Of a stretch of DNA of 64,000 nt, positions 1 through 64,000 are shown piece by piece (position 1 is the first letter of the stretch; the number at the start of each line of letters is the position of its first letter). The stretch is from the NCBI GenBank assembly GCA_030065235.1, contig JASJDC010000002.1:1-64000 (forward strand). The letters run 5' to 3'. This DNA comes from Alphaproteobacteria bacterium. GTDB taxonomy: Bacteria > Pseudomonadota > Alphaproteobacteria > UBA8366 > Aestuariispiraceae. A program made the position numbers and the translations under genes. The notes under the pieces are model-generated. The model did no database searches, had not been told where the DNA came from, and saw nothing but the letters and a program-made list of their open reading frames with translations.

Positions 1-258
1 GGGCAGGTCGCGGCGGGCCGGCTGTGGCAGCGTTTCCATCTCGCCCTCACCGCTGAAGGTTTGGCCGGACATCCGCAGAACCAGCTGCCGGAACTGGTCG
101 ACAGAGACCGCCAATTAGGGCGCGACAACGGCTGGGCCGTGCGTGTATCGCAGATGTCTCAAGATACCGGCAAGGCGACGTTCGCCTTTCGCTTCGGCGC
201 GCCGACACGCGAGGTCCCGCATTCGGCCCGGAGACCGTTGGACTGGGTGGCGGTTTGA
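1..258 (+). CDS. Nitroreductase-family protein, C-terminal fragment (cut by window start)
   Basis: Frame 1 is open from the first base to a TGA at 256-258, giving 85 residues with no start in view. The tail resembles the C-terminus of flavin-dependent nitroreductase-like (Acg-type) proteins: an early segment with LWQRFHLALTAEGLAGHP (an amphipathic helix plus Q-x-P loop), then RDRQLG, and near the end FAFRFGAPTR followed by PHSARRPLDWV, which matches the usual F-x-R-x-G-x-P-T/x-x-x-P-x-S-x-R-R-P ending of this group. These enzymes bind FMN and reduce nitro or quinone substrates, or are sensors of unknown substrate. The assignment rests on the C-terminal pattern only. The next gene is convergent (ends at 392); no obvious terminator was seen between them. 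Confidence 0.65.
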   Translation, partial: GQVAAGRLWQRFHLALTAEGLAGHPQNQLPELVDRDRQLGRDNGWAVRVSQMSQDTGKATFAFRFGAPTREVPHSARRPLDWVAV

Positions 259-391
259 GGAACTGCAACCCGGTAGGCCAGGCGGGAGGTGAACCGCTCC
301 TCTGAACGCCGTGAGACGGCCGGCTATCCAGGCGCACGCGGTCGCGCATCGCCGGAAAACCCAGAACAAAGCGTCTTGTCCTAAATCAGGT

Positions 392-1297
392 TCACCGTAC
401 CCGGGCGTTGATCGCCGCAACGCCGATGATACAGGCGAGGACGCCAAGAGCGATGACCGGTGTCAGGGTCTCGCCGAGCGCCAGCACGCCGAGCGCGACT
501 CCAACACCCTGGCGCAGATAGGCTTGGCTGGTGACCGCCAACGATCCTAGCGTCCGCAGCAGTCGGAAATAGATCAGAAAAGCCAAACCGGTTGAAAACA
601 ACGCCAGCATCAGAGCAGCGGACAAGGCGCGCAGAGAGGGCGCCAGGGTCCATGGCCGGTCGATGACGACGCTGACGGGGATCAGGACCGAAGCGGCGCA
701 GATCAGGCACGCGGCGGCGCTGACCGGCGCGGGTAGATGGTTCAGGCGTTTTCCATAGATGGCGGCGCAGGCGTAGAGAAATGCTCCGAATAAGGCCGCC
801 GCCTGACCAGCGACCTGTTGGCCCAGCCCGGCGAGCGCGTCAACGCCGATGATCAACACCACCCCCGCGAGACCGAGAGCCACGCCAAATAATTTTCTCC
901 AACCGACCGGCTCATGTCGGGTGAAGATCAACGTGATGAAGAACACAAAAAGCGGCGAGGTAGAGTTGAGCACGCTGGCCAAAGCGCTGTCGATGAAACG
1001 CGCGCCCCACGCTAGGATTACCCAAGCGAAGACGCTCGTGATCATGCCTTGAAGGAACAAGTCGCGCCAAGTCTTAGCATCCGTCGGGAAACGCATCCGA
1101 CGCCAGGCGACGATACCGAGCAAGAAGAGAGCGGCGATGGCGACCCGGCCCGCAATCAGTGTGGTCGGCGGGATCTCGGAGACCGCGATTTTCAGAAGAG
1201 GGTAGGAGCCGCCCCAGAGCAGCGCGAGGCAGCCGAGAAGCGCGTATTCCTTAAGAAGACTGGTGTCACCTTGTTGAACTGGTTTCCGTGACGCCAT
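392..1297 (-). CDS. EamA-family (DMT superfamily) transporter
   Basis: 301 residues, the usual length for a ten-helix drug/metabolite transporter with two EamA repeats (about residues 15-145 and 160-298). The protein is almost entirely hydrophobic helices. The first repeat contains LLWGGSYPLLKIA, the typical W-G-x-x-(F/Y/P) opening of EamA domains, and GVALGLAGVVLII, a characteristic mid-domain helix; the second repeat ends in a GETLTPVIALG segment, another family hallmark (L-G-E-x-L/P). Such proteins sit in the inner membrane and usually export amino acids or other small metabolites; the substrate cannot be read from sequence. It stands alone on the minus strand, downstream of the thiE gene (gap 89 bases). 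Confidence 0.85.
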   Translation of the reverse strand: MASRKPVQQGDTSLLKEYALLGCLALLWGGSYPLLKIAVSEIPPTTLIAGRVAIAALFLLGIVAWRRMRFPTDAKTWRDLFLQGMITSVFAWVILAWGARFIDSALASVLNSTSPLFVFFITLIFTRHEPVGWRKLFGVALGLAGVVLIIGVDALAGLGQQVAGQAAALFGAFLYACAAIYGKRLNHLPAPVSAAACLICAASVLIPVSVVIDRPWTLAPSLRALSAALMLALFSTGLAFLIYFRLLRTLGSLAVTSQAYLRQGVGVALGVLALGETLTPVIALGVLACIIGVAAINARVR

Positions 1298-1386
1298 AGC
1301 AGCGGGCTCTCTCTTTGGAAGACGATCTCCTCTGCCAGAACCACAGGGAACAATGCTTCGAGAAAGAACGAACTGTGTCGGTCTTT

Positions 1387-2022
1387 TTAGAATGCGTCTC
1401 TGATCGCCTCATTCATCGCTTTCACCCCCGCCGCCGGGCCGTCTTCCGCGTCCCAGACCGCCGAAACCACGGCGAGAAAGTCGGCGCCGGCTTGGACGAG
1501 CGGGGCGCAGTTGGCGGGGGTGATTCCGCCGATGGCGACGCAGGGGACTTCGACCGACTCGGCCCAGGCTTCCAGGGTTTCGATTTCCGCCTTGTGTTGG
1601 GCGTCTTTGGTGCCGGTCGGGAAAAAGGCGCCAAAGGCGACATAGTCGGCGCCCGTCTCCGCGTCACTCATCGCCAGATGCAGCGAGTTGTGGCAGGTGA
1701 CGCCGACAATCTGATCGGCGCCGACCATGGCGCGCGCGGATCTGTAGTCGCCATCCTCGCGGCCGATATGCACGCCGTCGCAGTCCATCTCGGCGGCCAG
1801 ATCTGGCCGGTCGTTCAGGATGAAGGCGACCTCGCGGGCATGGGCCAGCGGCATCAGCGCCTCGACCGCCTGGCGGATCGCATCATCCTCGACGCCTTTC
1901 AGCCGCAACTGAAAGCAGCCGACATCGCCACCGTCGAGCGCCTCTGACATCAGAGGCGAAAACGCCGCCGGGTCGAGCCGCGGCGGCGTGATCAGATAGA
2001 GGCGACAGCCCGGATTGAGCAT
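1387..2022 (-). CDS. thiE: Thiamine-phosphate synthase
   Basis: 211 residues, typical for ThiE, which joins HMP-PP and thiazole phosphate to give thiamine phosphate in the cytoplasm. Visible family features of the TIM barrel: LYLITPP near residue 8, [10 protein letters not shown] at 67-76 followed by DGVHIG at 82-87 (phosphate/substrate loop), GVTCHN at 107-112, [17 protein letters not shown] at 124-140 and VAIGGIT at 162-168. The gene starts 15 bases after the stop of the aldolase gene on the same strand, so the two are probably co-transcribed (fba-thiE is a recurring alphaproteobacterial pair). The usual Q-L-R-x-K segment reads QLRLKG here, a mild divergence. Confidence 0.88.
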
Positions 2023-2037
2023 CGCGCCGGCGCCGGA

Positions 2038-2958
2038 TCAGGCCTTGCCCTGATAGATCTTGATGGTCGTATCCAGTAGCGCCAGCGCTTCCTCGCGCGG
2101 GCGTTGGAAGGCGTTCCGGCCCATGATCGAGCCGTTGGCCCCGCCGTCGCGCAGGCCCCGGACATCCTCATAGACCGACTCGAGGTCTTTCGAGGCGCCG
2201 CCGCTGAACACCACGATGCGGCGACCGGCGAAGCAGGACTGCATGACATGCGCGACCCGTTTGGCCAGGGTCGACACGTCGATATTCTGTTCCTTGAAGA
2301 CCTTCTGCGCTTCCTTCTGTTCGATATGGGCGGTCGGCGGTTTGACCTTGATGATATGCGCGCCCAGCTGCGCCGCCATATGGGCGGAATAGGCGCAGAC
2401 ATCGATCGCGGTCTCGCCGGCGCTGGTCAGGTCGCCGCCGCGCGGATAGGACCAGATCACGGTCGCGATCCCAACGGTTTTGGCTTCCTCCGACATTTCT
2501 CGGACTTCTTCGATGAGATCCAGGGACGCGTCCGAACCAGGATAGATCGTGAAGCCGATCGCCGCGCAACCCAGCCGCAGCGCGTCGCCGACAGAACCGG
2601 TGATCGCCTGATCCTTGGTCGTCGCCCAGGAGTTCGAGCTGTTGACCTTCAAGATCGTCGGGATCGCGCCGGCGAATGTGTCGGCCCCGGCCTCTAACTG
2701 GCCAAGCGGCGCGGCGTAGGCGTTCAGCCCGGCGTCGATGGCCAGCTGATAATGGTAATGCGGGTCATAACCGGCGGGATTCGCCGCGAAGCTGCGCGCC
2801 GGGCCATGCTCCCAGCCCTGATCGACCGGCAGGATCACCATCTTGCCGGTGCCGGCCAACCGGCCCTGCATCAGAATACTGGCCAGGTTGCGCTTCACCC
2901 CGGGCGAATCGCTTTCGTAGTTGGCGAGTATGCGTTTGACCTTCTGGGTGATCTTCAT
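2038..2958 (-). CDS. fbaB: Class I fructose-bisphosphate aldolase (DhnA/FbaB type)
   Basis: 306 residues starting MKITQKVKR; this start is preceded by GAGGA at a proper distance, and an upstream in-frame extension to 3036 is not supported. The enzyme cleaves fructose 1,6-bisphosphate to two triose phosphates by a Schiff-base mechanism without metal. It belongs to the archaeal/DhnA-like class I family, seen from MVILPVDQGWEHGP (about residues 40-53), the Schiff-base strand HIIKVKPPTA (201-210; Lys204 or Lys206), and the phosphate loop region VVFSGGASKD followed by GSIMGRNAFQR near the C-terminus. It is the first gene of the pair with thiE. Together with tkt and gap about 4 kb away it forms a broken-up Calvin/glycolysis cluster. 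Confidence 0.9.
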   Translation of the reverse strand: MKITQKVKRILANYESDSPGVKRNLASILMQGRLAGTGKMVILPVDQGWEHGPARSFAANPAGYDPHYHYQLAIDAGLNAYAAPLGQLEAGADTFAGAIPTILKVNSSNSWATTKDQAITGSVGDALRLGCAAIGFTIYPGSDASLDLIEEVREMSEEAKTVGIATVIWSYPRGGDLTSAGETAIDVCAYSAHMAAQLGAHIIKVKPPTAHIEQKEAQKVFKEQNIDVSTLAKRVAHVMQSCFAGRRIVVFSGGASKDLESVYEDVRGLRDGGANGSIMGRNAFQRPREEALALLDTTIKIYQGKA

Positions 2959-3174
2959 GGCGTGTCCTCTGGCGTCCGTAATCAGGCTCTTGGTAGGCGG
3001 CGGTCGGTCCTGGGGTAGGGTGGATGGGCGGCCCACGCATCGGCGCAGGTCTAACGCCGCAGGCCCAAGAATTCAACGGTTCCCCGCCAAAGCAGGCCGG
3101 GCGTTCGCACGGTGGCGGGCCCGCGCGCATTTCGCCGCTTGACCAGAGCGGGGCGTCGCCGCTTTATCCCGCGC

Positions 3175-3501
3175 ATGACCGATGAACCGCTGACCCAGGC
3201 GCCGCGCAAAACCTATCGCGGCTGGCACATTCTGCTCACCGCGATCTATGGCGTGGTGTTGGTGTTCAGCCTGCCTTTGGCCTTCCGGTCCTTGACGCTC
3301 GGGCCGGCGGAAGGCGTCTCGGAAACGGCCTTCCTGTTCTTCAATCTCAGCATCGCCGCCGTGCCCTTCACCATCGCGATCTCGCTGGCGGCGGCTTGGA
3401 TCTACCATCGGGGCGGCGCCGGCGCGGCCTACGCTTTCGCGCCCTATGTCATCCCGCTGATCAACGCCGCGGTCATCGCCATCCTGAGGACCGGCCTTTG
3501 A
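3175..3501 (+). CDS. Small membrane protein, three predicted helices
   Basis: 108 residues beginning MTDEPLTQAPRKTYRGWH. The frame is open further upstream (to 3112) but that extension is Arg-rich and the ATG at 3175 gives a sensible short cytoplasmic N-terminus. Three hydrophobic segments can be seen: about residues 20-38 (HILLTAIYGVVLVFSLPLAF region), 54-75, and 86-105. No family was recognised. Its TGA overlaps the TTG start of the O-GlcNAc transferase-like gene (TTGA arrangement), so the two are translationally coupled and the membrane protein may act with that glycosyltransferase; this is inference from coupling only. Confidence 0.6.
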   Translation: MTDEPLTQAPRKTYRGWHILLTAIYGVVLVFSLPLAFRSLTLGPAEGVSETAFLFFNLSIAAVPFTIAISLAAAWIYHRGGAGAAYAFAPYVIPLINAAVIAILRTGL

Positions 3502-5651
3502 ACCCATTGGCGGAAGCGGCCGCCGCGCACAAAGCGGGGAAGCTCAAGAAGGCCATTAAACTGTATCGCCAGGTCCTCAAGAGGTCGCCGAACGCCGTCC
3601 AGATATGGTGCTACAAAGCCGCCGCCCACCAGCAGGCGGGCGATGCGCCGGGCGCCGTCCAGTGCTTCCAGAAAGCGCTCCAGATCGATCCGAAGCTTCC
3701 TGATGCGCTGATGGGGCTGTCGGCTCTACTGCTGCAGCAGGAGCGGCATGACGACGCCATTACGCTTATCAGCCGCCTCTTGTCGGTGCGTCCCGGCGAT
3801 TTGGGGGCGGCGACGAATCTAGCCTACTTGCTCAATAAAAAGGGCGACTACGACCGTACTTTGGAGACGCTCGCGCCCTTCATGGCGTCAGCGCGGAAGG
3901 CCGCCGCGCCGCCCTCCTATTGGTTCAACCTCGCGGTCGCGCAACATGCCAGCCGACGGTTCGAAGACGCCTTGGCGTCGCTGGACGCGATCGATGACGC
4001 GGCGAAACCGGACCGCGCAATCCGCGAACTGAAGGCGGACACGCTTCTGGAACTCAGGCGTCACGATGACGCGATCGCGGCCTTGTCGCCGTTTTTGACG
4101 CAGGAGGCGCCCTCGTCCCTTCGCCTCGCGGTCAAAGTGTCGTGTTCGCGCCGGGATGACGCGCAGGCCCTGGCCTATGCAGAGGGATCGGTCGCCGCAT
4201 CCGGCGAGGATTGGCGCGCGGCGGCCGTCAAGGCGGTAGATTTATTTCTCCACTATCGAGTGCTGGAGACGGCGCGGCGATTGGCGCGCCTTTGTCTCGA
4301 GCGCGACCCGGAATCGCCTGACCTGAATAATTGCATGGCCGCTGTTCTTTCAGCGTCCGGTTGGTCGGAGAAGGCGGCGCCGTATTTCGAGAAGGCTTGC
4401 GCGGCGGCGTCGCCGGAACCCGACTGGGTCGTCAGTCGCCTTATCAGCTCGCAATATCAACCGGATATCTCGGCGGCGACCCTGTTCCAGGAGCATAAGG
4501 CTGTCGGCGCATTGTTCAAACAGAAGCCTGGGGGCAAATCGCCGAAAAAGTCCCGGCGGCCGGCCCCGGCGCGCATACTCCGGCTAGGGTTTATCTCACC
4601 CGATTTCCGGGAACACCCGGTCGCGCAACTGGTGACGCCCGTGCTTGAAGCCCTGTCGCAACGTGCTGATGTCGAGAGTTGCTGCTACTATACCCAGCGT
4701 TCCATCGATGCGATGACGCAGCGGGTGCAAAACGCGGCGGCGGAATGGCGGCAGGTTGATACGATGTCGCCCGAGCGGGTCATTGAGGTCATTCGCAACG
4801 CCGATCTCGATGTGCTGGTCGACTTGGCCGGCCACACAAGCGGTTCTTTCGTTGAGTATTTCCCGGACCGTATGGCGCCGATTCAGGCGACCTGGGCCGG
4901 TTATGTCGGCACGACCGGCGTCCCGAATGTCGATATGCTCATCTCCGACCGCCACCATACGCCCGAGGGAGAGGACGCGTATTACAGCGAGACGATCCTC
5001 CGTATGCCGCACGGCTATTGCTGTTTCGACATTCCGCCTGACGCGCCCTCGATCGCGCTGCCGGAAGGATCCGGCGGAAGCGGCGTGACCTTCGGCGTTC
5101 TCAACAAGCCGCGAAAGATCAACAGGGTCATGCTGGCGGCTTGGTTCGACATTCTCCGGCAAACGCCGGAGTCTCGCCTGTTGCTGCGATATGGCGATAT
5201 GGACGACCCGGAACGGGCGGCCGAGTTCCGGCGATCGGCCGAGGCCGCCGGCGTTGATCCCGACCGTTTGAGCTTCGAGGGCTATGCGACGCGCCTCGAT
5301 TTTCTCGAAACCTACAATCGCGTCGATATCGCCTTGGACACATGGCCCTATTCGGGCGGCGTCACCACGCTCGAAGCTCTTCTGATGGCGACGCCGACGA
5401 TCACCCGCACCGGCGCCAGCTTTGCGGGGCGCCATGCGACAAGCCATCTCTGCAACGCAGGCTTTCCTGAACTCGTGGCGCAAAACCTCCCCGACTATAT
5501 CGCGCTGGCTGTGGGATTGGCCGCCGACCCGGAACGGCTTGCGGACTATCGGACCGCCATGCGAGACGCGCTGATCGCCTCACCCCTCTGCGACCCGGAC
5601 CAATATGCTGAAGACCTGTTGACCAGGCTGCGCGCCGTTTTGTCGGGTTAG
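3498..5651 (+). CDS. TPR-containing O-GlcNAc transferase-like protein (SPINDLY type, GT41)
   Basis: 717 residues from a TTG start that overlaps the preceding stop; an upstream reading from 3396 lies inside the membrane protein gene. Residues 1 to about 340 are tetratricopeptide-like helices (for example KAIKLYRQVLKRSPNAVQIW, then AVQCFQKALQIDPKLPDAL). The catalytic GT41 region follows: RILRLGFISPDFREHPV (about 358), DVLVDLAGHTSGSF, APIQATWAGYVGTTGVPNVD, FGVLNKPRKINRVMLAAW, RLSFEGY and LDTWPYSGGVTTLEALLMATP. These match the two Rossmann lobes of SPINDLY/OGT proteins, which transfer GlcNAc or fucose from nucleotide sugars to Ser/Thr of proteins. The bacterial target is unknown; flagellin or adhesin glycosylation is typical of the family. 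The stop overlaps the convergent VOC gene by four bases. Confidence 0.88.
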   Translation: MNPLAEAAAAHKAGKLKKAIKLYRQVLKRSPNAVQIWCYKAAAHQQAGDAPGAVQCFQKALQIDPKLPDALMGLSALLLQQERHDDAITLISRLLSVRPGDLGAATNLAYLLNKKGDYDRTLETLAPFMASARKAAAPPSYWFNLAVAQHASRRFEDALASLDAIDDAAKPDRAIRELKADTLLELRRHDDAIAALSPFLTQEAPSSLRLAVKVSCSRRDDAQALAYAEGSVAASGEDWRAAAVKAVDLFLHYRVLETARRLARLCLERDPESPDLNNCMAAVLSASGWSEKAAPYFEKACAAASPEPDWVVSRLISSQYQPDISAATLFQEHKAVGALFKQKPGGKSPKKSRRPAPARILRLGFISPDFREHPVAQLVTPVLEALSQRADVESCCYYTQRSIDAMTQRVQNAAAEWRQVDTMSPERVIEVIRNADLDVLVDLAGHTSGSFVEYFPDRMAPIQATWAGYVGTTGVPNVDMLISDRHHTPEGEDAYYSETILRMPHGYCCFDIPPDAPSIALPEGSGGSGVTFGVLNKPRKINRVMLAAWFDILRQTPESRLLLRYGDMDDPERAAEFRRSAEAAGVDPDRLSFEGYATRLDFLETYNRVDIALDTWPYSGGVTTLEALLMATPTITRTGASFAGRHATSHLCNAGFPELVAQNLPDYIALAVGLAADPERLADYRTAMRDALIASPLCDPDQYAEDLLTRLRAVLSG

Positions 5652-6052
5652 GGTCCTGCCGCTGCTATTGAGAAATCGACATGCAGGTGGTTGCCGTCGG
5701 GATCGCATAGGTTGACTTGGGTGATCCCGAAGTCCGGGACCTGGGCCAGCTCATAGGGCAGGCCGCGGTCGTCCAGCATCTTGCTGAAAGCGTCCAGCCC
5801 AGCCGCCTCGCCAGAAGCCGAGAAGGCGAAATGCTCCAGCGTCAGGCTTTCCGGCGACCGTGGCGCAGGCGGCTGGCTCGCGACCTCGATCAGATGCACG
5901 ACGGCCCGGTCGCCGGCATAGAGCCAAGCGCCGGGGAAGTTGAAACCCGGTCGCGGGCCGATCCGCAGACCCAGGACGGTCTCGTAGAACGCGACCATGC
6001 GCTTCAGGTTCGCGGTGCGGATATTCACATGATCCAGCGTCTCGATTGTCAT
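5648..6052 (-). CDS. VOC (glyoxalase/bleomycin-resistance) family protein
   Basis: 134 residues with two beta-alpha-beta-beta-beta units: the first begins IETLDHVNIRTANLKRMVAFYETVLGLR (family-typical D-H-x-x-I/L ... F-Y-x-x-x-L-G-L), the second has LEHFAFSA near residue 75 and ends ITQVNLCDPDGNHLHVDF, the classic D-P-x-G-x-x-(I/L)-E/H segment. The His and acidic positions fit a metal site, as in glyoxalase I, dioxygenases and isomerases of the superfamily. The substrate is unknown. It lies downstream of the gap terminator region on the same strand and converges on the glycosyltransferase gene with a four-base overlap of stop regions. Confidence 0.85.
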   Translation of the reverse strand: MTIETLDHVNIRTANLKRMVAFYETVLGLRIGPRPGFNFPGAWLYAGDRAVVHLIEVASQPPAPRSPESLTLEHFAFSASGEAAGLDAFSKMLDDRGLPYELAQVPDFGITQVNLCDPDGNHLHVDFSIAAAGP

Positions 6053-6093
6053 GGCGTTCTCACCCTCCGCTAGAAGCCAGCTCTATGCGCGGC

Positions 6094-6130
6094 AAAAAAA
6101 GGCCGCCCGGATCGCGCCGGACGGCCTTTT
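6094..6130 (-). terminator. Rho-independent terminator downstream of gap
   Basis: Perfect-looking hairpin: AAAAGGCCG followed by CCCGG, a short AT/GC loop, then CCGG and CGGCCTTTT. Read on the minus strand, the stem is followed by seven T residues, ideal for ending the tkt-gap transcript. It lies 28 bases after the gap stop. The flanking A and T runs make it potentially bidirectional, but there is no plus-strand gene ending just before it. Confidence 0.85.
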
Positions 6131-6158
6131 ATAGAGCAGTGTCGCTTGGGCGTCTCGG

Positions 6159-7166
6159 CTACAGCGCGCCCATCGCGACGGCCGTGTCGGACATCCGGTT
6201 CGAGAAGCCCCATTCATTGTCGTACCAGGTCAGGATGCGGACGAACCGCCCGTCGATCACCTGGGTCTGGGTCGCGTCGAAGGTGCTGCTGGCTTGATTA
6301 TGGTTGAAGTCGGTCGAGACCAGCGGCGCCTTGTTCACTTCCAAGACGCCTTTCAGAGCGTTGGATTCCGACGCCTCTTCGATCAGGCTGTTCACCTCGT
6401 CGACCGAGGTGTCTTTCTTGGCGTCGAACGTGAGGTCGACCAGCGACACGTTCGGCGTCGGCACCCGGATCGCGGTGCCGTCCAGCCGGCCCTTCAGCTC
6501 CGGCAGGACCAGACCGACGGCGCGGGCGGCCCCGGTCGAAGTCGGGATCATCGAGAGCGCGGCGGCGCGGGCCCGGCGCGGATCCTTGTGCAGCGTATCC
6601 ACCGTACGCTGGTCGCCGGTATAGGCGTGAATGGTCGTCATAAACCCGCGCTCAATCCCGATCGAGTTGTTCAGGACATAGGCGACAGGCGCCAGGCAGT
6701 TGGTGGTGCAGGAGGCGTTCGAGACGACCGTATGCTCCGCCGCCAATTGGTCGTTATTGACGCCGTAAACCACCGTCATGTCAGCGCCGGTGCAGGGCGC
6801 CGAGACTAGAACGCGCTTGGCGCCGGCCTCGATATGTTTGGAGGCGGTCTCCTTAGAATTGAAGATGCCGGTGCATTCCATGGCGATATCGATATCTAAC
6901 TCGCCCCAAGGCAGTTTCGCCGGGTCGCGTTCGGAATAGACCTTGACCTTGCCTTTGCCGGCGTCGATCCAGTCCTCGCCGGTCGTCACCGGGTTCGGGA
7001 AACGGCCATGCACCGAGTCGAACTCCAAGAGATGCGCATTGTCGGCGGCACTGCCCAGATCGTTGATCGCCACGAATTCGATATCGTCCCGTCCGGACTC
7101 CATTGCGGCGCGGAACACCAAACGGCCGATCCGGCCGAACCCATTGATCGCTACACGTACAGCCAT
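6159..7166 (-). CDS. gap: Type I glyceraldehyde-3-phosphate dehydrogenase
   Basis: 335 residues, normal length. NAD(P)-binding Rossmann opening [11 protein letters not shown] at residues 5-15, catalytic [12 protein letters not shown] with nucleophile Cys153, and the C-terminal [11 protein letters not shown] signature. It interconverts glyceraldehyde 3-phosphate and 1,3-bisphosphoglycerate in glycolysis, gluconeogenesis or the Calvin cycle. Asp37 in AINDLG after the second beta strand suggests NAD preference, though this is only an indication. An upstream GGAGAG serves as the ribosome binding site. It is transcribed with transketolase (22-base gap) and is followed by a strong terminator. Confidence 0.96.
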
Positions 7167-7188
7167 GTCTCTCTCTCCATTCCGCGCC

Positions 7189-9210
7189 TTAGCGGCGCGC
7201 TTTCAGTAGGCGTTTCGCCATCGTCACGGCCGCGTCGGCCGTGATCCCAAAATGCGTGAACAGCGCGCTTGCCGGCCCCGACGCGCCGAAACCGTCCATG
7301 CCGATAAAGCCGCCATCCGATCCGATCCACCGGTCCCAGCCCTGCCGGACGCCCGCCTCGATCGCGATGCGCACGGGCGCTGATCCTTTCGCAACGCCTT
7401 TGCCAGGGCCGTTCAGCACCTTAGCCTGATAGGCCGGCGATTGCCGGTCGAAGGCATCCAGAGACGGCGCGGAAACCACGGCCGTCCCGATCCCGGCCTG
7501 TTCCAGAACGACGCGGGCGGCTGCGGCCAGTTCCACCTCCGACCCGCTGGCCAGGAGCGTGACCTGACGCGCTGACGCTTGCGCTTCCTGCAGGATATAG
7601 GCGCCGCGCGCGGACAGGTTCGCTGCGCTGTGTTTCAGCCGTTGCGGCGCCAAGCCCTGGCGCGTCAGCGACAAGACCGTCGGGCCGGACTCATTCTCCA
7701 GCGCCGCCTGCCAGGCTTCCGCCGTCTCGACCAGATCGCAGGGTCGATAGACTGTCATGTTCGGGATCGCGCGCAGGCTGGCCAGATGTTCGACCGGCTG
7801 GTGGGTCGGCCCGTCCTCGCCCAAGCCGATCGAGTCGTGGGTCATGACATAGATGACCCGCAAGCCCATCAACGCGGACAAGCGCATCGACGGCCGGCAA
7901 TAATCGGTAAACACCAAAAACGTGCCGCCAAAGGGAATGAACCCGCCATGTAGGGCGATCCCGTTCATCGCCGCCGCCATGCCATGCTCGCGCACGCCGT
8001 AATGGATATAGCGGCCTGCGAAAGCGCCGGGCCCGACAATGTCCGAGATCCCGGCCTTGGTGTTGTTCGACCCGGTCAGGTCCGCCGACCCGCCCAGCAA
8101 CGCCGGAACCGCGCCGTTAAGAACCTCGATCGTCTTTTGCGAAGCGACTCGTGTCGCGACGGTCGGCGCGTCTTTGGCCGCCTGTTTCTTGAATGCGATC
8201 AGTGCGTCATCCCAACCTTTCGGCAGCGCGCCGGAGATCGCACCCTTGAAGGCCGCGCGGTCGGCGGGCTTCAGCTTCTTCAGCCGTCCGTCCCAGGCTT
8301 TGCGCGCCGTCTCGCCGCGGGCGCCGATCTTCCGCCATGCCGCCAGGATCGGTTTGGGAACTTCGAACGGCTTGTGCGGCCAGTCGAGCGCCGTCCGCGC
8401 CCCGGCGATCTCCTCCGGCCCCAGCGGCGCGCCATGCGACGACGCCTTGCCCGCCTTGGTCGGCGCGCCATAGCCGATCGTGGTGCGGCAAGAGATTAGG
8501 GTCGGCCGATCCGATTTCTTGGCTTCCGTAATGGCTGCGTCGATTGCGTCAGGGTCGTGTCCGTCCACGCTGAACGTCCGCCAGCCGCACGCCTTGAACC
8601 GTGCGGTCTGATCGTCCGACACCGCCAGATCGGTCGGCCCGTCGATCGAGATGCCGTTATCATCGAACAGCACGATCAGTTTGTTCAATTTCAGGTGGCC
8701 GGCCAGTGAAATCGCCTCGTGGCTGACCCCCTCCATCAGACAGCCGTCGCCGGCGATCACATATGTATGATGATCGACCAACCGTTTGCCGTGGCGCTCG
8801 GCTAACATCGCTTCGGCGAGCGCCATGCCGACCGCGTTGGCCAGACCTTGGCCGAGCGGCCCTGTCGTGGTCTCGATCCCGGCGGCGTGACCGTATTCCG
8901 GGTGGCCGGCGGTTTTCGACCCGAGCTGCCGGAAATTCTTGATCTGCGCCAGGCTCATATCCTTATAGCCCGTCAGATAAAGCAGCGCGTAGAGCAGCAT
9001 CGAGCCATGGCCGGCGCTGAGCACGAACCGGTCCCGATCCGGCCAAGTCGGCTGGCTCGGATCGAATTTCAGATGTTTGGAGAACAGCACCGTCGCAACA
9101 TCGGCCATGCCCATCGGCATGCCCGGATGTCCGCTTTTGGCTTTCTGCACGGCGTCCATGGCGAGCGCCCGGATCGCGTTCGCCCGTTCGGCGTGGGAAA
9201 TCTTCATCAT
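7189..9210 (-). CDS. tkt: Transketolase
   Basis: 673 residues from the double Met [20 protein letters not shown]; an in-frame ATG further upstream (9255) would add 15 residues that do not look like the family, and neither start has a clear ribosome binding site. The thiamine diphosphate domain is shown by [23 protein letters not shown] and GDGCLMEG (G-D-G ... metal-binding motif). The pyrimidine-binding domain has [16 protein letters not shown], and [28 protein letters not shown] is the transketolase signature. The enzyme moves two-carbon ketol units in the pentose phosphate and Calvin pathways. First gene of the tkt-gap operon. Confidence 0.96.
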
Positions 9211-9556
9211 CGACTGAATCGCTTTGGGTCGGCTGATACGGATCGGAAACGGCAAGCGCGCGGCCTGTCGCCAGCGGCCGCACCATGCAGGGACGCTCTT
9301 ATTGGGTCAATACGCCATCGCCGTCGCTCTCCGCCTTTTGAGCGAGGTCCGATTGTCCGCGCCGCGCCGCGCGGCGGTGTCGAATTGGCTCGGTCCGGCG
9401 GCGCTGGATGTCGGTTGACGCTGGTTCCCGGCTGTGACTAGGGTTGCCTAATAATCGCTGGCTTTGCTGGGCGTCTCTTCACGCTTCTTGGTATGGACCG
9501 CGGTCCCTTTCTTCTCGCCGGGGCCGTCGGCGGCAGCCGCGTCAAACGAACAGACG
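9211..9556. other. Divergent intergenic region between tkt and the DUF4164/zapA operon
   Basis: 346 bases with no convincing gene. Short open frames in it (for example 9224-9418 on the plus strand) are Arg/Ala-rich and lack a ribosome binding site. It must hold the promoters of both the minus-strand tkt-gap operon and the plus-strand cell-division operon; one plus-strand promoter candidate is listed separately. No operator repeat was recognised. Confidence 0.6.
9415..9443 (+). promoter_or_regulatory. Candidate housekeeping promoter for the DUF4164-zapA operon
   Basis: TTGACG at 9415-9420 followed, after 17 bases, by CTAGGG at 9438-9443. TTGAC-N17-CTA is a common shape for alphaproteobacterial sigma-70 promoters. 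It lies about 115 bases before the chosen ATG of the downstream gene. The -10 is weak, so this is a candidate only. Confidence 0.4.
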
Positions 9557-9841
9557 ATGGTTGTGTTGGGAGCGCCCATGGCCCGCATGGACGAAGCAGT
9601 GCAGAGGCTGAATTCCGCGGTCTCCCGACTCGAAACCCTTCTGAGCCGAAAGTTGGACGCGCTTTCACGGGCCGGCGCTCTGGAGGCGGACGTATCGCGC
9701 CTCACCGAGGATAGGAACCGGATCGCGCGCGATCACGAGAAGCTGCAGGCCCGGCATCGCGACGCAGCGCTTCAGGTCGAAGAAGCGATCGAAGCCGTGG
9801 CCGGCGTCCTTCAGCGCGCCCCGCGGAACGGAGACCGATAG
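9557..9841 (+). CDS. DUF4164-like coiled-coil protein
   Basis: 94 residues from ATG 9557 (MVVLGAPMARMDEAVQRL). An earlier in-frame start at 9464 would add a Pro/Ser/Ala-rich leader and is less likely. Nearly the whole protein is a heptad-rich helix: DEAVQRLNSAVSRLETLL, then EADVSRLTEDRNRIARDHEKL, ending in an amphipathic helix. Small coiled-coil proteins of this kind lie directly upstream of zapA in many alphaproteobacteria; the function is not established, but a division role alongside ZapA is a reasonable inference. Three bases separate its TAG from the TTG start of zapA. Confidence 0.7.
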   Translation: MVVLGAPMARMDEAVQRLNSAVSRLETLLSRKLDALSRAGALEADVSRLTEDRNRIARDHEKLQARHRDAALQVEEAIEAVAGVLQRAPRNGDR

Positions 9842-9844
9842 GCT

Positions 9845-10189
9845 TTGGGACAGGTCAATCTAACCATCAACGGGCGCAATTATCAGATCGCCTGCGACGA
9901 CGGCCAGGAAGAGCATCTCGTGCGTTTGTCGGTCTATTTGGACAAGCGCGTTCGCGAATTGGCGGAAGGCATGGGTCAGATCGGCGACGCGCGTCTGTTG
10001 CTAATGGCCGGCTTGTTGGTGTCCGATGAACTGTCCGACGCGTATGCCGATGTCGAGGCTCTACGCAAGGAGCGCGATCAGTTGGCGAAACGCACGCCGC
10101 CGCCGGGTGCGGATGAGGCGGCGACCGAGGCGTTGGAAAAGCTGGCCGTGCGGCTGGAGGCTATTGCGGACCGGGTCGAGCGGGCTTAG
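9845..10189 (+). CDS. zapA: Cell division protein ZapA
   Basis: 114 residues from a TTG start. The N-terminal GQVNLTINGRNYQIACDDGQEEHL is the compact ZapA beta-hairpin/alpha head; then LVRLSVYLDKRVRELAEGM and RLLLMAGLLVSDEL, and the C-terminus is a long coiled coil (residues 60-114) used for antiparallel tetramer formation. ZapA binds and bundles FtsZ at the division ring. The zapA - 6S RNA - 5-FCL order downstream is a long-conserved arrangement and supports the call. Confidence 0.88.
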   Translation: MGQVNLTINGRNYQIACDDGQEEHLVRLSVYLDKRVRELAEGMGQIGDARLLLMAGLLVSDELSDAYADVEALRKERDQLAKRTPPPGADEAATEALEKLAVRLEAIADRVERA

Positions 10190-10372
10190 GTAAGGTCGCA
10201 GGGGAGGATTCTGCGCGGTGCGACACGCCCTCAGATGTCCCGGGGGCTATAATCACCTCTAGGGAGCTGTCCCTGGCGGGATCCAGGTCCCGTTACCACG
10301 GCGCCCACCTGCATTGCAGGCTCCAGGGGTACACTGGGCGACCGGCCGAGGCGGACCTCCCCGACCTTATTC
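10190..10372 (+). ncRNA. ssrS: 6S RNA candidate (RNA polymerase-binding regulatory RNA)
   Basis: The 216-base gap between zapA and the 5-formyltetrahydrofolate cyclo-ligase gene is the conserved locus of 6S RNA in proteobacteria. The ends can pair: AAGGTCG at 10192-10198 with CGACCTT at 10362-10368, extended by GGGAGG with CCTCCC, giving a closing stem with a small bulge around a span of about 180 bases, the normal 6S length. The interior contains further hairpin-forming blocks (for example GGGATCCAGGTCCC at 10279-10292) around a GC-poor stretch that could be the open bubble mimicking melted promoter DNA. 6S RNA binds sigma-70 holoenzyme in stationary phase. A T-containing stretch follows the closing stem. 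The call rests on locus and closing stem. Confidence 0.8.
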
Positions 10373-10408
10373 CCTCTTCAATTATCGGCCTATCCCGCGA
10401 GTTAGACT

Positions 10409-11002
10409 GTGGCCTTCTTGGAAAATGGCGGTTCGGCGGACAAGGACGTCTTTCGAGCCGAGGCGTCGCGCCGGCGCCAGCATGTCGCGGCGCAGGCTAA
10501 TGCGGGCGGGGCGCCCGTGGCGCTGGCCGAAAACTGCGCCGCCTTGTTTGATTTTGGGCGATTTCCCGTCATCGCCGGCTATTGGCCGATCGGCAGCGAG
10601 ATCGATATACGCCCGCTGTTGGCGCGCTGCGCCGACTCCGGCGCTGAACTGTGCCTGCCCACGGTCGTTGCGAAAGGCGCGCCGCTGGATTTCAGGCGTT
10701 GGACGCCGGGAGCGCCGCTGGTGAAGGACGGGTTCGGCACGTCGGCGCCGCCGTCGGACGCCGGGCCGGCGACGCCGATCCTGATTTTCGCGCCCCTCTT
10801 GGCTTTCGATCGCGATGGCTACCGGATGGGCTATGGCGGCGGCTTCTATGACCGCACCATCGCCGCCTATCGCGATCGCGGCGCGCCGCTGACGGTCGTC
10901 GGCTGCGCCTTCGCCGGCCAGGAAGCGGCGCGGGTTCCGCGCGACCAATGGGACCAGCGCCTTGACTTCGTCGCAACCGAGTCCGAGGTCATAGCTCTCT
11001 GA
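10409..11002 (+). CDS. 5-formyltetrahydrofolate cyclo-ligase
   Basis: 197 residues from a GTG start. It converts 5-formyl-THF to 5,10-methenyl-THF with ATP. Seen: a basic N-terminal helix (DVFRAEASRRRQHV), IAGYWPIGSEIDIRPLL around residues 54-70, and the family signature RMGYGGGFYDRTI near residue 140, which forms the ATP/phosphate loop. The C-terminal DQRLDFVATESEVI matches the usual P-x-E-x-W-D-x-x-L-D-x-I-x-T-(E/P) end. Its place directly after 6S RNA repeats the ssrS-ygfA arrangement, where the RNA and mRNA are processed from one transcript. Confidence 0.9.
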   Translation: MAFLENGGSADKDVFRAEASRRRQHVAAQANAGGAPVALAENCAALFDFGRFPVIAGYWPIGSEIDIRPLLARCADSGAELCLPTVVAKGAPLDFRRWTPGAPLVKDGFGTSAPPSDAGPATPILIFAPLLAFDRDGYRMGYGGGFYDRTIAAYRDRGAPLTVVGCAFAGQEAARVPRDQWDQRLDFVATESEVIAL

Positions 11003-11061
11003 ACAGCCGTCGCGCATCCCAGTTCGACGGGCGCGGCGGACAAAAATTAGGACGATCGGCC

Positions 11062-11898
11062 ATGCGGCTTCTCTTTTGCGGCGACATCGTCGGCCAACCC
11101 GGCCGGGCGGCGCTCGGGCGCCATCTTCCGCGCTTGCGGGACAGTCTGGCGCTGGATTGCGTGATCGCAAACGGCGAGAACTCGGCCCACGGGTTCGGGA
11201 TCACCGGCAAGATCTGCGAGGAGCTGTTCGACTGCGGCGTCGATATGATCACTGGCGGCAATCATTCGTTCGACAATGCGGAGATCTTCAAACACGCGGA
11301 TTCCGAGGAGAGGCTGCTGCGGCCCGACAATTTGAACGGCGCGCCGCCAGGCAAGGGCCACGGCGTCTTCGAAACGCCCACTGGCGGACGGGTGCTGGTG
11401 ATCAACATCCTCTGCCGCCTGTTCATGGACAATTACAACAATCCGTTCGAGTCCCTGGAGCGGCTGGCCCCGCAGATGGCGCCGATGGATGCGGGCTTCG
11501 ACGCGGTGGTCGTCGATGTGCATGGCGAAGCGTCGAGCGAAAAGGCGGCGATCGGCCATGTCCTGGACGGACGGGCGACGCTGGTGGTTGGCACCCATAC
11601 CCATATCCCGACCGCGGACGCCCGCATACTCGAGGGCGGCACGGCTTTCCAGACTGACGCCGGCATGTGCGGGGATTATGATTCCGTGATCGGCATGGAA
11701 AAGGAGGCGGCGGTCGGCCGGATGCTCGGCGCTTTGCCCAAGCCGCGCTTGGGGCCGGCGGAAGGCGTCGGCGCGCTCTGCGGCGTTTTCGTCGAGACCG
11801 ATCCGGCGAACGGCCTGGCCCGTCGCATCGAGCCTGTGCGCGTCGGCGGCGGTCTGCAGGAATCCTGGCCGGTCGTGAACCGAGAAGCGGCGGAATAG
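11062..11898 (+). CDS. YmdB-like metallophosphoesterase (TIGR00282 type)
   Basis: 278 residues. Metal-binding motifs of the calcineurin-like fold are in order: LLFCGDIVGQPGR at the N-terminus (D-x-V-G), IANGENSAHGFGIT (N-x-E-N), ITGGNHSFDN (G-N-H), VVDVHGEASSEK and VGTHTHIPTADA (H-x-H). The family member YmdB of Bacillus is a 2',3'-cyclic-nucleotide phosphodiesterase that affects biofilm and motility genes. In alphaproteobacteria the gene recurs beside 5-FCL and yebC as here. RNA turnover or signalling is inferred from the family; the substrate in this organism is unknown. No signal peptide, so cytoplasmic. Confidence 0.88.
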   Translation: MRLLFCGDIVGQPGRAALGRHLPRLRDSLALDCVIANGENSAHGFGITGKICEELFDCGVDMITGGNHSFDNAEIFKHADSEERLLRPDNLNGAPPGKGHGVFETPTGGRVLVINILCRLFMDNYNNPFESLERLAPQMAPMDAGFDAVVVDVHGEASSEKAAIGHVLDGRATLVVGTHTHIPTADARILEGGTAFQTDAGMCGDYDSVIGMEKEAAVGRMLGALPKPRLGPAEGVGALCGVFVETDPANGLARRIEPVRVGGGLQESWPVVNREAAE

Positions 11899-12003
11899 TG
11901 CGCTCAGCCTGCTGCGCCCCGCCGGGCCGGGTATCGACAAAACCGGCGCGGCGGCTAAAACAGCGGGGCGTTCCAGCAATTCAGCGATAGGGTCGAGGGC
12001 GGC

Positions 12004-12756
12004 ATGGCCGGACATTCAAAATTCAAGAACATCATGCACCGGAAAGGGGCGCAGGATAAGAAGCGCGCGTCCCTGTTCTCGAAGCTGACGAAGGAGATCA
12101 TGGTCGCCGCGAAAATGGGCGGCGCCGATCCCGCCGCCAATGCACGTCTGCGGGCGGCGATCGCCGACGCGCGCTCGCAGAGCATGCCGAAAGACAATAT
12201 CGAGCGCGCGGTTCAGAAAGGCGCGGGCGGCGGCGAGGGCTCGGAATATGAAGAAATCCGCTATGAGGGCTATGGGCCCGGGGGTGTCGCGGTGATCGTC
12301 AATGTCCTGACCGACAATCGCAACCGGTCGGCGTCGGATGTGCGATCCATCTTCACCAAGGCCGGCGGCAATCTTGGCGAGACCGGCTCGGTTTCCTTCA
12401 TGTTCAATCAGGTTGGCGAGATCAAATATCCGCCTGACGCCGCCGACGCCGACGCCATGTTCGAAGCCGCGCTGGAAGCCGGCGCCAGCGACGCGGCGTC
12501 CGACGAGGACGGCCATGAAGTGCTCTGCGAGCCGAACGATCTGCACGCGGTCGCTGGGGCCTTGGAAAGCCAGTTCGGCGAGCCGGCGTCGACCAAATTG
12601 GTCTGGCGACCGGAAACCCTCTCGCCTGTCGACGCGGACAAGGCCGAGAGCGTTCTGAAATTCATGGATATGCTGGACGACAATGACGATGTCCAAAGCG
12701 TCTACGCGAATTTCGACATTCCCGACGCCGTCATGGAGCAACTGGCCCAAAACTAG
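12004..12756 (+). CDS. yebC: YebC/PmpR-family protein
   Basis: 250 residues, standard length. Opens with the invariant [22 protein letters not shown] block and has [45 protein letters not shown] and GSVSFMF, all typical of the family. Family members have been described as transcriptional regulators (PmpR) and, for YebC, as factors that relieve ribosome stalling at proline-rich stretches. The second role is interesting here because TolA, encoded five kilobases downstream, carries a very long polyproline run. It lies between the phosphoesterase gene and ruvC, a recurring order. Confidence 0.93.
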
Positions 12757-12852
12757 GGCCGGCTGCGCGCAAGACGACGGGGAGAGGTGTTGTCCGACCT
12801 TCCCGACTCGGCGCAGTCTCCGGCCGACGCAAAGAATGAAAGTCTGTCCCGA

Positions 12853-13404
12853 ATGCGGATTCTGGGCCTGGATCCCGGTCTTCGGCACACCGGATGGGGT
12901 GTGATCGACGTCCGGGGCGTGCATCTGTCCTTCGTAGCCTGCGGCGTAGCGCATCCGCCAGGGGCCGACCAGGGCATGGCGGAGCGGCTGAAAGGTCTGC
13001 ATGAGGCGCTGACTAAGGTGCTGCAGGCGCACCGGCCGGACGAAGCCGCCGTCGAAGAGACCTTCCTGAACAAAAATCCCGGCTCGACCTTAAAGCTCGG
13101 CCATGCGCGCGGCGTCGTGCTGTTGGCGCCGGCGCTATTCGGTCTGCCGGTGGCGGAATATTCCGCCAAGAGCGTCAAACAATCGGTGGTCGGCACCGGG
13201 GCCGCTACGAAAGAGCAGATCGGGATGATGGTCCGCACGCTCCTGCCCGGCAGCGACCCGCCCAGCGAGGACGCGGCCGACGCCCTGGCCGTCGCCATCT
13301 GTCACGGCCATCGCGCCGGTGTCGAGCGGAGCTGGCGCGGCGGGATCGGCGCTGGGACCGCAACCGGAACCGCCGCCAGAACTGCCGCTGAGACTGCCGG
13401 ATGA
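12853..13404 (+). CDS. ruvC: Holliday junction endodeoxyribonuclease RuvC
   Basis: 183 residues from ATG 12853, giving MRILGLDPGLRHTGWG, the usual RuvC N-terminus with catalytic Asp7. Other catalytic acids: Glu in AAVEETFLNKNPGS and the pair in SEDAADALAVAICH. RuvC cuts four-way junctions symmetrically. A GGGGAGAG sequence lies just before in-frame GTG 12787 and TTG 12790, so a version 21-22 residues longer may be made; the extra residues do not match the family. The C-terminus is Gly/Ala/Thr-rich. Its TGA overlaps the ruvA ATG (ATGA). Confidence 0.93.
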   Translation: MRILGLDPGLRHTGWGVIDVRGVHLSFVACGVAHPPGADQGMAERLKGLHEALTKVLQAHRPDEAAVEETFLNKNPGSTLKLGHARGVVLLAPALFGLPVAEYSAKSVKQSVVGTGAATKEQIGMMVRTLLPGSDPPSEDAADALAVAICHGHRAGVERSWRGGIGAGTATGTAARTAAETAG

Positions 13405-14042
13405 TCGCACGGTTGAAAGGGCTGCTCGACAGCATCGGCGAGGACTGGGCGGTCATCGATGTCGGCGGCGTCGGCTATCTGATCTTCTGCTCGGCGCGTA
13501 CGCTGAGCCGGTTTCCGGGCGCCGGCGAGGCCGTTTCGGTCGAGATCGAGACCCATGTCCGCGAAGATCATATCCATCTCTACGGTTTCGCCGACGCGGC
13601 GGAGAAGGAATGGTTCAAGATCCTCACAGGCGTACAGGGCGTCGGCGCCAAGGTCGGCTTGGCGATCCTGTCCGTGCTGCCGCCGGACGCGCTGGCGACC
13701 GCGATCGCGGCGGCCGACAAGACGGCGATCGCTCGGTCGAACGGCGTCGGGCCGAAGCTCGCCGGCCGCATCGTCTCTGAACTCAAGGAAAAGGTGGCGT
13801 CCTTCGACCTCGGCGTTTCCGAAGCAGCGGTCCGAGCGCCGGGTCAAAAGGGCGGCCCTGCAGCGGTCGCCGCAGGGTCGCCGGGCGCCGATATCCGCGA
13901 GGATGCGGTGTCGGCCTTGGTCAATCTCGGCTTCGATCGGACCAAGGCTTTTTCCGCCGTCGCGGGCGCGTCCCGGACGCTGGGGGCCGAGGCGCCGCTC
14001 GACGATCTGGTGCGGGTTGGGCTTAAGGAGCTGGCGCCGTGA
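13401..14042 (+). CDS. ruvA: Holliday junction branch migration protein RuvA
   Basis: 213 residues. Domain I OB-fold begins [30 protein letters not shown]; domain II has two helix-hairpin-helix motifs, seen as [15 protein letters not shown] and [17 protein letters not shown]; domain III (after a Gly/Ala linker) has [16 protein letters not shown], the RuvB-contacting UBA-like helix set. RuvA binds the junction and loads RuvB. It is coupled to ruvC upstream and ruvB downstream by four-base overlaps. Confidence 0.95.
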
Positions 14043-15142
14043 TTCCGCCGGGCGCCGCGAACGCCGCCGATCCGGGATCGGACGGTCGCCTGGTCTCGGC
14101 TGAACGCCGGGCGGAAGACGGCGCCGACCGGTCGCTTCGGCCGCAGACACTCGACGGTTTCGTCGGCCAGCAGGCGGTGCGCAAGAATCTGTCGGTCTTT
14201 GTTCAGGCTGCGCGCGGCCGTGACGAGGCGATGGATCACACCCTGTTCTATGGCCCGCCAGGACTGGGCAAGACGACCTTGGCGCAGATCGTCGCGCGCG
14301 AGTTGGGTGTGAATTTTAGGGCCACCTCCGGCCCGGTCATCGCCAAGGCCGGCGATCTGGCGGCGCTCCTGACCAATCTCGAGCCGCGCGACGTGCTGTT
14401 CATCGACGAGATTCATCGGCTTAATCCGGCGGTCGAGGAATTCCTCTATCCCGCGATGGAGGATTTCCAGATGGATCTGATGATCGGAGAGGGGCCGGCG
14501 GCGCGCTCGGTGCGGATCGATTTGCCGCCCTTCACCCTGGTTGCGGCGACGACGCGCGCCGGCCTGATCACACGGCCCTTGCGCGAACGGTTCGGCATTC
14601 CGCTGCATCTGGATTTCTACACTGTCGATGAATTGGCGTTGATTGTCGAACGGGGCGCGGGGCTGTTGGGCATGCCATTGCGTGAGGACGGGGCCCGCGA
14701 GGTCGCCCGCCGCAGCCGCGGCACGCCGCGCGTCGCCGGTCGCTTGCTGCGCCGGGTGCGCGACTTCGCGTCCGTCGCGGGCGCCGCTGAGATCGATGCC
14801 GAGGCGGCGGACGCGGCGCTGCGGCGCATGGAGGTCGACGATCGCGGCCTGGATCAGCTCGACCGGCGCTATCTCGGCTGCATGGCCGAGAATTACGGCG
14901 GCGGCCCGGTTGGCGTCGAAACGCTCGCCGCCGCCTTGGCGAACGAGCGTGACGTGTTGGAGGAGGTGGTCGAACCCTTCCTGATCCAACAGGGCCTGAT
15001 CCAGCGGACTCCGCGCGGCCGTATGCTCTCCCGGCAGGGATGGTCTTACATCGGGCTAAACCCGCCGCGCGACGCGCAGGCGCAGTTGGATTTGCTGAAT
15101 ACCGGCGACAGCGCCGCCCCATCGACGGAAGGCGAGGCGTAA
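14039..15142 (+). CDS. ruvB: Holliday junction DNA helicase RuvB
   Basis: 367 residues from a GTG start overlapping the ruvA stop. AAA+ motifs: [11 protein letters not shown] near residue 36, Walker [14 protein letters not shown], Walker [12 protein letters not shown], sensor [17 protein letters not shown] with Arg finger, and the C-terminal winged-helix ending [13 protein letters not shown]. RuvB hexamers drive branch migration at junctions. The N-terminal 30 residues are a short variable extension. Last gene of ruvCAB; the next start (ybgC) is two bases after the stop. Confidence 0.96.
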
Positions 15143-15143
15143 G

Positions 15144-15650
15144 GTGACCGACGGTCAGACCAGCGATCAACCTGTCCGCGGCCGGGTGCACAGCTTTCCG
15201 GTTCGGGTTTATTTCGAGGATACCGACACCGCCGGCATCGTCTATTTCGCCAACTACCTCAAGTTCGCCGAACGCGCCCGGACCGAGTTGCTGCGCGACA
15301 GCGGCCTCGATCATGCCAGTCTGATGCGCGACACCGGCCTGGTCTTCGCCGTAAAGGCCAGTTCTGCGGATTATCACAAGCCGGCGCGGCTCGACGATTT
15401 GCTGACGGTGGAGACGCGCATTCCGAAGGTCGGCGGGGCGAGCGCCGAGATGGCCCAGGACATCTTCCGGGCGGCGCCGAAATCCGGCGGCGCAGAGGCC
15501 GGTCCGACGCTGATCGCCTCGACTTGGGTGCGGGTGGTGTTGTTGGACGCGCGGGGCGCGCCTGCCCGAATTCCGCCAAATTTGCGCGCTAAGCTTCAAA
15601 CTTGGGGCGATCCCGAGGCGACCGCAGGCCGGCGCTCGACGGGTGGATGA
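15144..15650 (+). CDS. ybgC: Tol-Pal-associated acyl-CoA thioesterase YbgC
   Basis: 168 residues from GTG. Hot-dog fold 4HBT family: VRVYFEDTDTAGIVYFANYLKFAERARTE at residues 20-48 contains the catalytic Asp and the Y-F-A-N-Y helix start. The family hydrolyses acyl-CoAs (short-chain or hydroxybenzoyl) and in E. coli YbgC interacts with phospholipid synthesis and is encoded next to tolQ. Same arrangement here, so an envelope role is inferred. The protein is slightly longer than E. coli YbgC, with an extra segment APKSGGAEAGPT in the middle. Confidence 0.9.
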   Translation: MTDGQTSDQPVRGRVHSFPVRVYFEDTDTAGIVYFANYLKFAERARTELLRDSGLDHASLMRDTGLVFAVKASSADYHKPARLDDLLTVETRIPKVGGASAEMAQDIFRAAPKSGGAEAGPTLIASTWVRVVLLDARGAPARIPPNLRAKLQTWGDPEATAGRRSTGG

Positions 15651-15667
15651 TGACGGATGATCGAATT

Positions 15668-15696
15668 GGGGCCGGCGCCGCGCGGCCCTGTATTTT
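15668..15696 (+). terminator. Possible weak terminator between ybgC and tolQ
   Basis: GGGCCG, an eight-base GC loop and CGGCCC form a short hairpin, followed after two bases by ATTTTT. If it works, it would separate or attenuate ruvCAB-ybgC from tolQRAB. The stem is short and the T run is displaced, so it may be only a leaky attenuator. Confidence 0.35.
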
Positions 15697-15760
15697 TGCG
15701 CCCAGACAGGCCGAACAGAGTCGGCGCGGGTGAGAACATGAGTGAGAAGGCGAGACTTGT

Positions 15761-16483
15761 ATGGAACCGGACGCCATTGATTTGATCGGAACGGGCGGCG
15801 TCGAAGCCGCTGAATTGACGCTTTGGGCGTTGTTCATGCGGGCGGACATTGTCGTCAAACTTGTCATGATCCTGCTCTTGCTCGCGTCGGTATGGTGCTG
15901 GGCGATCATCTTCGAGAAGATGCGCAGCGTGCGCCGGCTGCGGTCGCAGGCTCAGGAGTTCGAAGACGCTTTCTGGTCCGGCGGTTCGCTCGACGACCTG
16001 TTCGATCAGGTCGGCAAACAGCCTTCCGACCCGATGTCGGCGGTTTTCGCATCGGCGATGCAAGAATGGCGGCGCTCGGCTGGCGTGGTGCAGCCTGGCG
16101 GCAATCACGCTGGCCTTGAGCAGCGCATCGATCGGGTGATGAGCGTGGCGGTCGGGCGCGAGATGGACCGGCTGGAGCGGTTCCTGCCATTCCTCGCCTC
16201 GACCGGCTCCGCCGCGCCTTTCATCGGCCTGTTCGGCACGGTCTGGGGGATCATGAACAGTTTCGCCGCGATCGCCGCCACCAAACAGACCAGCTTGGCG
16301 GTCGTCGCGCCGGGGATCGCCGAAGCCTTGTTCGCCACCGCGCTGGGTCTCATCGCGGCGATCCCGGCCACCATCGCCTACAACAAAATCTCCAACGATC
16401 TCGGGCGCTACGCCGGACGGCTGGAGGCGTTTCAGGCCGAATTCAGCGCCATCATCTCGCGCCAGTTGGACGCGGAGGCCTAA
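15761..16483 (+). CDS. tolQ: Tol-Pal system proton channel subunit TolQ
   Basis: 240 residues with three membrane helices: about residues 22-46 (ADIVVKLVMILLLLASVWCWA), and two near 138-160 and 176-198 (LPFLASTGSAAPFIGLFGTVWGIM, then VVAPGIAEALFATALGLIAAIPA). The conserved Gly/Pro/Thr pattern GLFGTVWGI and the APG-x-x-EAL segment are MotA/TolQ/ExbB signatures. With TolR it uses the proton gradient to energise TolA during outer-membrane constriction. The following tolR starts three bases after the stop. Confidence 0.95.
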   Translation: MEPDAIDLIGTGGVEAAELTLWALFMRADIVVKLVMILLLLASVWCWAIIFEKMRSVRRLRSQAQEFEDAFWSGGSLDDLFDQVGKQPSDPMSAVFASAMQEWRRSAGVVQPGGNHAGLEQRIDRVMSVAVGREMDRLERFLPFLASTGSAAPFIGLFGTVWGIMNSFAAIAATKQTSLAVVAPGIAEALFATALGLIAAIPATIAYNKISNDLGRYAGRLEAFQAEFSAIISRQLDAEA

Positions 16484-16486
16484 CCG

Positions 16487-16957
16487 ATGGGCGCCAGTCT
16501 GAACGGCTCGGGACGGAGCGGCGCGAGCGGCTATAAATCGCGCTACCGGCCGATGGCGGAGATCAATGTCACGCCCTTCGTCGATGTCATGCTTGTGTTG
16601 CTGATCGTCTTCATGGTCACCGCGCCGCTTCTAACCGTCGGCGTCCCTGTTGATCTGCCCGAGACAAAGGCGGCCTCGATCAATGACGATATCGAGCCGA
16701 TCGTCGTTTCGGTGCGCGATGACGGCGCGCTCTACCTGCAGGAGACGCAGATCGACCTTGGCGCCATCGGTCCGCGCCTGGTCGCGATCCAGGAGGCGCG
16801 CGGCGTCGACGCGGACGCGCTGCGCGTCTTCGTGCGCGGCGACCAGGCGATCCATTACGGACGGGTGATGGAAGTGATGGGCGCCGTCAACAGCGCCGGT
16901 TTCCGAAGAGTGGCGCTGTTGGCGAAGCTGCCGGATATCGCGCCGGATGCGCAGTAG
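16487..16957 (+). CDS. tolR: Tol-Pal system protein TolR
   Basis: 156 residues. A short cytoplasmic N-terminus with YRPMAEINVTPFVDVMLVLLIVFMVTAP (residues 20-47) includes the protonatable Asp of the single membrane helix (PFVDVMLVLL) that is essential for proton flow in TolR/ExbD. The rest is the periplasmic domain that binds peptidoglycan in homologues, ending in HYGRVMEVMGAVNSAGFRRVALL, the ExbD/TolR signature helix and strand. It is the partner of TolQ. Confidence 0.95.
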   Translation: MGASLNGSGRSGASGYKSRYRPMAEINVTPFVDVMLVLLIVFMVTAPLLTVGVPVDLPETKAASINDDIEPIVVSVRDDGALYLQETQIDLGAIGPRLVAIQEARGVDADALRVFVRGDQAIHYGRVMEVMGAVNSAGFRRVALLAKLPDIAPDAQ

Positions 16958-17051
16958 CGATCCGGACCGACGCGATGGTTCCCGCCGACATTGTTTCAGC
17001 CGCCGCCCCGTCGCGGGCCCTGTCTAGCGCTTCGCCGGTCTAGGAAACGGC

Positions 17052-18074
17052 ATGCGCGGTCCTGTCCTATTCTCTGTGTCTTTGCATTTGGCGATCGTAC
17101 TGGCGGCGCTGATTGGCCTGCCAAAGGCGACGCTGGACGAGGTTGTGCTGCCGGTCGTGATGGAAGCCGAACTGCTGGCCGAGATAGAGACCAGCGCGAC
17201 GAATGCGCCCCCGCCAGACCCGCCGCCGGCGCCAGAGCCGGAGGAGGCGCCGCCGCCGCCGCCTCCGCCACCCCCGCCGCCGCCTCCGCCTCCGCCCCCG
17301 CCTGCACCCCCGCCTGCACCCCCGCCGCCGCCCGCGCCGGAACCCGAACCGGAGCCGGAACCGGAACCCGAACCCGAACCTGAGCCGGAACCCGAACCTG
17401 AACCGGAACCCGAACCTGAACCGGAACCCGAACCAGAGCCGGAACCTGAGCCGGAGCTGGAACCGGAATCTGAACCCGAGCCCGAGACCGAGCCGCAACA
17501 GGCGCAATCCGCTCCACGCGCCCCGGTCCCGCCGCGCCGCGAAGCGCCGAGTCGCGACTTTGACAGCGTCTTGAAGACCGTCCAGGACCTGCAACTGGAG
17601 CGACAGCGCCAGCCGGAGCCTGAGACGAAACCAGACGAGAAGCCCGCCGATGCGCCCCAAACGCCGAGCTTCGCCGAATCAATCGCCTCGGCTTTGGAGG
17701 CGACGCCGGCGCAGCAACAACCCGCCCAGCAGACCGTGGCGGTCGCGCGCCGGGCGGAAACCGCGCTCAGCTTCTCCGAATTGGACGCGGTGCGGCGACA
17801 GATTCAGCAGTGCTGGAGCCTGCCCGCCGGCGCCCGGAACGCTGAGGATTTGATCATTGAATTGCGGGTCGAGGTCGGTCCCGACCGGATCGTGCGCAAT
17901 GTCAGCTTCACCGATCAGGCGCGTTTCACCGACCCGTTTTGGGTTGCTGCGGCGGAAAGCGCCAAACGCGCGGTCTTGAATCCCCGCTGCCGACCCTTAA
18001 ACCTGCCGCCGGAGAAGTACCGGCAATGGCGCCTGATCATCATGACCTTTAACCCAAGCGAGATACTTGGATGA
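17052..18074 (+). CDS. tolA: Tol-Pal system protein TolA with extreme Pro and Glu-Pro linker
   Basis: 340 residues. One N-terminal membrane helix ([19 protein letters not shown], residues 5-23). Residues 52-150 are a low-complexity linker: a run of about 18 consecutive prolines, [10 protein letters not shown], then some 25 Glu-Pro dipeptides in a row. Residues 150-230 are polar and Gln-rich. The C-terminal domain (about 235-340; [51 protein letters not shown]) is the TolA/TonB C-domain that reaches Pal and TolB; its two Cys could form a disulfide. The linker replaces the long helical domain II of enteric TolA. The stop overlaps tolB by four bases. Confidence 0.9.
17205..17495 (+). repeat. Tandem repeat in tolA: CCN run and GAACC(N) Glu-Pro hexamers
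   Basis: The first part is a run of CCG/CCC/CCT codons; from about 17336 it becomes imperfect hexamers of the form GAACCN / GAGCCN, coding Glu-Pro. Synonymous third-base differences between copies (CCG, CCC, CCT, CCA) show the array is not a very recent perfect expansion, but copy number is likely to vary between strains through slippage in steps of six bases, which would keep the reading frame. Confidence 0.85.
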
Positions 18075-19456
18075 CCCGATTAACGAGAATGCGGTTTCGC
18101 AACCAAGCAGGGTGGCGCGACGCGCCGGCGCGTTTGGCTGCCTCAGCGCTGGCGGTCCTATTGCCGGCCCTGTTTCTGGGACTCGCGACGCTATCCGGTC
18201 CGGCGCGGGCCGAGGTGCGGATCGACATCACGCGCGGCAATATCGAGCCGCTGCCGATCGCCGTGACGGATTTCTTCGGGGTCGCGCCGGAGGAAGCGGC
18301 GTTGGGCGCGCAGATTTCCGATGTGGTGCGGGCGAATCTCGAGCGCTCCGGCCTGTTCAAACCGCTCGACAAACGCGCCTTCATTCAGACCGCGGCCAGC
18401 GTCGATGTCAGCCCGCGTTTCTCTGATTGGCGCATCATCAACGCCCAAGCCCTGGCCAATGGCGCGATTGCGATTCAGCCGGACGGCACGGTGCGGGTGG
18501 AGATGCGGCTTTGGGACGTGTTTTCGGAAACCTACATGGACGGCGCCGCGTTTTCTTCCGAACGCTCGAATTGGCGCCGGATCGCGCATATCGTATCCGA
18601 CCGGATTTATCAGCGGATTACCGGCGAGGGCGGCATCTTCGACACCCGCGTGGTCTATGTCGCCGAGAGCGGGCCGAAAGACCGCCGGGTCAAGCGTCTG
18701 GCGATCATGGATCAGGACGGCGCGAATCACCGTTTCCTAACCGACGGGACGAGCCTGGTTTTAACGCCGCGCTTCTCCCCCGCGCAGCAGGAAATCACCT
18801 ATCTCAGCTATTTCAACGACCGGCCGCGGGTCTATCTGTTCGATTTGCAAAAGGGGCGGCAGGAGTTGTTGGGCGAGTTTCCTGGCATGACCTTCGCGCC
18901 GCGCTTCTCGCCCGACGGCAATTCGGTGGTGATGAGCCATGCTCGCGAAGGAAACAGCGATATCTATGTCATGGACCTGCGCTCGCGGAACCCTATCCGT
19001 CTTACCTCGCATCCCGATATCGACACCTCCGCCACCTTCTCGCCGGACGGATCGCAGATCACATTCGAATCGGATCGCAGCGGCTCCCAGCAGATTTATG
19101 TCATGGATTCAGACGGGCGGAATCAGCAGCGGATCAGCTTCGGGCGCGGCCGCTATGCGACGCCCGTCTGGTCGCCGCGCGGCGACTTGATCGCCTTCAC
19201 CAAGCAACGCTCCGGCCGTTTTCATATTGGCGTCATGCGGCCCGACGGTTCTGGCGAGCGGCTTCTGACGGAGAGTTTTCTGGATGAGGGGCCGACCTGG
19301 TCGCCGAATGGCCGGGTGATCATGTTTTTCCGTCAGGAGCCGGGAGAGCAAGGCGGCGTGGCGCTGTATTCCGTCGACGTCACCGGCTACAACCTGCGCC
19401 GGGTGGTGACGCCTGGGGACGCTTCCGATCCCGCTTGGTCGCCGCGCAATCGTTAG
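18071..19456 (+). CDS. tolB: Tol-Pal system beta-propeller protein TolB
   Basis: 461 residues. Signal peptide with a long n-region: the hydrophobic core [18 protein letters not shown] ends near residue 46 with SGPARA before EVRIDI. The N-terminal domain ([20 protein letters not shown]) carries the TolA box region; the C-terminal six-bladed propeller shows repeated [13 protein letters not shown] / [16 protein letters not shown] / [13 protein letters not shown] / [12 protein letters not shown] blades. TolB is periplasmic and cycles between Pal and TolA. Position and overlap with tolA confirm the call. Confidence 0.95.
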
Positions 19457-19700
19457 GCGATGGGGCGCCGCGCGTGTCGGGCCGATGGAGCATTCGCCCC
19501 GCCTGTTCTTAAGAAAAAGCGGCGAAAGCCTAAAAACCATATTGAATCCCGCGCTTTAGCTTGGTTCTGCGGTTGAATTAGTGAAACCGCCATGCTTAAT
19601 ATGCGCAGCCGTCGGAGCGTGAGCGCTGCGACGACCTGTTTCCATGGTCCAAGCGGCGCCCTAAAGCCAACGCCGCCAGACATCCTTTAGGGGGTTTACG

Positions 19701-20237
19701 ATGCGCTTTAAGATTGTCAGCCTGATCGCCGCCATGGCGTTCGTCTCCGCCTGCGCGACCGAGCCGGAAGAGGACGCCGCAGCGTCGAGCGCCGGCGCTC
19801 AGGAGACGCAAGCCGCAGCGCCCGCTCCGGCCGCTGCGCCCGCCGCCGCTGCCGAGCAGATCGCGCCGGGCAGCCAGCGCGACTTCATCGTCAATGTCGG
19901 CGACCGCGTTTACTTCGATTTCGACCGGTCGGATATCCGGGGCGATCAGGTCGCGACGCTCGAAGCGCAAGCGGCGTGGCTGCAGAACTTCCGAGGCGTC
20001 ACGATTGTGGTCGAAGGCCATGCGGATGAGCGCGGCACGCGGGAATACAACCTGGCGCTCGCCGAGCGTCGCGCGAACGCCCACAAAGACTATCTGGTCA
20101 GCCTTGGCGTCGATCCGGCGCGCGTTGAAACCGTGTCCTACGGTAAAGAACGCCCGGCCGTGCTCGGCTCGAACGAAGCCGCCTGGGCGCAAAATCGCCG
20201 CGGCGTCGTCGTTCTCCGGAACGCGCCGGCCAGCTAA
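19701..20237 (+). CDS. pal: Peptidoglycan-associated lipoprotein Pal
   Basis: 178 residues. Lipoprotein signal MRFKIVSLIAAMAFVSAC with lipobox VSAC, Cys18 being the lipidated residue. An Ala/Pro-rich linker (20-55) precedes an OmpA-like peptidoglycan-binding domain: VYFDFDRSDIRGDQ, VEGHADERGTREYNLALAERRANA and VSYGKERP, with the Asp and Arg that bind diaminopimelate. Pal anchors the outer membrane to the wall and is pulled by TolA at the septum. A 244-base gap after tolB, with AT-rich stretches, probably holds its own promoter; a GGGGG tract precedes the ATG. Confidence 0.95.
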   Translation: MRFKIVSLIAAMAFVSACATEPEEDAAASSAGAQETQAAAPAPAAAPAAAAEQIAPGSQRDFIVNVGDRVYFDFDRSDIRGDQVATLEAQAAWLQNFRGVTIVVEGHADERGTREYNLALAERRANAHKDYLVSLGVDPARVETVSYGKERPAVLGSNEAAWAQNRRGVVVLRNAPAS

Positions 20238-20281
20238 GCGCGGACCCGTTTGCGCGACATCCGCGCGGGTGAAGAGAATTG

Positions 20282-20316
20282 GAAAGGGGAAAGCCGGTAG
20301 GCTTTCCCCTTTCTTT
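20282..20316 (+). terminator. Rho-independent terminator after pal
   Basis: AAAGGGGAAAGCC, loop GGTA, GGCTTTCCCCTTT: a 13-base perfect inverted repeat 45 bases after the pal stop, followed by CTTTATT. It should end much of the tolQRAB-pal transcript and leave cpoB to read-through or its own promoter. Confidence 0.85.
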
Positions 20317-20509
20317 ATTCGGCGCCGCTCCGATTCGTTTTCTCTCCGTGTTCGGCTCGTCCAGACCGCTTGAACAGCGGCTGAACCGCGCAATACGCGT
20401 CATAGTCTTGCCGCAAACGCCTCTTATCGGTCATTCTGGCGGTAGAGTTGCGGCGGCGATGTCTCGTCCTTGCCGCCGGATCGTTGTTCTTGGAAACCTG
20501 ATTGGCGCC

Positions 20510-21769
20510 ATGACATCCATCTTTCCCGGTTCTATTCCCGCCCTCGTCGCCGCGCTTGCGTTGGCGCTCGCCGCGCCGGTCCCAGCCGCCGCGCAGGATG
20601 TCAACGCTTTGAGCCAGGAGTTGCAGCGCCTGCAGCGCGACATCACTGATCTGCAACGAACCGTTTTCGCCGGCGCGCCGCCGCCCGCCGCCGCTGCGGG
20701 ATTGAGCGCGTCCGACAGCCCCGAGTCTCAGCAGGCGACGGCCCGGCTGCAGTTGCGCATCCAGGATTTGGAGCGCGAGCTTCGCACGCTGACCGGCCGT
20801 TTCGAAGAAATCGGCTTTCAACTGAATACGGTGAACGGCCGCCTCGACCGGCTCATTTCGGATGTGGATTTCCGGCTGCGCGCCTTGGAAGGCGGCGCCG
20901 CGCCAGCCCCGCAAGCCGGCGCGCCGACCGACGCGCTCGGCCATCCGACTGGTCCGGCGGGGGGGCAGCCGCTCGCCGGTCTGACCCCGGGAGAGACGGC
21001 CGCCGGTTCCGCCGCGCAGCAAGGCCAGATCGCGCAAGGCCAGATCGTGCAGGAACAGATTGCGCAGGAAACCACTGTGATCAGTTCCACCAGCACTTTC
21101 GGTCCGGGCGCGGAGCCGGAGGCGGTCAACGCGCTTCAGCCCGGCCAGCAGTCTCTCGGCAGCATCAGTCAGGCGCAAGTCGAGGCCCTGAGGGCCGGAG
21201 AGACGACGGCTGAAGGTCAAGGAACGATCGCCGCGCCGGTCGGTCAGCCGGCGTCGGCGACGGTCAATCCGGCGGCGGTCCAGCAGGCGTCCGCGCCGCC
21301 CACCGCGCCCGTGGCCGCGCCCGGTCCCGCGCCGGTGCAGGCGACCGCGCCCGTGCAACAGGCCGCCACGGTCACACTGCCCGCCGGGACCGAACGGGAG
21401 CAGTATCAATTCGCCTACAATCTACTGCGCCAGGACATCGCCCAGGCCGAGGCGGCGTTCACGCAATTCCTCGAACAACACCGCGAGGGCAGTCTGGCGG
21501 GGCACGCCAAATATTGGTTGGGCGAGACGCATTACGCGCGGCGGAACTACCGCGAGGCGGCGTCCGTCTTCCTCGACGCCTATACGAACTACCCTGACAG
21601 TTCGAAGGCGTCGGCCAGTCTGCTGAAGCTTGGCATGTCCCTGTCGGCGCTCGGTCAGACAGAGGTCGCCTGCACCACCTTCGCGGAATTACAGGCAAAC
21701 TTCGCCCAAGACGACCCGCGTGTGTTGGAACGCGCGACCTCCGAAGCCGCCCGGATCGGGTGCAGCTAG
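20510..21769 (+). CDS. cpoB: Cell division coordinator CpoB (YbgF), long form
   Basis: 419 residues from ATG 20510, which places a good signal peptide at the N-terminus (SIPALVAALALALAAPVPAAAQ, cut near residue 28). An upstream ATG at 20459 would add 17 residues before it. Then a trimerising coiled coil (ALSQELQRLQRDITDLQRTV; LQLRIQDLERELRTLTGRF), a long Gly/Ala/Pro/Gln-rich linker of about 190 residues with an internal repeat (QIAQGQIVQEQIAQ), and C-terminal TPRs (REQYQFAYNLLRQDIAQAEAAF onward). CpoB links Tol-Pal constriction to cell-wall synthesis. The linker makes it longer than E. coli CpoB (263 residues). Confidence 0.88.
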   Translation: MTSIFPGSIPALVAALALALAAPVPAAAQDVNALSQELQRLQRDITDLQRTVFAGAPPPAAAAGLSASDSPESQQATARLQLRIQDLERELRTLTGRFEEIGFQLNTVNGRLDRLISDVDFRLRALEGGAAPAPQAGAPTDALGHPTGPAGGQPLAGLTPGETAAGSAAQQGQIAQGQIVQEQIAQETTVISSTSTFGPGAEPEAVNALQPGQQSLGSISQAQVEALRAGETTAEGQGTIAAPVGQPASATVNPAAVQQASAPPTAPVAAPGPAPVQATAPVQQAATVTLPAGTEREQYQFAYNLLRQDIAQAEAAFTQFLEQHREGSLAGHAKYWLGETHYARRNYREAASVFLDAYTNYPDSSKASASLLKLGMSLSALGQTEVACTTFAELQANFAQDDPRVLERATSEAARIGCS

Positions 21770-21809
21770 GTCTGTTCTCCCCTGGCTCGGCCCTCGGAGT
21801 GGGAGCGGC

Positions 21810-23228
21810 GTGAGCGCGGAAAATCCTAGCAGGGCGGCGGAGACCGCACTCACGCCCGCGGAATTCGCGGCGCTGATGGCGCCGTTCGAGCCGGATATCG
21901 CAGCAGCGTCAGGCCGATTGGCGGTCGCCTGTTCCGGCGGGCCGGACAGTATGGCGCTGACCGCGTGTCTCCATGAATGGGCCGCGCTGCGCGGCCGAAA
22001 ATTGGATGCGCTGATCGTCGATCACGGCTTGCGGCCGGACTCCGGCGCGGAGGCGGAACGGGTCCGCGCCTGGCTCGCCGACCGCGGCGTCTCGGCGACA
22101 TGTCTCAGCGACCCTGGCGGCGCCGCGGCCGCGCCGCTCAAATCCAACATTCAGGATCGGGCGCGCACGCTGCGCTATCGGCTGTTGCAGGAATGGTGCG
22201 CCCGGGCCGGCGTGCGTGTGCTCGTCGTCGCGCACCATCGCGATGACCAGGCGGAGACGGTGCTGTTGCGTCTGGCGCGCGGCAGCGGAGTCTCCGGCCT
22301 CGCGGCGATGCGGCCCAAGACCCGGCTTTTAGACCCGCTTTTCGGCCCCTTGACCGTGATCCGACCTTTTCTCGATACGCCCAAGGCGCGGGTGGCGGCC
22401 AGTCTGGCCCGCTTCGGCTGGCCGTCGGCGCAGGATCCCAGCAACGCGGATCCGCGCTTTGCGCGGGTTCGGATGCGCCGCGCGGCCCCCGACTTGGCGC
22501 AGGTCGGGCTGACGTCAGAGACCTTGGCGGAGACCGCTGCGGTGATGGCCCGGGCCGATGACGCCCTGCGCGGCGCCGCCCGGACCGTGATTGACCGGCA
22601 TGTCCGCCTGCATCCAGCAGGCTATGCGCGCGTTGCGCCGGGGCTTTGGGAGGCGTCCGACGACATCGCCTTACGGGCGCTGCGAAGCCTGGCGCAGGCG
22701 GTCGGCGGGGCTGCTTACCCGCCGCGATCCCGATCTTTGATCCAAATCCTGGCCGCAGCGCGCGACGGGCTGCCGAAGCGAGGCATGACTTTCGCCGGCG
22801 TAAAAATTCAAACCTCGGGGTCTGCGCCGGGCCTGGATCGCACCCTTTTGATCCTGCGGGAGAGCGCGGCGATTGATCACAGGATCGACCTGCAATCGCC
22901 AGCGCCTAATGCGCCGGTTGTGTGGGACCGGCGCTTTGTTCTTGGACCGATCGCAGGGGCTGGGGGCGAGAAGACGGATGTTGGAACGATCCGCAAGCTG
23001 GGTCAGGCGGGCGTCGCTCAGGCGCGGAAACTGGGCTATTCAAAGGCATTGGCCGCGTTGCCCGGATCGGTGCGCGCGGGGCTTCCGGGACTGTGGCGCG
23101 GCGATGTACTGGCGGCCGCGCCGGCGCTTCGGCAAGACGCCGGGCATGGCGCCGAACCGATGGAAGCAGGCGGCCGATCCGTCTATTGCCGTTTCGCCGC
23201 ATGGCGTCAATTGCTGAATTTACTCTGA
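21810..23228 (+). CDS. tilS: tRNA(Ile)-lysidine synthetase
   Basis: 472 residues from GTG 21810, which has GGAGTGGGAG just upstream; a longer open frame inside cpoB is not used. The ATP-pyrophosphatase motif AVACSGGPDSMAL is at residues 38-50, followed by VDHGLRPDSGAEAERV and HHRDDQAETVLLRLARGSG, typical of TilS N-domains. The enzyme attaches lysine to C34 of tRNA-Ile(CAU) so that it reads AUA. The C-terminal domain (from about 330) is weakly conserved as usual. In alphaproteobacteria tilS commonly lies between cpoB and ftsH as here. Confidence 0.92.
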   Translation: MSAENPSRAAETALTPAEFAALMAPFEPDIAAASGRLAVACSGGPDSMALTACLHEWAALRGRKLDALIVDHGLRPDSGAEAERVRAWLADRGVSATCLSDPGGAAAAPLKSNIQDRARTLRYRLLQEWCARAGVRVLVVAHHRDDQAETVLLRLARGSGVSGLAAMRPKTRLLDPLFGPLTVIRPFLDTPKARVAASLARFGWPSAQDPSNADPRFARVRMRRAAPDLAQVGLTSETLAETAAVMARADDALRGAARTVIDRHVRLHPAGYARVAPGLWEASDDIALRALRSLAQAVGGAAYPPRSRSLIQILAAARDGLPKRGMTFAGVKIQTSGSAPGLDRTLLILRESAAIDHRIDLQSPAPNAPVVWDRRFVLGPIAGAGGEKTDVGTIRKLGQAGVAQARKLGYSKALAALPGSVRAGLPGLWRGDVLAAAPALRQDAGHGAEPMEAGGRSVYCRFAAWRQLLNLL

Positions 23229-23430
23229 TTCACAGGCCCGGACGACGCGGCGGGCCTTCCAAACACCCGCTTGAGGCATTATCTACCTGGATGTCGGCGC
23301 GCCGAACCGGGGAGAATGGGAACGCCGTGCGACGAAAAGAACCGCGCGCCGGGGTGGAAATGCGCGTGTCGGTTCTAATTCGTATGTTTTCGGCAGTCGG
23401 CGCGACGCGCGCTTTGAGAAGGATGGCACC

Positions 23431-25350
<1,920 letters not shown>

Positions 25351-25374
25351 ATCTCTCTAGAAAGAGACCTGAGA

Positions 25375-25406
25375 CGACCGCCGGATCCGTTCGGCGGTCG
25401 TTTTCT
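25375..25406 (+). terminator. Rho-independent terminator after ftsH
   Basis: CGACCGCCGGA, loop of TCCG, TTCGGCGGTCG, then TTTTCTTT. An 11-base stem with at most one mismatch, 24 bases after the ftsH stop. It separates ftsH from glmM, which therefore needs its own promoter. Confidence 0.88.
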
Positions 25407-25432
25407 TTGGCCGATGCGCGTCGAGCCGAACC

Positions 25433-25978
25433 TCAGAGCGGTCTAGCCGGATTGCCCCCTACCCGCGTATGCGGCGCGACATCGCGCGTGACGACCGCGC
25501 CGGCCCCGATCACGGCGCCGTCGCCAATGGTGACGCCTGGCAGGATGATCGCCTTTCCGCCGATCCAGACATCAGCCCCGATCGTGACGGGCCGGCCGAA
25601 TTCCAGGCCCGTGGCACGGGTTTCGGCGTCGCGCGGATGGTCAGCCGCATAGATATGCACGCCCGGGCCGATTTGGGTTCGGTCGCCAATAGCAATGGCG
25701 CAGACATCCAGCAGGACGCAGCCGAAATTCAGGAAAACCCCGTCGCCGAGATAGAGGTTCGAGCCATAATCGACGGCGACGGGCGGGCGGATGACGCAGC
25801 CCGACCCGACCCGACCAAGATGCTTGGCGAGCAGGGCCTGACGCGCGGTTTGGCGATCATGCGGCGTCGCGTTGTAGTCCTGCATGAAGCGCGCGGCGCA
25901 GGCCTGGTCCGCTTGCAGTTCAGGATCGGCGGCGTTGTAGAGCGCGCCGGCCAGCATCTTCTCTTTTTCGCTCTGCAT
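25433..25978 (-). CDS. Sugar O-acetyltransferase (LacA/Maa/NodL type)
   Basis: 181 residues starting MQSEKEKMLAGALYNAADPEL, the family's usual opening (M-x-x-E-K-x-K-M-x-x-G-x-x-Y). The upstream in-frame stretch to 26059 is not family-like. The rest is a left-handed beta helix of hexapeptide repeats: IRPPVAVDYGSNLYLGDGVFLNFGC, IGDRTQIGPGVHIYAADHP (His of the acetyl-CoA catalytic site), VTIGADVWIGGKAIILPGVTIGDGAVIGAGAVVTRDV. It acetylates a free sugar or oligosaccharide from acetyl-CoA. It is inverted relative to its neighbours and breaks the common ftsH-glmM adjacency. Confidence 0.9.
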   Translation of the reverse strand: MQSEKEKMLAGALYNAADPELQADQACAARFMQDYNATPHDRQTARQALLAKHLGRVGSGCVIRPPVAVDYGSNLYLGDGVFLNFGCVLLDVCAIAIGDRTQIGPGVHIYAADHPRDAETRATGLEFGRPVTIGADVWIGGKAIILPGVTIGDGAVIGAGAVVTRDVAPHTRVGGNPARPL

Positions 25979-26182
25979 CGTCCGGGGCCCTGGTCGGTTG
26001 AGGTCGGGGGTGGTCGGCTTTGGTCGGCCGAGATCCTGTTGGGCGCGACGAAGTGACAAGCGCGTCCGAATAGATTAGGGAAGCTACTCAGAAAAAAGTG
26101 AAGAACAACAGTCCCGTCTTCGCCGTCCCGCGCTCGATGCGTCGGGCGCGCGCCCGGCGGCGGCGGTTAGCGGGTCTTGCCT

Positions 26183-27517
26183 ATGACGCGGAAGTATTTC
26201 GGCACCGATGGGGTGCGCGGGACGGCGAATCTCGATCCCATCACGCCCGACCTCGTGCAGCGGCTGGCGATGGCGGCGGGCCATCGATTCCAACGCGGCG
26301 ATCATCGCCACCGGGTGGTGATCGGCAAGGATACGCGCCTCTCCGGCTATATGCTGGAGCCGGCCTTGACCTCCGGCTTCATCGCCATGGGGATGGATGT
26401 GGTGCTGGTCGGCCCGATGCCGACACCGGCGATCGGCATGCTGACGACCTCGCTGCGCGCCGATCTCGGCGTGATGATCTCCGCCTCTCACAATCCCTAT
26501 CAGGACAATGGCATCAAGCTGTTCGGGCCGGACGGGTTCAAACTGTCGGATGAGGCCGAGGCGGCGATCGAGGGCTTGATCGACAATGGCGATTTCGCCC
26601 TGGCCGCGCCGCATGCGCTGGGCCGCGCCAAGCGGCTGGACGACGCCCCTGGCCGCTATATCGAGGCCGTGAAGCGCACCTTTCCAACCGATCTCAGTCT
26701 TGAGGGCCTCAAGATCGTTGTCGATTGCGCCAATGGCGCCGCCTATGGCGTCGCTCCGACCGTATTCCAGGAACTGGGCGCCGAAGTCATACCGGTCGGC
26801 GTCAACCCGGACGGGACCAATATCAACCGCGATTGCGGCGCGGTCAGCACACGGGCGATGCAGGAGCAGGTCGTGACCCATGGCGCCGATCTGGGGGTGG
26901 CGCTCGACGGCGACGCCGACCGGCTGATCATCGCCGATGAGTATGGCGCGCGCGTGGACGGGGATCAGGTGATGGGCCTGATCGCGGCCCATTGGGCGAA
27001 GCAGGGTCGGTTGACAGGCGACTTGGTCGCAACTGTCATGTCCAATCTGGGGTTGGAGCGACATCTCAAGGCGCAGGGCGTCGGCCTGACCCGGACGAAG
27101 GTTGGCGACCGCTATGTCGTCGAGGCGATGCGGCGGGATGGCTGCAATCTGGGCGGCGAGCAGTCCGGACATATCATCCTGTCCGACTACGCGACGACCG
27201 GCGACGGCATCCTCGCGGCGCTGCAGGTTCTGGCCGTACGCGTACAGGAGAAAAGACCGATGAGTGCGCTTGGCCGGGTCTTTGAGCCGGTTCCGCAGAT
27301 CCTTAAAAATGTTCGTTTCGGCGAGGGCGCGCCGTTGGAGACGGCGAGCGTGAAGAGCGCCGTCGCCCAGGCCGAAACCGCGCTGGGCGCGGCCGGGCGT
27401 GTCGTCATCCGGCCGTCCGGCACAGAGCCGGTGATCCGGGTGATGGCCGAAGGCGACGACCGCCGACAGGTCGAAGCCGCCGTGGACAGCGTGATCGCGG
27501 CGATCGAAGCCGCCTAA
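26183..27517 (+). CDS. glmM: Phosphoglucosamine mutase
   Basis: 444 residues from ATG 26183. Opens [13 protein letters not shown]; the phosphoserine loop is [18 protein letters not shown] with active Ser102, the metal loop is [10 protein letters not shown], the sugar loop GGEQSGHI and the C-terminal phosphate loop [15 protein letters not shown]. It makes glucosamine 1-phosphate for peptidoglycan and LPS. Its stop overlaps the convergent MocR gene stop by four bases. Confidence 0.96.
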
Positions 27518-29010
27518 ATCACATCCGGCGCAACGCCCAAGCTCCGGTCCTCAATCAAGACCGCCAGCCGATCCAGGGCCGCGGCCAAAGTGTCCCGGGA
27601 TCGCGGTTGGCAAAAAGAGAGGCGCACCATATGCGGCGTCTCGCCGCCCGCCATCATGAAACTGTCGGTCGGCGGCAGCACGATTCCGACTTGCCGCGCT
27701 TCGACGACGAAGGCGCCGATGCGCCAGTCGGGCGGCAGCTGGAACCAGGTGTGCAGCGCCCCATCCGGCAGGGCGTGGTCGACCATCGGCAACCGGTCGA
27801 GGACCAGTCGCCGGCGCGCGGCCATTTCCGTCCGATGGGACTGGAGAATGGCGTCGGCGACGCCGCTTTCGATCCATTCAGAGGCGATTTCGGCGGTTAA
27901 GGGCGACGCCATCCAATTGCTCGAGCGCATGGCGCCGGCGATCCGGTTCGTCGCGCCGCCCGGACCGACGGCGTAGCCAACCCGGAGGCCGGGCGCCAGC
28001 GCCTTCGAAATGCTGGTCGTGTAGTAGCCGAGTTCGGGAGACAGAAAGGCGCAGAGGGCGGGCGGCGCGTCTTCTGGCAGCGGGCCATAGACATCGTCCT
28101 CGACGACCGGGACTCCGTGACGCTCCAAGACGGCGGCGACGGCGCGCCGGCGATGCTCCGACATGGTGACATTGGTCGGGTTCTGCAGCGTCGGCGTGGT
28201 GTAGAGGGCGGCGATCTTTTGCGTCGCGAGCGCTATGTCCAGCGCGTCGGGGACCAAACCTTCTTCATCGACCGCCACCGGCGCGAAATGCAGACCGAGC
28301 AGCGAGGCGATCGGCTTGATCGCCGGATAGCCAAGCGCCTCGACTGCGACCGTGTCGCCGGGCCGTGTGATGGCGCTCAAGGATGCGAGGATCCCATTGT
28401 TGCCGCCCAGCGTCACGACAATACGGTCCGGGTCCGCTTGGATCCCGCGCCGTTTAGCCCAGAGCGCGCCGGTCCCGCGGTGACGGCGATGGCCGCAATG
28501 CGGCTGATACATCAGCATCTGCGCCAGCATCGGCGACGTGGCCAGACGCGGTAGCGTCTCCTTCAGCGCCTCGACCTCCGCGCCCAATGGCGGGAAATCG
28601 CTGTTCAGGCGGATCAGCGGATCGCTGTCGGCTTCTTGGTCGATCCCCAACACCGAGGCTTCGTGCCAAACGCCGACCAAGTTCCGTTCGGGAAGCTCGC
28701 CAAGACCGACCGGGCCGGGCGCCGCCGGTTCAGCAGACCCGCCCAGCCGTGCATCCGGGTCCGCCACGAAACTGCCGCGCCCCACCGCCGCGTCGATCAG
28801 GCCGCGCCGCTGCGCTTCGGCATAGGCGCGGGTGACGGTGCCGACCGTGCAGCCCAGCCGCCAGCTCAAAGCGCGATGGGTCGGCAGCCGGTCGCCGGGC
28901 TTCAGCCCGCCCCGATCCACGGCTTCGGCGATCTTATCGGCCAGCAGAATATATTTCGGCCTGTCCGCGCCGCCGGACAGCGCATCCTCTGCGATCCAGT
29001 CCTCATTCAT
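27514..29010 (-). CDS. MocR-type regulator (GntR winged helix fused to aminotransferase fold)
   Basis: 498 residues if started at [11 protein letters not shown]; an ATG at 29040 would add ten residues and would overlap the operator-like repeat at 29034. Residues about 20-90 are a GntR winged helix ([47 protein letters not shown]). Residues 130-498 are a class I aminotransferase fold with the PLP lysine in [17 protein letters not shown]. These proteins sense PLP or an amino-acid aldimine and control nearby amino-acid or vitamin genes. Divergent from the DUF1127/dehydratase operon, which it very likely regulates. Confidence 0.9.
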
Positions 29011-29033
29011 ATTTGTGGGCCGGCCTTTCACAA

Positions 29034-29048
29034 TTGTCATGGTGACAA
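29034..29048. promoter_or_regulatory. Inverted repeat at the MocR gene start (possible operator)
   Basis: TTGTCA TGG TGACAA is a perfect 6-3-6 inverted repeat lying over the alternative ATG and just upstream of the preferred start of the MocR gene. It is well placed for autoregulation or as an mRNA feature near the start. Confidence 0.45.
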
Positions 29049-29056
29049 AATAGCCG

Positions 29057-29130
29057 TTGACCACCATAGTCTGTCAAGTATATCCCGATTGTATCGGTAT
29101 TATTCGGGAGCAGAGACATTGTATCGATAC
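29057..29130 (+). promoter_or_regulatory. Divergent promoter with 30-base-spaced direct repeats (candidate MocR operator)
   Basis: A plus-strand promoter candidate is TTGACC (29057-29062), 16 bases, TATATC (29079-29084). Downstream lie two copies of ATTGTATCGRTAY starting at 29088 and 29118, exactly 30 bases (three helical turns) apart. The second copy contains the perfect palindrome TGTATCGATACA, and the first sits inside the inverted repeat TCCCGA...TCGGGA (29083-29088 and 29104-29109). Paired direct repeats on one helix face are the usual binding mode of dimeric MocR regulators. The operon's first start codon is at 29158. Confidence 0.6.
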
Positions 29131-29157
29131 ATAATATCAAGACAATAGGAGGGCTCG

Positions 29158-29484
29158 ATGAGCAACCAAGCAGTGACTGACTTCCATTCCGCCGCGGCGT
29201 TGGATGCGACGCCGATCGCCAAGATCGTCTGGATCGTACCGCGAATCCTTGGCGTGGCCGTCGGCGCTGGTCGGCCGGCCCGGCCCAAAATCGACGTTCT
29301 CGGCTGGTTGCATAATTGGCAGTCCCGGCGGGATCTGAAGGGTCTGGACGCCCGGATGCTGCGCGACATCGGGTTGGACGAGGCCGGGCGGCTTCGTGAA
29401 TGCGACAAACCGTTCTGGGTGAGCGAGATCACGCGCCTGGGACAAGCACAGAGGCAAGAAAACGATCATGGGTATCGCCAATAG
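29158..29484 (+). CDS. DUF1127 (YjiS-like) domain protein
   Basis: 108 residues preceded by AGGAGGG. The C-terminal half has the DUF1127 pattern: LGWLHNWQSRRDLKGLDARMLRDIGLDEAG (about residues 57-86), i.e. W...RR..L..LD.R.L.DIGL. The N-terminal half has a hydrophobic stretch (IAKIVWIVPRILGVAVGAG). Small DUF1127 proteins in alphaproteobacteria have been linked to RNA and phosphate metabolism, but no function is proven for this operon type. The gene overlaps the dehydratase gene by 17 bases, so it is translated as part of the operon. Confidence 0.8.
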   Translation: MSNQAVTDFHSAAALDATPIAKIVWIVPRILGVAVGAGRPARPKIDVLGWLHNWQSRRDLKGLDARMLRDIGLDEAGRLRECDKPFWVSEITRLGQAQRQENDHGYRQ

Positions 29485-30451
29485 AGATCAGATCGAGGCG
29501 GCGTCGGAGGTGGTCCACGCCGTTTTTCCGGGCACGCCGCAATATTGCTGGCCTTTGCTGGCGGAGCGCACGGGCGTCGAGCTGTGGGTGAAGCACGAGA
29601 ATCATACGCCGATCGGCGCCTTCAAAATTCGCGGCGGCGCGGTCTTCATGGCCGATCATATCGCCGCGCATCCCACCTCAACCGGCGTGATCGCCGCGAC
29701 GCGCGGCAATCACGGACAGGGCGTCGCTTTCGGCGCGTCCCGCTATGGCCTGTCTTCGACCATCGTCGTGCCGGAAGGCAATAGCGTTGAGAAGAACGCC
29801 GCCATGCGGGCCTTCGGCGCTGAACTGGTCGTCCACGGCCATGATTTCCAGGAAGCCTATGAATACGCCCAGACGCGCGCGAAAGAGGATGGGTTGGTCT
29901 TCACGCCCTCCTTCCATGAGCTCCTGGTGCGCGGGGTCGCGACCTACGCCGTCGAATTCTTCCAAAACGCGCCGGAGATGGAGCGGGTCTATGTGCCGAT
30001 CGGTCTCGGCTCCGGCATTTGCGGCGTCCTGTCCGCGCGCGACGCGTTGGGGCTCAAGACAAAGGTCTATGGCGTGGTGGCCGAAGGCGCGCAGGCCTAT
30101 GGGCTGAGCTATAAGGCGGGCGAGCCGGTCTCGACCAATGCGGCTATCACCATCGCTGACGGCATGGCCTGTCGCACGCCGGTCGCGCAGGCTGTCGAGG
30201 CGATCAACGCCGGGGCGGAGGATGTGGTGACCGTGACGGACGCGCAGATCAAACATGCGATGAGGATCTATTTCACCCACACCCATAATGTGGCGGAGGG
30301 GTCCGGCGCCGCGCCTCTGGCGGCGCTGCTCAACGACCGGGCGGCGCTGCAAGGCAAGCGCGCCGGCGTCATCCTGACCGGCGGCAATATCGACATCGAT
30401 GTCTTCCGCGACGTGATCGCCGAGCCCGATCCTGACGCGGCGCCGCACTAG
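29468..30451 (+). CDS. Threonine/serine dehydratase-like PLP enzyme
   Basis: 327 residues of a fold-type II PLP enzyme. The PLP lysine is Lys53 in HTPIGAFKIRGGA; the Asn-containing cofactor loop is ATRGNHGQGVAFGA; the phosphate-binding glycine loop is VPIGLGSGICGVL; and the pyridine-N contact region is VILTGGNIDID. There is no C-terminal ACT domain, so it is the short catabolic form rather than biosynthetic IlvA. It likely eliminates ammonia or water from a hydroxy amino acid; the related hydroxyectoine enzyme EutB belongs to the same family. The substrate here is unknown. Second gene of the MocR-controlled operon. Confidence 0.85.
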   Translation: MGIANRDQIEAASEVVHAVFPGTPQYCWPLLAERTGVELWVKHENHTPIGAFKIRGGAVFMADHIAAHPTSTGVIAATRGNHGQGVAFGASRYGLSSTIVVPEGNSVEKNAAMRAFGAELVVHGHDFQEAYEYAQTRAKEDGLVFTPSFHELLVRGVATYAVEFFQNAPEMERVYVPIGLGSGICGVLSARDALGLKTKVYGVVAEGAQAYGLSYKAGEPVSTNAAITIADGMACRTPVAQAVEAINAGAEDVVTVTDAQIKHAMRIYFTHTHNVAEGSGAAPLAALLNDRAALQGKRAGVILTGGNIDIDVFRDVIAEPDPDAAPH

Positions 30452-30471
30452 AGCGCGCCGGACCGTTCCCC

Positions 30472-31905
30472 ATGACCGATCGCAACAAGGCTTTGTTCGC
30501 CGAACATACCGGCCTGGCCGCCATTCTGGAGCGCGCTCGCCTGTTGGCGACGGATTTTCACGCCGGCCTGGCCGAGCGGCCGGTTGCGGCGGCGGCCCGG
30601 ACGGCGCCGGGGCTGCCCTTGCCGGAACGCGGGCTGGGCGCCCTGCGCGCGCTGGATCTTTTCGAGCGCCACGTTGCGCCCAACCTCAGCGGCGGCGTTG
30701 GTCCGCGCTATCTCGGTTATGTCACAGGCGGCGCGACTCCCGCCGCCTTGGCCGGCGATTGGCTGGCCGCCGCGGTTGATCAAAACCCGGCCAGCCCGGG
30801 CGATTCGATCGCGCCCGCCTTGATTGAGGAAACCGTCGCGATGATGGCGGCCCTGTTCGACCTGCCGACGGGACCGGGCGGCTTCGACGGTTGTTTTACG
30901 ACGGGGGCCCTGGGGGCCAATCTGCTTGGCGCGGCCAGTTTCCGGGAATGGGCGGGGCGGCGCAGCGGTTTGAATGTCACCGAAACCGGTGTCGCCGCCC
31001 TGTCGGGTCTTCAGGTCTTCACCGCCTCGCCGCATATCACGATGTTGAAAGTGATGGGTCTGCTGGGGTTGGGGCGTTCCAGCCTGATGCAAATCGGCCG
31101 CCTGCCGGGGCGCGAGGCGATGGATGTGGCGGCGCTTGAAGCGGCGCTCGCGGCAAGCGACGCGCGCTCGAAGGTCGTGGTCGCTTCCGCTGGGATCGTC
31201 AGCACCGGTGATTTCGAAGATCTGAACGCCATCGCCGATATCTGTGAGAAGCATGACGCTTGGCTGCATGTCGATGGCGCCTTCGGTCTGTTTGCGCGCT
31301 GCTCACCGCGTTTCGCCGATCTGGCCGCCGGCGTCGAGCGCGCCGACAGCATCACCACCGACGGCCATAAATGGTTGAATGTTCCCTATGATTGCGGCCT
31401 GTTCCTGACCCGGCATATGGACCTGCTGGAGGCCTCGATGCGGCTGACGGCGGCCTATCTTGAGACCGACGATCCGGCGCCAAGCTATAATAATCGCGGC
31501 GTCGAGAGCTCATCGCGATTCCGCGCTCTGCCGGTCTGGATGGCGCTGCAGGCCTATGGCCGCGACGGTGTCCGCGAGATGGTCGAGACAAGCTGCGATC
31601 TCGCGGCGTCGCTCGGGCGTCGGATCGAGGCGATGGACGGGTTCGAATTACTGGCCCCGGTGCGCCTGAACATTGTTCTGTTTCGCGGCTTGTTGGGGGA
31701 CGACGCGGCGAGCGATCAGGGCCAGCGCCATTTGATGAACGCCATTAACGCAACAGGCAACGTGTACCTGACGCCGGGCGTGATTGGAGGGCGCGCCGGG
31801 ATGCGCGCCGCGTTCAGCAACTGGATGACGACCGACGCGGACGTGGCGATCGTCGCGGACGCCCTTGCGTTGGGCCGCGATTCGATTTTGGCGGAGAAGG
31901 AATAG
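30472..31905 (+). CDS. Group II PLP-dependent decarboxylase (aromatic/acidic amino-acid decarboxylase family)
   Basis: 477 residues, a normal length for the DDC family. Seen: GPRYLGYVTGGATPAALAGDWLAAAVDQN (substrate region), FTTGALGANLLGAAS, HVDGAFGLFARCSP (Asp-Ala PLP contact), and ITTDGHKWLNVPYDCGLF with the Schiff-base Lys near residue 300. The family decarboxylates aromatic amino acids, glutamate, aspartate, cysteine sulfinate or diaminobutyrate, so the substrate is open. It follows the dehydratase gene by 20 bases and precedes the PhzF gene by three. Confidence 0.88.
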   Translation: MTDRNKALFAEHTGLAAILERARLLATDFHAGLAERPVAAAARTAPGLPLPERGLGALRALDLFERHVAPNLSGGVGPRYLGYVTGGATPAALAGDWLAAAVDQNPASPGDSIAPALIEETVAMMAALFDLPTGPGGFDGCFTTGALGANLLGAASFREWAGRRSGLNVTETGVAALSGLQVFTASPHITMLKVMGLLGLGRSSLMQIGRLPGREAMDVAALEAALAASDARSKVVVASAGIVSTGDFEDLNAIADICEKHDAWLHVDGAFGLFARCSPRFADLAAGVERADSITTDGHKWLNVPYDCGLFLTRHMDLLEASMRLTAAYLETDDPAPSYNNRGVESSSRFRALPVWMALQAYGRDGVREMVETSCDLAASLGRRIEAMDGFELLAPVRLNIVLFRGLLGDDAASDQGQRHLMNAINATGNVYLTPGVIGGRAGMRAAFSNWMTTDADVAIVADALALGRDSILAEKE

Positions 31906-31908
31906 GTC

Positions 31909-32712
31909 ATGACAACGGAACTGACGCTCTATCAGATCGACGCTTTCACATCCGAGGTGTTCACGGGCAATCCGGCGGCGGTCGTCCCGCTGCAAGGGTG
32001 GCTGCCGGACGCGCTGATGCAGTCGATTGCGCTGGAGAATAATCTAGCCGAAACTGCGTTCTTTTCTCCAACGCCGGACGATCCGGACCATGACTTTCAT
32101 CTGCGTTGGTTCACGCCGGTGTTGGAGGCGCCGCTTTGCGGCCATGCAACCTTGGCCACGGCCGCCGCGCTTTTCGATGAGATGCGCTGGCCGAAGGAGG
32201 AAATCCGTTTCGACTCCCTGTCTGGGACGCTGATCGTACGGCGGCGTGACGGCATGTTGGAGCTCGATTTTCCGGTCGTCGCCCAGACCCGCGCCGCGCC
32301 GCCCGCCGGATTCGCCGCGGCGCTGGGCGTCTCGCCTTTGGACTATTGGGTCGCCCGGAAACACATGGCGGTGCTCGAAAGCGCCGATCAGGTTCTGAAT
32401 TTCGAGCCGGATATGGGCTATATCAGCGGGCTGGAGGGGCTCGGACTGATCGTCACCGCGCCGGGCGGCTCTGAGGGTTGCGACTGCGTCTCGCGCTTTT
32501 TCGCGCCGCGGGCCGGCATCCCGGAAGACCCGGTGACCGGCTCGGCCCACTGCCAGATTATCCCCTATTGGGCTGCCGAACTGGGTCAGACCGAATTGCA
32601 TGCGCGTCAGGTCTCGCCCCGGGGCGGCGACCTCTATTGCCGGCTCGACGGCGATCGCGTGCGGATCGCGGGCAAGACAGCGCTTTATTTGAAAGGCGTG
32701 ATCTGGGTCTAG
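31909..32712 (+). CDS. PhzF-family isomerase/epimerase
   Basis: 267 residues. N-terminal YQIDAFTSEVFTGNPAAVVPL is the family's standard opening. The catalytic acid is Glu48 in LENNLAETAFF. The second half repeats the diaminopimelate-epimerase-like fold, with SRFFAPRAGIPEDPVTGSAHCQIIPYWA, the D-P-V-T-G-S-A-H signature. PhzF in phenazine synthesis isomerises an amino-dihydroaromatic acid; most relatives have no assigned substrate. Last gene of the operon; 83 bases separate it from the Ada-like gene. Confidence 0.92.
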   Translation: MTTELTLYQIDAFTSEVFTGNPAAVVPLQGWLPDALMQSIALENNLAETAFFSPTPDDPDHDFHLRWFTPVLEAPLCGHATLATAAALFDEMRWPKEEIRFDSLSGTLIVRRRDGMLELDFPVVAQTRAAPPAGFAAALGVSPLDYWVARKHMAVLESADQVLNFEPDMGYISGLEGLGLIVTAPGGSEGCDCVSRFFAPRAGIPEDPVTGSAHCQIIPYWAAELGQTELHARQVSPRGGDLYCRLDGDRVRIAGKTALYLKGVIWV

Positions 32713-32795
32713 CTTTCTATCCGGGCGCAAGTTTCGGGTGGGGCGCGGCGCGCGCCTCCGCTACGGTGGCCGCACCTGAATGAAGGAGAGGCCCG

Positions 32796-33725
32796 ATGCT
32801 GCTGGACGCACAGACACGAGACCAAGACCGCCGCGACGGCGTCGCGACGCACAGCCCCGACTATCGCCGCGTCGCTGAGGCTTTGGCCTATGTCGTCGCG
32901 CGTTTCGAAGATCAACCCAGCCTGGAAGAGATCGCTGCGCATATCGGTCTCAGCCCGTTCCATTTTCAGCGCCTCTTCACCCAGTGGGTCGGCGTCAGCC
33001 CGAAGAAATTCCTGCAGGCGCTGTCCTTGGAGCAAGCCAAGCAGCGCTTGGACGCGCATGCCAGCGTGATGGAGGCGGCGTTCGACGCCGGCTTGTCCGG
33101 TCCCGGGCGGCTGCATGATCTCTTCGTCGCGCATGAAGCGATGACGCCCGGCGAATACAAAACGCTAGGCGCGGACTTGCTGATCCGTCACGGCGTGCAT
33201 GACGGCCCGTTCGGCGAGACCATTCTGCTGACGACTGAGCGCGGCTTGTGCGGGCTGGCCTTTGTCGATCAGCGCGGGCGGGCGGCCTGTCTCGACGATA
33301 TGACACGTCGTTTCGCGTTGGCGACGCATGTTGAGGACAAGGCGGCGACCGCGCCGCTGATGGATCGGATCTTCGCCGATCCGGCCGGCGCCGCGCCGAG
33401 CGGCGAGCCGTTGAAACTGCTGCTGAAAGGCACGGAGTTCCAAATCAAGGTCTGGCGCGCCCTGATGGCGATCCCGCCCGGCGCCCTGACCAGCTACGGC
33501 GCCGTTGCGGGGGCGCTGGGTATGCAAGGAGCGGCCTCCCGCGCGGTCGGGACGGCGGTCGCCGCCAATCCGATCTCCTGGCTCATCCCCTGCCACCGGG
33601 TGATCCGCAATTCAGGCCTATTGGGCGGTTATCGTTGGGGCTTGCCGCGGAAGCTCGCCATGATGGGCTGGGAACGCGCCGGCCTGCCGGCTCCGCAAGG
33701 CGGGGCGCCGAGCTGCGCCGCCTGA
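32796..33725 (+). CDS. AraC-domain / methylated-DNA-cysteine methyltransferase fusion (Ada-like, without zinc domain)
   Basis: 309 residues with AAGGAGAG before the ATG. Residues 20-115 are an AraC-type DNA-binding domain (SLEEIAAHIGLSPFHFQRLFTQWVGVSPKKFLQAL). Residues 125-300 are an alkyltransferase: the acceptor Cys is near residue 266 in WLIPCHRVIRNSGLLGGYRWG, and GTEFQIKVWRALMAIPPGALTSYG precedes it. It moves methyl groups from O6-methylguanine to itself. The N-terminal Ada zinc/phosphotriester domain is absent, so the classical self-methylation switch of E. coli Ada is missing; this architecture is common in alphaproteobacteria. Confidence 0.92.
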   Translation: MLLDAQTRDQDRRDGVATHSPDYRRVAEALAYVVARFEDQPSLEEIAAHIGLSPFHFQRLFTQWVGVSPKKFLQALSLEQAKQRLDAHASVMEAAFDAGLSGPGRLHDLFVAHEAMTPGEYKTLGADLLIRHGVHDGPFGETILLTTERGLCGLAFVDQRGRAACLDDMTRRFALATHVEDKAATAPLMDRIFADPAGAAPSGEPLKLLLKGTEFQIKVWRALMAIPPGALTSYGAVAGALGMQGAASRAVGTAVAANPISWLIPCHRVIRNSGLLGGYRWGLPRKLAMMGWERAGLPAPQGGAPSCAA

Positions 33726-33928
33726 ATTGATCATTCTTGCTATCGTATTCAGAGAATCGTATATTAATAAATCTTTATATATTTTGATACACCGTATTAA
33801 ATGTGTTGTGCGTTCTATTCCAATCGCTGTGGATCACCGCATGGGTTGGAATAGCATGCAAACTATAGTCGTAGACCATAAGTTTTGGTTAGTCGCCAAG
33901 ACGCTTTGATCAAAAGGATGTGATTATC
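33726..33928 (+). promoter_or_regulatory. AT-rich leader upstream of the chemoreceptor, with inverted repeat
   Basis: About 200 bases unusually rich in A+T for this window. It contains a 9-base perfect inverted repeat CTATTCCAA (33815-33823) / TTGGAATAG (33846-33854) with a 22-base loop, and AAAAGGA just before the receptor ATG. A 60-codon open frame runs through it but has no ribosome binding site or family resemblance. It most likely carries the promoter and a regulator site for the chemoreceptor gene. Confidence 0.45.
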
Positions 33929-35629
33929 ATGAAAGGCTTGGAGAATATCGGTATCGCCACACGTCTAAAAGCCGGCTTTACCGGGATCATGGTATTGATT
34001 GCGATTATCACTGGAAACGCGCTTTGGGAAGCGAAAACGATCAATACAAACCTTGCTATCATGAATGACGTCAACAGCGTAAAGCAGCGCTACACGATCA
34101 ATTTCCGAGGCAGCGTCCATGACCGGGCGATTGCGCTTCGCGATGTCACGTTGGTGTCGACGGACGCGGAAGTGCAGACCGAGGTCGATTTGATCAATAA
34201 ACTCTTTGACGACTATCAGGCGTCGGCGGTCAAACTGGACGCCAAGCTGGCCGAACGCGACGACACCACGCGTGAAGAGCGCGAAATGTTGTCGGATATC
34301 AAGGAGATCGAGGCGGCGACGGAACCCCTCATCGCCGAGGTTATCGCGTTGCGCCGGGCGGGCGACCGTGAGACGGCGCATGCGATCCTGATGGATCAGG
34401 CGCGGCCTAACTTCGTAACGTGGCTTGCTCGGATCAACCGGTTCATTGATTTTCAGGAGGCGTCAAACAACGCGATCGCGTCGACGACGCGGGAGTCAGC
34501 CGCCTTCTTCAAGGTGCTGATGGGCGTTCTTTGCGGGATCGCGCTTCTGAGCGGGTTCGGCGTCGCCTGGTGGTGCATTCGATCGGTGGCGCCGCTGCGG
34601 CGTTTGACGGCGACGACTCTCGAACTCGCGAAAGGCGATCTGACGATCGAGGTGCCGCCGCGTAAGAGCGGAGACGAGGTCGGCGAACTGACCGGTGCGC
34701 TGCAGATCTTTAAGGACTCGATGGTTGAGGCGGAGAACCAACGCGCGGAGCAGGCGAAAGCGCAAGAACTTCAGATTGCACGCGCCAAACGGCTCGACGC
34801 CTTGGCGCAGAAATTTGATGACGCTGTGTCTCGGGTGCTGCAGAGCGTCTCCGGGGCGGCGGAAAAAATGCACAATACTGCCGAATCAATGTCGTCGATC
34901 GCAGACAATACCAAGAGCCAGGCCGAATCGGCCTCGTCAGTGTCGACAAACGCCTCGTCCAACGTTCAGACGGCGGCCTCCGCCGCGGAACAGTTGAGCG
35001 CGTCGATCCGTGAAATCGCGCACCAGGTGGCGCTTTCCTCGGACGTTTCGAAGAATGCGGTGAACCAGGCCGGGACGACGCAATCGACGGTGCGCCAATT
35101 GGCGGTTTCCGCCGAGCGGATCGGTGAAGTCGTGACCCTGATCCAAGGGATCGCCGAACAGACCAACCTCTTGGCGCTGAACGCGACGATTGAGGCGGCC
35201 CGCGCGGGCGAGGCCGGCAAGGGTTTCGCCGTCGTCGCCGGCGAGGTGAAGTCGCTGGCCAGTCAGACCGGCAAGGCGACCGAGGAGATCGGTCAGCAAA
35301 TCTCTGAAATTCAGGCCGCGACGGGCGGCGCTGTGGAAGCGATCGAACAAATCGCGAAGACCGTCGATGAATTGAGCGGCATCGCCAACTCGATTTCCGC
35401 GGCGGTCGAGGAACAAACCGCGGCGACCGGCGAAATCGCGCGCAGCGTTCAGGAGGCGGCTGGCGGAAGCGGCCATGTCGCCCAGGCGTTGACGAATGTG
35501 AATTCCGGCGCGGAGGAAACCAGCGAGGCGGCGAACGAGGTTCTGCAAGCGGTCTCCGAGCTCAGCCGCCAGACCGATGGCCTGCGTCGGGAAGTCGACG
35601 ACTTCTTGACTGGTGTGAAGGCGGCGTAA
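33929..35629 (+). CDS. Methyl-accepting chemotaxis protein
   Basis: 566 residues from ATG 33929 ([14 protein letters not shown]); AAAAGGA at 33912 suits this start better than GTG 33920. First membrane helix at about residues 15-35 ([19 protein letters not shown]), a four-helix-bundle type sensor domain of about 150 residues, second helix at about 192-215 ([22 protein letters not shown]), HAMP ([21 protein letters not shown]), then a long signalling helix hairpin whose tip is [35 protein letters not shown]. No C-terminal CheR-tethering pentapeptide is evident. Receives a periplasmic signal and controls CheA. No che genes are nearby, so it is an orphan receptor. Confidence 0.94.
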
Positions 35630-35653
35630 GCGCGTCCTGCAGCCGTTTTTCGG

Positions 35654-35684
35654 TCGGGCGGATCCGCTCTGTCGGTCCGCCCGA
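35654..35684 (+). terminator. Stem-loop after the chemoreceptor gene
   Basis: TCGGGCGGA, 13-base loop, TCCGCCCGA: a perfect 9-base GC-rich stem 25 bases after the receptor stop and before the convergent ArsR-type gene. There is no good T run on either side, so termination would be weak or Rho-assisted; it may simply protect mRNA ends. Confidence 0.4.
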
Positions 35685-35706
35685 TGGCGTTCTGAGCGTC
35701 CGATAC

Positions 35707-36390
35707 TCAGACCGACCCGGTGAGCAGACGATATTGGCGCAGGCCTTCCGGCGTGAATGACACGGCGCGGCCCCCATGGTCGCGCGTCGCCCAGGTCTTA
35801 CTGAGAAACCGATCGAGGATCGCCTTACCGAGGCCGCCAGCCAGATGGCTGCGGCGAGCGCTCCAGTCCAGGCAGGGTCGGCAGGCGGGTCGGCGCGCCG
35901 CCATGACAGCGTCCATATCGAGTCCGAAATCGCGAAAGAACGCCTCGCCGGATTCGGTCAACCTCATCGCCGCGCGTGATTCTTCGATCAGCGCGCGCTT
36001 CTGAAAACTGTCGAACAGGGCGACAGCCATATCGCCGGCCAGATGGTCATAGCATATCCGGGCCGCGCGCAGCCTCGGGTCGCGCGGACCGGTCTTGACC
36101 GGTTCGCCAAGCGTGCGTTCCGCAAGCGACATGAGGCTTTCCAGCACGTCCGCGACATCCGCCCCGGAGAGGGTGAAATAGCGATGGCGTCCCTGTTTCA
36201 CCGAGGTCAACAGCCCGCCATCGGTGAGCTTGGCGAGATGCGCGCTGGCGGTGGGCAGCGCGACGCCGGCAATCGCCGCCAACTCGCTCGCCGTCAAGGC
36301 CTTCCCAGCCATAAGAGCCCCCAACATGCGCGCCCGCGCCGGATCGCCGACCAGTCCGGCGATGATCGAAATATTCGGCCCGACATTCAT
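35707..36390 (-). CDS. ArsR-family winged-helix regulator with C-terminal Cys motif
   Basis: 227 residues. Residues 8-90 form the ArsR winged helix: [46 protein letters not shown] (recognition helix) and [10 protein letters not shown] (wing). The longer C-terminal half has [23 protein letters not shown], a C-x-x-C-x-D-W-x-x-R-x-x-H-L segment that could bind a metal or a redox signal and recurs in this long subgroup. Divergent from the NIPSNAP/ABM genes, which it probably represses. A palindrome overlaps its start region. Confidence 0.85.
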
Positions 36391-36391
36391 A

Positions 36392-36405
36392 GTTTGATCA
36401 TGAAC
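36392..36405. promoter_or_regulatory. Palindromic operator candidate between ArsR and NIPSNAP genes
   Basis: GTTTGATCATGAAC at 36392-36405 is an imperfect 14-base palindrome centred on TGATCA, one base upstream of the ArsR-type ATG. Its place in the 84-base divergent gap suits autoregulation and control of the NIPSNAP operon. Confidence 0.45.
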
Positions 36406-36474
36406 GAAGCATTGGCGTCCAGCAAGCCGCTAATCTCACCGCTGTCATTGGAAAAGAAATCTAGGAGACGTTTC

Positions 36475-36822
36475 ATGATCACCTGTTTCATCCGCTACCA
36501 GATCGACCCAGCGCGGCATGATGCGTTCCACCGCTACGCACGGGTCTGGGGGGAAGCCATCCCGGAATGCGGGGCCGATCTGATCGGCTATTTCGCGCCT
36601 CATGAAGGCTCGACGACCACGGCCTATGGCGTCTATTCAATCCCGTCCCTGGCGGCGTATGAAGCTTATCGAGCGCGTCTGGCGGCGCACCCGCTGGGGC
36701 GCGAGAATTACAGCTTTGCGCAACAAGAACGGTTTATTCTGCGCGAGGATCGGATATTTCTGAAGAACGTATCGTCGGCCCCCAGCGGAAAGGAAGCGGA
36801 CCATGATGGCGGTGATTTTTGA
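36475..36822 (+). CDS. NIPSNAP-family protein
   Basis: 115 residues from ATG 36475, preceded by TAGGAGA. An upstream open frame is only the complement of the ArsR gene. The sequence [55 protein letters not shown] is the ferredoxin-like dimeric alpha/beta-barrel of NIPSNAP proteins: R-Y-x-I-x-P..., G..LIGYF-x-P-x-E-G. Function of bacterial members is not established. It overlaps the following ABM gene by 20 bases, so the two are co-translated and may form a heteromer of related folds. Confidence 0.85.
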
Positions 36823-37147
36823 GGTCGAGCCGGCGGACGGGAACCGGCAGACCTATCTCGATATCGCCGCCAGCTTGCGCGAAGAACTGTCCGGCGTCGA
36901 CGGTTTCATTTCGGTCGAACGGTTTGAAAGCCTGACCGCACCCGGCAAGCTCCTGTCTCTGTCCTTTTGGCGGGACGAGAAATCGGTGAAGGATTGGCGC
37001 AACCGAACAGCGCACCGCACCGCCCAGGCGCAAGGCCGATCCGGCATGTTCCGGGACTATCGGATCCGGGTCGCCGAGGTCGCGCGCGACTATTCGCTGA
37101 TCCGACGCGAAGAAGCGCCGGCCGACAATCGGGCGGCGCATGGGTGA
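36803..37147 (+). CDS. Antibiotic biosynthesis monooxygenase (ABM) domain protein
   Basis: 114 residues. [66 protein letters not shown] is the typical ABM dimeric barrel (V-x-P-x...Y...A..L...L....GF-x-S-x-E-R...LSFW-x-D-E-x...W). Small ABM proteins include quinone or haem mono-oxygenases and non-enzymatic stress proteins. It is the second gene after NIPSNAP under the ArsR-type regulator, so redox or metal stress is a plausible setting. Confidence 0.85.
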
Positions 37148-37161
37148 GGTAAGGCGGCGGT

Positions 37162-37935
37162 CTAGGCCGGGCCGCCCCAGGCGATGAAATAGGGATTCTC
37201 AAAGATTGGGTTCTTGGCGTAGCTCAGCGGCGCGCCGTCCGTCGTGACGACCCGGCCGCCCGCCGCCGCCAGCACGGCGTGGCCCGCCGCCGTATCCCAC
37301 TCCATCGTGCGGCCGAAGCGCGGATAGACATCCGCTTCGCCACAGGCGACCAGGCAGAATTTCAGCGAACTGCCGGCGTTCCGGGTTTCGGATACGGCGC
37401 GGCCGCCCAGCAGTTTCGCTATCTCGGCCGGATCGCCATGGCGTCGGCTGGCGACCACCGTGAGGCCTTCCTGCGGCGGCGCGCGCACCGATATCGCTTT
37501 GGGTGCGGCGCCGGCGTCGGACCGGGACGCGCCCTGGCCGACGGCGCCGGCGAACAGGCTGTCCAAAGCCGGAGCGTAGACGACGCCCAAGACCGGCGCG
37601 CCGCCCTCGATCAGGGCGATATTGACCGTGAACTCGCCATTGCGATTCAGGAACTCCTTGGTGCCGTCCAGCGGATCGACCAGCCAGAAGGGGCCATCGC
37701 CGACATCCGGGATTCGGCCTTCCGATGCGGCCTCCTCGGCCACGACGGGTACGCCTGGCGCTAAGGCGTGAAGACCCGGCGTGATAATCGCTTCCGCCGC
37801 CAGATCGGCGTCGGTGACCGGCGAATGATCCTCTTTGCGCCGCGCCTCGAAGTCCGTGGCGTAGATTTCCAGGATCGTCGACCCAGCCGCGCGGGCCAGC
37901 GCGGAGATCTCCGGCAGAAGACGGGCCGCTTGCAT
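37162..37935 (-). CDS. cysQ: 3'(2'),5'-bisphosphate nucleotidase CysQ
   Basis: 257 residues of the inositol-monophosphatase fold. Metal-binding motifs: DHSPVTDADLAAE (36-48), VAEEAA, then WLVDPLDGTKEFLNRNGEFTVNIALIE (the D-P-x-D-G-T-x-E/D signature) and YPRFGRTMEWDTAAGHAVLAAAGG near the C-terminus (W-D-x-A-A-x). It hydrolyses pAp from sulfate activation or acyl-carrier modification. It stands alone on the minus strand, 28 bases downstream of the CoxL-like gene, so it may share its transcript. Confidence 0.93.
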   Translation of the reverse strand: MQAARLLPEISALARAAGSTILEIYATDFEARRKEDHSPVTDADLAAEAIITPGLHALAPGVPVVAEEAASEGRIPDVGDGPFWLVDPLDGTKEFLNRNGEFTVNIALIEGGAPVLGVVYAPALDSLFAGAVGQGASRSDAGAAPKAISVRAPPQEGLTVVASRRHGDPAEIAKLLGGRAVSETRNAGSSLKFCLVACGEADVYPRFGRTMEWDTAAGHAVLAAAGGRVVTTDGAPLSYAKNPIFENPYFIAWGGPA

Positions 37936-37963
37936 GAATGCGACCGGCCTTCGGCGTCGTCCG

Positions 37964-40297
37964 TTATTCCGCCCGCCCGGCGCCGTGGATGGCGGTCCAG
38001 ATCACTTCCGGGGTCGCCGGCATGTCGATATGCTCGACGCCATAGGGCGCCAGCGCGTCGACCAGCGCGTTGATCACCGCCGGCGGCGCACCAATGGCGC
38101 CCGCTTCACCCGCGCCTTTCACGCCCATCGGATTGGAGGTGCAGGGCGCGTCTTCGTAATAGGTGAAATCGACGAAGGGCAGATTGTCGGCGCGCGGCAG
38201 GGTGTAATCCATGAACGAGCCGGACAGCAGCTGTCCGGAATCGTCGTCATAGACGGTGCGCTCCATCAGGGCTTGGCCGACCCCCTGGCCGATGCCGCCA
38301 TGCACCTGACCCGCCAGCATCATCGGGTTCACCACCTTGCCGAAATCGTCCACCACGGTGTAGCGCAGGATTTCCACGGTGCCGGTCGCCTTGTCGATCT
38401 CCAACTCGCAAATGTGGCAGCCGTTGGGGTAGGTCTTGGCCGGCCCCTTAAAGAACTCATTGGCGCCGAAGCCCGGCTGCATCCCGTCGGGTAGAGAGGA
38501 GGCGTCCATCGCCGCCTTGGCGACATCGGACAGGCTCATCGACTTGTCGGTGCCGGCGACGGAGAAGACGCCATCCTCGAAATCGATATCGCCGCTGGCC
38601 GCCTCCATGACATGAGCGGCGATTTCCTTGCCTTTGTCGACCAGGCTTTGCGAGGCGATTTTGGTCGCCGAGCCGCCTTCCGCCACCGCGCGCGAGCCGC
38701 CGGTGCCGCCGCCGGTCAGTACGACGTCGGAATCGCCCATCAGGACCTCAATATCATCCATATGAATGCCGATCCGGTCGGCGATGATCTGTTTGAACGC
38801 GGTTTCCTGGCCCTGGCCGTTATTCTGAGAGCCGATTTTCAGCGTCACCTTTCCGGTTTCCGAGACGGTCAGATCGGCGGTCTCGCCGCCGCCGGCGCCG
38901 CAGGCCTCGACATAATAGGCCAGCCCCATGCCGCGCAGCTTGCCGTCCGCCTCGCTCTCGGCGCGGCGCGCGGGAAAGCCGGCCCTGTCCGCGCGTTCGA
39001 TCGCCGCGTCCATATTGCGCTCGAACTTGCCGCTGTCATAAATCGCGCCCAGCCCGGTCGTATAGGGCATCTGGTCCGACGGGATATAGTTCTTGCGGCG
39101 CAGCTCCGCCGCGTCGACGCCCAGCTCACGCGCCGCCTTGTCGACCAGCCGTTCGACCAGGAAGGCCGCCTCGGGCCGGCCGGCGCCGCGATAGGCGTCG
39201 ACCGGGGCCGTGTTGGTGAAGACGCCGGTGACATCGACATGCAACGCCGGGGTCGTATAGACGCCCACCAACATGTCGCTGCCGGCGTGGGTCGGGATGA
39301 AGGGCGCGAAGTTCGAGAGATAGGCGCCGAGATTGGCGATGGTCTTCACCCGCAGACCGATGAATTTGTAGTCCGCGTCCAGCGCCAGCTCCGCCGTCGA
39401 AACATGATCGCGCCCGTGATCGTCGGACAGGAAGCCGTCCGCCGACCGGTCGGCGTTCCAGACCACCGGCCGCTGCAGATTCTTCGCCGCGAAGCAGACC
39501 ATCGGCTGTTCGTTGTAGAGGAAGATCTTCATGCCGAACCCGCCGCCGACATCCCGGGTGACGACGCGGAAATTCTCAGGATCGGTCTTGAAGATCGCGT
39601 CGCCCAACTGGCCCTTCAGGCCGTGCGGCCCTTGGCTGCTGGTATAGAGCACATAGCGGCCATCGACCCAGTCGCCGATCGCGTTGCGCGGCTCCATCGA
39701 GTTCGGAATCAGCCGGTTGTTGATCAGGTTCAGGGTCACCGTGTGCGCGGCCTGCGCAAAGGCGGCGTCCGTCGCTTTTTCGTCGCCCATCTCCCATTCG
39801 AAACAGACGTTGTTCCGCGCCTCTTCATGCAGCACCTGCGCGCCGTCGCTCTGCGCCGCGCCGGTTGCAATGGTCACCGGCAGCTCGTCAAAGTCGGCCT
39901 CGATCAGTTCCACCGCATCGCGGGCCTGGGCGTCGCTTTCGGCGACCACCATGGCGATGGGCTCGCCGACATGGCGGACCCGGCCTCGGGCCAGGATCGG
40001 ACGGGACGGTTTGACCAGCGGTGAGCCGTCTTTCTGTTTCAGTGGGAAATTGCACGGGATATCGCCCAGCCCCGCGGCGTCAATATCCTCGACCGTATAG
40101 ACGGCCAACACGCCCGGCGCCGATTTGGCCGCGGAAACATCAAGCGACGCAATCACGCCATGCGCGACCGGCGAGCGGAAGAATTGGGCGTGGGCCGTAT
40201 TCTCCAGCCGGATATCGTCGGTATATTCCCCGGTCCCGGTCAGGAAGCGCTGGTCTTCCACGCGTTTCAACGATTGTCCGACGCCGAACTGGCCCAT
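37964..40297 (-). CDS. CoxL-like molybdenum hydroxylase large subunit (form II), solitary
   Basis: 777 residues, the usual length of an aerobic CO-dehydrogenase/xanthine-oxidase large subunit binding molybdopterin-cytosine dinucleotide. Starts MGQFGVGQSLKRVEDQRFLTGTGEYTDDI, the CoxL-type opening. The active-site loop reads AYRGAGRPEA near residue 367, the form II signature; true CO dehydrogenase (form I) has AYxCSFR. The catalytic base is Glu near residue 732 in GAGEAGAIG. The purine/aldehyde substrate is unknown. No FAD (CoxM) or [2Fe-2S] (CoxS) subunit genes lie on either side (cysQ and FitAB flank it), so partner subunits must be elsewhere. Confidence 0.92.
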   Translation of the reverse strand: MGQFGVGQSLKRVEDQRFLTGTGEYTDDIRLENTAHAQFFRSPVAHGVIASLDVSAAKSAPGVLAVYTVEDIDAAGLGDIPCNFPLKQKDGSPLVKPSRPILARGRVRHVGEPIAMVVAESDAQARDAVELIEADFDELPVTIATGAAQSDGAQVLHEEARNNVCFEWEMGDEKATDAAFAQAAHTVTLNLINNRLIPNSMEPRNAIGDWVDGRYVLYTSSQGPHGLKGQLGDAIFKTDPENFRVVTRDVGGGFGMKIFLYNEQPMVCFAAKNLQRPVVWNADRSADGFLSDDHGRDHVSTAELALDADYKFIGLRVKTIANLGAYLSNFAPFIPTHAGSDMLVGVYTTPALHVDVTGVFTNTAPVDAYRGAGRPEAAFLVERLVDKAARELGVDAAELRRKNYIPSDQMPYTTGLGAIYDSGKFERNMDAAIERADRAGFPARRAESEADGKLRGMGLAYYVEACGAGGGETADLTVSETGKVTLKIGSQNNGQGQETAFKQIIADRIGIHMDDIEVLMGDSDVVLTGGGTGGSRAVAEGGSATKIASQSLVDKGKEIAAHVMEAASGDIDFEDGVFSVAGTDKSMSLSDVAKAAMDASSLPDGMQPGFGANEFFKGPAKTYPNGCHICELEIDKATGTVEILRYTVVDDFGKVVNPMMLAGQVHGGIGQGVGQALMERTVYDDDSGQLLSGSFMDYTLPRADNLPFVDFTYYEDAPCTSNPMGVKGAGEAGAIGAPPAVINALVDALAPYGVEHIDMPATPEVIWTAIHGAGRAE

Positions 40298-40460
40298 GCT
40301 CTGTCTCCTATGCGATGGAATTCCGGCGGCCCGGAAGCAGCGGCGCGCCCCATTCGTCTTTACTGGGTGCGATCATAAAACCCCCGCGCCCAGCGTCAAT
40401 TGGACAAAATCGGCGACTCTCGGAAGCGCGCCTCTATCGCCTGCTCCAGACCGGTTGATT

Positions 40461-40476
40461 GCAATGCTATCATTGC
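40461..40476. promoter_or_regulatory. Inverted repeat upstream of the FitAB toxin-antitoxin genes
   Basis: GCAATG CTAT CATTGC is a perfect 16-base inverted repeat 29 bases before the antitoxin ATG. Ribbon-helix-helix antitoxins with their toxin bind such palindromes to repress their own promoter. Confidence 0.55.
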
Positions 40477-40505
40477 TTAGAACAAATGGTCGACAGGAGA
40501 TCGCC

Positions 40506-40748
40506 ATGGCCAGCATTACGATCCGGAATCTTGACGAGAATCTAAAGCGGCGTCTGCGTGTGCAGGCGGCCGAGCATGGTCGTTCGATGGAGGAAGAGGT
40601 TCGCGAAATCCTGCGGCAGACTGTTGGTCAGTCGCCCAGGCGGTCTAATCTCGCACAATCAATTCGGGCGCGGGTCGCGGGGCTCGGCGGCGCGGAGATC
40701 GCTGTCCCGCCACGTCAATCCATGCGTGAGCCGCCGGATTTCGAGTGA
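40506..40748 (+). CDS. FitA-like ribbon-helix-helix antitoxin
   Basis: 80 residues from ATG with AGGAGA upstream. The N-terminus MASITIRNLDENLKRRLRVQAAEHGRSMEEEVREILRQ is a ribbon-helix-helix DNA-binding domain of the FitA/plasmid-stability type. The C-terminal 35 residues (including PPRQSMREPPDFE) are the extended region that enters and blocks the toxin active site. Its TGA overlaps the GTG start of the toxin gene by four bases. Confidence 0.9.
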   Translation: MASITIRNLDENLKRRLRVQAAEHGRSMEEEVREILRQTVGQSPRRSNLAQSIRARVAGLGGAEIAVPPRQSMREPPDFE

Positions 40749-41182
40749 GCCCAGCCTTGATCATTTTGGATACGAATATCGTCTCGGAACTCTTCCGGCC
40801 CGCGCCGGAACCTGCAGTCGAGGCCTGGCTCGCCGCCCAGGACGGCGGAGAGGTCTATCTAACCGCCATCAGCGAGGCCGAACTGCGATATGGGGTGGGC
40901 GCCTTGCCGCCGGGCAGACGGCGCGATGCGCTGGCGGTCGCGATCGAGTTGATCCTGCGTGAGGACTTCGCAGGCCGCGTCCTGCCTTTCGACAGCACCG
41001 CCGCGGAATCCTACGCCCTGATCGCGGCCGAGCGACGCGCGGCCGGCCGGCCGATCAGCCAGTTCGATTGCCAGATCGCCGCTATCAGCCGCGCACATGG
41101 GGCGGCCGTCGCCACGCGCAACAGTAAGGACTTCCAGGGTTGTGGGATCGAGGTTATCGATCCGTGGGTGCGCCGGGCCTGA
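40745..41182 (+). CDS. FitB/VapC-type PIN-domain toxin ribonuclease
   Basis: 145 residues from GTG 40745. PIN nuclease acids: Asp in LIILDTNIVSELFRP, Glu in AISEAELRYGVGALP, Asp in FDSTAAESYALIAAERR, and Asp in ISQFDCQIAAISRAHGAAVATRNSKDF, which also has the family ending T-R-N-x-x-D-F. Such toxins cut tRNA or rRNA when freed from antitoxin. The gene is coupled to the antitoxin. All four acids are present, so it looks active. Confidence 0.92.
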   Translation: MSPALIILDTNIVSELFRPAPEPAVEAWLAAQDGGEVYLTAISEAELRYGVGALPPGRRRDALAVAIELILREDFAGRVLPFDSTAAESYALIAAERRAAGRPISQFDCQIAAISRAHGAAVATRNSKDFQGCGIEVIDPWVRRA

Positions 41183-41223
41183 GCGCTCTTCCAGCGACTA
41201 ACTTGTTCAGGCCTGCGACTGAC

Positions 41224-42663
41224 TCATTGAATACCCTGCGCTGGCGTTTTTGCGACTGTGAAGCGCCATGCTTGCATTGCGTCGGACCAGTGGGTTGCAT
41301 CCAGCCCGGCCTTGCGTTTCAGGCGGGCGAGGAAGGTCGCGGGGTCGGGCATTTGCTTCCAGACTTGCGGCAGGAAAACGGCGCGCCGGTCGCCATCGCT
41401 CAGCATCAACCCATCGACGCCGGGGCGGAGCGCGGAAAGCACCGCCCGCTCCGAGGCGGCTGGGATCGGCGTCATCGGGCTGAGCAGGCTGAGAGAGATT
41501 TCCAGCCCTTGCGCCGCTTCCGCCTCGCTCAGCTTCGGGAAGCGCGGATCGCGGAAGGCGGCCCGAAAAGCGTTCTCAGCGATGTCCGCCGCCAGGGGGC
41601 GGCTGGCGACGACGCTGCCGACACAGCCGCGCAGACGGCCCTGATGCGTGAGCGTGACGAAACTCGCCCGCTTCAGGCTCAGGTCCTTGTCCAGACTGTC
41701 AATATCGATAGGCGGCGGACGGTCATGCTGGAAACCGTAGCGGATCGCCCCGGCGGCGAGCCGCTGCAAGGTCTCGCCATGACGGGCCAGGATCATACGG
41801 TCGGGGTCGTCTTCCATGTCAGGGTGATCGGTCGCGCCCGCCGGCCAGAACGCCCAGGCGCCATAGCCGACGACCCGATCTTTGTCGCCCGCTGTGTCGC
41901 CGGAATTCAACAACGCAAGGCGCTGCGGCGTGAGGCCCCGACGGAAGGCGCAGTCCAGCAATCCGGCGATGGGCGTGCGGCCGCAGGCCCGCTCCGGCGT
42001 CAGCGCGGTGCCGTCGAGCGCTTCGATCCGCGCGGCAGTCTCGTTGTCGATGGCGCGCGCCGCCTGGTAAGGCAGATAGTGACTCAGGTCCGAACTGATC
42101 AGGATCACCGTCTCGTCGCCGCCCCAGACAGTATCCAAAACGGCCGCGGTTTCAGCCGCGCTGGCTTGTCCGACCGCCAGCGGCAGCACCATGAAATCCG
42201 GGATCAGCCGTTGTAGGAAGGGCAGATGCACTTCCAGCGCATGTTCCTGCGCATGGGCCGCATCGTGGATCGCGACCAGCGGGTTCGCTTGCAGCGCCTC
42301 TAAGCCCGCCCTGTCGATCGGAATCGCGCCCAGCGGCGTGACCCATTGATCGGCGCCGGTCGCGCCGAAGCCCCGTATTGGGACGCGATGCGTCGGCCCT
42401 AGCAAGACGACGCGCCGGATCGTCTCGCGAATCGGCGACCAGGCCAGATAGGCCTGCGCAGCGGCCAGACCGGAATAGATATAGCCCGCGTGCGGCGCGA
42501 TGACGGCCTTCGGCGCCGTGCTCAGCGCTTGCGGCGGCGCGCTTCCTGTCGCCAGTCTATCGGTTGACGCTTGCTTGAACAGCGCGTCGATCATCGCGCC
42601 TAGTTGCGCCTTGTCTCTCGGATAGAAGGTCCCGGCGACGGCGGCCGGTCTGATGATCGTCAT
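41224..42663 (-). CDS. Memo-AMMECR1 fusion (AmmeMemoRadiSam proteins B and A in one chain)
   Basis: 479 residues from ATG 42663, preceded by AAAGGAGG; the longer open frame to 43080 is antisense to the radical SAM gene. Residues about 3-275 are a Memo domain, a fold of extradiol dioxygenase/LigB type: MTIIRPAAVAGTFYP, APHAGYIYSGLAAAQAYL, VVLLGPTHRVPIRGFG and ISSDLSHYLPYQAARAIDNETAARIEALDG, with His/Asp positions for a metal site. Residues 290-475 are an AMMECR1 domain with the hallmark LRGCVGSVVASRPLAADIAENAFRAAFRDPRF. The cellular role of the three-part system is not known to me. Divergent from its radical SAM partner. Confidence 0.93.
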   Translation of the reverse strand: MTIIRPAAVAGTFYPRDKAQLGAMIDALFKQASTDRLATGSAPPQALSTAPKAVIAPHAGYIYSGLAAAQAYLAWSPIRETIRRVVLLGPTHRVPIRGFGATGADQWVTPLGAIPIDRAGLEALQANPLVAIHDAAHAQEHALEVHLPFLQRLIPDFMVLPLAVGQASAAETAAVLDTVWGGDETVILISSDLSHYLPYQAARAIDNETAARIEALDGTALTPERACGRTPIAGLLDCAFRRGLTPQRLALLNSGDTAGDKDRVVGYGAWAFWPAGATDHPDMEDDPDRMILARHGETLQRLAAGAIRYGFQHDRPPPIDIDSLDKDLSLKRASFVTLTHQGRLRGCVGSVVASRPLAADIAENAFRAAFRDPRFPKLSEAEAAQGLEISLSLLSPMTPIPAASERAVLSALRPGVDGLMLSDGDRRAVFLPQVWKQMPDPATFLARLKRKAGLDATHWSDAMQAWRFTVAKTPAQGIQ

Positions 42664-42766
42664 GATGCGCCCCTCCTTTTCTTGGCGCGGATGCGGCGGC
42701 GGGCCAGACAAATACCTATATATTATGTGTGTATTGTAGCCTGGGAATTTGAGTCGGAATAGGGCG
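42664..42766. promoter_or_regulatory. Shared divergent promoter region of the AmmeMemoRadiSam genes
   Basis: A 103-base gap between the two start codons. It has a conspicuous AT-rich core (CCTATATATTATGTGTG, 42715-42731) flanked by AATAC (42711-42715) and GTATT (42731-42735), an inverted repeat that could be an operator or back-to-back -10 boxes. The fusion gene has a strong AAAGGAGG; the radical SAM gene has only weak GGGAA or TAGGG. Confidence 0.45.
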
Positions 42767-43894
42767 ATGGCGGCGGTGGCGGAAGGCGATGTGATTGACG
42801 GTGTCCCGGGGCGATACTGGACCGCTTTGGAGGATGGGCGCGTGCGTTGCGACCTGTGCCCGCGGGAATGCACGCTGCGGGACAGGCAACGGGGCCTCTG
42901 TTTCGTGCGCGCGGCCAAAGATGGCGCGATCGTCCTGACCACGTATGGCCGGTCGAGCGGCTTCTGCATTGATCCGATCGAGAAAAAGCCGCTGAACCAT
43001 TTCCTCCCGGGGACGCCGGTCCTCTCCTTCGGCACGGCGGGCTGCAATCTGACCTGTAAGTTCTGCCAGAATTGGGACATTTCGAAATCCCGGCAAATGG
43101 ACCGGTTGATGGATCGCGCCCCGCCGGAGGGGCTGGCCCGCGCGGCGCTAGAGACCGGGTGCCGATCGGTCGCCTATACCTATAACGACCCGGTCATCTT
43201 CCTGGAATATGCGGTCGATGTCGCCGCAGCCTGCCGGGCCGTCGGCGTCAAGAATGTCGCCGTAACGGCGGGCTATATCAGCCCCGGCGCGCGCGTGGAA
43301 TTCTTCGGCGCGATGGACGCGGTGAATCTGGACCTGAAAGCCTTCACCGATCAGTTCTATTATAAGTTATGCAGCGCGCATCTCGATCCGGTGTTGGAGA
43401 CGGCCCGCTATATCAAGCACGAAACGCCGGCCTGGCTGGAACTGACGACGCTGCTGATTCCCGGCGAGAATGACGGGGCGGCGGAGATCGAGGCGTTGAG
43501 CGCCTGGGTGCTGGAGAATCTGGGGCCCGATACGCCGCTGCATTTCAGCGCCTTTCATCCAGACCATCGGATGCTCGACAAGGCCAATACGCCGCCCGAG
43601 ACCCTGCTGCGCGCCGCCTCGATCGCGCGACGCGCGGGCCTGCATTATGTCTATACCGGCAATATCCATCATGAGCCGACGGGCTCGACCTATTGCCCTG
43701 GCTGCGGCGCGAAGGCGATCGGCCGCGATTGGTACGAGATCACGCATTGGGCGATGAGCGGCGGACATAACACGATGGCTCGCTGCGAGGCCTGCGGCCA
43801 TGTCATCGCCGGCGTCTTTGACGCGAAGCCCGGGGATTGGGGGCGGAAGAGGCGGCCGATCAGGATCGACGCGGGGCGCGCAGCCGCTCTATAG
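42767..43894 (+). CDS. amrS: AmmeMemoRadiSam system radical SAM enzyme
   Basis: 375 residues from ATG 42767; a TTG at 42749 is possible and would add six residues. The [4Fe-4S]-SAM motif is CNLTCKFCQNWDISKSR with Cys93, 97 and 100. Upstream are four more Cys (28, 31, 35, 45 in CDLCPRECTLRDRQRGLC), and the C-terminus has CPGCG plus CEACG, a zinc-ribbon-like pair. These features and GRSSGFCIDPIEKKPLNHFLPGTPVLSFGTAGCN are diagnostic of the AmmeMemoRadiSam subfamily, once annotated as pyruvate formate-lyase activase. No glycyl-radical enzyme is encoded nearby, which argues against an activase role. Confidence 0.93.
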   Translation: MAAVAEGDVIDGVPGRYWTALEDGRVRCDLCPRECTLRDRQRGLCFVRAAKDGAIVLTTYGRSSGFCIDPIEKKPLNHFLPGTPVLSFGTAGCNLTCKFCQNWDISKSRQMDRLMDRAPPEGLARAALETGCRSVAYTYNDPVIFLEYAVDVAAACRAVGVKNVAVTAGYISPGARVEFFGAMDAVNLDLKAFTDQFYYKLCSAHLDPVLETARYIKHETPAWLELTTLLIPGENDGAAEIEALSAWVLENLGPDTPLHFSAFHPDHRMLDKANTPPETLLRAASIARRAGLHYVYTGNIHHEPTGSTYCPGCGAKAIGRDWYEITHWAMSGGHNTMARCEACGHVIAGVFDAKPGDWGRKRRPIRIDAGRAAAL

Positions 43895-43932
43895 CGGGCA
43901 TCCGCGCGGTCTATGAGCCGGCCCGGCCTGTG

Positions 43933-44310
43933 TCAGCCATGCTTGCGGATATGCGCCGGCAGGATCTTGCGCCAATTCGGATGCGGCGCTTCGTAATCGA
44001 CCGCCATGTCTTTTTCGCCGACCCGGATGACGCGCCCGGCCGCCTGGACAAAAGTCTTTTCGCCATTCAGCGAGACCACGAAGCGAAAGGCGACGCCTTG
44101 TCCAGGGACGACCCAATCGGGCGCCGTCTTCGTGAGAAAGCCGCAGACGGAGATGTCGGCCAGACCATATTCAAGACCGTCGAGCAGAACCGTGATCGTA
44201 TCGGTCTTTAGACGCGGGAAGCGCCGGCCCATCGCCGCGCCCTCGAAATTACCGCCTTCATAGGTCAGGTCCGTATTGGCGCTGGGCGCCGCCGACGACC
44301 GTTGAAACAT
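43933..44310 (-). CDS. PilZ-like domain protein
   Basis: 125 residues. The middle has RRFPRLKTDTITVLLDGLEYGLADISVCGFLTKTAPDW: the R-x-x-x-R-like loop and D-x-S-x-x-G strand of PilZ domains that bind c-di-GMP. The first loop is RRFPRLK rather than canonical RxxxR with clear spacing, so binding is not certain. The N-terminal 28 residues are polar and unstructured, the C-terminus has VQAAGRVIRVGEKDMAVDYEAPHPNWRKIL. No transmembrane segment. It is monocistronic, convergent with the radical SAM gene. Confidence 0.72.
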   Translation of the reverse strand: MFQRSSAAPSANTDLTYEGGNFEGAAMGRRFPRLKTDTITVLLDGLEYGLADISVCGFLTKTAPDWVVPGQGVAFRFVVSLNGEKTFVQAAGRVIRVGEKDMAVDYEAPHPNWRKILPAHIRKHG

Positions 44311-44548
44311 TGATAGTCACCTCAACAAAACTACCTCAAACGATCGCGTCACGTCCGAGAGGAGATCGTCCTTTCTCGCTGCGACTCCGCCAACCGAGCT
44401 CACCGTAAGCGCATATGAAAATACACGCAATCAGAGTAGGAATATCCGTTAGCCCACGCCCCGCCAACACCGCGAAATTCTACACGAGGATCGCTGCGGC
44501 CTGTCAATCAGAAGAATCTGATGAATGGAAAAATCAACCTCGCAAGCC

Positions 44549-44568
44549 TGTGGATAACTTGTGGATAG
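44549..44568 (-). promoter_or_regulatory. Two tandem DnaA-box sequences
   Basis: TGTGGATAA at 44549-44557 is the exact complement of the consensus TTATCCACA. TGTGGATAG at 44560-44568 is a one-mismatch copy, 11 bases on, i.e. one helical turn. They lie in a comparatively AT-rich 274-base gap (44311-44584) between the PilZ-like gene start and the dioxygenase gene end. No other gene or hairpin was recognised in this gap. They might titrate DnaA or regulate a neighbour; they are too few for an origin. Confidence 0.5.
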
Positions 44569-44584
44569 CAGCGCGACGGAGCCC

Positions 44585-45436
44585 TCAGGGGTGCGACCGC
44601 GCGCGCCGCCAGGTCTCCTGGAGGCGGGCGTCCAACAGCGTGAGGCGTTTCAGCGCGTCAGGCGCCAAATCGGAATGTGCTGGTATATCAGCGCCATAGA
44701 ACCCGTATTGATCGTGACCGCGCACAAGCAGCGCCGTGTCGCTCGGAGCCGCGATTTGTCTCAAGCCAGGGCTGATATACTGAACGTTCAAACCGATTCG
44801 ACGGTCGTTCGCGTGGTTCGGCGAAGACGCGTGCAGCGCCCAGCCATGGTGAAAGCTCGCTTCGCCGGGCGTCAGCGGGCAGGAAACGGCGAGCGATTCG
44901 TCCACCGCCGCGACCTGTTGGCCCCGGGAGAGGACATTGTCAGGGTCGTGCGTGTCGTCATGGGTCAACTGACCGTCCCGGTGCGAGCCGGGGATCATCC
45001 GCATACAGCCGCTGACGCTGTCCGTCGGCGATAGGGCGAGCCACATCGACACCTGCCGGTCGCCGTCGAAGCCCCAATAGGTCAGGTCATGATGCCAACT
45101 GACGAAATTGGCCGTGTTCGGCTCCTTGATGATGTAGCTGACATTATAGATCAGGATGTCCGGTCCGATCAGGTTTTCGACAATGTGGAGCGCCGTCGGG
45201 TGCGACGCCAACTCCCAAGGCGAGGTCAGGACGGTGTGGATCTTCGCGAGGTAATGCAACGATCGGCCCATCGCCGCTTCCGCCTGTTCCAGCCGCGCAC
45301 GGTGGTCGCGCGCCGCGGCCTCGGAGACGATCCGGACGGGTGAGAGGAACCCGTCCGCCGCGAACCGGGCGGCCGGAGATCCGGTCGTGAGCGCGGGGTC
45401 GACATTGGGCGCGGGTGAAGGATGGATTTGGGGCAT
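44585..45436 (-). CDS. Phytanoyl-CoA dioxygenase (PhyH)-family protein
   Basis: 283 residues from ATG 45436, preceded by AGGAGGGGAG; an ORF extension to 45517 is rejected. Fe(II)/2-oxoglutarate oxygenase features: SWHHDLTYWGFDGDRQVSMWLALSPT (H-x-D iron ligands, near residues 135-137), SGCMRMIPGSHRDGQLTHDD, and the distal His plus Arg in FHHGWALHASSPNHANDRRIGLNVQYI. Members hydroxylate lipids or small natural products and amino acids (EctD is a relative); the substrate here cannot be assigned. It stands alone on the minus strand. Confidence 0.9.
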   Translation of the reverse strand: MPQIHPSPAPNVDPALTTGSPAARFAADGFLSPVRIVSEAAARDHRARLEQAEAAMGRSLHYLAKIHTVLTSPWELASHPTALHIVENLIGPDILIYNVSYIIKEPNTANFVSWHHDLTYWGFDGDRQVSMWLALSPTDSVSGCMRMIPGSHRDGQLTHDDTHDPDNVLSRGQQVAAVDESLAVSCPLTPGEASFHHGWALHASSPNHANDRRIGLNVQYISPGLRQIAAPSDTALLVRGHDQYGFYGADIPAHSDLAPDALKRLTLLDARLQETWRRARSHP

Positions 45437-45827
45437 GGCGGCTCCCCTCCTGTTCGAGCGCAAAGGCGCGCCACGCCAGGCTCTCGCCGCGCCTGCGCGG
45501 CGCCAAGAGAGAAGCATTCGCCCTTGGGATCATCGGTTTCGCTGAATGGCGGCTGGCGACAAAAAGCCGCCCGGGCCGTTGCGGCGGCGCCGGGCGTTTC
45601 AGACCCGGTCTGTATCGCCCTGGGAGCAGGGGCGGCGGCGTGTCACTTTGCAGGCCGCGGACCGGGGCAGTCGCACAAATCGGCCAGAGCGGGCTGCGGA
45701 GGTTAGGGACGCAGCCCGGGCCGGACGCCGAACGGTCGCGGCGCGCCCAACATACGCGCCTCGCCAACGCACGCCGCCGCCATCTGACGAAACGATCCCG
45801 AAGGACCGGGCGGCGAAACCCGACGCC
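45437..45827 (-). terminator. Gap between nrdB and the dioxygenase gene, with terminator candidate at 45560-45597
   Basis: 391 bases without a convincing gene; open frames here are Arg/Pro/Gly-rich shadows. On the minus strand CGCCCGG (45590-45597 side), a GC-rich loop of about 15 bases and CCGGGCG are followed by GCTTTTTG, a plausible terminator for nrdAB about 230 bases after the nrdB stop. The dioxygenase promoter must lie between this hairpin and 45436. No riboswitch was recognised. Confidence 0.4.
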
Positions 45828-46787
45828 TTAATCGAAGGCTTCTTCCCAACTGCCTTGGGTCGACGCCTTCGAATACTCGGTAGCACGATTCTCAAAAAAG
45901 TTCGTATGCTCGACGCCGTTCAGCATCTCATCCATCCAGCGCAAAGGATTCTTGTCGATCCCATACATCGGGTTGAGGCCGAGCTGGGTCAGGCGACGGT
46001 CGGCGATATAGCGGATATAGCGTTTCACCTCGTCCGCGCTGAGCCCCTCCACCGAGCCCAGCTCGAAGGCCAGGTCGATGAAAGCGTCTTCGTGATCGAC
46101 GATCGTATTGCAGGCCAGGTAGAGGTCGCGTTCGAAATCCTCGGTCCAGATCTCCGGGTTCTCGGACACGAAGGTGCGGAACAGCTTGATGATCGATTGG
46201 GTGTGCAGCGTCTCGTCGCGCACCGACCAGGAGACGATCTGGCCCATCCCCTTCATCTTGTTGAAGCGCGGGAAATTCATCAGCATCGCGAAGCTGGCGA
46301 ACAGCTGCAGGCCTTCGGTGAAAGCGCCAAAGACAGCCATGGTTTTGGCGATGTCCGGCTTGGTTTCGACACCCCATTTCTGCATATAGTCGTATTTGTC
46401 TTTCATCTCTTTATATTGCATGAAGGCCTGATACTCGATTTCCGGCATGCCGATCGTGTCCAGTAGATGGCTATAGGCGGCGACATGGACGGTCTCCATA
46501 TTCGAGAACGCCGCCAGCATCATATTGACCTCGGTCGGCTGGAAGACCTGGCTGTAGCGCCGCATGTAGCAGTTGTTCACTTCGACGTCGGCTTGGGTGA
46601 AAAACCGGAAGATCTGGGTCAACAGATTGCGTTCAGGCTCGGTCAAAGTCTTGTGCCAATCCTTGACGTCATCGGCCAGCGGCACCTCTTCCGGCAACCA
46701 ATGGATGCGTTGCTGGGTCAGCCAGGCTTCATAGGCCCAAGGGTAGTTGAAGGGCTTGTAGACAGGGCTGGCGTTCAAGAGAGACAT
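45828..46787 (-). CDS. nrdB: Class Ia ribonucleotide reductase beta subunit
   Basis: 319 residues, the short R2 typical of this alphaproteobacterial NrdB group. Diiron ligands are visible in order: Asp in FTQADVEVNNCY, Glu and His in FSNMETVHVAAYSHLL, Glu in GAFTEGLQLFASFA, Glu and His in VSWSVRDETLHTQSII. The radical Tyr is present in HVAAYSHLL. The C-terminus (QGSWEEAFD) is the acidic tail that docks on NrdA. It generates the tyrosyl radical used by NrdA to reduce ribonucleotides. It lies 48 bases after the nrdA stop. Confidence 0.96.
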   Translation of the reverse strand: MSLLNASPVYKPFNYPWAYEAWLTQQRIHWLPEEVPLADDVKDWHKTLTEPERNLLTQIFRFFTQADVEVNNCYMRRYSQVFQPTEVNMMLAAFSNMETVHVAAYSHLLDTIGMPEIEYQAFMQYKEMKDKYDYMQKWGVETKPDIAKTMAVFGAFTEGLQLFASFAMLMNFPRFNKMKGMGQIVSWSVRDETLHTQSIIKLFRTFVSENPEIWTEDFERDLYLACNTIVDHEDAFIDLAFELGSVEGLSADEVKRYIRYIADRRLTQLGLNPMYGIDKNPLRWMDEMLNGVEHTNFFENRATEYSKASTQGSWEEAFD

Positions 46788-46835
46788 AAAGCGACTTTCC
46801 TAATTCTGTTGCGGCCAAGCTGCGTACGGCGCGCC

Positions 46836-48878
46836 TTATTGGCAGGCGAGGCATTCCTCGTAATCGTTGGCGTTGCCGGATGTCGCGCCGGCGTCCGAAT
46901 TGACCCGGCCCATGAAGGGGACGGAGGCGACGCTGGACATCGGCGCGCTCTCATCGCGCGCCGTCCCATGTTCGGCGCCCGCCTCGGCGCGTTGGATCGA
47001 TTTCGAGCGGCAATAATACAGGCTTTTGACGCCCTTCTTCCACGCCTGGTAGTGGATTTGATGCAGGTCGCGTTTATGCACGTCCGCCGGCAGGAACAGG
47101 TTCACCGACTGCGCCTGACAGATGAACTCGGCGCGGTCCGCGGCATGATCGACCACCCAGCGCTGATCCAACTCGAACGCGGTCTTAAACACATCTTTCT
47201 CGTCTTGGGTGAGGCAATCGAGATGCTGGACCGATCCTTCATTCACCGAGATCGAAGACCAGGTGTCGTCATTATCTTGGCCTTTGTCGGCCAACAAGGC
47301 CTTCAAATGCTTGTTGCGCACATTGAAGGAGCCGCTCAGCGTCTTGTGGGTGAAGGAGTTGGCCGCTATCGGCTCAATGCCCGGGCTGGTTCCGCCGCAG
47401 ATGATCGATATCGAGGCGGTCGGCGCGATGGCGAGTTTGTTCGAAAAGCGCTCCTTGATCCCGAACTCGGCGGCGTCCTGGCAGGCGCCGCGTTCCTCGG
47501 CCAGCTTGATACTGGCGGCGTCGGCCTGGGTCCGCAGATGCTTGTGCATGCGTTTGTTCCACACTTTCGCCATCACCCCTTCGAAGGGAATCATCTTCGA
47601 TTGCAAGAAAGAGTGGAACCCCATGACGCCAAGGCCCACCGAGCGCTCACGCATCGCCGAGTAGGTGGCGCGGGCGAAGTCGTCCGGCGCGGTCTCGATG
47701 AAATCCTGCAGCACATTGTCGAGGAAGCGCATGATGTCCTCGACGAAATGCGGCTCGCCCTCCCAATGCTCGAAATTCTCCACATTGACCGATGACAGGC
47801 AGCAGACCGCGGTCCGATCATGGCCGTCATTGTCGATCCCTGTCGGCAGGGTGATTTCAGAGCAAAGATTGGAGGTCTTAACCGTCAGACCCTTCAGTTT
47901 CTGATGCTCCGGCAGGGCGCGGTTCACATGGTCGATATTGATGATATAGGGCTCGCCGGTCTCGATGCGCGCCGTCAGCAGACGGATCCACAGGTCGCGC
48001 GCCCGCACCTTGCGAACCACCGCGTGATCCTTCGGGCTGGTCAGCGCCCATTCGTCGTCGGTCTCGACCGCGCGCATGAAATCATCGGTCACCAGGATGC
48101 CGTGATGCAGGTTCAGCGCCTTGCGATTCGGATCGCCGCCGGTCGGGCGCCGGATCTCGATGAATTCCTCGACCTCCGGGTGCCAGATCGGCAAATAGAC
48201 CGCCGCCGAGCCGCGCCGCAGCGAGCCCTGGCTGATCGCCAAGGTCAGCGAATCCATCACCCGGATAAAGGGTACGACGCCGGAGGTCTTGCCGTTCGAT
48301 CCGACCTTCTCGCCGATCGAGCGCAGATTGCCCCAATAGCTGCCGATACCGCCGCCGCGCGCCGCCAGCCAGACATTCTCCGTCCACAGCCCGACAATGC
48401 CTTCCAGACTGTCGTTCGATTCGTTCAGAAAGCAGGAGATCGGCAGGCCGCGTGTTGTGCCGCCATTCGACAGAACCGGGGTCGCCGGCATGAACCACAG
48501 CTTGGAGATATAGTCGTAAAGCCGCTGGGCGTGGGCCGAATCGTCCGCGTAATGCATCGCAACGCGGGCGAACAGGTCCTGATAGGATTCGCCGGGCATT
48601 AGATAACGGTCGGTCATCGTCTCCTTGCCGAAGGCGGTCAACAGCGCGTCGCGGCCGCGATCGATCCAGACGGCGACGCCGCGCTCGTTCTGTTTGTGCT
48701 CTCTGGTGTCGCCAAGCATTTCCCCCTGCGCCGCGCCCGGCGCCGCACCGTTAGGGTTTGGCTCGGCCGCCGCCGGCGTGTCGCTCGCCAATAGGGCGGC
48801 CGCATCAAGCGCGGCGGGCGCGTCCTTCGACTGGTGCGATCGTTTGTCCTGGAACGCTTCGGCTATCCCATCCGGCAC
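46836..48878 (-). CDS. nrdA: Class Ia ribonucleotide reductase alpha subunit, no ATP cone
   Basis: 680 residues from GTG, preceded by GGGGGAAG. Residues 1-65 are a polar, Ala-rich extension with no homology to an ATP cone. The barrel follows: FMPATPVLSNGG, GLPISCFLNESND (redox Cys), GGGIGSYWGNLR, TSNLCSEITLPT (catalytic Cys and Glu), CCLSSVNVENF, and PTASISIICGGTSPGIEP. The tail EECLACQ carries the C-x-x-C that is re-reduced by thioredoxin. The missing ATP cone means overall activity is not switched by dATP in the classical way, so transcriptional control (see NrdR boxes) may matter more. Confidence 0.95.
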   Translation of the reverse strand: MPDGIAEAFQDKRSHQSKDAPAALDAAALLASDTPAAAEPNPNGAAPGAAQGEMLGDTREHKQNERGVAVWIDRGRDALLTAFGKETMTDRYLMPGESYQDLFARVAMHYADDSAHAQRLYDYISKLWFMPATPVLSNGGTTRGLPISCFLNESNDSLEGIVGLWTENVWLAARGGGIGSYWGNLRSIGEKVGSNGKTSGVVPFIRVMDSLTLAISQGSLRRGSAAVYLPIWHPEVEEFIEIRRPTGGDPNRKALNLHHGILVTDDFMRAVETDDEWALTSPKDHAVVRKVRARDLWIRLLTARIETGEPYIINIDHVNRALPEHQKLKGLTVKTSNLCSEITLPTGIDNDGHDRTAVCCLSSVNVENFEHWEGEPHFVEDIMRFLDNVLQDFIETAPDDFARATYSAMRERSVGLGVMGFHSFLQSKMIPFEGVMAKVWNKRMHKHLRTQADAASIKLAEERGACQDAAEFGIKERFSNKLAIAPTASISIICGGTSPGIEPIAANSFTHKTLSGSFNVRNKHLKALLADKGQDNDDTWSSISVNEGSVQHLDCLTQDEKDVFKTAFELDQRWVVDHAADRAEFICQAQSVNLFLPADVHKRDLHQIHYQAWKKGVKSLYYCRSKSIQRAEAGAEHGTARDESAPMSSVASVPFMGRVNSDAGATSGNANDYEECLACQ

Positions 48879-49034
48879 AATGCTTCCCCCTTTTCAGGAT
48901 CGATACGACCCGTTGTCCACAATCTGCGCGCCAGTTCTGGGCCCGGCGACCCGCGCTGGGACAAGGATCTTGGTCCTTTGTCCCCGCTATCCTTGATTTC
49001 CACAGGCGGTGATCTGTGGAAAAAGCCTCGAACT

Positions 49035-49080
49035 GCACAAGATGATGTGCCGCCGTTTGAGACGACACAAGATATAGCCA
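49035..49080 (-). promoter_or_regulatory. Two NrdR boxes upstream of nrdA
   Basis: GCACAAGATGATGTGC (49035-49050) and ACACAAGATATAGCCA (49065-49080) are 16-base elements resembling the NrdR consensus (ACACWATATCTWGTGT-like), 30 bases apart start to start, i.e. three helical turns on the same face. The second overlaps the -10 of the nrdA promoter. NrdR is the ATP/dATP-sensing repressor of ribonucleotide reductase genes, and tandem boxes with about this spacing are its known layout. Confidence 0.8.
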
Positions 49081-49097
49081 TCTCAGAATTGTGTCAA
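49069..49097 (-). promoter_or_regulatory. nrdAB sigma-70 promoter
   Basis: Read on the minus strand: TTGACA (49097-49092), 17-base spacer, TATCTT (49074-49069). The -35 is exact consensus. The start site would be near 49062, leaving a leader of about 185 bases that includes an inverted repeat TTTCCACAG (48998-49006) / CTGTGGAAA (49015-49023); the latter arm contains TTTTCCACA in the reverse sense, which fits a DnaA box (TTWTNCACA). DnaA control of nrd is known in E. coli. Confidence 0.72.
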
Positions 49098-49249
49098 AAT
49101 AGTTTCTGGGAGCCGGTCTGGATTCTGGTTCGGTTCCGCGCCGTGTCTCTTGAAGCTGCAGAAAACCCCACAATTTCTGTTGGAGATATGCGGCGGCGGC
49201 AGTGGTTTTCTTGCTGACCCCGCCGACGTTCGGCGCCATGATCGCCGGC

Positions 49250-50026
49250 ATGTGCGGACGATTCTCTCTCACCACGCCCGTCGAAAGCGTCCGAAGACTG
49301 TTCGGCTTCGCAGAGATCCCAAACCTGCCCGCGCGCTACAATATCGCGCCGACACAGGCGGTCTTGGCGGTCGGTCCAAGCCGGACCGCGCCGCCCCGGC
49401 GGAGCGCCGGCGGCGGCGCGCGGGAAAGCCGCTCCGCCTTTTTCCTGCGTTGGGGGCTGGCGCCCAGTTGGTCCAAGGATCCGGCGGCCGGGTCCGGCCT
49501 GATCAACGCGCGCGCGGAGACGGTTCAGGAGAAACCCTCCTTTCGCGCCGCCTTCCGCCGCCGCCGCTGCCTGATCCCGGCGGATGGGTTCTATGAATGG
49601 AAAAAGGTCGATGGCGGCCCGAAACAGCCCTACCGAATCGGCTTCGCCGATTCCGACGTCTTCGCCTTTGCGGGGCTCTGGGAGAGTTGGATGGGGCCGG
49701 ACGGATCGGAGATCGACACCGGCGCCATCGTCACGACCGAGGCCGCGCCGAGCATCGCCGACATCCATCATCGAATGCCGGTGATTCTCGAGCCGGACGC
49801 GTTTGACCCATGGCTGCACGGCGACGCGGCGCAGGCGGCGGCTCTGATGGGGCCCTATAGCGGCGCGCGCACCCTGGTCGCCACGCCGATCTCGACCCGG
49901 GTCAACAGCGTCCGCAACGACGGCCCCGATCTCTGGAAGCCGGTCGATGTGGAGGCGGGTCAAGACGCCGCCGCGCCGGACCCGGGCGTCAAAACTGCCG
50001 GTCAGGACCAGTTAACCCTGTTCTGA
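49250..50026 (+). CDS. yedK: SOS response-associated peptidase (YedK/HMCES)
   Basis: 258 residues starting MCGRFSLTTP; Cys2 becomes the N-terminal residue after Met removal and forms a thiazolidine link with abasic sites in single-stranded DNA. Other family motifs: ARYNIAPTQAVLAV, LRWGLAPSWSKDP, INARAETVQEKPSFRAAFRRRRCLIPADGFYEWK (with active-site Asn and Glu) and IHHRMPVIL (His that reverses the link). It protects replication forks by shielding abasic sites. It is divergent from nrdA, sharing the 371-base region, which may couple it to DNA-synthesis stress. In-frame codons upstream of MCGRF (from 49202) are not used. Confidence 0.94.
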   Translation: MCGRFSLTTPVESVRRLFGFAEIPNLPARYNIAPTQAVLAVGPSRTAPPRRSAGGGARESRSAFFLRWGLAPSWSKDPAAGSGLINARAETVQEKPSFRAAFRRRRCLIPADGFYEWKKVDGGPKQPYRIGFADSDVFAFAGLWESWMGPDGSEIDTGAIVTTEAAPSIADIHHRMPVILEPDAFDPWLHGDAAQAAALMGPYSGARTLVATPISTRVNSVRNDGPDLWKPVDVEAGQDAAAPDPGVKTAGQDQLTLF

Positions 50027-50030
50027 AGGC

Positions 50031-51128
50031 TCAATTCGCCGTGTCACCCGCGGCGGCGTCCGCCGGCTGCGGTTGTTCAGCGCCTGTCGCCGCCCGGATC
50101 GATTGATCGTAGTAGGCCTTGGCGCCCGGATGCAGCGGCGCGCCGCCGGTCAGGATCGCCTGGGCCCCGTCGGAAAAAGCCACGCCCGGATTCTCGGACT
50201 GATACACTTCCGCCGCGGCCCCGCTCCACAAGGCCCGGGCGATGTCCCGGATCAGCGCGTCCGGCTGCTCGGTAGTGGTCACCCATTTCATACTCACCGT
50301 TAGTGTCGGCACCGGCGCGTCGAGACCATATATGGCCGGGTCGATCACCGACTGGGCGACAAAAGGATAGCGGGCCTGAAGCGCCAGCATCTGGTCCGGC
50401 GCAATCGGCAGCAGCTTCGTGGGGATCGCCGCCATCACGTCGGCGACCGTTTCGACCCGACCGGCGCCGAGGACGAAAAATGCGTCGATCTGGCCGTTGA
50501 TCAGGGCGTCGGCTGAGGGACCCGGCGCCAGCATCGGGTCCTCGATCTCCTCGGGCTCGACGCCATGCACGCGCAAAATGCTCTCCGCCGTCAACCGGGC
50601 GCTCGAACCCTCCGGTCCCAGAGACACGCGGCGCCCGCGCAGGTCCCGAACCGACTCGATCCCCAGATCGGCGTCGGTGACGATATGCATCGTGAAAGGC
50701 GCCAGATTGGCGATCATGCGCAGACGCTCCACCCGTGTGACCTCGGTGAAAGGGCCGCCGCCAAAATAGGCCCAATAGGCGATGTCGCCCGGCACGATCG
50801 CCGATTCCAACTCGCCCGAGGCCAAAGCGGCCATACTTTCCAACGCATTGTCCTGGGTCTGGGCGACCGCGATCAAGCCGGGGACGCCGCACAGGCCGCC
50901 GGCGTCGCAGGCCCGGCTGCCGGGCGGCTTGCTGATGCCGATGGCGATGGCGGTGCCGAGGTCGTAGGAGGTTGTCGCGGTCGGTCCGGTGGCGATCCGG
51001 AAGAAGGTCAGGTTTTGCTCCGCCGCCCGGGCGTGCGCGATCAGGCAGACGGCGGTCGCGACGGCCGCGAGAATGGCGCGTGAGATCGTCGCGCGCAGGG
51101 GCCAAGCGGGTCTCAAAATGTCGCGCAT
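50031..51128 (-). CDS. TAXI-family TRAP transporter substrate-binding protein
   Basis: 365 residues from ATG 51128. Signal peptide core ISRAILAAVATAVCLIAHARA, cleaved near residue 34 before AEQNLTFFRIATGPTATTSYDLGTAIA, the usual TAXI opening. Later KQ-like region GVPGLIAVAQTQDNALESM, and VSLGPEGSSARLTAESIL, VLGAGRVETVADV. A C-terminal extension after residue 345 is Gln/Ala-rich. It binds an unknown solute (often glutamate or a carboxylate) in the periplasm. No TRAP membrane subunits lie beside it, so it serves a transporter encoded elsewhere. Confidence 0.88.
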   Translation of the reverse strand: MRDILRPAWPLRATISRAILAAVATAVCLIAHARAAEQNLTFFRIATGPTATTSYDLGTAIAIGISKPPGSRACDAGGLCGVPGLIAVAQTQDNALESMAALASGELESAIVPGDIAYWAYFGGGPFTEVTRVERLRMIANLAPFTMHIVTDADLGIESVRDLRGRRVSLGPEGSSARLTAESILRVHGVEPEEIEDPMLAPGPSADALINGQIDAFFVLGAGRVETVADVMAAIPTKLLPIAPDQMLALQARYPFVAQSVIDPAIYGLDAPVPTLTVSMKWVTTTEQPDALIRDIARALWSGAAAEVYQSENPGVAFSDGAQAILTGGAPLHPGAKAYYDQSIRAATGAEQPQPADAAAGDTAN

Positions 51129-51221
51129 GTCAGGCGTCCACCTAGGAATGCAGCCGGTTATGCGCTCGACCGCCGAGACCGTCAACGCCGCCCCGCCGCC
51201 GCCGATCGCCTGTCCGCGCTG

Positions 51222-52217
51222 TCAGGATGGCGGCTGATAGCAGCCATGCAGCGCCGCGCGCAGGCGCACGATCGCATAGACCGTGTCGATCGTCTCGGTG
51301 GTGACGCCGAGCGCGCGGCCCAATTCGGCGACGACGCCGAGTATGGCGTCCAATTCGATCGGACGCGTCCGGTCGTAATCCTGCAGCATCGAGCTTCGGA
51401 ACGCGCCCAGCTTCTCGGCTTCTTCGAGCCGGCTGTCTATGGTCACCGGGAAATCAACGCCCAGACGCGCTGCGACGGCGGCGGTCTCCGACATGATCTT
51501 GCGGCTGACCGACCGCATGCCCGGATCGCGAAGCATGTCGATCACCGTCGCCTCGGCGGCGACCGAAAGCGGGTTTGAATGGACATTGCCCCAGAGTTTT
51601 GTCCAGACAGCGGTGCGAATATTCTCGGCGCGATCGACCGTAAAACCGGCATCGCCGAGCGCCTCGCCAAGCCCCGCGACCATCCCGGCGGCGCGGCCCC
51701 CTGGCGTCGCCGCGCCGATCACCAGACGTTGCGGGCCGACGGATACGACCCGGCCTGGTTCGGGACAATGGGTCGCCAGATAGACAACCATGCCGATGAC
51801 TTGCTCCACCGGGATGGCCGCGGCGATTGCGCCGCTGGGATCGCAGCTGGCCAGATCGCGGTCGCGCAAAGGACCTTCCAGGCCTTTGCAATACCACCAG
51901 GGGATGCCGTTGATCGCCGGAACGACGGCGGTGTCCGGCCCCAGAAGCGGGGCCAGCATGGGGAGGGCGTCCTTGATCTGATGCGCCTTGGTCGCGATCA
52001 AGACGATGTCTTGCGGGCCCAGTAGCGCCGGATCATCGGTCGCGGTTAGGTCGACGGTGAAGGGCGGTTCGCCCGGCCGTTCTGCGGTCAGTCCCTTGGC
52101 CTGAATCGCGGCCAGCGTTTCGCCGCGGGCGACCAGGGCGGGGTTATGGCCGGCGCGGGCCAGCAGGCTGGCCAGATAGCCGCCGATCGCGCCGGCGCCG
52201 AAAACGGTGATCTTCAT
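51222..52217 (-). CDS. panE: 2-dehydropantoate 2-reductase-like protein (PanE/ApbA)
   Basis: 331 residues from MKITVFGAGAIGGYLA; an upstream ATG would add only MNKEHR. The N-terminal Rossmann G-x-G-A-x-G binds NADPH. The catalytic Lys is in WTKLWGNVHSNPLSV, after the usual AVPAINGIPWW segment; the C-terminal domain has SSMLQDYDRTRPIELDAILG (Q-D-x-x-x-x-R-x-x-E-x-D). It reduces ketopantoate to pantoate or, in paralogues, another 2-oxo acid. No other pantothenate gene is nearby, so the paralogue alternative stays open. Confidence 0.88.
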   Translation of the reverse strand: MKITVFGAGAIGGYLASLLARAGHNPALVARGETLAAIQAKGLTAERPGEPPFTVDLTATDDPALLGPQDIVLIATKAHQIKDALPMLAPLLGPDTAVVPAINGIPWWYCKGLEGPLRDRDLASCDPSGAIAAAIPVEQVIGMVVYLATHCPEPGRVVSVGPQRLVIGAATPGGRAAGMVAGLGEALGDAGFTVDRAENIRTAVWTKLWGNVHSNPLSVAAEATVIDMLRDPGMRSVSRKIMSETAAVAARLGVDFPVTIDSRLEEAEKLGAFRSSMLQDYDRTRPIELDAILGVVAELGRALGVTTETIDTVYAIVRLRAALHGCYQPPS

Positions 52218-52359
52218 CCTATGCTCTTTATTCAAGCGTCCCCGAAAATAGCACGGGCGAGCGCCGCTCTTTCCACCGATCGGTTTCGAGAGCCGCGCCC
52301 GCCCGTTTTCCCGCCAGACCTCCCCTCTGAATCAGAAAGGAGCCTGAGATGGCTGCGAC

Positions 52360-53124
52360 CTAGTGATTCAGGATCTGGCTCAGGAACAGTTTGGTCCTTT
52401 CGGACTGCGGGTTGTTGAAGAATTCTTCCGGTTCATTCTGCTCGATGATCTCGCCTTCATCCATGAAAATGACCCGGTGGGCGACCTTGCGCGCGAAGCC
52501 CATCTCGTGCGTCACGCAGAGCATGGTCATACCGGTCTCGGCGAGGTTGATCATCACATCGAGCACTTCGGAAATCATTTCCGGATCGAGCGCCGAGGTC
52601 GGCTCGTCGAACAACATGATCCGCGGATTCATGCAGAGCGACCGCGCGATCGCCACGCGCTGTTGCTGACCGCCCGACAGTTGGCCCGGATATTTGTTCG
52701 CCTGTTCGGGGATCTTGACCCGCTCGAGGAAATGCATCGCCGTCTCTTCGGCTTCCTTCTTCGGCGTCTTGCGGACCCAGATCGGCGCTAGCGTGCAATT
52801 CTCCAGAACCGTCAGATGCGGGAACAGGTTGAAGTGCTGGAACACCATGCCGACTTCGCGGCGGATCGCGTCAATATTCTTCAGGTCATGGGTCAGTTCG
52901 ATATCGTCGACGATGATCTGACCGCGCTGATGTTCCTCCAGCCGGTTGATGCATCGGATCATGGTGGATTTGCCGGACCCGGACGGGCCGCACACGACGA
53001 TCCGCTCGCCACGCCGGACGCTGAGATTGATGTTCTTGAGGACATGGAAGTCCCCGTACCATTTATGCATCCCAATGATGTCGATGGCGACGTCATGGGT
53101 GTCGAGGGCTTGTGCTTCACTCAT
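52360..53124 (-). CDS. aapP: General L-amino acid ABC transporter ATPase
   Basis: 254 residues. Walker [16 protein letters not shown]-loop [13 protein letters not shown], signature [15 protein letters not shown], Walker [14 protein letters not shown], and H-loop [13 protein letters not shown]. The polar-amino-acid (PAAT) family is shown by [18 protein letters not shown] and [21 protein letters not shown]. It powers the AapQM channel. Last gene of aapJQMP; stop region faces panE. Confidence 0.93.
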
Positions 53125-53146
53125 GCTGTGACTCCTTGTCCCCGGC

Positions 53147-54487
53147 TCAACCGCCGGCGTCCTCCGCCTGTTTGTCGGCGATTTTCTTATCCTTGGTGCG
53201 GTCCGCGGCGCCGTATCCGGTATCCAGTTTCTTCTCGAGATACAGCGAATAGCGGGACATCGCGAAACAACTGGCGAAATAGAACAGCGCCAGGAAGACG
53301 TAGATTTCGATCGACAGGCCGTTCCAGTCGCTGTCCGCCAAAACGCCTCTGGAGACCCCGAGCGGGTCGAGCATGCCGATCACCGAGACCAGCGTGGTGT
53401 CCTTGTACAGACCGATAAAGACCCCGACGATGCCCGGAATGGAAATCTTCAAAGCCTGCGGCAGTATGACTAGCCGCATCGACTCCCAGTATTTCAGGCC
53501 CATCGCGTCGGCCGCTTCATACTGGCCTTTCGGGATGGCCTGCAGGCCGCCGCGCACGACCTCGGCGATATAGGCCGAGGCGAACAGCGTCACCATGATC
53601 TGCACCCGCAGCAGCTTGTCGAACTGAATGTCCGCCGGCAGGAAATAGTTCAGCATCGTGTCGGCGACGAACAAGATCGTGATCAACGGCACGCCGCGGA
53701 TAAACTCGATGAACAGCGTGCAGAGCATGGTCAGGACCGGCAGGTTCGACCGCCGGCCCAACGCCAGACAGACTCCAATCGGCAGTGAGATCAGGATCGA
53801 GGGAACGCCGATTAGCATGGTCAGCAAGAAGCCGCCCATCAGATTGGTGGGCACTTCGACGAAGACCGAGCCCAGGATCATCGTCATCACGCCTGCGCTG
53901 AACCAATAGAGCCCCGCCTTGACGCCGAAGGACATGCCGCCGGAGAAGCGCATATCCTTACGGTCCCAAAGCACGGCAATCGCGGCGCCGCCCAGGATGA
54001 AGAGCAGCCAGTTGCTGATCTTGGAAATGTCGGCCCCGCCATAGACCAGCGCGTAGGCGATCCAAGGATAGTAAGCGGCGAAGATCAGGAACTGACGACG
54101 GAATTTCGCATCGTCGAACAGGATCGGATAAAGGAATGCGAACAGGCCGATGAAGGCCACGACGGGGCGCCACCGTTCCGCGTCCGGATACTGAAAGAAG
54201 ACGAACTGGTCGATCCGCGCCGTGACGACGGCCCAACAAGCGCCGCTGGCGATTTCCCGACAGGCGGCGCGGCTCTCCGCGACGCCGACGCTGGACAGAA
54301 ACAACCAATCCACCATCGGCGGGATATAGGTGACCAGCATATAGACCGTCACGATCGTGAGGATCGTATTGCTGATATTCGAGAACAGATTTTGCCTCAG
54401 CCAGCCGAGCACGCCGGTCGTCGCCGCCGGCGGCGGCAGGTTCGGGTGCTGGCCGGGAGGGTAATCGCCGATTGTATTGTCAGCCAT
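53147..54487 (-). CDS. aapM: General L-amino acid ABC transporter permease AapM
   Basis: 446 residues. Short cytoplasmic N-terminus, then about nine hydrophobic helices. The long insert between the first and the channel helices distinguishes AapM/BztC from ordinary PAAT permeases. The EAA loop is [47 protein letters not shown]. It forms the inner-membrane pore with AapQ. Start 12 bases after the aapQ stop. Confidence 0.92.
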
Positions 54488-54499
54488 GGTTCCGCGCTC

Positions 54500-55717
54500 C
54501 TAGCGTTCTTTGAGCGCGATCGCGCGGTTGTAGATATTCATGAAAATGGAGATCAGCAGCGAGATGGTCAGATAGAACAGCATCAGCAGCATGACCGTCT
54601 CCATCTCCTTGCCGGTCTGCATCAGGGTGATGCCGCCCAGCGTCGCCACGATGTCCATGTAGCCGACCGCGATCGCCAGCGACGAGTTCTTGGTCAGGTT
54701 CAGATATTGGCTGGTCAGCGGCGGGATGATGACGCGCAGCGCTTGGGGAATGATGACCAGGCGCAGGGTTTGTCCCCGCGACAGGCCCAGGGCGCTGGCC
54801 GCTTCCCATTGACCTTTGTTGATCGCTTGGATGCCGGATCGCACGATTTCGCCGATAAAGGCGGAGGTATAGATCGTCAGGGCGAAGGTCAGCGCGAACA
54901 ATTCCGGCGAAATGCTCATGCCGCCGCTGAAATTGAACCGGCCCGGCTCCGGATAATCGAAACTCAACGGCGCGCCGAGGCTGAGATGAACGATGTAGGG
55001 CAATCCGAAGATCACGACCAACCCGACCGTGAGGGTCGGGAACTGCTGACCGGTCGCTTCTTGGCGCTTTTTCGCCCAGGCGGCGATGAAGAAGGCCGCG
55101 ACCACGGCGACGATGAAGGCGATCATCACGAAGCCGAACCCGTCTTCGAAGATCGGTTGCGGCGTGATGAACCCGCGATTGGTGACGAAGAAGGAGCCTG
55201 GGGCTTCGCCGGTTTCGCGTAACTCGTTCAAGAGCGGGCGAACGGCGGGCATGATATTCACGATCAGGCCCCACCAGAACAGGATATGCAGCAGAACCGG
55301 CACGTTCCGCATGAACTCCAGATAGACATAAGCGATGCGGTTCACCAGCCAGTTGCTCGACAGGCGCAGCACCCCGACGACGAAGCCGAGGATTGTCGCG
55401 GTGATACAGCCGACAACCGCGACGAGAAGCGTGTTCAGAGCGCCGCAAGCTGCTGCATACATGTGCGGCTGCGATTTCTCGTAGTCGATGAAGCACTGAT
55501 TGATGTCGTAGCTGGACGGCAGCGACCAGAGGAAGCTGAAACTAAACTCCTTGCCCAGCGTGGCGAAGTTCGCCTGAACGTTCCGCACCATCAGACCGAT
55601 GACCGTGAACACGACCATCAAGGTGACGATTTGAATGAGAACGCCGCGGTAGCGTTTGTCCGTCCAGAGTTTTCGGATTGTGAATGGTTCATCCGGAAAA
55701 GCGCTATCGACCGCCAT
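54500..55717 (-). CDS. aapQ: General L-amino acid ABC transporter permease AapQ
   Basis: 405 residues from MAVDSAFPDEPFTIRKLWTDKRYRGVLIQ, preceded by AAGGAGG. Eight or so membrane helices with a long mid-protein segment (PRFNFSGGMSISPELFALTFALTIYTSAF), and the EAA loop GEIVRSGIQAINKGQWEAASALGLSRGQTLRLVIIPQALRVIIPPLTSQYLN. It pairs with AapM. The reading upstream to 55801 is not supported. It is separated from aapJ by a terminator, so it is probably made at lower level than AapJ. Confidence 0.92.
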   Translation of the reverse strand: MAVDSAFPDEPFTIRKLWTDKRYRGVLIQIVTLMVVFTVIGLMVRNVQANFATLGKEFSFSFLWSLPSSYDINQCFIDYEKSQPHMYAAACGALNTLLVAVVGCITATILGFVVGVLRLSSNWLVNRIAYVYLEFMRNVPVLLHILFWWGLIVNIMPAVRPLLNELRETGEAPGSFFVTNRGFITPQPIFEDGFGFVMIAFIVAVVAAFFIAAWAKKRQEATGQQFPTLTVGLVVIFGLPYIVHLSLGAPLSFDYPEPGRFNFSGGMSISPELFALTFALTIYTSAFIGEIVRSGIQAINKGQWEAASALGLSRGQTLRLVIIPQALRVIIPPLTSQYLNLTKNSSLAIAVGYMDIVATLGGITLMQTGKEMETVMLLMLFYLTISLLISIFMNIYNRAIALKER

Positions 55718-55967
55718 CCGAGCCTCCTTGTTCTTCTCCCAGTGCGCGCGAGCCTTTCCGATTCCCCGGAATCGTATGCGAAAGACCCGAAAATCCACCA
55801 AGCGCGCCGACGGGCCTGGGCCGCAGCTTGCCTGGCGTTTTCCACCCTGGGCGATGCGCCGCGTCTGTGCGCGGCTTGACCGGTCGTTTAACGGACGGAC
55901 GCCTTGCCCCTACTGTCAGCGAGGGCCCGCACCGATATCAAGCGTGCTTTAGTGTCGCACGCCGCTC

Positions 55968-56028
55968 AAAAAAAAGGCCGCGTGGCCCGGTCCCCGCCGC
56001 TAGCGGCGGGAACCGAAAACCACGCGAC
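55968..56028 (-). terminator. Terminator/attenuator between aapJ and aapQ
   Basis: On the minus strand: CGCGTGG...GGTTCCCGCCGC, loop TAGC, GCGGCGGGGACC...CCACGCG, followed by GGCC and eight T. A long two-part stem, 26 bases after the aapJ stop. It should end most transcripts, leaving excess binding protein over permease, a common design. The remaining 250 bases of the 336-base gap hold nothing else recognised. Confidence 0.85.
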
Positions 56029-56053
56029 CCATTACTCACGTGTCCGTCGGATC

Positions 56054-57070
56054 TTAACGGAACGGCGGCGCGTACAGAATGCCGCCATCGGTCCACAGAG
56101 CGTTCAAGCCGCGCTGCAGCCCGATCGCCGTGTTCGGACCCAGGAACCGGTCGAAGATTTCGCCGTAGTTGCCGTTGGCTTTGATGGCGCGATAGGCCCA
56201 GTCGTTGTCGAGGCCGAGCATCTCGCCATAGCCGCCTTCCGAACCCAGGAGACGGCGGATTTCAGCGTCTTCCGAATTGGCTTTCAGATCGTCGACATTG
56301 GCTTGGGTGATGCCTTTTTCCTCGGCGATGATCAGGGCGTTCAAGGTCCAACGAACGATATCCGACCATTGGTCGTCCCCGTGACGGGTCAACGGACCGA
56401 GCGGCTCTTTCGAAATGATTTCCGGCAGGATCACATGCTCGCCCGGATTGTCGAACGTCGCGCGGGTCGCGGCCAGGCCAGACGCATCGGTCGTGTACAC
56501 GTCACACCGGCCCGCCAGATAGCCTTCGCGGGATTCAGCGTTGGTCTCCATCGGGACCGGCTCGTAGCTGATGTTGTTCGCCGAGAAATAGTCCGCCAGG
56601 TTCAGCTCGGTCGTCGTGCCGGTCTGAATGCAGACCGAAGCGCCGTCCAACTCGGTCGCGCTGCTGACGCCGAGCGAGGTCGGGACCATGAAGCCTTGGC
56701 CGTCATAGTAGTTCACGCCTTGGAACGCGAGCTGCAGGTCGACGTCGCGGGAGAAGGTCCAGGTGGTGGTCCGGGCCAACATGTCGACTTCGCTGGCGCG
56801 CAGCACCGTGAAGCGCGTCTTGCCGGTGGTCGTGGTGTAATTGACCGCTTTCGGGTCGCTCAGCACCGCGGCGGCGACCGCTTCGCAAACGACGACGTCG
56901 AACCCGGTCCAGGTGCCGTCATCCTGCAGGATGTGGAAGCCCGCCAAGCCGGTTCCGATGCCGCACTCAAGCACGCCGCGCGCTTTGACGTCATCCAGTG
57001 TCGCCGCGCTGGCCGCAGCCCCGGTCATCGCCAGCGCAGCGCCGGCGACAAGAAAAGTCTTGAGTTTCAT
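56054..57070 (-). CDS. aapJ: General L-amino acid ABC transporter binding protein AapJ
   Basis: 338 residues. Signal peptide MKLKTFLVAGAALAMTGAAASA, cut before ATLDDVKARGVLECGIG. SBP family 3 features: GLAGFHILQDDGTWTGFDVVVCEAVAAAVL, TGKTRFTVLRASEVDMLARTTTWTFSRD, and TTTELNLADYF. Two Cys pairs (CEAV..., VCIQTG, GRCDVYT) may be disulfide-bonded. It binds many L-amino acids in the periplasm. First gene of aapJQMP. Confidence 0.94.
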   Translation of the reverse strand: MKLKTFLVAGAALAMTGAAASAATLDDVKARGVLECGIGTGLAGFHILQDDGTWTGFDVVVCEAVAAAVLSDPKAVNYTTTTGKTRFTVLRASEVDMLARTTTWTFSRDVDLQLAFQGVNYYDGQGFMVPTSLGVSSATELDGASVCIQTGTTTELNLADYFSANNISYEPVPMETNAESREGYLAGRCDVYTTDASGLAATRATFDNPGEHVILPEIISKEPLGPLTRHGDDQWSDIVRWTLNALIIAEEKGITQANVDDLKANSEDAEIRRLLGSEGGYGEMLGLDNDWAYRAIKANGNYGEIFDRFLGPNTAIGLQRGLNALWTDGGILYAPPFR

Positions 57071-57508
57071 ATTGAAAATACCCTCAGTTGTTGTCCTGTG
57101 CGACTTCCCCGCCGTCCAAACAACAGATTCAACCGATGGCGCTGTGCGCCGCCGGCGGAAACCTAAGTCTTAAAAATGGGTTATCGAATGTTCGCGGTCG
57201 ATGTCCCAGTTCCGTCCGGTCGACGAGTTAACGAAGCCCCCTAGAGTTCAATCGCCGCCGCGATGCTGTTTTCTATAAAGCGCCGGTTTGACCCGGTTCG
57301 TCGCCAGCATTCGCGTCAACGCTTTTTATAGAGTGGCGCCGATGCCCCTTCTTTTCCAGCCGTTTATTTCAAAGACTGGCGCGAATTCGGCGAAAGATGA
57401 CCGAGCGCAGAGGTAGGTCGATTAAATTGTTATAAAGATCAATGGGTTGGCGATTCTTGGCATGCGGAATGCATCGTCGATGGCGGAGCATTGAATGGAG
57501 GATGAGAC
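57071..57508. promoter_or_regulatory. Divergent control region between aapJ and the FlaF-like gene
   Basis: 438 bases without a gene. It must hold the aapJ promoter (minus strand) and that of the plus-strand small gene. One inverted repeat is visible: TCTATAAAGCG (57272-57282) and CGCTTTTTATAGA (57320-57332) with a 37-base loop. An AT-rich patch (ATTAAATTGTTATAAAG, 57422-57438) before the small gene could be its -10 region. Nothing else was recognised. Confidence 0.4.
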
Positions 57509-57925
57509 ATGCATATGCGAAGAGAGACGGTGGTCGCCATCGATCCGATCGCCAGTGAATTGGGGCTGGCGGATCCGGAATCGCTGATCGACGATATGGC
57601 CCAGCCGTTCCTGGACATCGCCGAACGGCTTGAAGCCGCCCGCCTGAACGATGTCGACGCCGAGACCTGGGCGGCCATTTTGGATACGAACGTCCTGCTG
57701 TGGAAATTCATCGCCAACTATCTGCCGACCCAGCTCAACAGGGACATGCCGGCGGAAAGCACGGACCTTTTGCGCCGGATCGCCGATTTTATGAGCCAGT
57801 CCTGCACCAGCCTTCGGCGGGACCGGGACGAGGCGCTCACCAAATGGGTGATCGAGCTTAACCTGAATATGTGCGAGCAGGTCTTGTCCGAGCAGAAGCA
57901 GCGCGCCGAGGCCGCGGCCGCCTAA
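57509..57925 (+). CDS. FlaF-like small helical protein (tentative)
   Basis: 138 residues, ATG after AATGGAGGATGAGAC. All-helical, with the layout seen in flagellar regulator FlaF: a W-x-x-x-x-D-x-N-x-x-L-W helix (ETWAAILDTNVLLWKF, residues 53-68), an L-P-x-x-L loop (ANYLPTQLN), an I-A-x-F helix (RRIADFMSQSC), and a final E-L-N-x-x-x-x-x-x-L helix (VIELNLNMCEQVL). FlaF promotes flagellin synthesis opposite FlbT in alphaproteobacteria. No flagellar genes are nearby, so it may be a paralogue with another job. Confidence 0.5.
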   Translation: MHMRRETVVAIDPIASELGLADPESLIDDMAQPFLDIAERLEAARLNDVDAETWAAILDTNVLLWKFIANYLPTQLNRDMPAESTDLLRRIADFMSQSCTSLRRDRDEALTKWVIELNLNMCEQVLSEQKQRAEAAAA

Positions 57926-58138
57926 AGGGCCAGCCAAACTCTCGCAACCGGAACTGCGCGTCGACCGAACCCCTGTCGGTCGCGGCGCTTCCGCGCGTTT
58001 AAACGCGCCTCTCTTCATCTGCGCGCGCTAAGCTGGACGGGAGGCCGCCAGCCGCTATTAATGGCCCAAGCCGATCGTCTTCGGTGGACAGAGGGTCTGA
58101 AGCTGGCGGGCGAGTGGGCCGGCAGGGAGCGCGCATCT

Positions 58139-59125
58139 ATGAAAGTTGTGATTACCGGTGGATTGGGTTTCCTGGGTCAGCGCCTCGGTCGGTTGATCTG
58201 GGAAAAGGGGAGCTTGGCCGGTCCGGACGGCGCCCAGCGACCGGTCTCGTCGATGGTGCTATTCGATGTCGCGGTCCCCGCTACGCCGCCCGACGGTTTC
58301 GATGACCGCACGACCCTGGTTCAGGGCGAGATCGCCGACCCGACGTCGGTGCGCGCCCTGATCGACACGCCCGACATCGCCGTCTTCCATCTCGCGTCGG
58401 TCGTCAGCGGCGAAGGCGAAAAGGACTTCGATCTGGCGATGCGCGTCAATCTGGACGGCGGCCGCCATATTCTCGAGGCCTGCCGGGCGCTCGGTTCCCG
58501 GCCGCGGCTCCTGTTCGCCAGCTCGGTCGCGACCTTCGGCGGCGCTGTGATGACCGGCCCGGTCGGCGACGGGGTCAAACAGACGCCGCAGACGACCTAC
58601 GGCATGACCAAGGCCGTGCTGGAACTGATGATCAATGACTATACTCGGAAAGGCTTCGTCGACGGCCGCAGCGCGCGCCTGCCGACGGTGATCGTCCGGC
58701 CCGGAAAGCCGAACGCGGCGGCCAGCAGTTTCTTTAGCGGCCTGTTTCGCGAGCCGCTGAACGGCGTCGATTGCACCATTCCGGTTCCGCTTTCGGTGCG
58801 CCATCCGGTGATCGGCTACCGCGCCGTTGTCGAGGGCATGCGGGCGCTCTATGAGGCGGACGGCGCCGCGATCGGGGACGACCGGGCGGTGACTCTGCCG
58901 AGCCAATCGGTGACGGTCGAGGACCTGGTCGCCGCGCTGCGCCGGGTCGCCGGGGACCGCGCGCTTGGGACCATCGACGTCAAACCCGATCCGTTCATTG
59001 AAGAGATCGTGGCGACCTGGCCCCAGGCGGCGACAAGCGAGCGGGCGCGCGCGCTGGGCCTGCCGGCCGATCCTGACTTGGACAGCATCGTCCGCGCCTT
59101 CATCGACGATTATGTTGACGCTTGA
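58139..59125 (+). CDS. denD: D-erythronate dehydrogenase-like protein (DenD)
   Basis: 328 residues from MKVVITGGLGFLGQRLGR; the extra upstream codons from 58061 are not family-like. NAD-binding G-G-x-G-F-x-G motif at residues 7-13; extended SDR active site with Ser in LLFASSVATFGG and Tyr-x-x-x-Lys in TTYGMTKAVLELM; substrate region RLPTVIVRPGKPNAAASSFFSGLFREPLNG is typical of DenD. DenD oxidises D-erythronate in tetronate breakdown. The usual partners OtnI, OtnC/DtnK are not in the window, so a related four-carbon acid is possible. Confidence 0.85.
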   Translation: MKVVITGGLGFLGQRLGRLIWEKGSLAGPDGAQRPVSSMVLFDVAVPATPPDGFDDRTTLVQGEIADPTSVRALIDTPDIAVFHLASVVSGEGEKDFDLAMRVNLDGGRHILEACRALGSRPRLLFASSVATFGGAVMTGPVGDGVKQTPQTTYGMTKAVLELMINDYTRKGFVDGRSARLPTVIVRPGKPNAAASSFFSGLFREPLNGVDCTIPVPLSVRHPVIGYRAVVEGMRALYEADGAAIGDDRAVTLPSQSVTVEDLVAALRRVAGDRALGTIDVKPDPFIEEIVATWPQAATSERARALGLPADPDLDSIVRAFIDDYVDA

Positions 59126-59238
59126 TAGGGCCAGTCACAATTGCCTGGATATGGACAGCGTGTTTTCGTGCTTCTCGCCTGTTGAGCAACAGGATTGCTA
59201 GACCAAACTGAAACAGCGCCGAACGTGGAGGGAAGACA

Positions 59239-59637
59239 ATGCATTCAGTCGCCAATCTGGAGCAGGAATTCGCCAAGATTAACGAACACTGGTCTCCAAA
59301 CGTCGTCGCGGACGTCAATGGACACTACGTCAAAGTTGCAAAGCTGTTGGGCGAGCTCGTCTGGCATAAGCACGATAACGAGGACGAATTGTTTTATATC
59401 GTCAAAGGCGCATTGGAGATGCAGTACGAAAATGGCGTTTCCGTGGAACTAAAGACCGGCGACGTGCACGTCGTCCCCAGAAACACGATGCACAATCCGA
59501 TCGCCCGTGAGGAATGTTGGATCGTCTTGGTCGAGCCCGCCGCCACGAAACATACCGGCGACGTGGAAAGCGACCTAACTAAGAGCGTCGCAGACCAGGT
59601 TGCAAACGCACCACGCGGTTCATCGGAGTTTCACTAG
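59239..59637 (+). CDS. Cupin-domain protein
   Basis: 132 residues. Single cupin barrel: motif 1 VWHKHDNEDELFYIVKGALEM (His, His-adjacent, Glu ligands) and motif 2 LKTGDVHVVPRNTMHNP (His). Metal-binding residues H-x-H and E are intact. Such small cupins are isomerases or sensors of sugar acids or auxiliary dioxygenases. It follows denD by 113 bases on the same strand, so it may belong with tetronate metabolism. The stop overlaps the convergent GNAT gene by four bases. Confidence 0.85.
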   Translation: MHSVANLEQEFAKINEHWSPNVVADVNGHYVKVAKLLGELVWHKHDNEDELFYIVKGALEMQYENGVSVELKTGDVHVVPRNTMHNPIAREECWIVLVEPAATKHTGDVESDLTKSVADQVANAPRGSSEFH

Positions 59638-60137
59638 ACCAGCGATTTTGTGAATTGGAGGCTGGTCGGGCGGTTGAAACCGTCATGGGTGAAGACGCCG
59701 GATCGGCTGAAGCCGTTCGCTTCGAATAGGGCGTGATTCTCTTTCAGTTCGATTCGGCACATCAGCATGACGCGCTCCAACCCCCGTGCGCGGGCGAGCA
59801 TATCGATCGTCTCAAAAAGCTGTGTCGCCAGACCGCGCCGTCGATGCTGCGGCGCGATGGCGATATGATACGCGTAGAGGTAGCGTCCTTGATCGTTTTC
59901 TCGCGCGCTGGTGAAGGCGCAGCCGATGATTTCCTCGGCCGCCTCGACCGTCAGCAGGTCGCCCTCTGACGCGTCGCGCAGCACGCCGTCCAAGGTCAGG
60001 CTTGTAACGCTGGAAGGCGGATCGATACGGCCTTCTTGCTCGGCGAAGCTGGCGCGCAGGAGGTCGAGCACCGCGGCGTGCTGGTCGAATCCGCCGCCGG
60101 CGATTGCGACAATGGGCTGGAACTCGGGTCCGTCCAT
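59634..60137 (-). CDS. GNAT-family N-acetyltransferase
   Basis: 167 residues. Acetyl-CoA motif A is IAIAPQHRRRGLATQLFETIDMLARARG (Q-x-x-R-R-x-G-x-A); motif B covers RVMLMCRIELKENHALFEANGFSRSG. The substrate is unknown. The start is three bases after the stop of the dehydratase gene on the same strand, so it is co-transcribed as the second gene of that operon. Confidence 0.88.
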   Translation of the reverse strand: MDGPEFQPIVAIAGGGFDQHAAVLDLLRASFAEQEGRIDPPSSVTSLTLDGVLRDASEGDLLTVEAAEEIIGCAFTSARENDQGRYLYAYHIAIAPQHRRRGLATQLFETIDMLARARGLERVMLMCRIELKENHALFEANGFSRSGVFTHDGFNRPTSLQFTKSLV

Positions 60138-60140
60138 GGC

Positions 60141-61931
60141 CTAGTGGTTGTCTCTGGGAATTCCCTTGGTCTGGCTGATCCGCTGATACTTCACCGCGTC
60201 CTCCAGCACCATGCCGGTTTCTAATTGGCCGGTCAGGTTGCGAAAGATCTCCTGCCACGGCGTCTGATGCGCCAGCTCCGCCGCCTGATAGGCGTCGCGG
60301 CGGGCCTGCATCTCAGACTCGTCGATCAGCAAATCCAATCGGCGTGTATTCAGATCAAGCCGCACCATGTCGCCGGTCTGCATCAGGGCCAGGCCGCCGC
60401 CGACCGCGCTTTCGGGCGAAATATGCAGGACCGACGGGCTGCCGGACGTGCCGCTCTGGCGGCCGTCGCCGGCGACCGGCAGTTCTTCGACGCCGGCTTT
60501 GATCAGCGCGTCCGGCGGTTGCATATTCACCACCTCCGCCGAGCCGGGCCAGCCGAGCGGGCCGGTCCCGCGAATGAACAGCATGCAGTTCTCGTCAATC
60601 TGCAAGTCGGGATCGTTGATGCGCTCGTGATAGTCTTCCGAGCCTTCAAAGACCACCGCACGCGCCTCCAACACATTCTCGGCGCCGGGGCGTGAAAGAT
60701 ATTTCTGTCGGAACCCGTCCGTGATCACCGAAATCTTCATCACCGCGGTGTCGAAGAAATTGCCATGCAGGACCGCATATCCGGCGTCGGGCATCATCGG
60801 CTGGTCGTAGGGCAGGATGACGTCGGGATTGTGGTTCTCGGCCTGTGCGACATTTTCGGCGACGCTCTTGCCGGAGACGGTCATCGCCGCGCCGTTGAGC
60901 TGATCGCGCTCGAGCAATTCGCGCATCACGGCGGGGACGCCGCCGGCCTTGTGGAACGCCTCGCCAAGATATTTGCCCGCCGGCTGCATATTCACCAAGA
61001 GCGGCACGCCGTCGCCGAAGCTCTGCCAGTCGTCCACCGTCAATTCGACGCCCATATGCCGGGCGATAGCGATCAGATGCCAGACGCAGTTGGAACTGGC
61101 CCCCAGGGCGGTGACGATGCGGATGGCGTTCTCGAAGGCCGCGCGGGTCATGATGTCGGACGGGCGCAGATCCTCATTCACCATCTCGACGATCCGCAGG
61201 CCCGTCGCATAGGCCATCTGGCCGCGTTCGCGATAAGGGGCCGGGATCATCGCGCAGCCGGGCAGCGACATGCCCAAAGCCTCGGCGACGGCATTCATCG
61301 AGGACGCCGTGCCCATCGTATTGCAGTGGCCGATCGAGGGCGCGCTGCCGGCGGCGATCTCCATGAATTCATTCTCGTCGATCTTGCCGGCTGACCAATC
61401 CTTGCGCGCCTGCCAGATCGCCGTACCGGAGCCCAACAGCTCCTGGCCGCGATGGAAACCGTCGAGCATCGGCCCGCCGCTGAGCACGATCGCCGGGATG
61501 TTCATGGTCGCCGCCGCCATCAGACAGGCGGGCGTCGTCTTGTCGCAGCCCACCGTCAGGACGACCCCGTCGATCGGATAGCCGTAGAGCAGCTCGACGA
61601 GACCGAGATAGGCGAGATTGCGGTCTAGCGCCGCTGTCGGGCGCTTGCCGGTTTCTTGGATCGGATGCACCGGGAATTCAAAACAGACGCCGCCGGCGGC
61701 GCGAATCGCCTCCCGCGTGCGCTGGGCCAGATCGAGATGGTGCCGGTTGCAGGGGCTTAAATCGCTGCCGGTCTGGGCGATGCCGATGATCGGCTTGCCG
61801 CTCTGCAGTTCCGCCCGCGTCAGGCCGAAATTAAGGTAACGTTCGAGATAGAGCGCGGTCATGCCCGGATTGTCCGGGTTGTCCCACCATTCCTGGCTGC
61901 GCAGCTTTTTCGGCGTTGTCGATCCGCTCAT
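60141..61931 (-). CDS. IlvD/Edd-family sugar-acid dehydratase (arabinonate/xylonate type)
   Basis: 596 residues. Opens KKLRSQEWWDNPDNPGMTALYLERYLNFGLT, diagnostic of the sugar-acid subgroup (L-arabinonate, D-xylonate) rather than IlvD. Fe-S cluster ligands: Cys in GSDLSPCNRHH, Cys in VGCDKTTPACLMA, and Cys in SIGHCNTMGTASS. The C-terminus has SGTSGSPSVLHISPESAVGGGLALMQTGD, another family block. It dehydrates an aldonic acid to a 2-keto-3-deoxy acid. With denD and the cupin nearby it suggests pentonate or tetronate catabolism; no matching kinase, aldolase or transporter is visible in the window. Confidence 0.92.
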   Translation of the reverse strand: MSGSTTPKKLRSQEWWDNPDNPGMTALYLERYLNFGLTRAELQSGKPIIGIAQTGSDLSPCNRHHLDLAQRTREAIRAAGGVCFEFPVHPIQETGKRPTAALDRNLAYLGLVELLYGYPIDGVVLTVGCDKTTPACLMAAATMNIPAIVLSGGPMLDGFHRGQELLGSGTAIWQARKDWSAGKIDENEFMEIAAGSAPSIGHCNTMGTASSMNAVAEALGMSLPGCAMIPAPYRERGQMAYATGLRIVEMVNEDLRPSDIMTRAAFENAIRIVTALGASSNCVWHLIAIARHMGVELTVDDWQSFGDGVPLLVNMQPAGKYLGEAFHKAGGVPAVMRELLERDQLNGAAMTVSGKSVAENVAQAENHNPDVILPYDQPMMPDAGYAVLHGNFFDTAVMKISVITDGFRQKYLSRPGAENVLEARAVVFEGSEDYHERINDPDLQIDENCMLFIRGTGPLGWPGSAEVVNMQPPDALIKAGVEELPVAGDGRQSGTSGSPSVLHISPESAVGGGLALMQTGDMVRLDLNTRRLDLLIDESEMQARRDAYQAAELAHQTPWQEIFRNLTGQLETGMVLEDAVKYQRISQTKGIPRDNH

Positions 61932-62206
61932 TGGCTCCTCCCGTGCGGCCGTGTCTCGGGCCCCAACTTAAACTCTAGCGACCCGTGTCGCCGACCGGCT
62001 CCTCGGCGCGCCCATATCAAGCTCGGCCGTCATAGGATGCTGTCAAAGGATAGGGCTAGGCCGTTTGGTCGCATTCCTGTTACGGTTACGTCGTTAGACA
62101 TTATCGAGCGTGAAGTCGAGCGTCCATTCGCGCCGTCCCCGGTCGGGAGCTTGGGCCGACCGTAGGGCGGCGCGACGCGGTGAGAGCAATGCGAAGGAGC
62201 TGGTAA

Positions 62207-62593
62207 ATGTCGGCCTGGGTTAGGATGGTTTTCGTCTCCGGCATGATCGCCGCAATCGGCGCCTGCGCCCCGGCCTCGCCGCCGCCGCCCCTCGATCCGT
62301 CGGTCTCAGCGACGGATCTGCAAGGCGCGCAATTGAACGGCAAGGCCAATTGTCTGGACCAAGGCGCCGGCGTGGTCGCGGGCTTGGGTCTGGATCTCGC
62401 CAATGTCAGGAGCGTGAATGGCGTGGAGCAAGTGGTCGGCCATGGCGACAATAAGGCTGTCAGAGGCCTCGACCTTTGGTTCCGGTTTCGGGATCGCGAG
62501 GGCGCGGTGGTCGTCAACCTGGACACGCAATGCCGCCCCTTCAGCTACTACACGCGCGGCGGCTTGACGGTGGCGGCGCCGACCGCGTCTTAG
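62207..62593 (+). CDS. Small lipoprotein, tandem paralogue 1
   Basis: 128 residues with AAGGAG eight bases upstream. Signal MSAWVRMVFVSGMIAAIGAC with a lipobox IGAC; Cys20 is the lipidation site. The mature part shares a repeated pattern with the next gene: DPSVSATD, NCLDQGAGVVAGLGLDLANV, LDLWFRFRD, and CRPFSYYTRGGLTV near the end. Two mature Cys (in NCLDQG and QCRPFS) could pair. No database family was recognised by eye; likely an outer-membrane or periplasm-facing lipoprotein. Confidence 0.75.
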   Translation: MSAWVRMVFVSGMIAAIGACAPASPPPPLDPSVSATDLQGAQLNGKANCLDQGAGVVAGLGLDLANVRSVNGVEQVVGHGDNKAVRGLDLWFRFRDREGAVVVNLDTQCRPFSYYTRGGLTVAAPTAS

Positions 62594-62694
62594 CGTCGCG
62601 AGAGTGCGACGGCGGGCGACTCGCCGAGAACGGATTGACCCCGTTCTGAACTGTTCACGGATCATCAATGAGATGACCGAACTGGGAGATGACG

Positions 62695-63069
62695 ATGTTC
62701 AGGAAGCTGATTGTTGGTTTCGCCGCTGTGATCGCGATTGCCGGTTGCGCTGGGACGCGTCCGCCGATCGACCCGTCTGTGTCGGCTGCGGATGTCGGCG
62801 GCGCTGAGAAAAGCGGCCGAATCAATTGCCTGGACCAGGGCGTCGGCGTCCTCGCCGGCCTTGGGTTTGATCCCGCCGATGTCATCAGCATTGACGGCAT
62901 CGTGCAGACCTACGAGTCCCGCGGCGACCGAAAGCCGAAAGGCTATGACTTATGGTTCCGGTTTCGCGACAGGCCCGGCGCGCTCGTCGTGAATCATAAC
63001 CTGATTTGCGACCCGTTCAGCTACTACACACGCGGCGAGTTGACGGTCCCGAACCCCCCTGCGGCGTGA
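62695..63069 (+). CDS. Small lipoprotein, tandem paralogue 2
   Basis: 124 residues from ATG 62695, which is six bases from GGGAG; the ATG at 62689 is too close to it. Signal MFRKLIVGFAAVIAIAGC with lipobox IAGC. Its mature part aligns with the first paralogue over the full length: DPSVSAAD, NCLDQGVGVLAGLGFDPADV, YDLWFRFRD, GALVVN and FSYYTRGELTV. The two Cys are kept. The pair must come from a tandem duplication. Confidence 0.78.
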   Translation: MFRKLIVGFAAVIAIAGCAGTRPPIDPSVSAADVGGAEKSGRINCLDQGVGVLAGLGFDPADVISIDGIVQTYESRGDRKPKGYDLWFRFRDRPGALVVNHNLICDPFSYYTRGELTVPNPPAA

Positions 63070-63115
63070 TGCGTTGCGTGCTTGGCGCCACGCATTCGTC
63101 GGGGCCTGAAAGCCG

Positions 63116-63820
63116 TTAGGATGCGCTTAAGAGCAGGTCTTTGGCCTGGTTGATCTTTGCGGCCAGATAATCCGACCCGCCGGCGTCCGGGTGCGCGTGT
63201 TTCATCAGCCGCCGATGGGCGTCACGGATCGCAGCGGCGTCGGCCCCCTCTTCGAGCCCCAGGATTTGCAGCGCTTCTTCGCGGGTCATCGCGCCGCCGC
63301 CGTCGCTTTTCGGCCGGTCATCGCCCCGGTCGGCCGCGTCCCGCCAATCGGGATGCTCGCGGTCAAGGAAGGTCTCCAGCAGCGGAACCGATTTCGGATC
63401 GCGCCCTTCCGCTTCAGCGAGCAGGTTGAGCAGATCGGCCAGCGGCAGGCTTGAAAGAGGCAGGCCTTTGAAGCGGCCGACCAGGACCTCGCCCTCCATC
63501 CGCCCGGTATCGTGATCCAGCGTCATGGCCAGCATCTCGGTGCGGATGTCCGACCGGGCGCCGGGGCTCGGCCCGCGCATGCTGTTGATGATCGTCTTGA
63601 AATTATTGAAGCGCGAGATGAAGGGCAGGGCGCCGGCCAGCACCATCCAGATCAGCCCCCAACGCCCGGTCGCCACCACGAACAGGCCGATTAAGAGGGC
63701 GATCGTCAGAATCACCCATTTCGCCGACCCAAGGATCGCCTTCGGATTGGCGCTCGCGGCCCATTGCAGGATCGCGTAGAGCAGGATCAGAAATCCAAAC
63801 CCGAACAGAAGATAGGTCAT
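63116..63820 (-). CDS. Membrane-anchored J-domain protein
   Basis: 234 residues. Three N-terminal hydrophobic stretches (1-20, 35-52, 54-70) suggest a membrane hairpin, then a cytoplasmic part with [54 protein letters not shown], a C-terminal J domain with the His-Pro-Asp triad intact. It resembles Tim14/DjlB-type co-chaperones that recruit DnaK to the inner membrane. Its place beside the truncated gene at the window end may be conserved. Confidence 0.88.
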
Positions 63821-63854
63821 GGAAGAAACGAGGGCCTTTTTCTAAACGCGACTC

Positions 63855-64000
63855 TTATCGGCGGGCCATCTGGTCGGTCAATTGAAGCACCTTGCCGCCG
63901 GTTTTCTCGCCATAGGCCAACATGGCGCGTCGCCCGCCCGCCGCATAGACCGCGACAGCCGAAAGCAACTCCTTCAATTGCCGCGCGCTGCCGGCGTCGA
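63855..64000 (-). CDS. Protein of unknown function, C-terminal fragment (cut by window end)
   Basis: The minus strand is open from the window edge to a TAA at 63855-63857 (48 codons). The tail reads ...SARQLKELLSAVAVYAAGG, then AMLAYGEKTGGKVLQLTDQMARR, a helical, basic ending that has ordinary codon use for this window. The family cannot be named from this fragment. It ends 35 bases before the J-domain gene start on the same strand. Confidence 0.45.
   Translation of the reverse strand, partial: DAGSARQLKELLSAVAVYAAGGRRAMLAYGEKTGGKVLQLTDQMARR

Follow-up and report, generated by a model that had tools for sequence, protein, structure and literature searches.

A Memo-AMMECR1 fusion divergent from its radical SAM enzyme: an AmmeMemoRadiSam locus of an alphaproteobacterium and an apparently exported form in relatives

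What do the three parts of the locus at 41224-43894 do, and do they act together on one substrate? The conservation of Memo and AMMECR1 extends from archaea (seen in our profile-search controls) to humans (represented in the PDB by MEMO1). Both are linked to human disease. In the window, by which we mean the whole stretch of 64,000 nucleotides that was analysed, the two domains are joined in one chain and encoded next to a radical SAM enzyme.

The locus and its three parts

The fusion gene (AmmeMemoSam_B plus AmmeMemoSam_A) lies on the reverse strand at 41224-42663 and encodes 479 amino acids plus a stop, with the Memo domain at 41848-42651 and the AMMECR1 domain at 41251-41772. The open reading frame as listed runs from 41224 to 43080, but the ATG at 42663 has an AGGAGG ribosome-binding site just upstream and is, on that signal, the predicted true start. 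The radical SAM gene (AmmeMemoSam_rS) occupies 42749-43894 on the forward strand, with 381 amino acids counted from a TTG at 42749 and an ATG at 42768 as the alternative start. The divergent arrangement in the original prediction was thus confirmed, with 104 bp (42664-42767) separating the two ATGs. The prediction had also proposed a shared AT-rich promoter in this gap. A short AT-rich core is indeed present near 42706-42740 (77% AT over 30 bp near 42706), but the gap overall is only 47% AT, against 36% locally, and a consensus scan of 41100-44000, limited to the sigma-70 type, gave no sigma-70-like match within the 104 bp.

All three proteins passed the curated cut-offs of their families: 241.3 bits against 26 for Memo (TIGR04336), 182.5 against 99 for AMMECR1 (TIGR04335) and 602.2 against 220 for the radical SAM enzyme (TIGR04337). 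The trio is therefore complete, with two parts in one chain, as had been predicted, and a whole-genome profile search found a single copy of each part. The trio is a known system, which NCBIfam already lists as the 'AmmeMemoRadiSam system', and the window holds an ordinary complete example. The statement in the original prediction that its reaction is not known agrees with the literature searched, in which we found no published reaction (papers using the name were judged by title). A study by Burroughs et al. in JBC in 2019 reportedly links Memo, in its abstract, to nucleotide-base and isoprenoid modification, and may already describe part of the present findings. The window adds one more fused example, and cultivable relatives exist, e.g. 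Thalassospira (L043), whose system is fused as well. In PMC7159879 (eLife), the mention of 'Memo-Ammecr1 systems' is referenced to Burroughs et al. 2019.

Conserved residues and the glycyl radical question

An AlphaFold model of the fusion, built from 14 sequences, had a mean pLDDT of 89.3 and a pTM of 0.63, with a poorly predicted linker at residues 278-284. When the Memo part was searched with Foldseek, iron-bound human MEMO1 (7kq8) was found at E 2.3e-20 with about 24% identity, and TK2203 (3.9e-7) and then aminophenol dioxygenases (from 1.6e-6) followed far behind. Human MEMO1 is described in part of PMC11081632 as binding iron via H49, H81 and C244, to which H58, H92 and C227 of the window protein correspond; the two histidines were aligned to those of MEMO1, while the cysteine of its CG..P motif was put on C227 by profile alignment. 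These positions are strongly kept among distinct Memo domains (H58, H92 and D192 in 135/135, H195 in 134/135, C227 in 133/135), and the comparison shows the predicted MEMO1-type His/His/Cys metal site to be intact in the window. Membership of the LigB-type extradiol dioxygenases was considered and rejected: their site is His, His, Glu, and the third position is Cys in the window and in the same 133 of 135 domains. The part of PMC11081632 that concerns activity reports no dioxygenase activity of human MEMO1 on the substrates its authors tried.

The AMMECR1 part had been described as an unknown fold, which was wrong, since solved structures exist (1vaj, 1zq7, 1wsc) and Foldseek matched it to archaeal 1vaj at E 6.6e-16. 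It carries an LRGC[IV]G motif with C347, kept in 128 of 130 domains, and the run D372-P373-R374-F375, whose D372 and R374 are kept in all 130. An archaeal survey (PMC6393860) counts AMMECR1 among its uncharacterised priority targets and refers to structure 1VAJ.

The radical SAM enzyme had been credited with nine or more cysteines in three clusters, and eleven were found, all invariant in a 24-row alignment of radical SAM proteins. On the forward strand they form an N-terminal cluster C34/C37/C41/C51 (42848-42901), the CX3CX2C motif C99/C103/C106 (43043-43066) and a C-terminal set C316/C319/C346/C349 (43694-43795) that we named zinc-ribbon-like by eye. The model (pLDDT 84.0, pTM 0.87) falls below a pLDDT of 50 in residues 1-15 and confidently predicts a strand at 24-26. 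By its motif and its fold the protein belongs to the radical SAM superfamily, and the nearest solved fold is that of pyruvate formate-lyase activating enzyme.

This likeness could be taken to mean that the protein activates a glycyl radical enzyme and that its neighbourhood is incidental. It does match the activase families, but far below their curated cut-offs (51.6 bits against 231.75 for PFLA, and the others likewise below theirs). The original prediction saw no glycyl radical enzyme nearby, and this extends to the whole window genome, which is 98% complete and holds no glycyl radical domain (PF01228). Such a domain occurs in 10 of the 190 genomes of the window's class, and only one of these (G116) is among the 30 with the radical SAM protein, so 29/30 have none. 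Ten genomes gave no more than a sub-cut-off radical SAM hit, and in 7 of them that hit adjoins a glycyl radical gene, as expected of true activases; these seven look like ordinary activases. The scan of 190 genomes largely refutes this explanation, and we regard it as very improbable.

Since glycyl radical domains are absent from 29/30 genomes, the protein partner of the enzyme, if it has any, is something else. One candidate is the Memo-AMMECR1 protein itself, which the enzyme would modify, e.g. at the LRGC motif, in the manner of the glycyl radical activases. The nearest solved fold and the lack of glycyl radical domains speak for such a role, and export together with Memo-AMMECR1, to which we return below, would be sensible if the enzyme must meet its folded target outside the cytoplasm. 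However, we saw no glycyl-radical-like motif in the fusion by eye, and 5/190 genomes keep Memo and AMMECR1 without the enzyme; we consider this explanation unlikely.

Co-occurrence, fusion and neighbourhood

Among the 190 class genomes, where presence was taken as a score above the curated cut-off, the radical SAM protein was found in 30, and Memo and AMMECR1 in 33 each. The two sets of 33 coincide, which shows that Memo and AMMECR1 are inherited together, and 28 of these genomes also have the radical SAM protein. The five with Memo and AMMECR1 alone are G047, G069, G073, G133 and G172, whereas G087 (AMMECR1 at 63 bits, below the cut-off) and G116 have the radical SAM protein without a full set of Memo and AMMECR1, and in G082 the radical SAM gene and its partner genes lie on different contigs. 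Animals possess both Memo and AMMECR1 but are not known to have this radical SAM partner. In the DNA examined from 20 genomes of named loci, AMMECR1 adjoined the radical SAM gene's region in the genomes of L085 and L093 and was absent from its vicinity in the other 18, of which 14 have it elsewhere above the cut-off (not so G200, G202, G208 and G209). Paramagnetospirillum was rejected as an example of far-apart genes, because a broken radical SAM gene adjoins its Memo-AMMECR1.

We then asked how special the fusion is. Of 109 distinct loci, a count that includes a number of short contigs, 34 have Memo and AMMECR1 fused and 47 have them separate, while 11 have Memo only, one has AMMECR1 only and 16 have neither nearby. 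We built a quick tree from the radical SAM proteins, with 19 of its 106 inner branches strongly supported; for the 81 loci that have both parts, it requires at least 14 changes between fused and split, where 200 shuffles gave a mean of 26. Whether the genes lie on opposite strands or on the same one changes just 3 times over the 92 loci with Memo nearby (shuffles, 17). Of these 92, 69 have the genes divergent, 4 have them convergent and 19 have them on a single strand. The nearest named rows to the window on the tree are alphaproteobacteria, and its closest row, a relative of its own family (L029/L111), is split. At the other extreme, L113 carries a triple fusion, radical SAM-Memo-AMMECR1, in a single frame of 882 amino acids. 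A reading of the fusion as a special state is thus rejected: the state is common and reversible. It had been said in the original prediction that separable domains in related genomes would count against joint action on one intermediate: the domains are separable as chains, in the 47 split loci, but not as genome content, where the same 33 of 190 genomes hold both. A common and reversible fusion supports joint action and marks nothing special in the window, and joint action of Memo and AMMECR1 is the supported conclusion.

The original prediction had suggested a search for genes that always co-occur. We searched 101 regions, many of them short (80 contig loci, 20 class regions and the window), for neighbour groups seen in at least 6, and apart from the parts of the system no group came close to being universal in them. 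The groups, named by eye except CysQ, were sensor-kinase-like (19), regulator-like (11 and 7), ABC transporter (10), CysQ (10), FAD-linked oxidase (8), aminopeptidase (7), an alpha/beta hydrolase whose gene directly follows that of the radical SAM enzyme (6) and two more (11 and 6), one of them antisense to the system. CysQ is always on the strand opposite to the radical SAM gene and occurs only in the window's class or in named alphaproteobacteria; some of its ten cases are close kin, and descent explains the association equally well.

These data also bear on whether the parts belong to separate pathways and lie together through shared regulation, such as a response to redox or metal stress. 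The lability of the fusion, the loss of partners and an order that is mostly divergent rather than one operon would fit such an arrangement. The identical Memo and AMMECR1 genome sets, the repeated fusion, the triple fusion and the joint export signals described below would not, and we think shared regulation of separate pathways quite improbable.

An apparently exported form, a joint mechanism and known systems

A form of the system that appears to be exported lies outside the window, in relatives only. Genome G002 has a second set, in which a Memo-AMMECR1 protein with a signal-like N-terminus (L138) lies on one contig and a radical SAM protein (L139) on another; the latter begins with a Tat-like signal and adjoins a spermidine-synthase-like membrane protein. 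In genome G206 (L181) the genes follow each other: a membrane protein (Spermine_synth, FMN_bind and Fer4_5), a small membrane protein, the radical SAM protein, a small Tat ORF and a Memo-AMMECR1 protein with a signal peptide. A search with the L181 radical SAM protein gave close matches of 477-522 bits in 11/299 genomes of the phylum. In 9 of these 11 there was an additional match with an E-value of at most 1e-60, which in one case was partial.

We treated 12 loci (L181 and L189-L199) as a divergent group. In 12/12 the radical SAM protein is without the N-terminal strand pattern, its start codon standing 4-6 residues before the first Cys (some have earlier in-frame starts, that of L190 giving MEALFMTTVV before the Cys), and behind the gene lies a small ORF that contains a twin Arg followed up by a hydrophobic segment. 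A signal-like N-terminus is found on an adjacent Memo-AMMECR1 in 10/12 and on an adjacent AMMECR1 alone in 1/12 (L197), L189/L219 having neither protein nearby. The upstream membrane protein was recognised, at least in part, in four (L181, L190, L197 and L198). The same small ORF and signal occur in L182, where the enzyme is cut by the contig end, and L230, which belongs to the same phylum as L047 (a Nitrospirae record), combines a short enzyme and a Tat-like ORF that follows it with a Memo-AMMECR1 protein bearing a lipoprotein-like signal.

The strand segment, by a pattern that was written after the sequences had been seen, is kept in 140 of 150 canonical enzymes, and by eye in the other ten (e.g. 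RHWHALGDGRIQ). Among divergent enzymes it is kept in 26 of 36; of the ten without the pattern, two are short enzymes (L230 and L233), one shows the segment by eye (L234) and seven have a different form (L174-L180). The corresponding strand of the window protein is the confidently predicted one at 24-26. In the L047 phylum, most enzymes begin with MKEAMFYEKL, MREALFFERE or similar, the start lying 16 residues ahead of the first Cys. The tails of the small ORFs read EADFYRPHDLAG, EADFYAPHSEAG, EANWYRRGGKSP and similar, with VALFWKRQDP in L230 and a degenerate tail in L191, L193, L196 and L198. The similarity between tail and strand is short and was judged without statistics, and the signals were read by eye. 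Because the search pattern for the small ORF also matched many unrelated frames in the loci, the evidence lies in its fixed place behind the enzyme and not in the pattern. One of three small ORFs passes the NCBIfam Tat model (19.1 against 16.7), and one of three peptides matches TIGR02811 weakly (17.5 bits against a cut-off of 48.45).

We propose, with about even confidence, that in these relatives the enzyme without its N-terminal strand travels folded to the periplasm as a hitchhiker on a separate Tat-like protein that bears a strand-like segment, to work there beside a signal-bearing Memo-AMMECR1, and that the membrane protein of some loci (spermidine-synthase-like, with FMN-binding and ferredoxin parts in L181) could supply electrons or a SAM-like compound. 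Hydrogenases and formate dehydrogenases are known to have an untagged partner exported in this 'hitchhiker' fashion, according to PMC10924467, in whose relevant passages a radical SAM gene figures simply as a neighbouring gene. We searched the literature for periplasmic or exported radical SAM enzymes and found no paper on them. Alternatively, the small Tat ORF may serve the enzyme as a peptide substrate rather than as an export tag, a reading with which the conservation of its PH..AG tail beyond the strand-like part is consistent. Hydrophobic N-termini on the Memo-AMMECR1 proteins of G047, G073 and G172, which have no radical SAM protein above the cut-off, argue against a strict rule of joint export.

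Signals on both sides suggest joint export, so that the parts of the trio would work in one compartment. It would come as a great surprise to find a radical SAM enzyme at work outside the cytoplasm. If real, the exported form would open the joint action of the trio to testing, restrict the possible substrates, place the enzyme and Memo-AMMECR1 in the same compartment and raise the question of how SAM and electrons are supplied there. The system of the window is taken as cytosolic, since no export signal was seen.

The best explanation of the whole, to which we give roughly half of our belief, is a three-part machine acting jointly on one substrate. By means of a 5'-deoxyadenosyl radical, the radical SAM enzyme would open or activate the substrate, which would then undergo a redox step at the Memo iron site, while AMMECR1 would hold it or hand it over, with the LRGC cysteine as the likely contact. 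Memo and AMMECR1 would form one working unit, fused or not, which the enzyme would usually, though not always, feed and whose compartment it would share. We favour this joint machine because of the exported form, the perfect co-occurrence of Memo and AMMECR1 and their repeated fusion, and it is also backed by the curated matches, the conserved metal site, the triple fusion of L113 and the 69/92 divergent loci. Against it we count the five genomes that keep Memo and AMMECR1 but lack the radical SAM protein (in three, the N-terminus of the fusion is hydrophobic), as well as G087 and G116, the separated genes of G082 and the animals.

Compared with known systems, the locus shares with the AmmeMemoRadiSam system all three members (TIGR04335, TIGR04336 and TIGR04337), adjacent and above the cut-offs, and differs in having Memo and AMMECR1 in one chain, which is itself common (34/81 loci). 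With human MEMO1 its Memo part has in common the fold and the residues of the His/His/Cys iron site, at about 24% identity and in a chain joined to AMMECR1. The extradiol dioxygenases, e.g. 2-aminophenol 1,6-dioxygenase (7txy, 3vsg), are distant relatives in fold and have, according to PMC11081632, Glu as the third ligand in place of the Cys seen in the window. The archaeal AMMECR1 proteins PH0010, MM0484 and ST0229 (1vaj, 1zq7, 1wsc) have the same fold and LRGC motif, but are stand-alone chains. The radical SAM core is common to pyruvate formate-lyase activating enzyme (3c8f, 3cb8), whereas the window enzyme has two extra Cys clusters and a genome without a glycyl radical partner. Finally, the formate dehydrogenase region TAT target (TIGR02811) and other small proteins with a Tat signal are likewise short ORFs with a Tat-like signal; the small ORF described here differs in having a tail similar to the N-terminal end of the radical SAM enzyme, and belongs to the relatives rather than to the window.

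A divergent radical SAM group with export-like signals

Within a divergent group of 12 loci (L181, L189-L199, L219-L229; L189 and L219 name one locus), the radical SAM protein lacks its N-terminal strand and is followed by a small Tat-like ORF (at 6219-7196 and 6046-6225, respectively, in L181). In 11 of the 12, the small ORF is followed in turn by a Memo-AMMECR1, or in one case by AMMECR1 alone, with a signal-like N-terminus; these signals were read by eye. This group is apparently an exported form of the AmmeMemoRadiSam system.

A Tat-like signal was also found at the start of the radical SAM protein itself, in an AmmeMemoSam_rS relative (L139 6272-7507, minus strand; 334.7 bits against a cut-off of 220) adjoined by a spermidine-synthase-like membrane protein.

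Fused, broken and partnerless systems

One 882-aa frame (L113 9221-11866, plus strand) combines radical SAM, Memo and AMMECR1. Beside a Paramagnetospirillum Memo-AMMECR1, the radical SAM gene (L185, about 7900-8300, minus strand) ends abruptly within the radical SAM motif and is followed by an integrase-like frame, recognized by eye; a second copy (L068) lies elsewhere on the same contig. The Memo-AMMECR1 proteins of L131 and L135 carry an N-terminal membrane segment, and no radical SAM partner exceeds the cut-off in the genome. Two genes lie beside them, one of which resembles serine dehydratase as judged by eye.

Genes around the system in the window

A CysQ nucleotidase gene (37162-37935; 287.5 bits, cut-off 228.8) shares the minus strand with Memo-AMMECR1 and is retained near the system in 10 of 101 sampled regions, many of them short, all ten from the window's class or named alphaproteobacteria. 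Just past the 3' end of the fusion gene, the opposite, plus strand encodes a FitA-like antitoxin paired with a PIN-domain (VapC-like) toxin (40125-41182). Class I ribonucleotide reductase genes adjoin a PhyH-family oxygenase gene (44585-45517, minus strand), whose product is weakly similar to chlorinating and hydroxylating enzymes.
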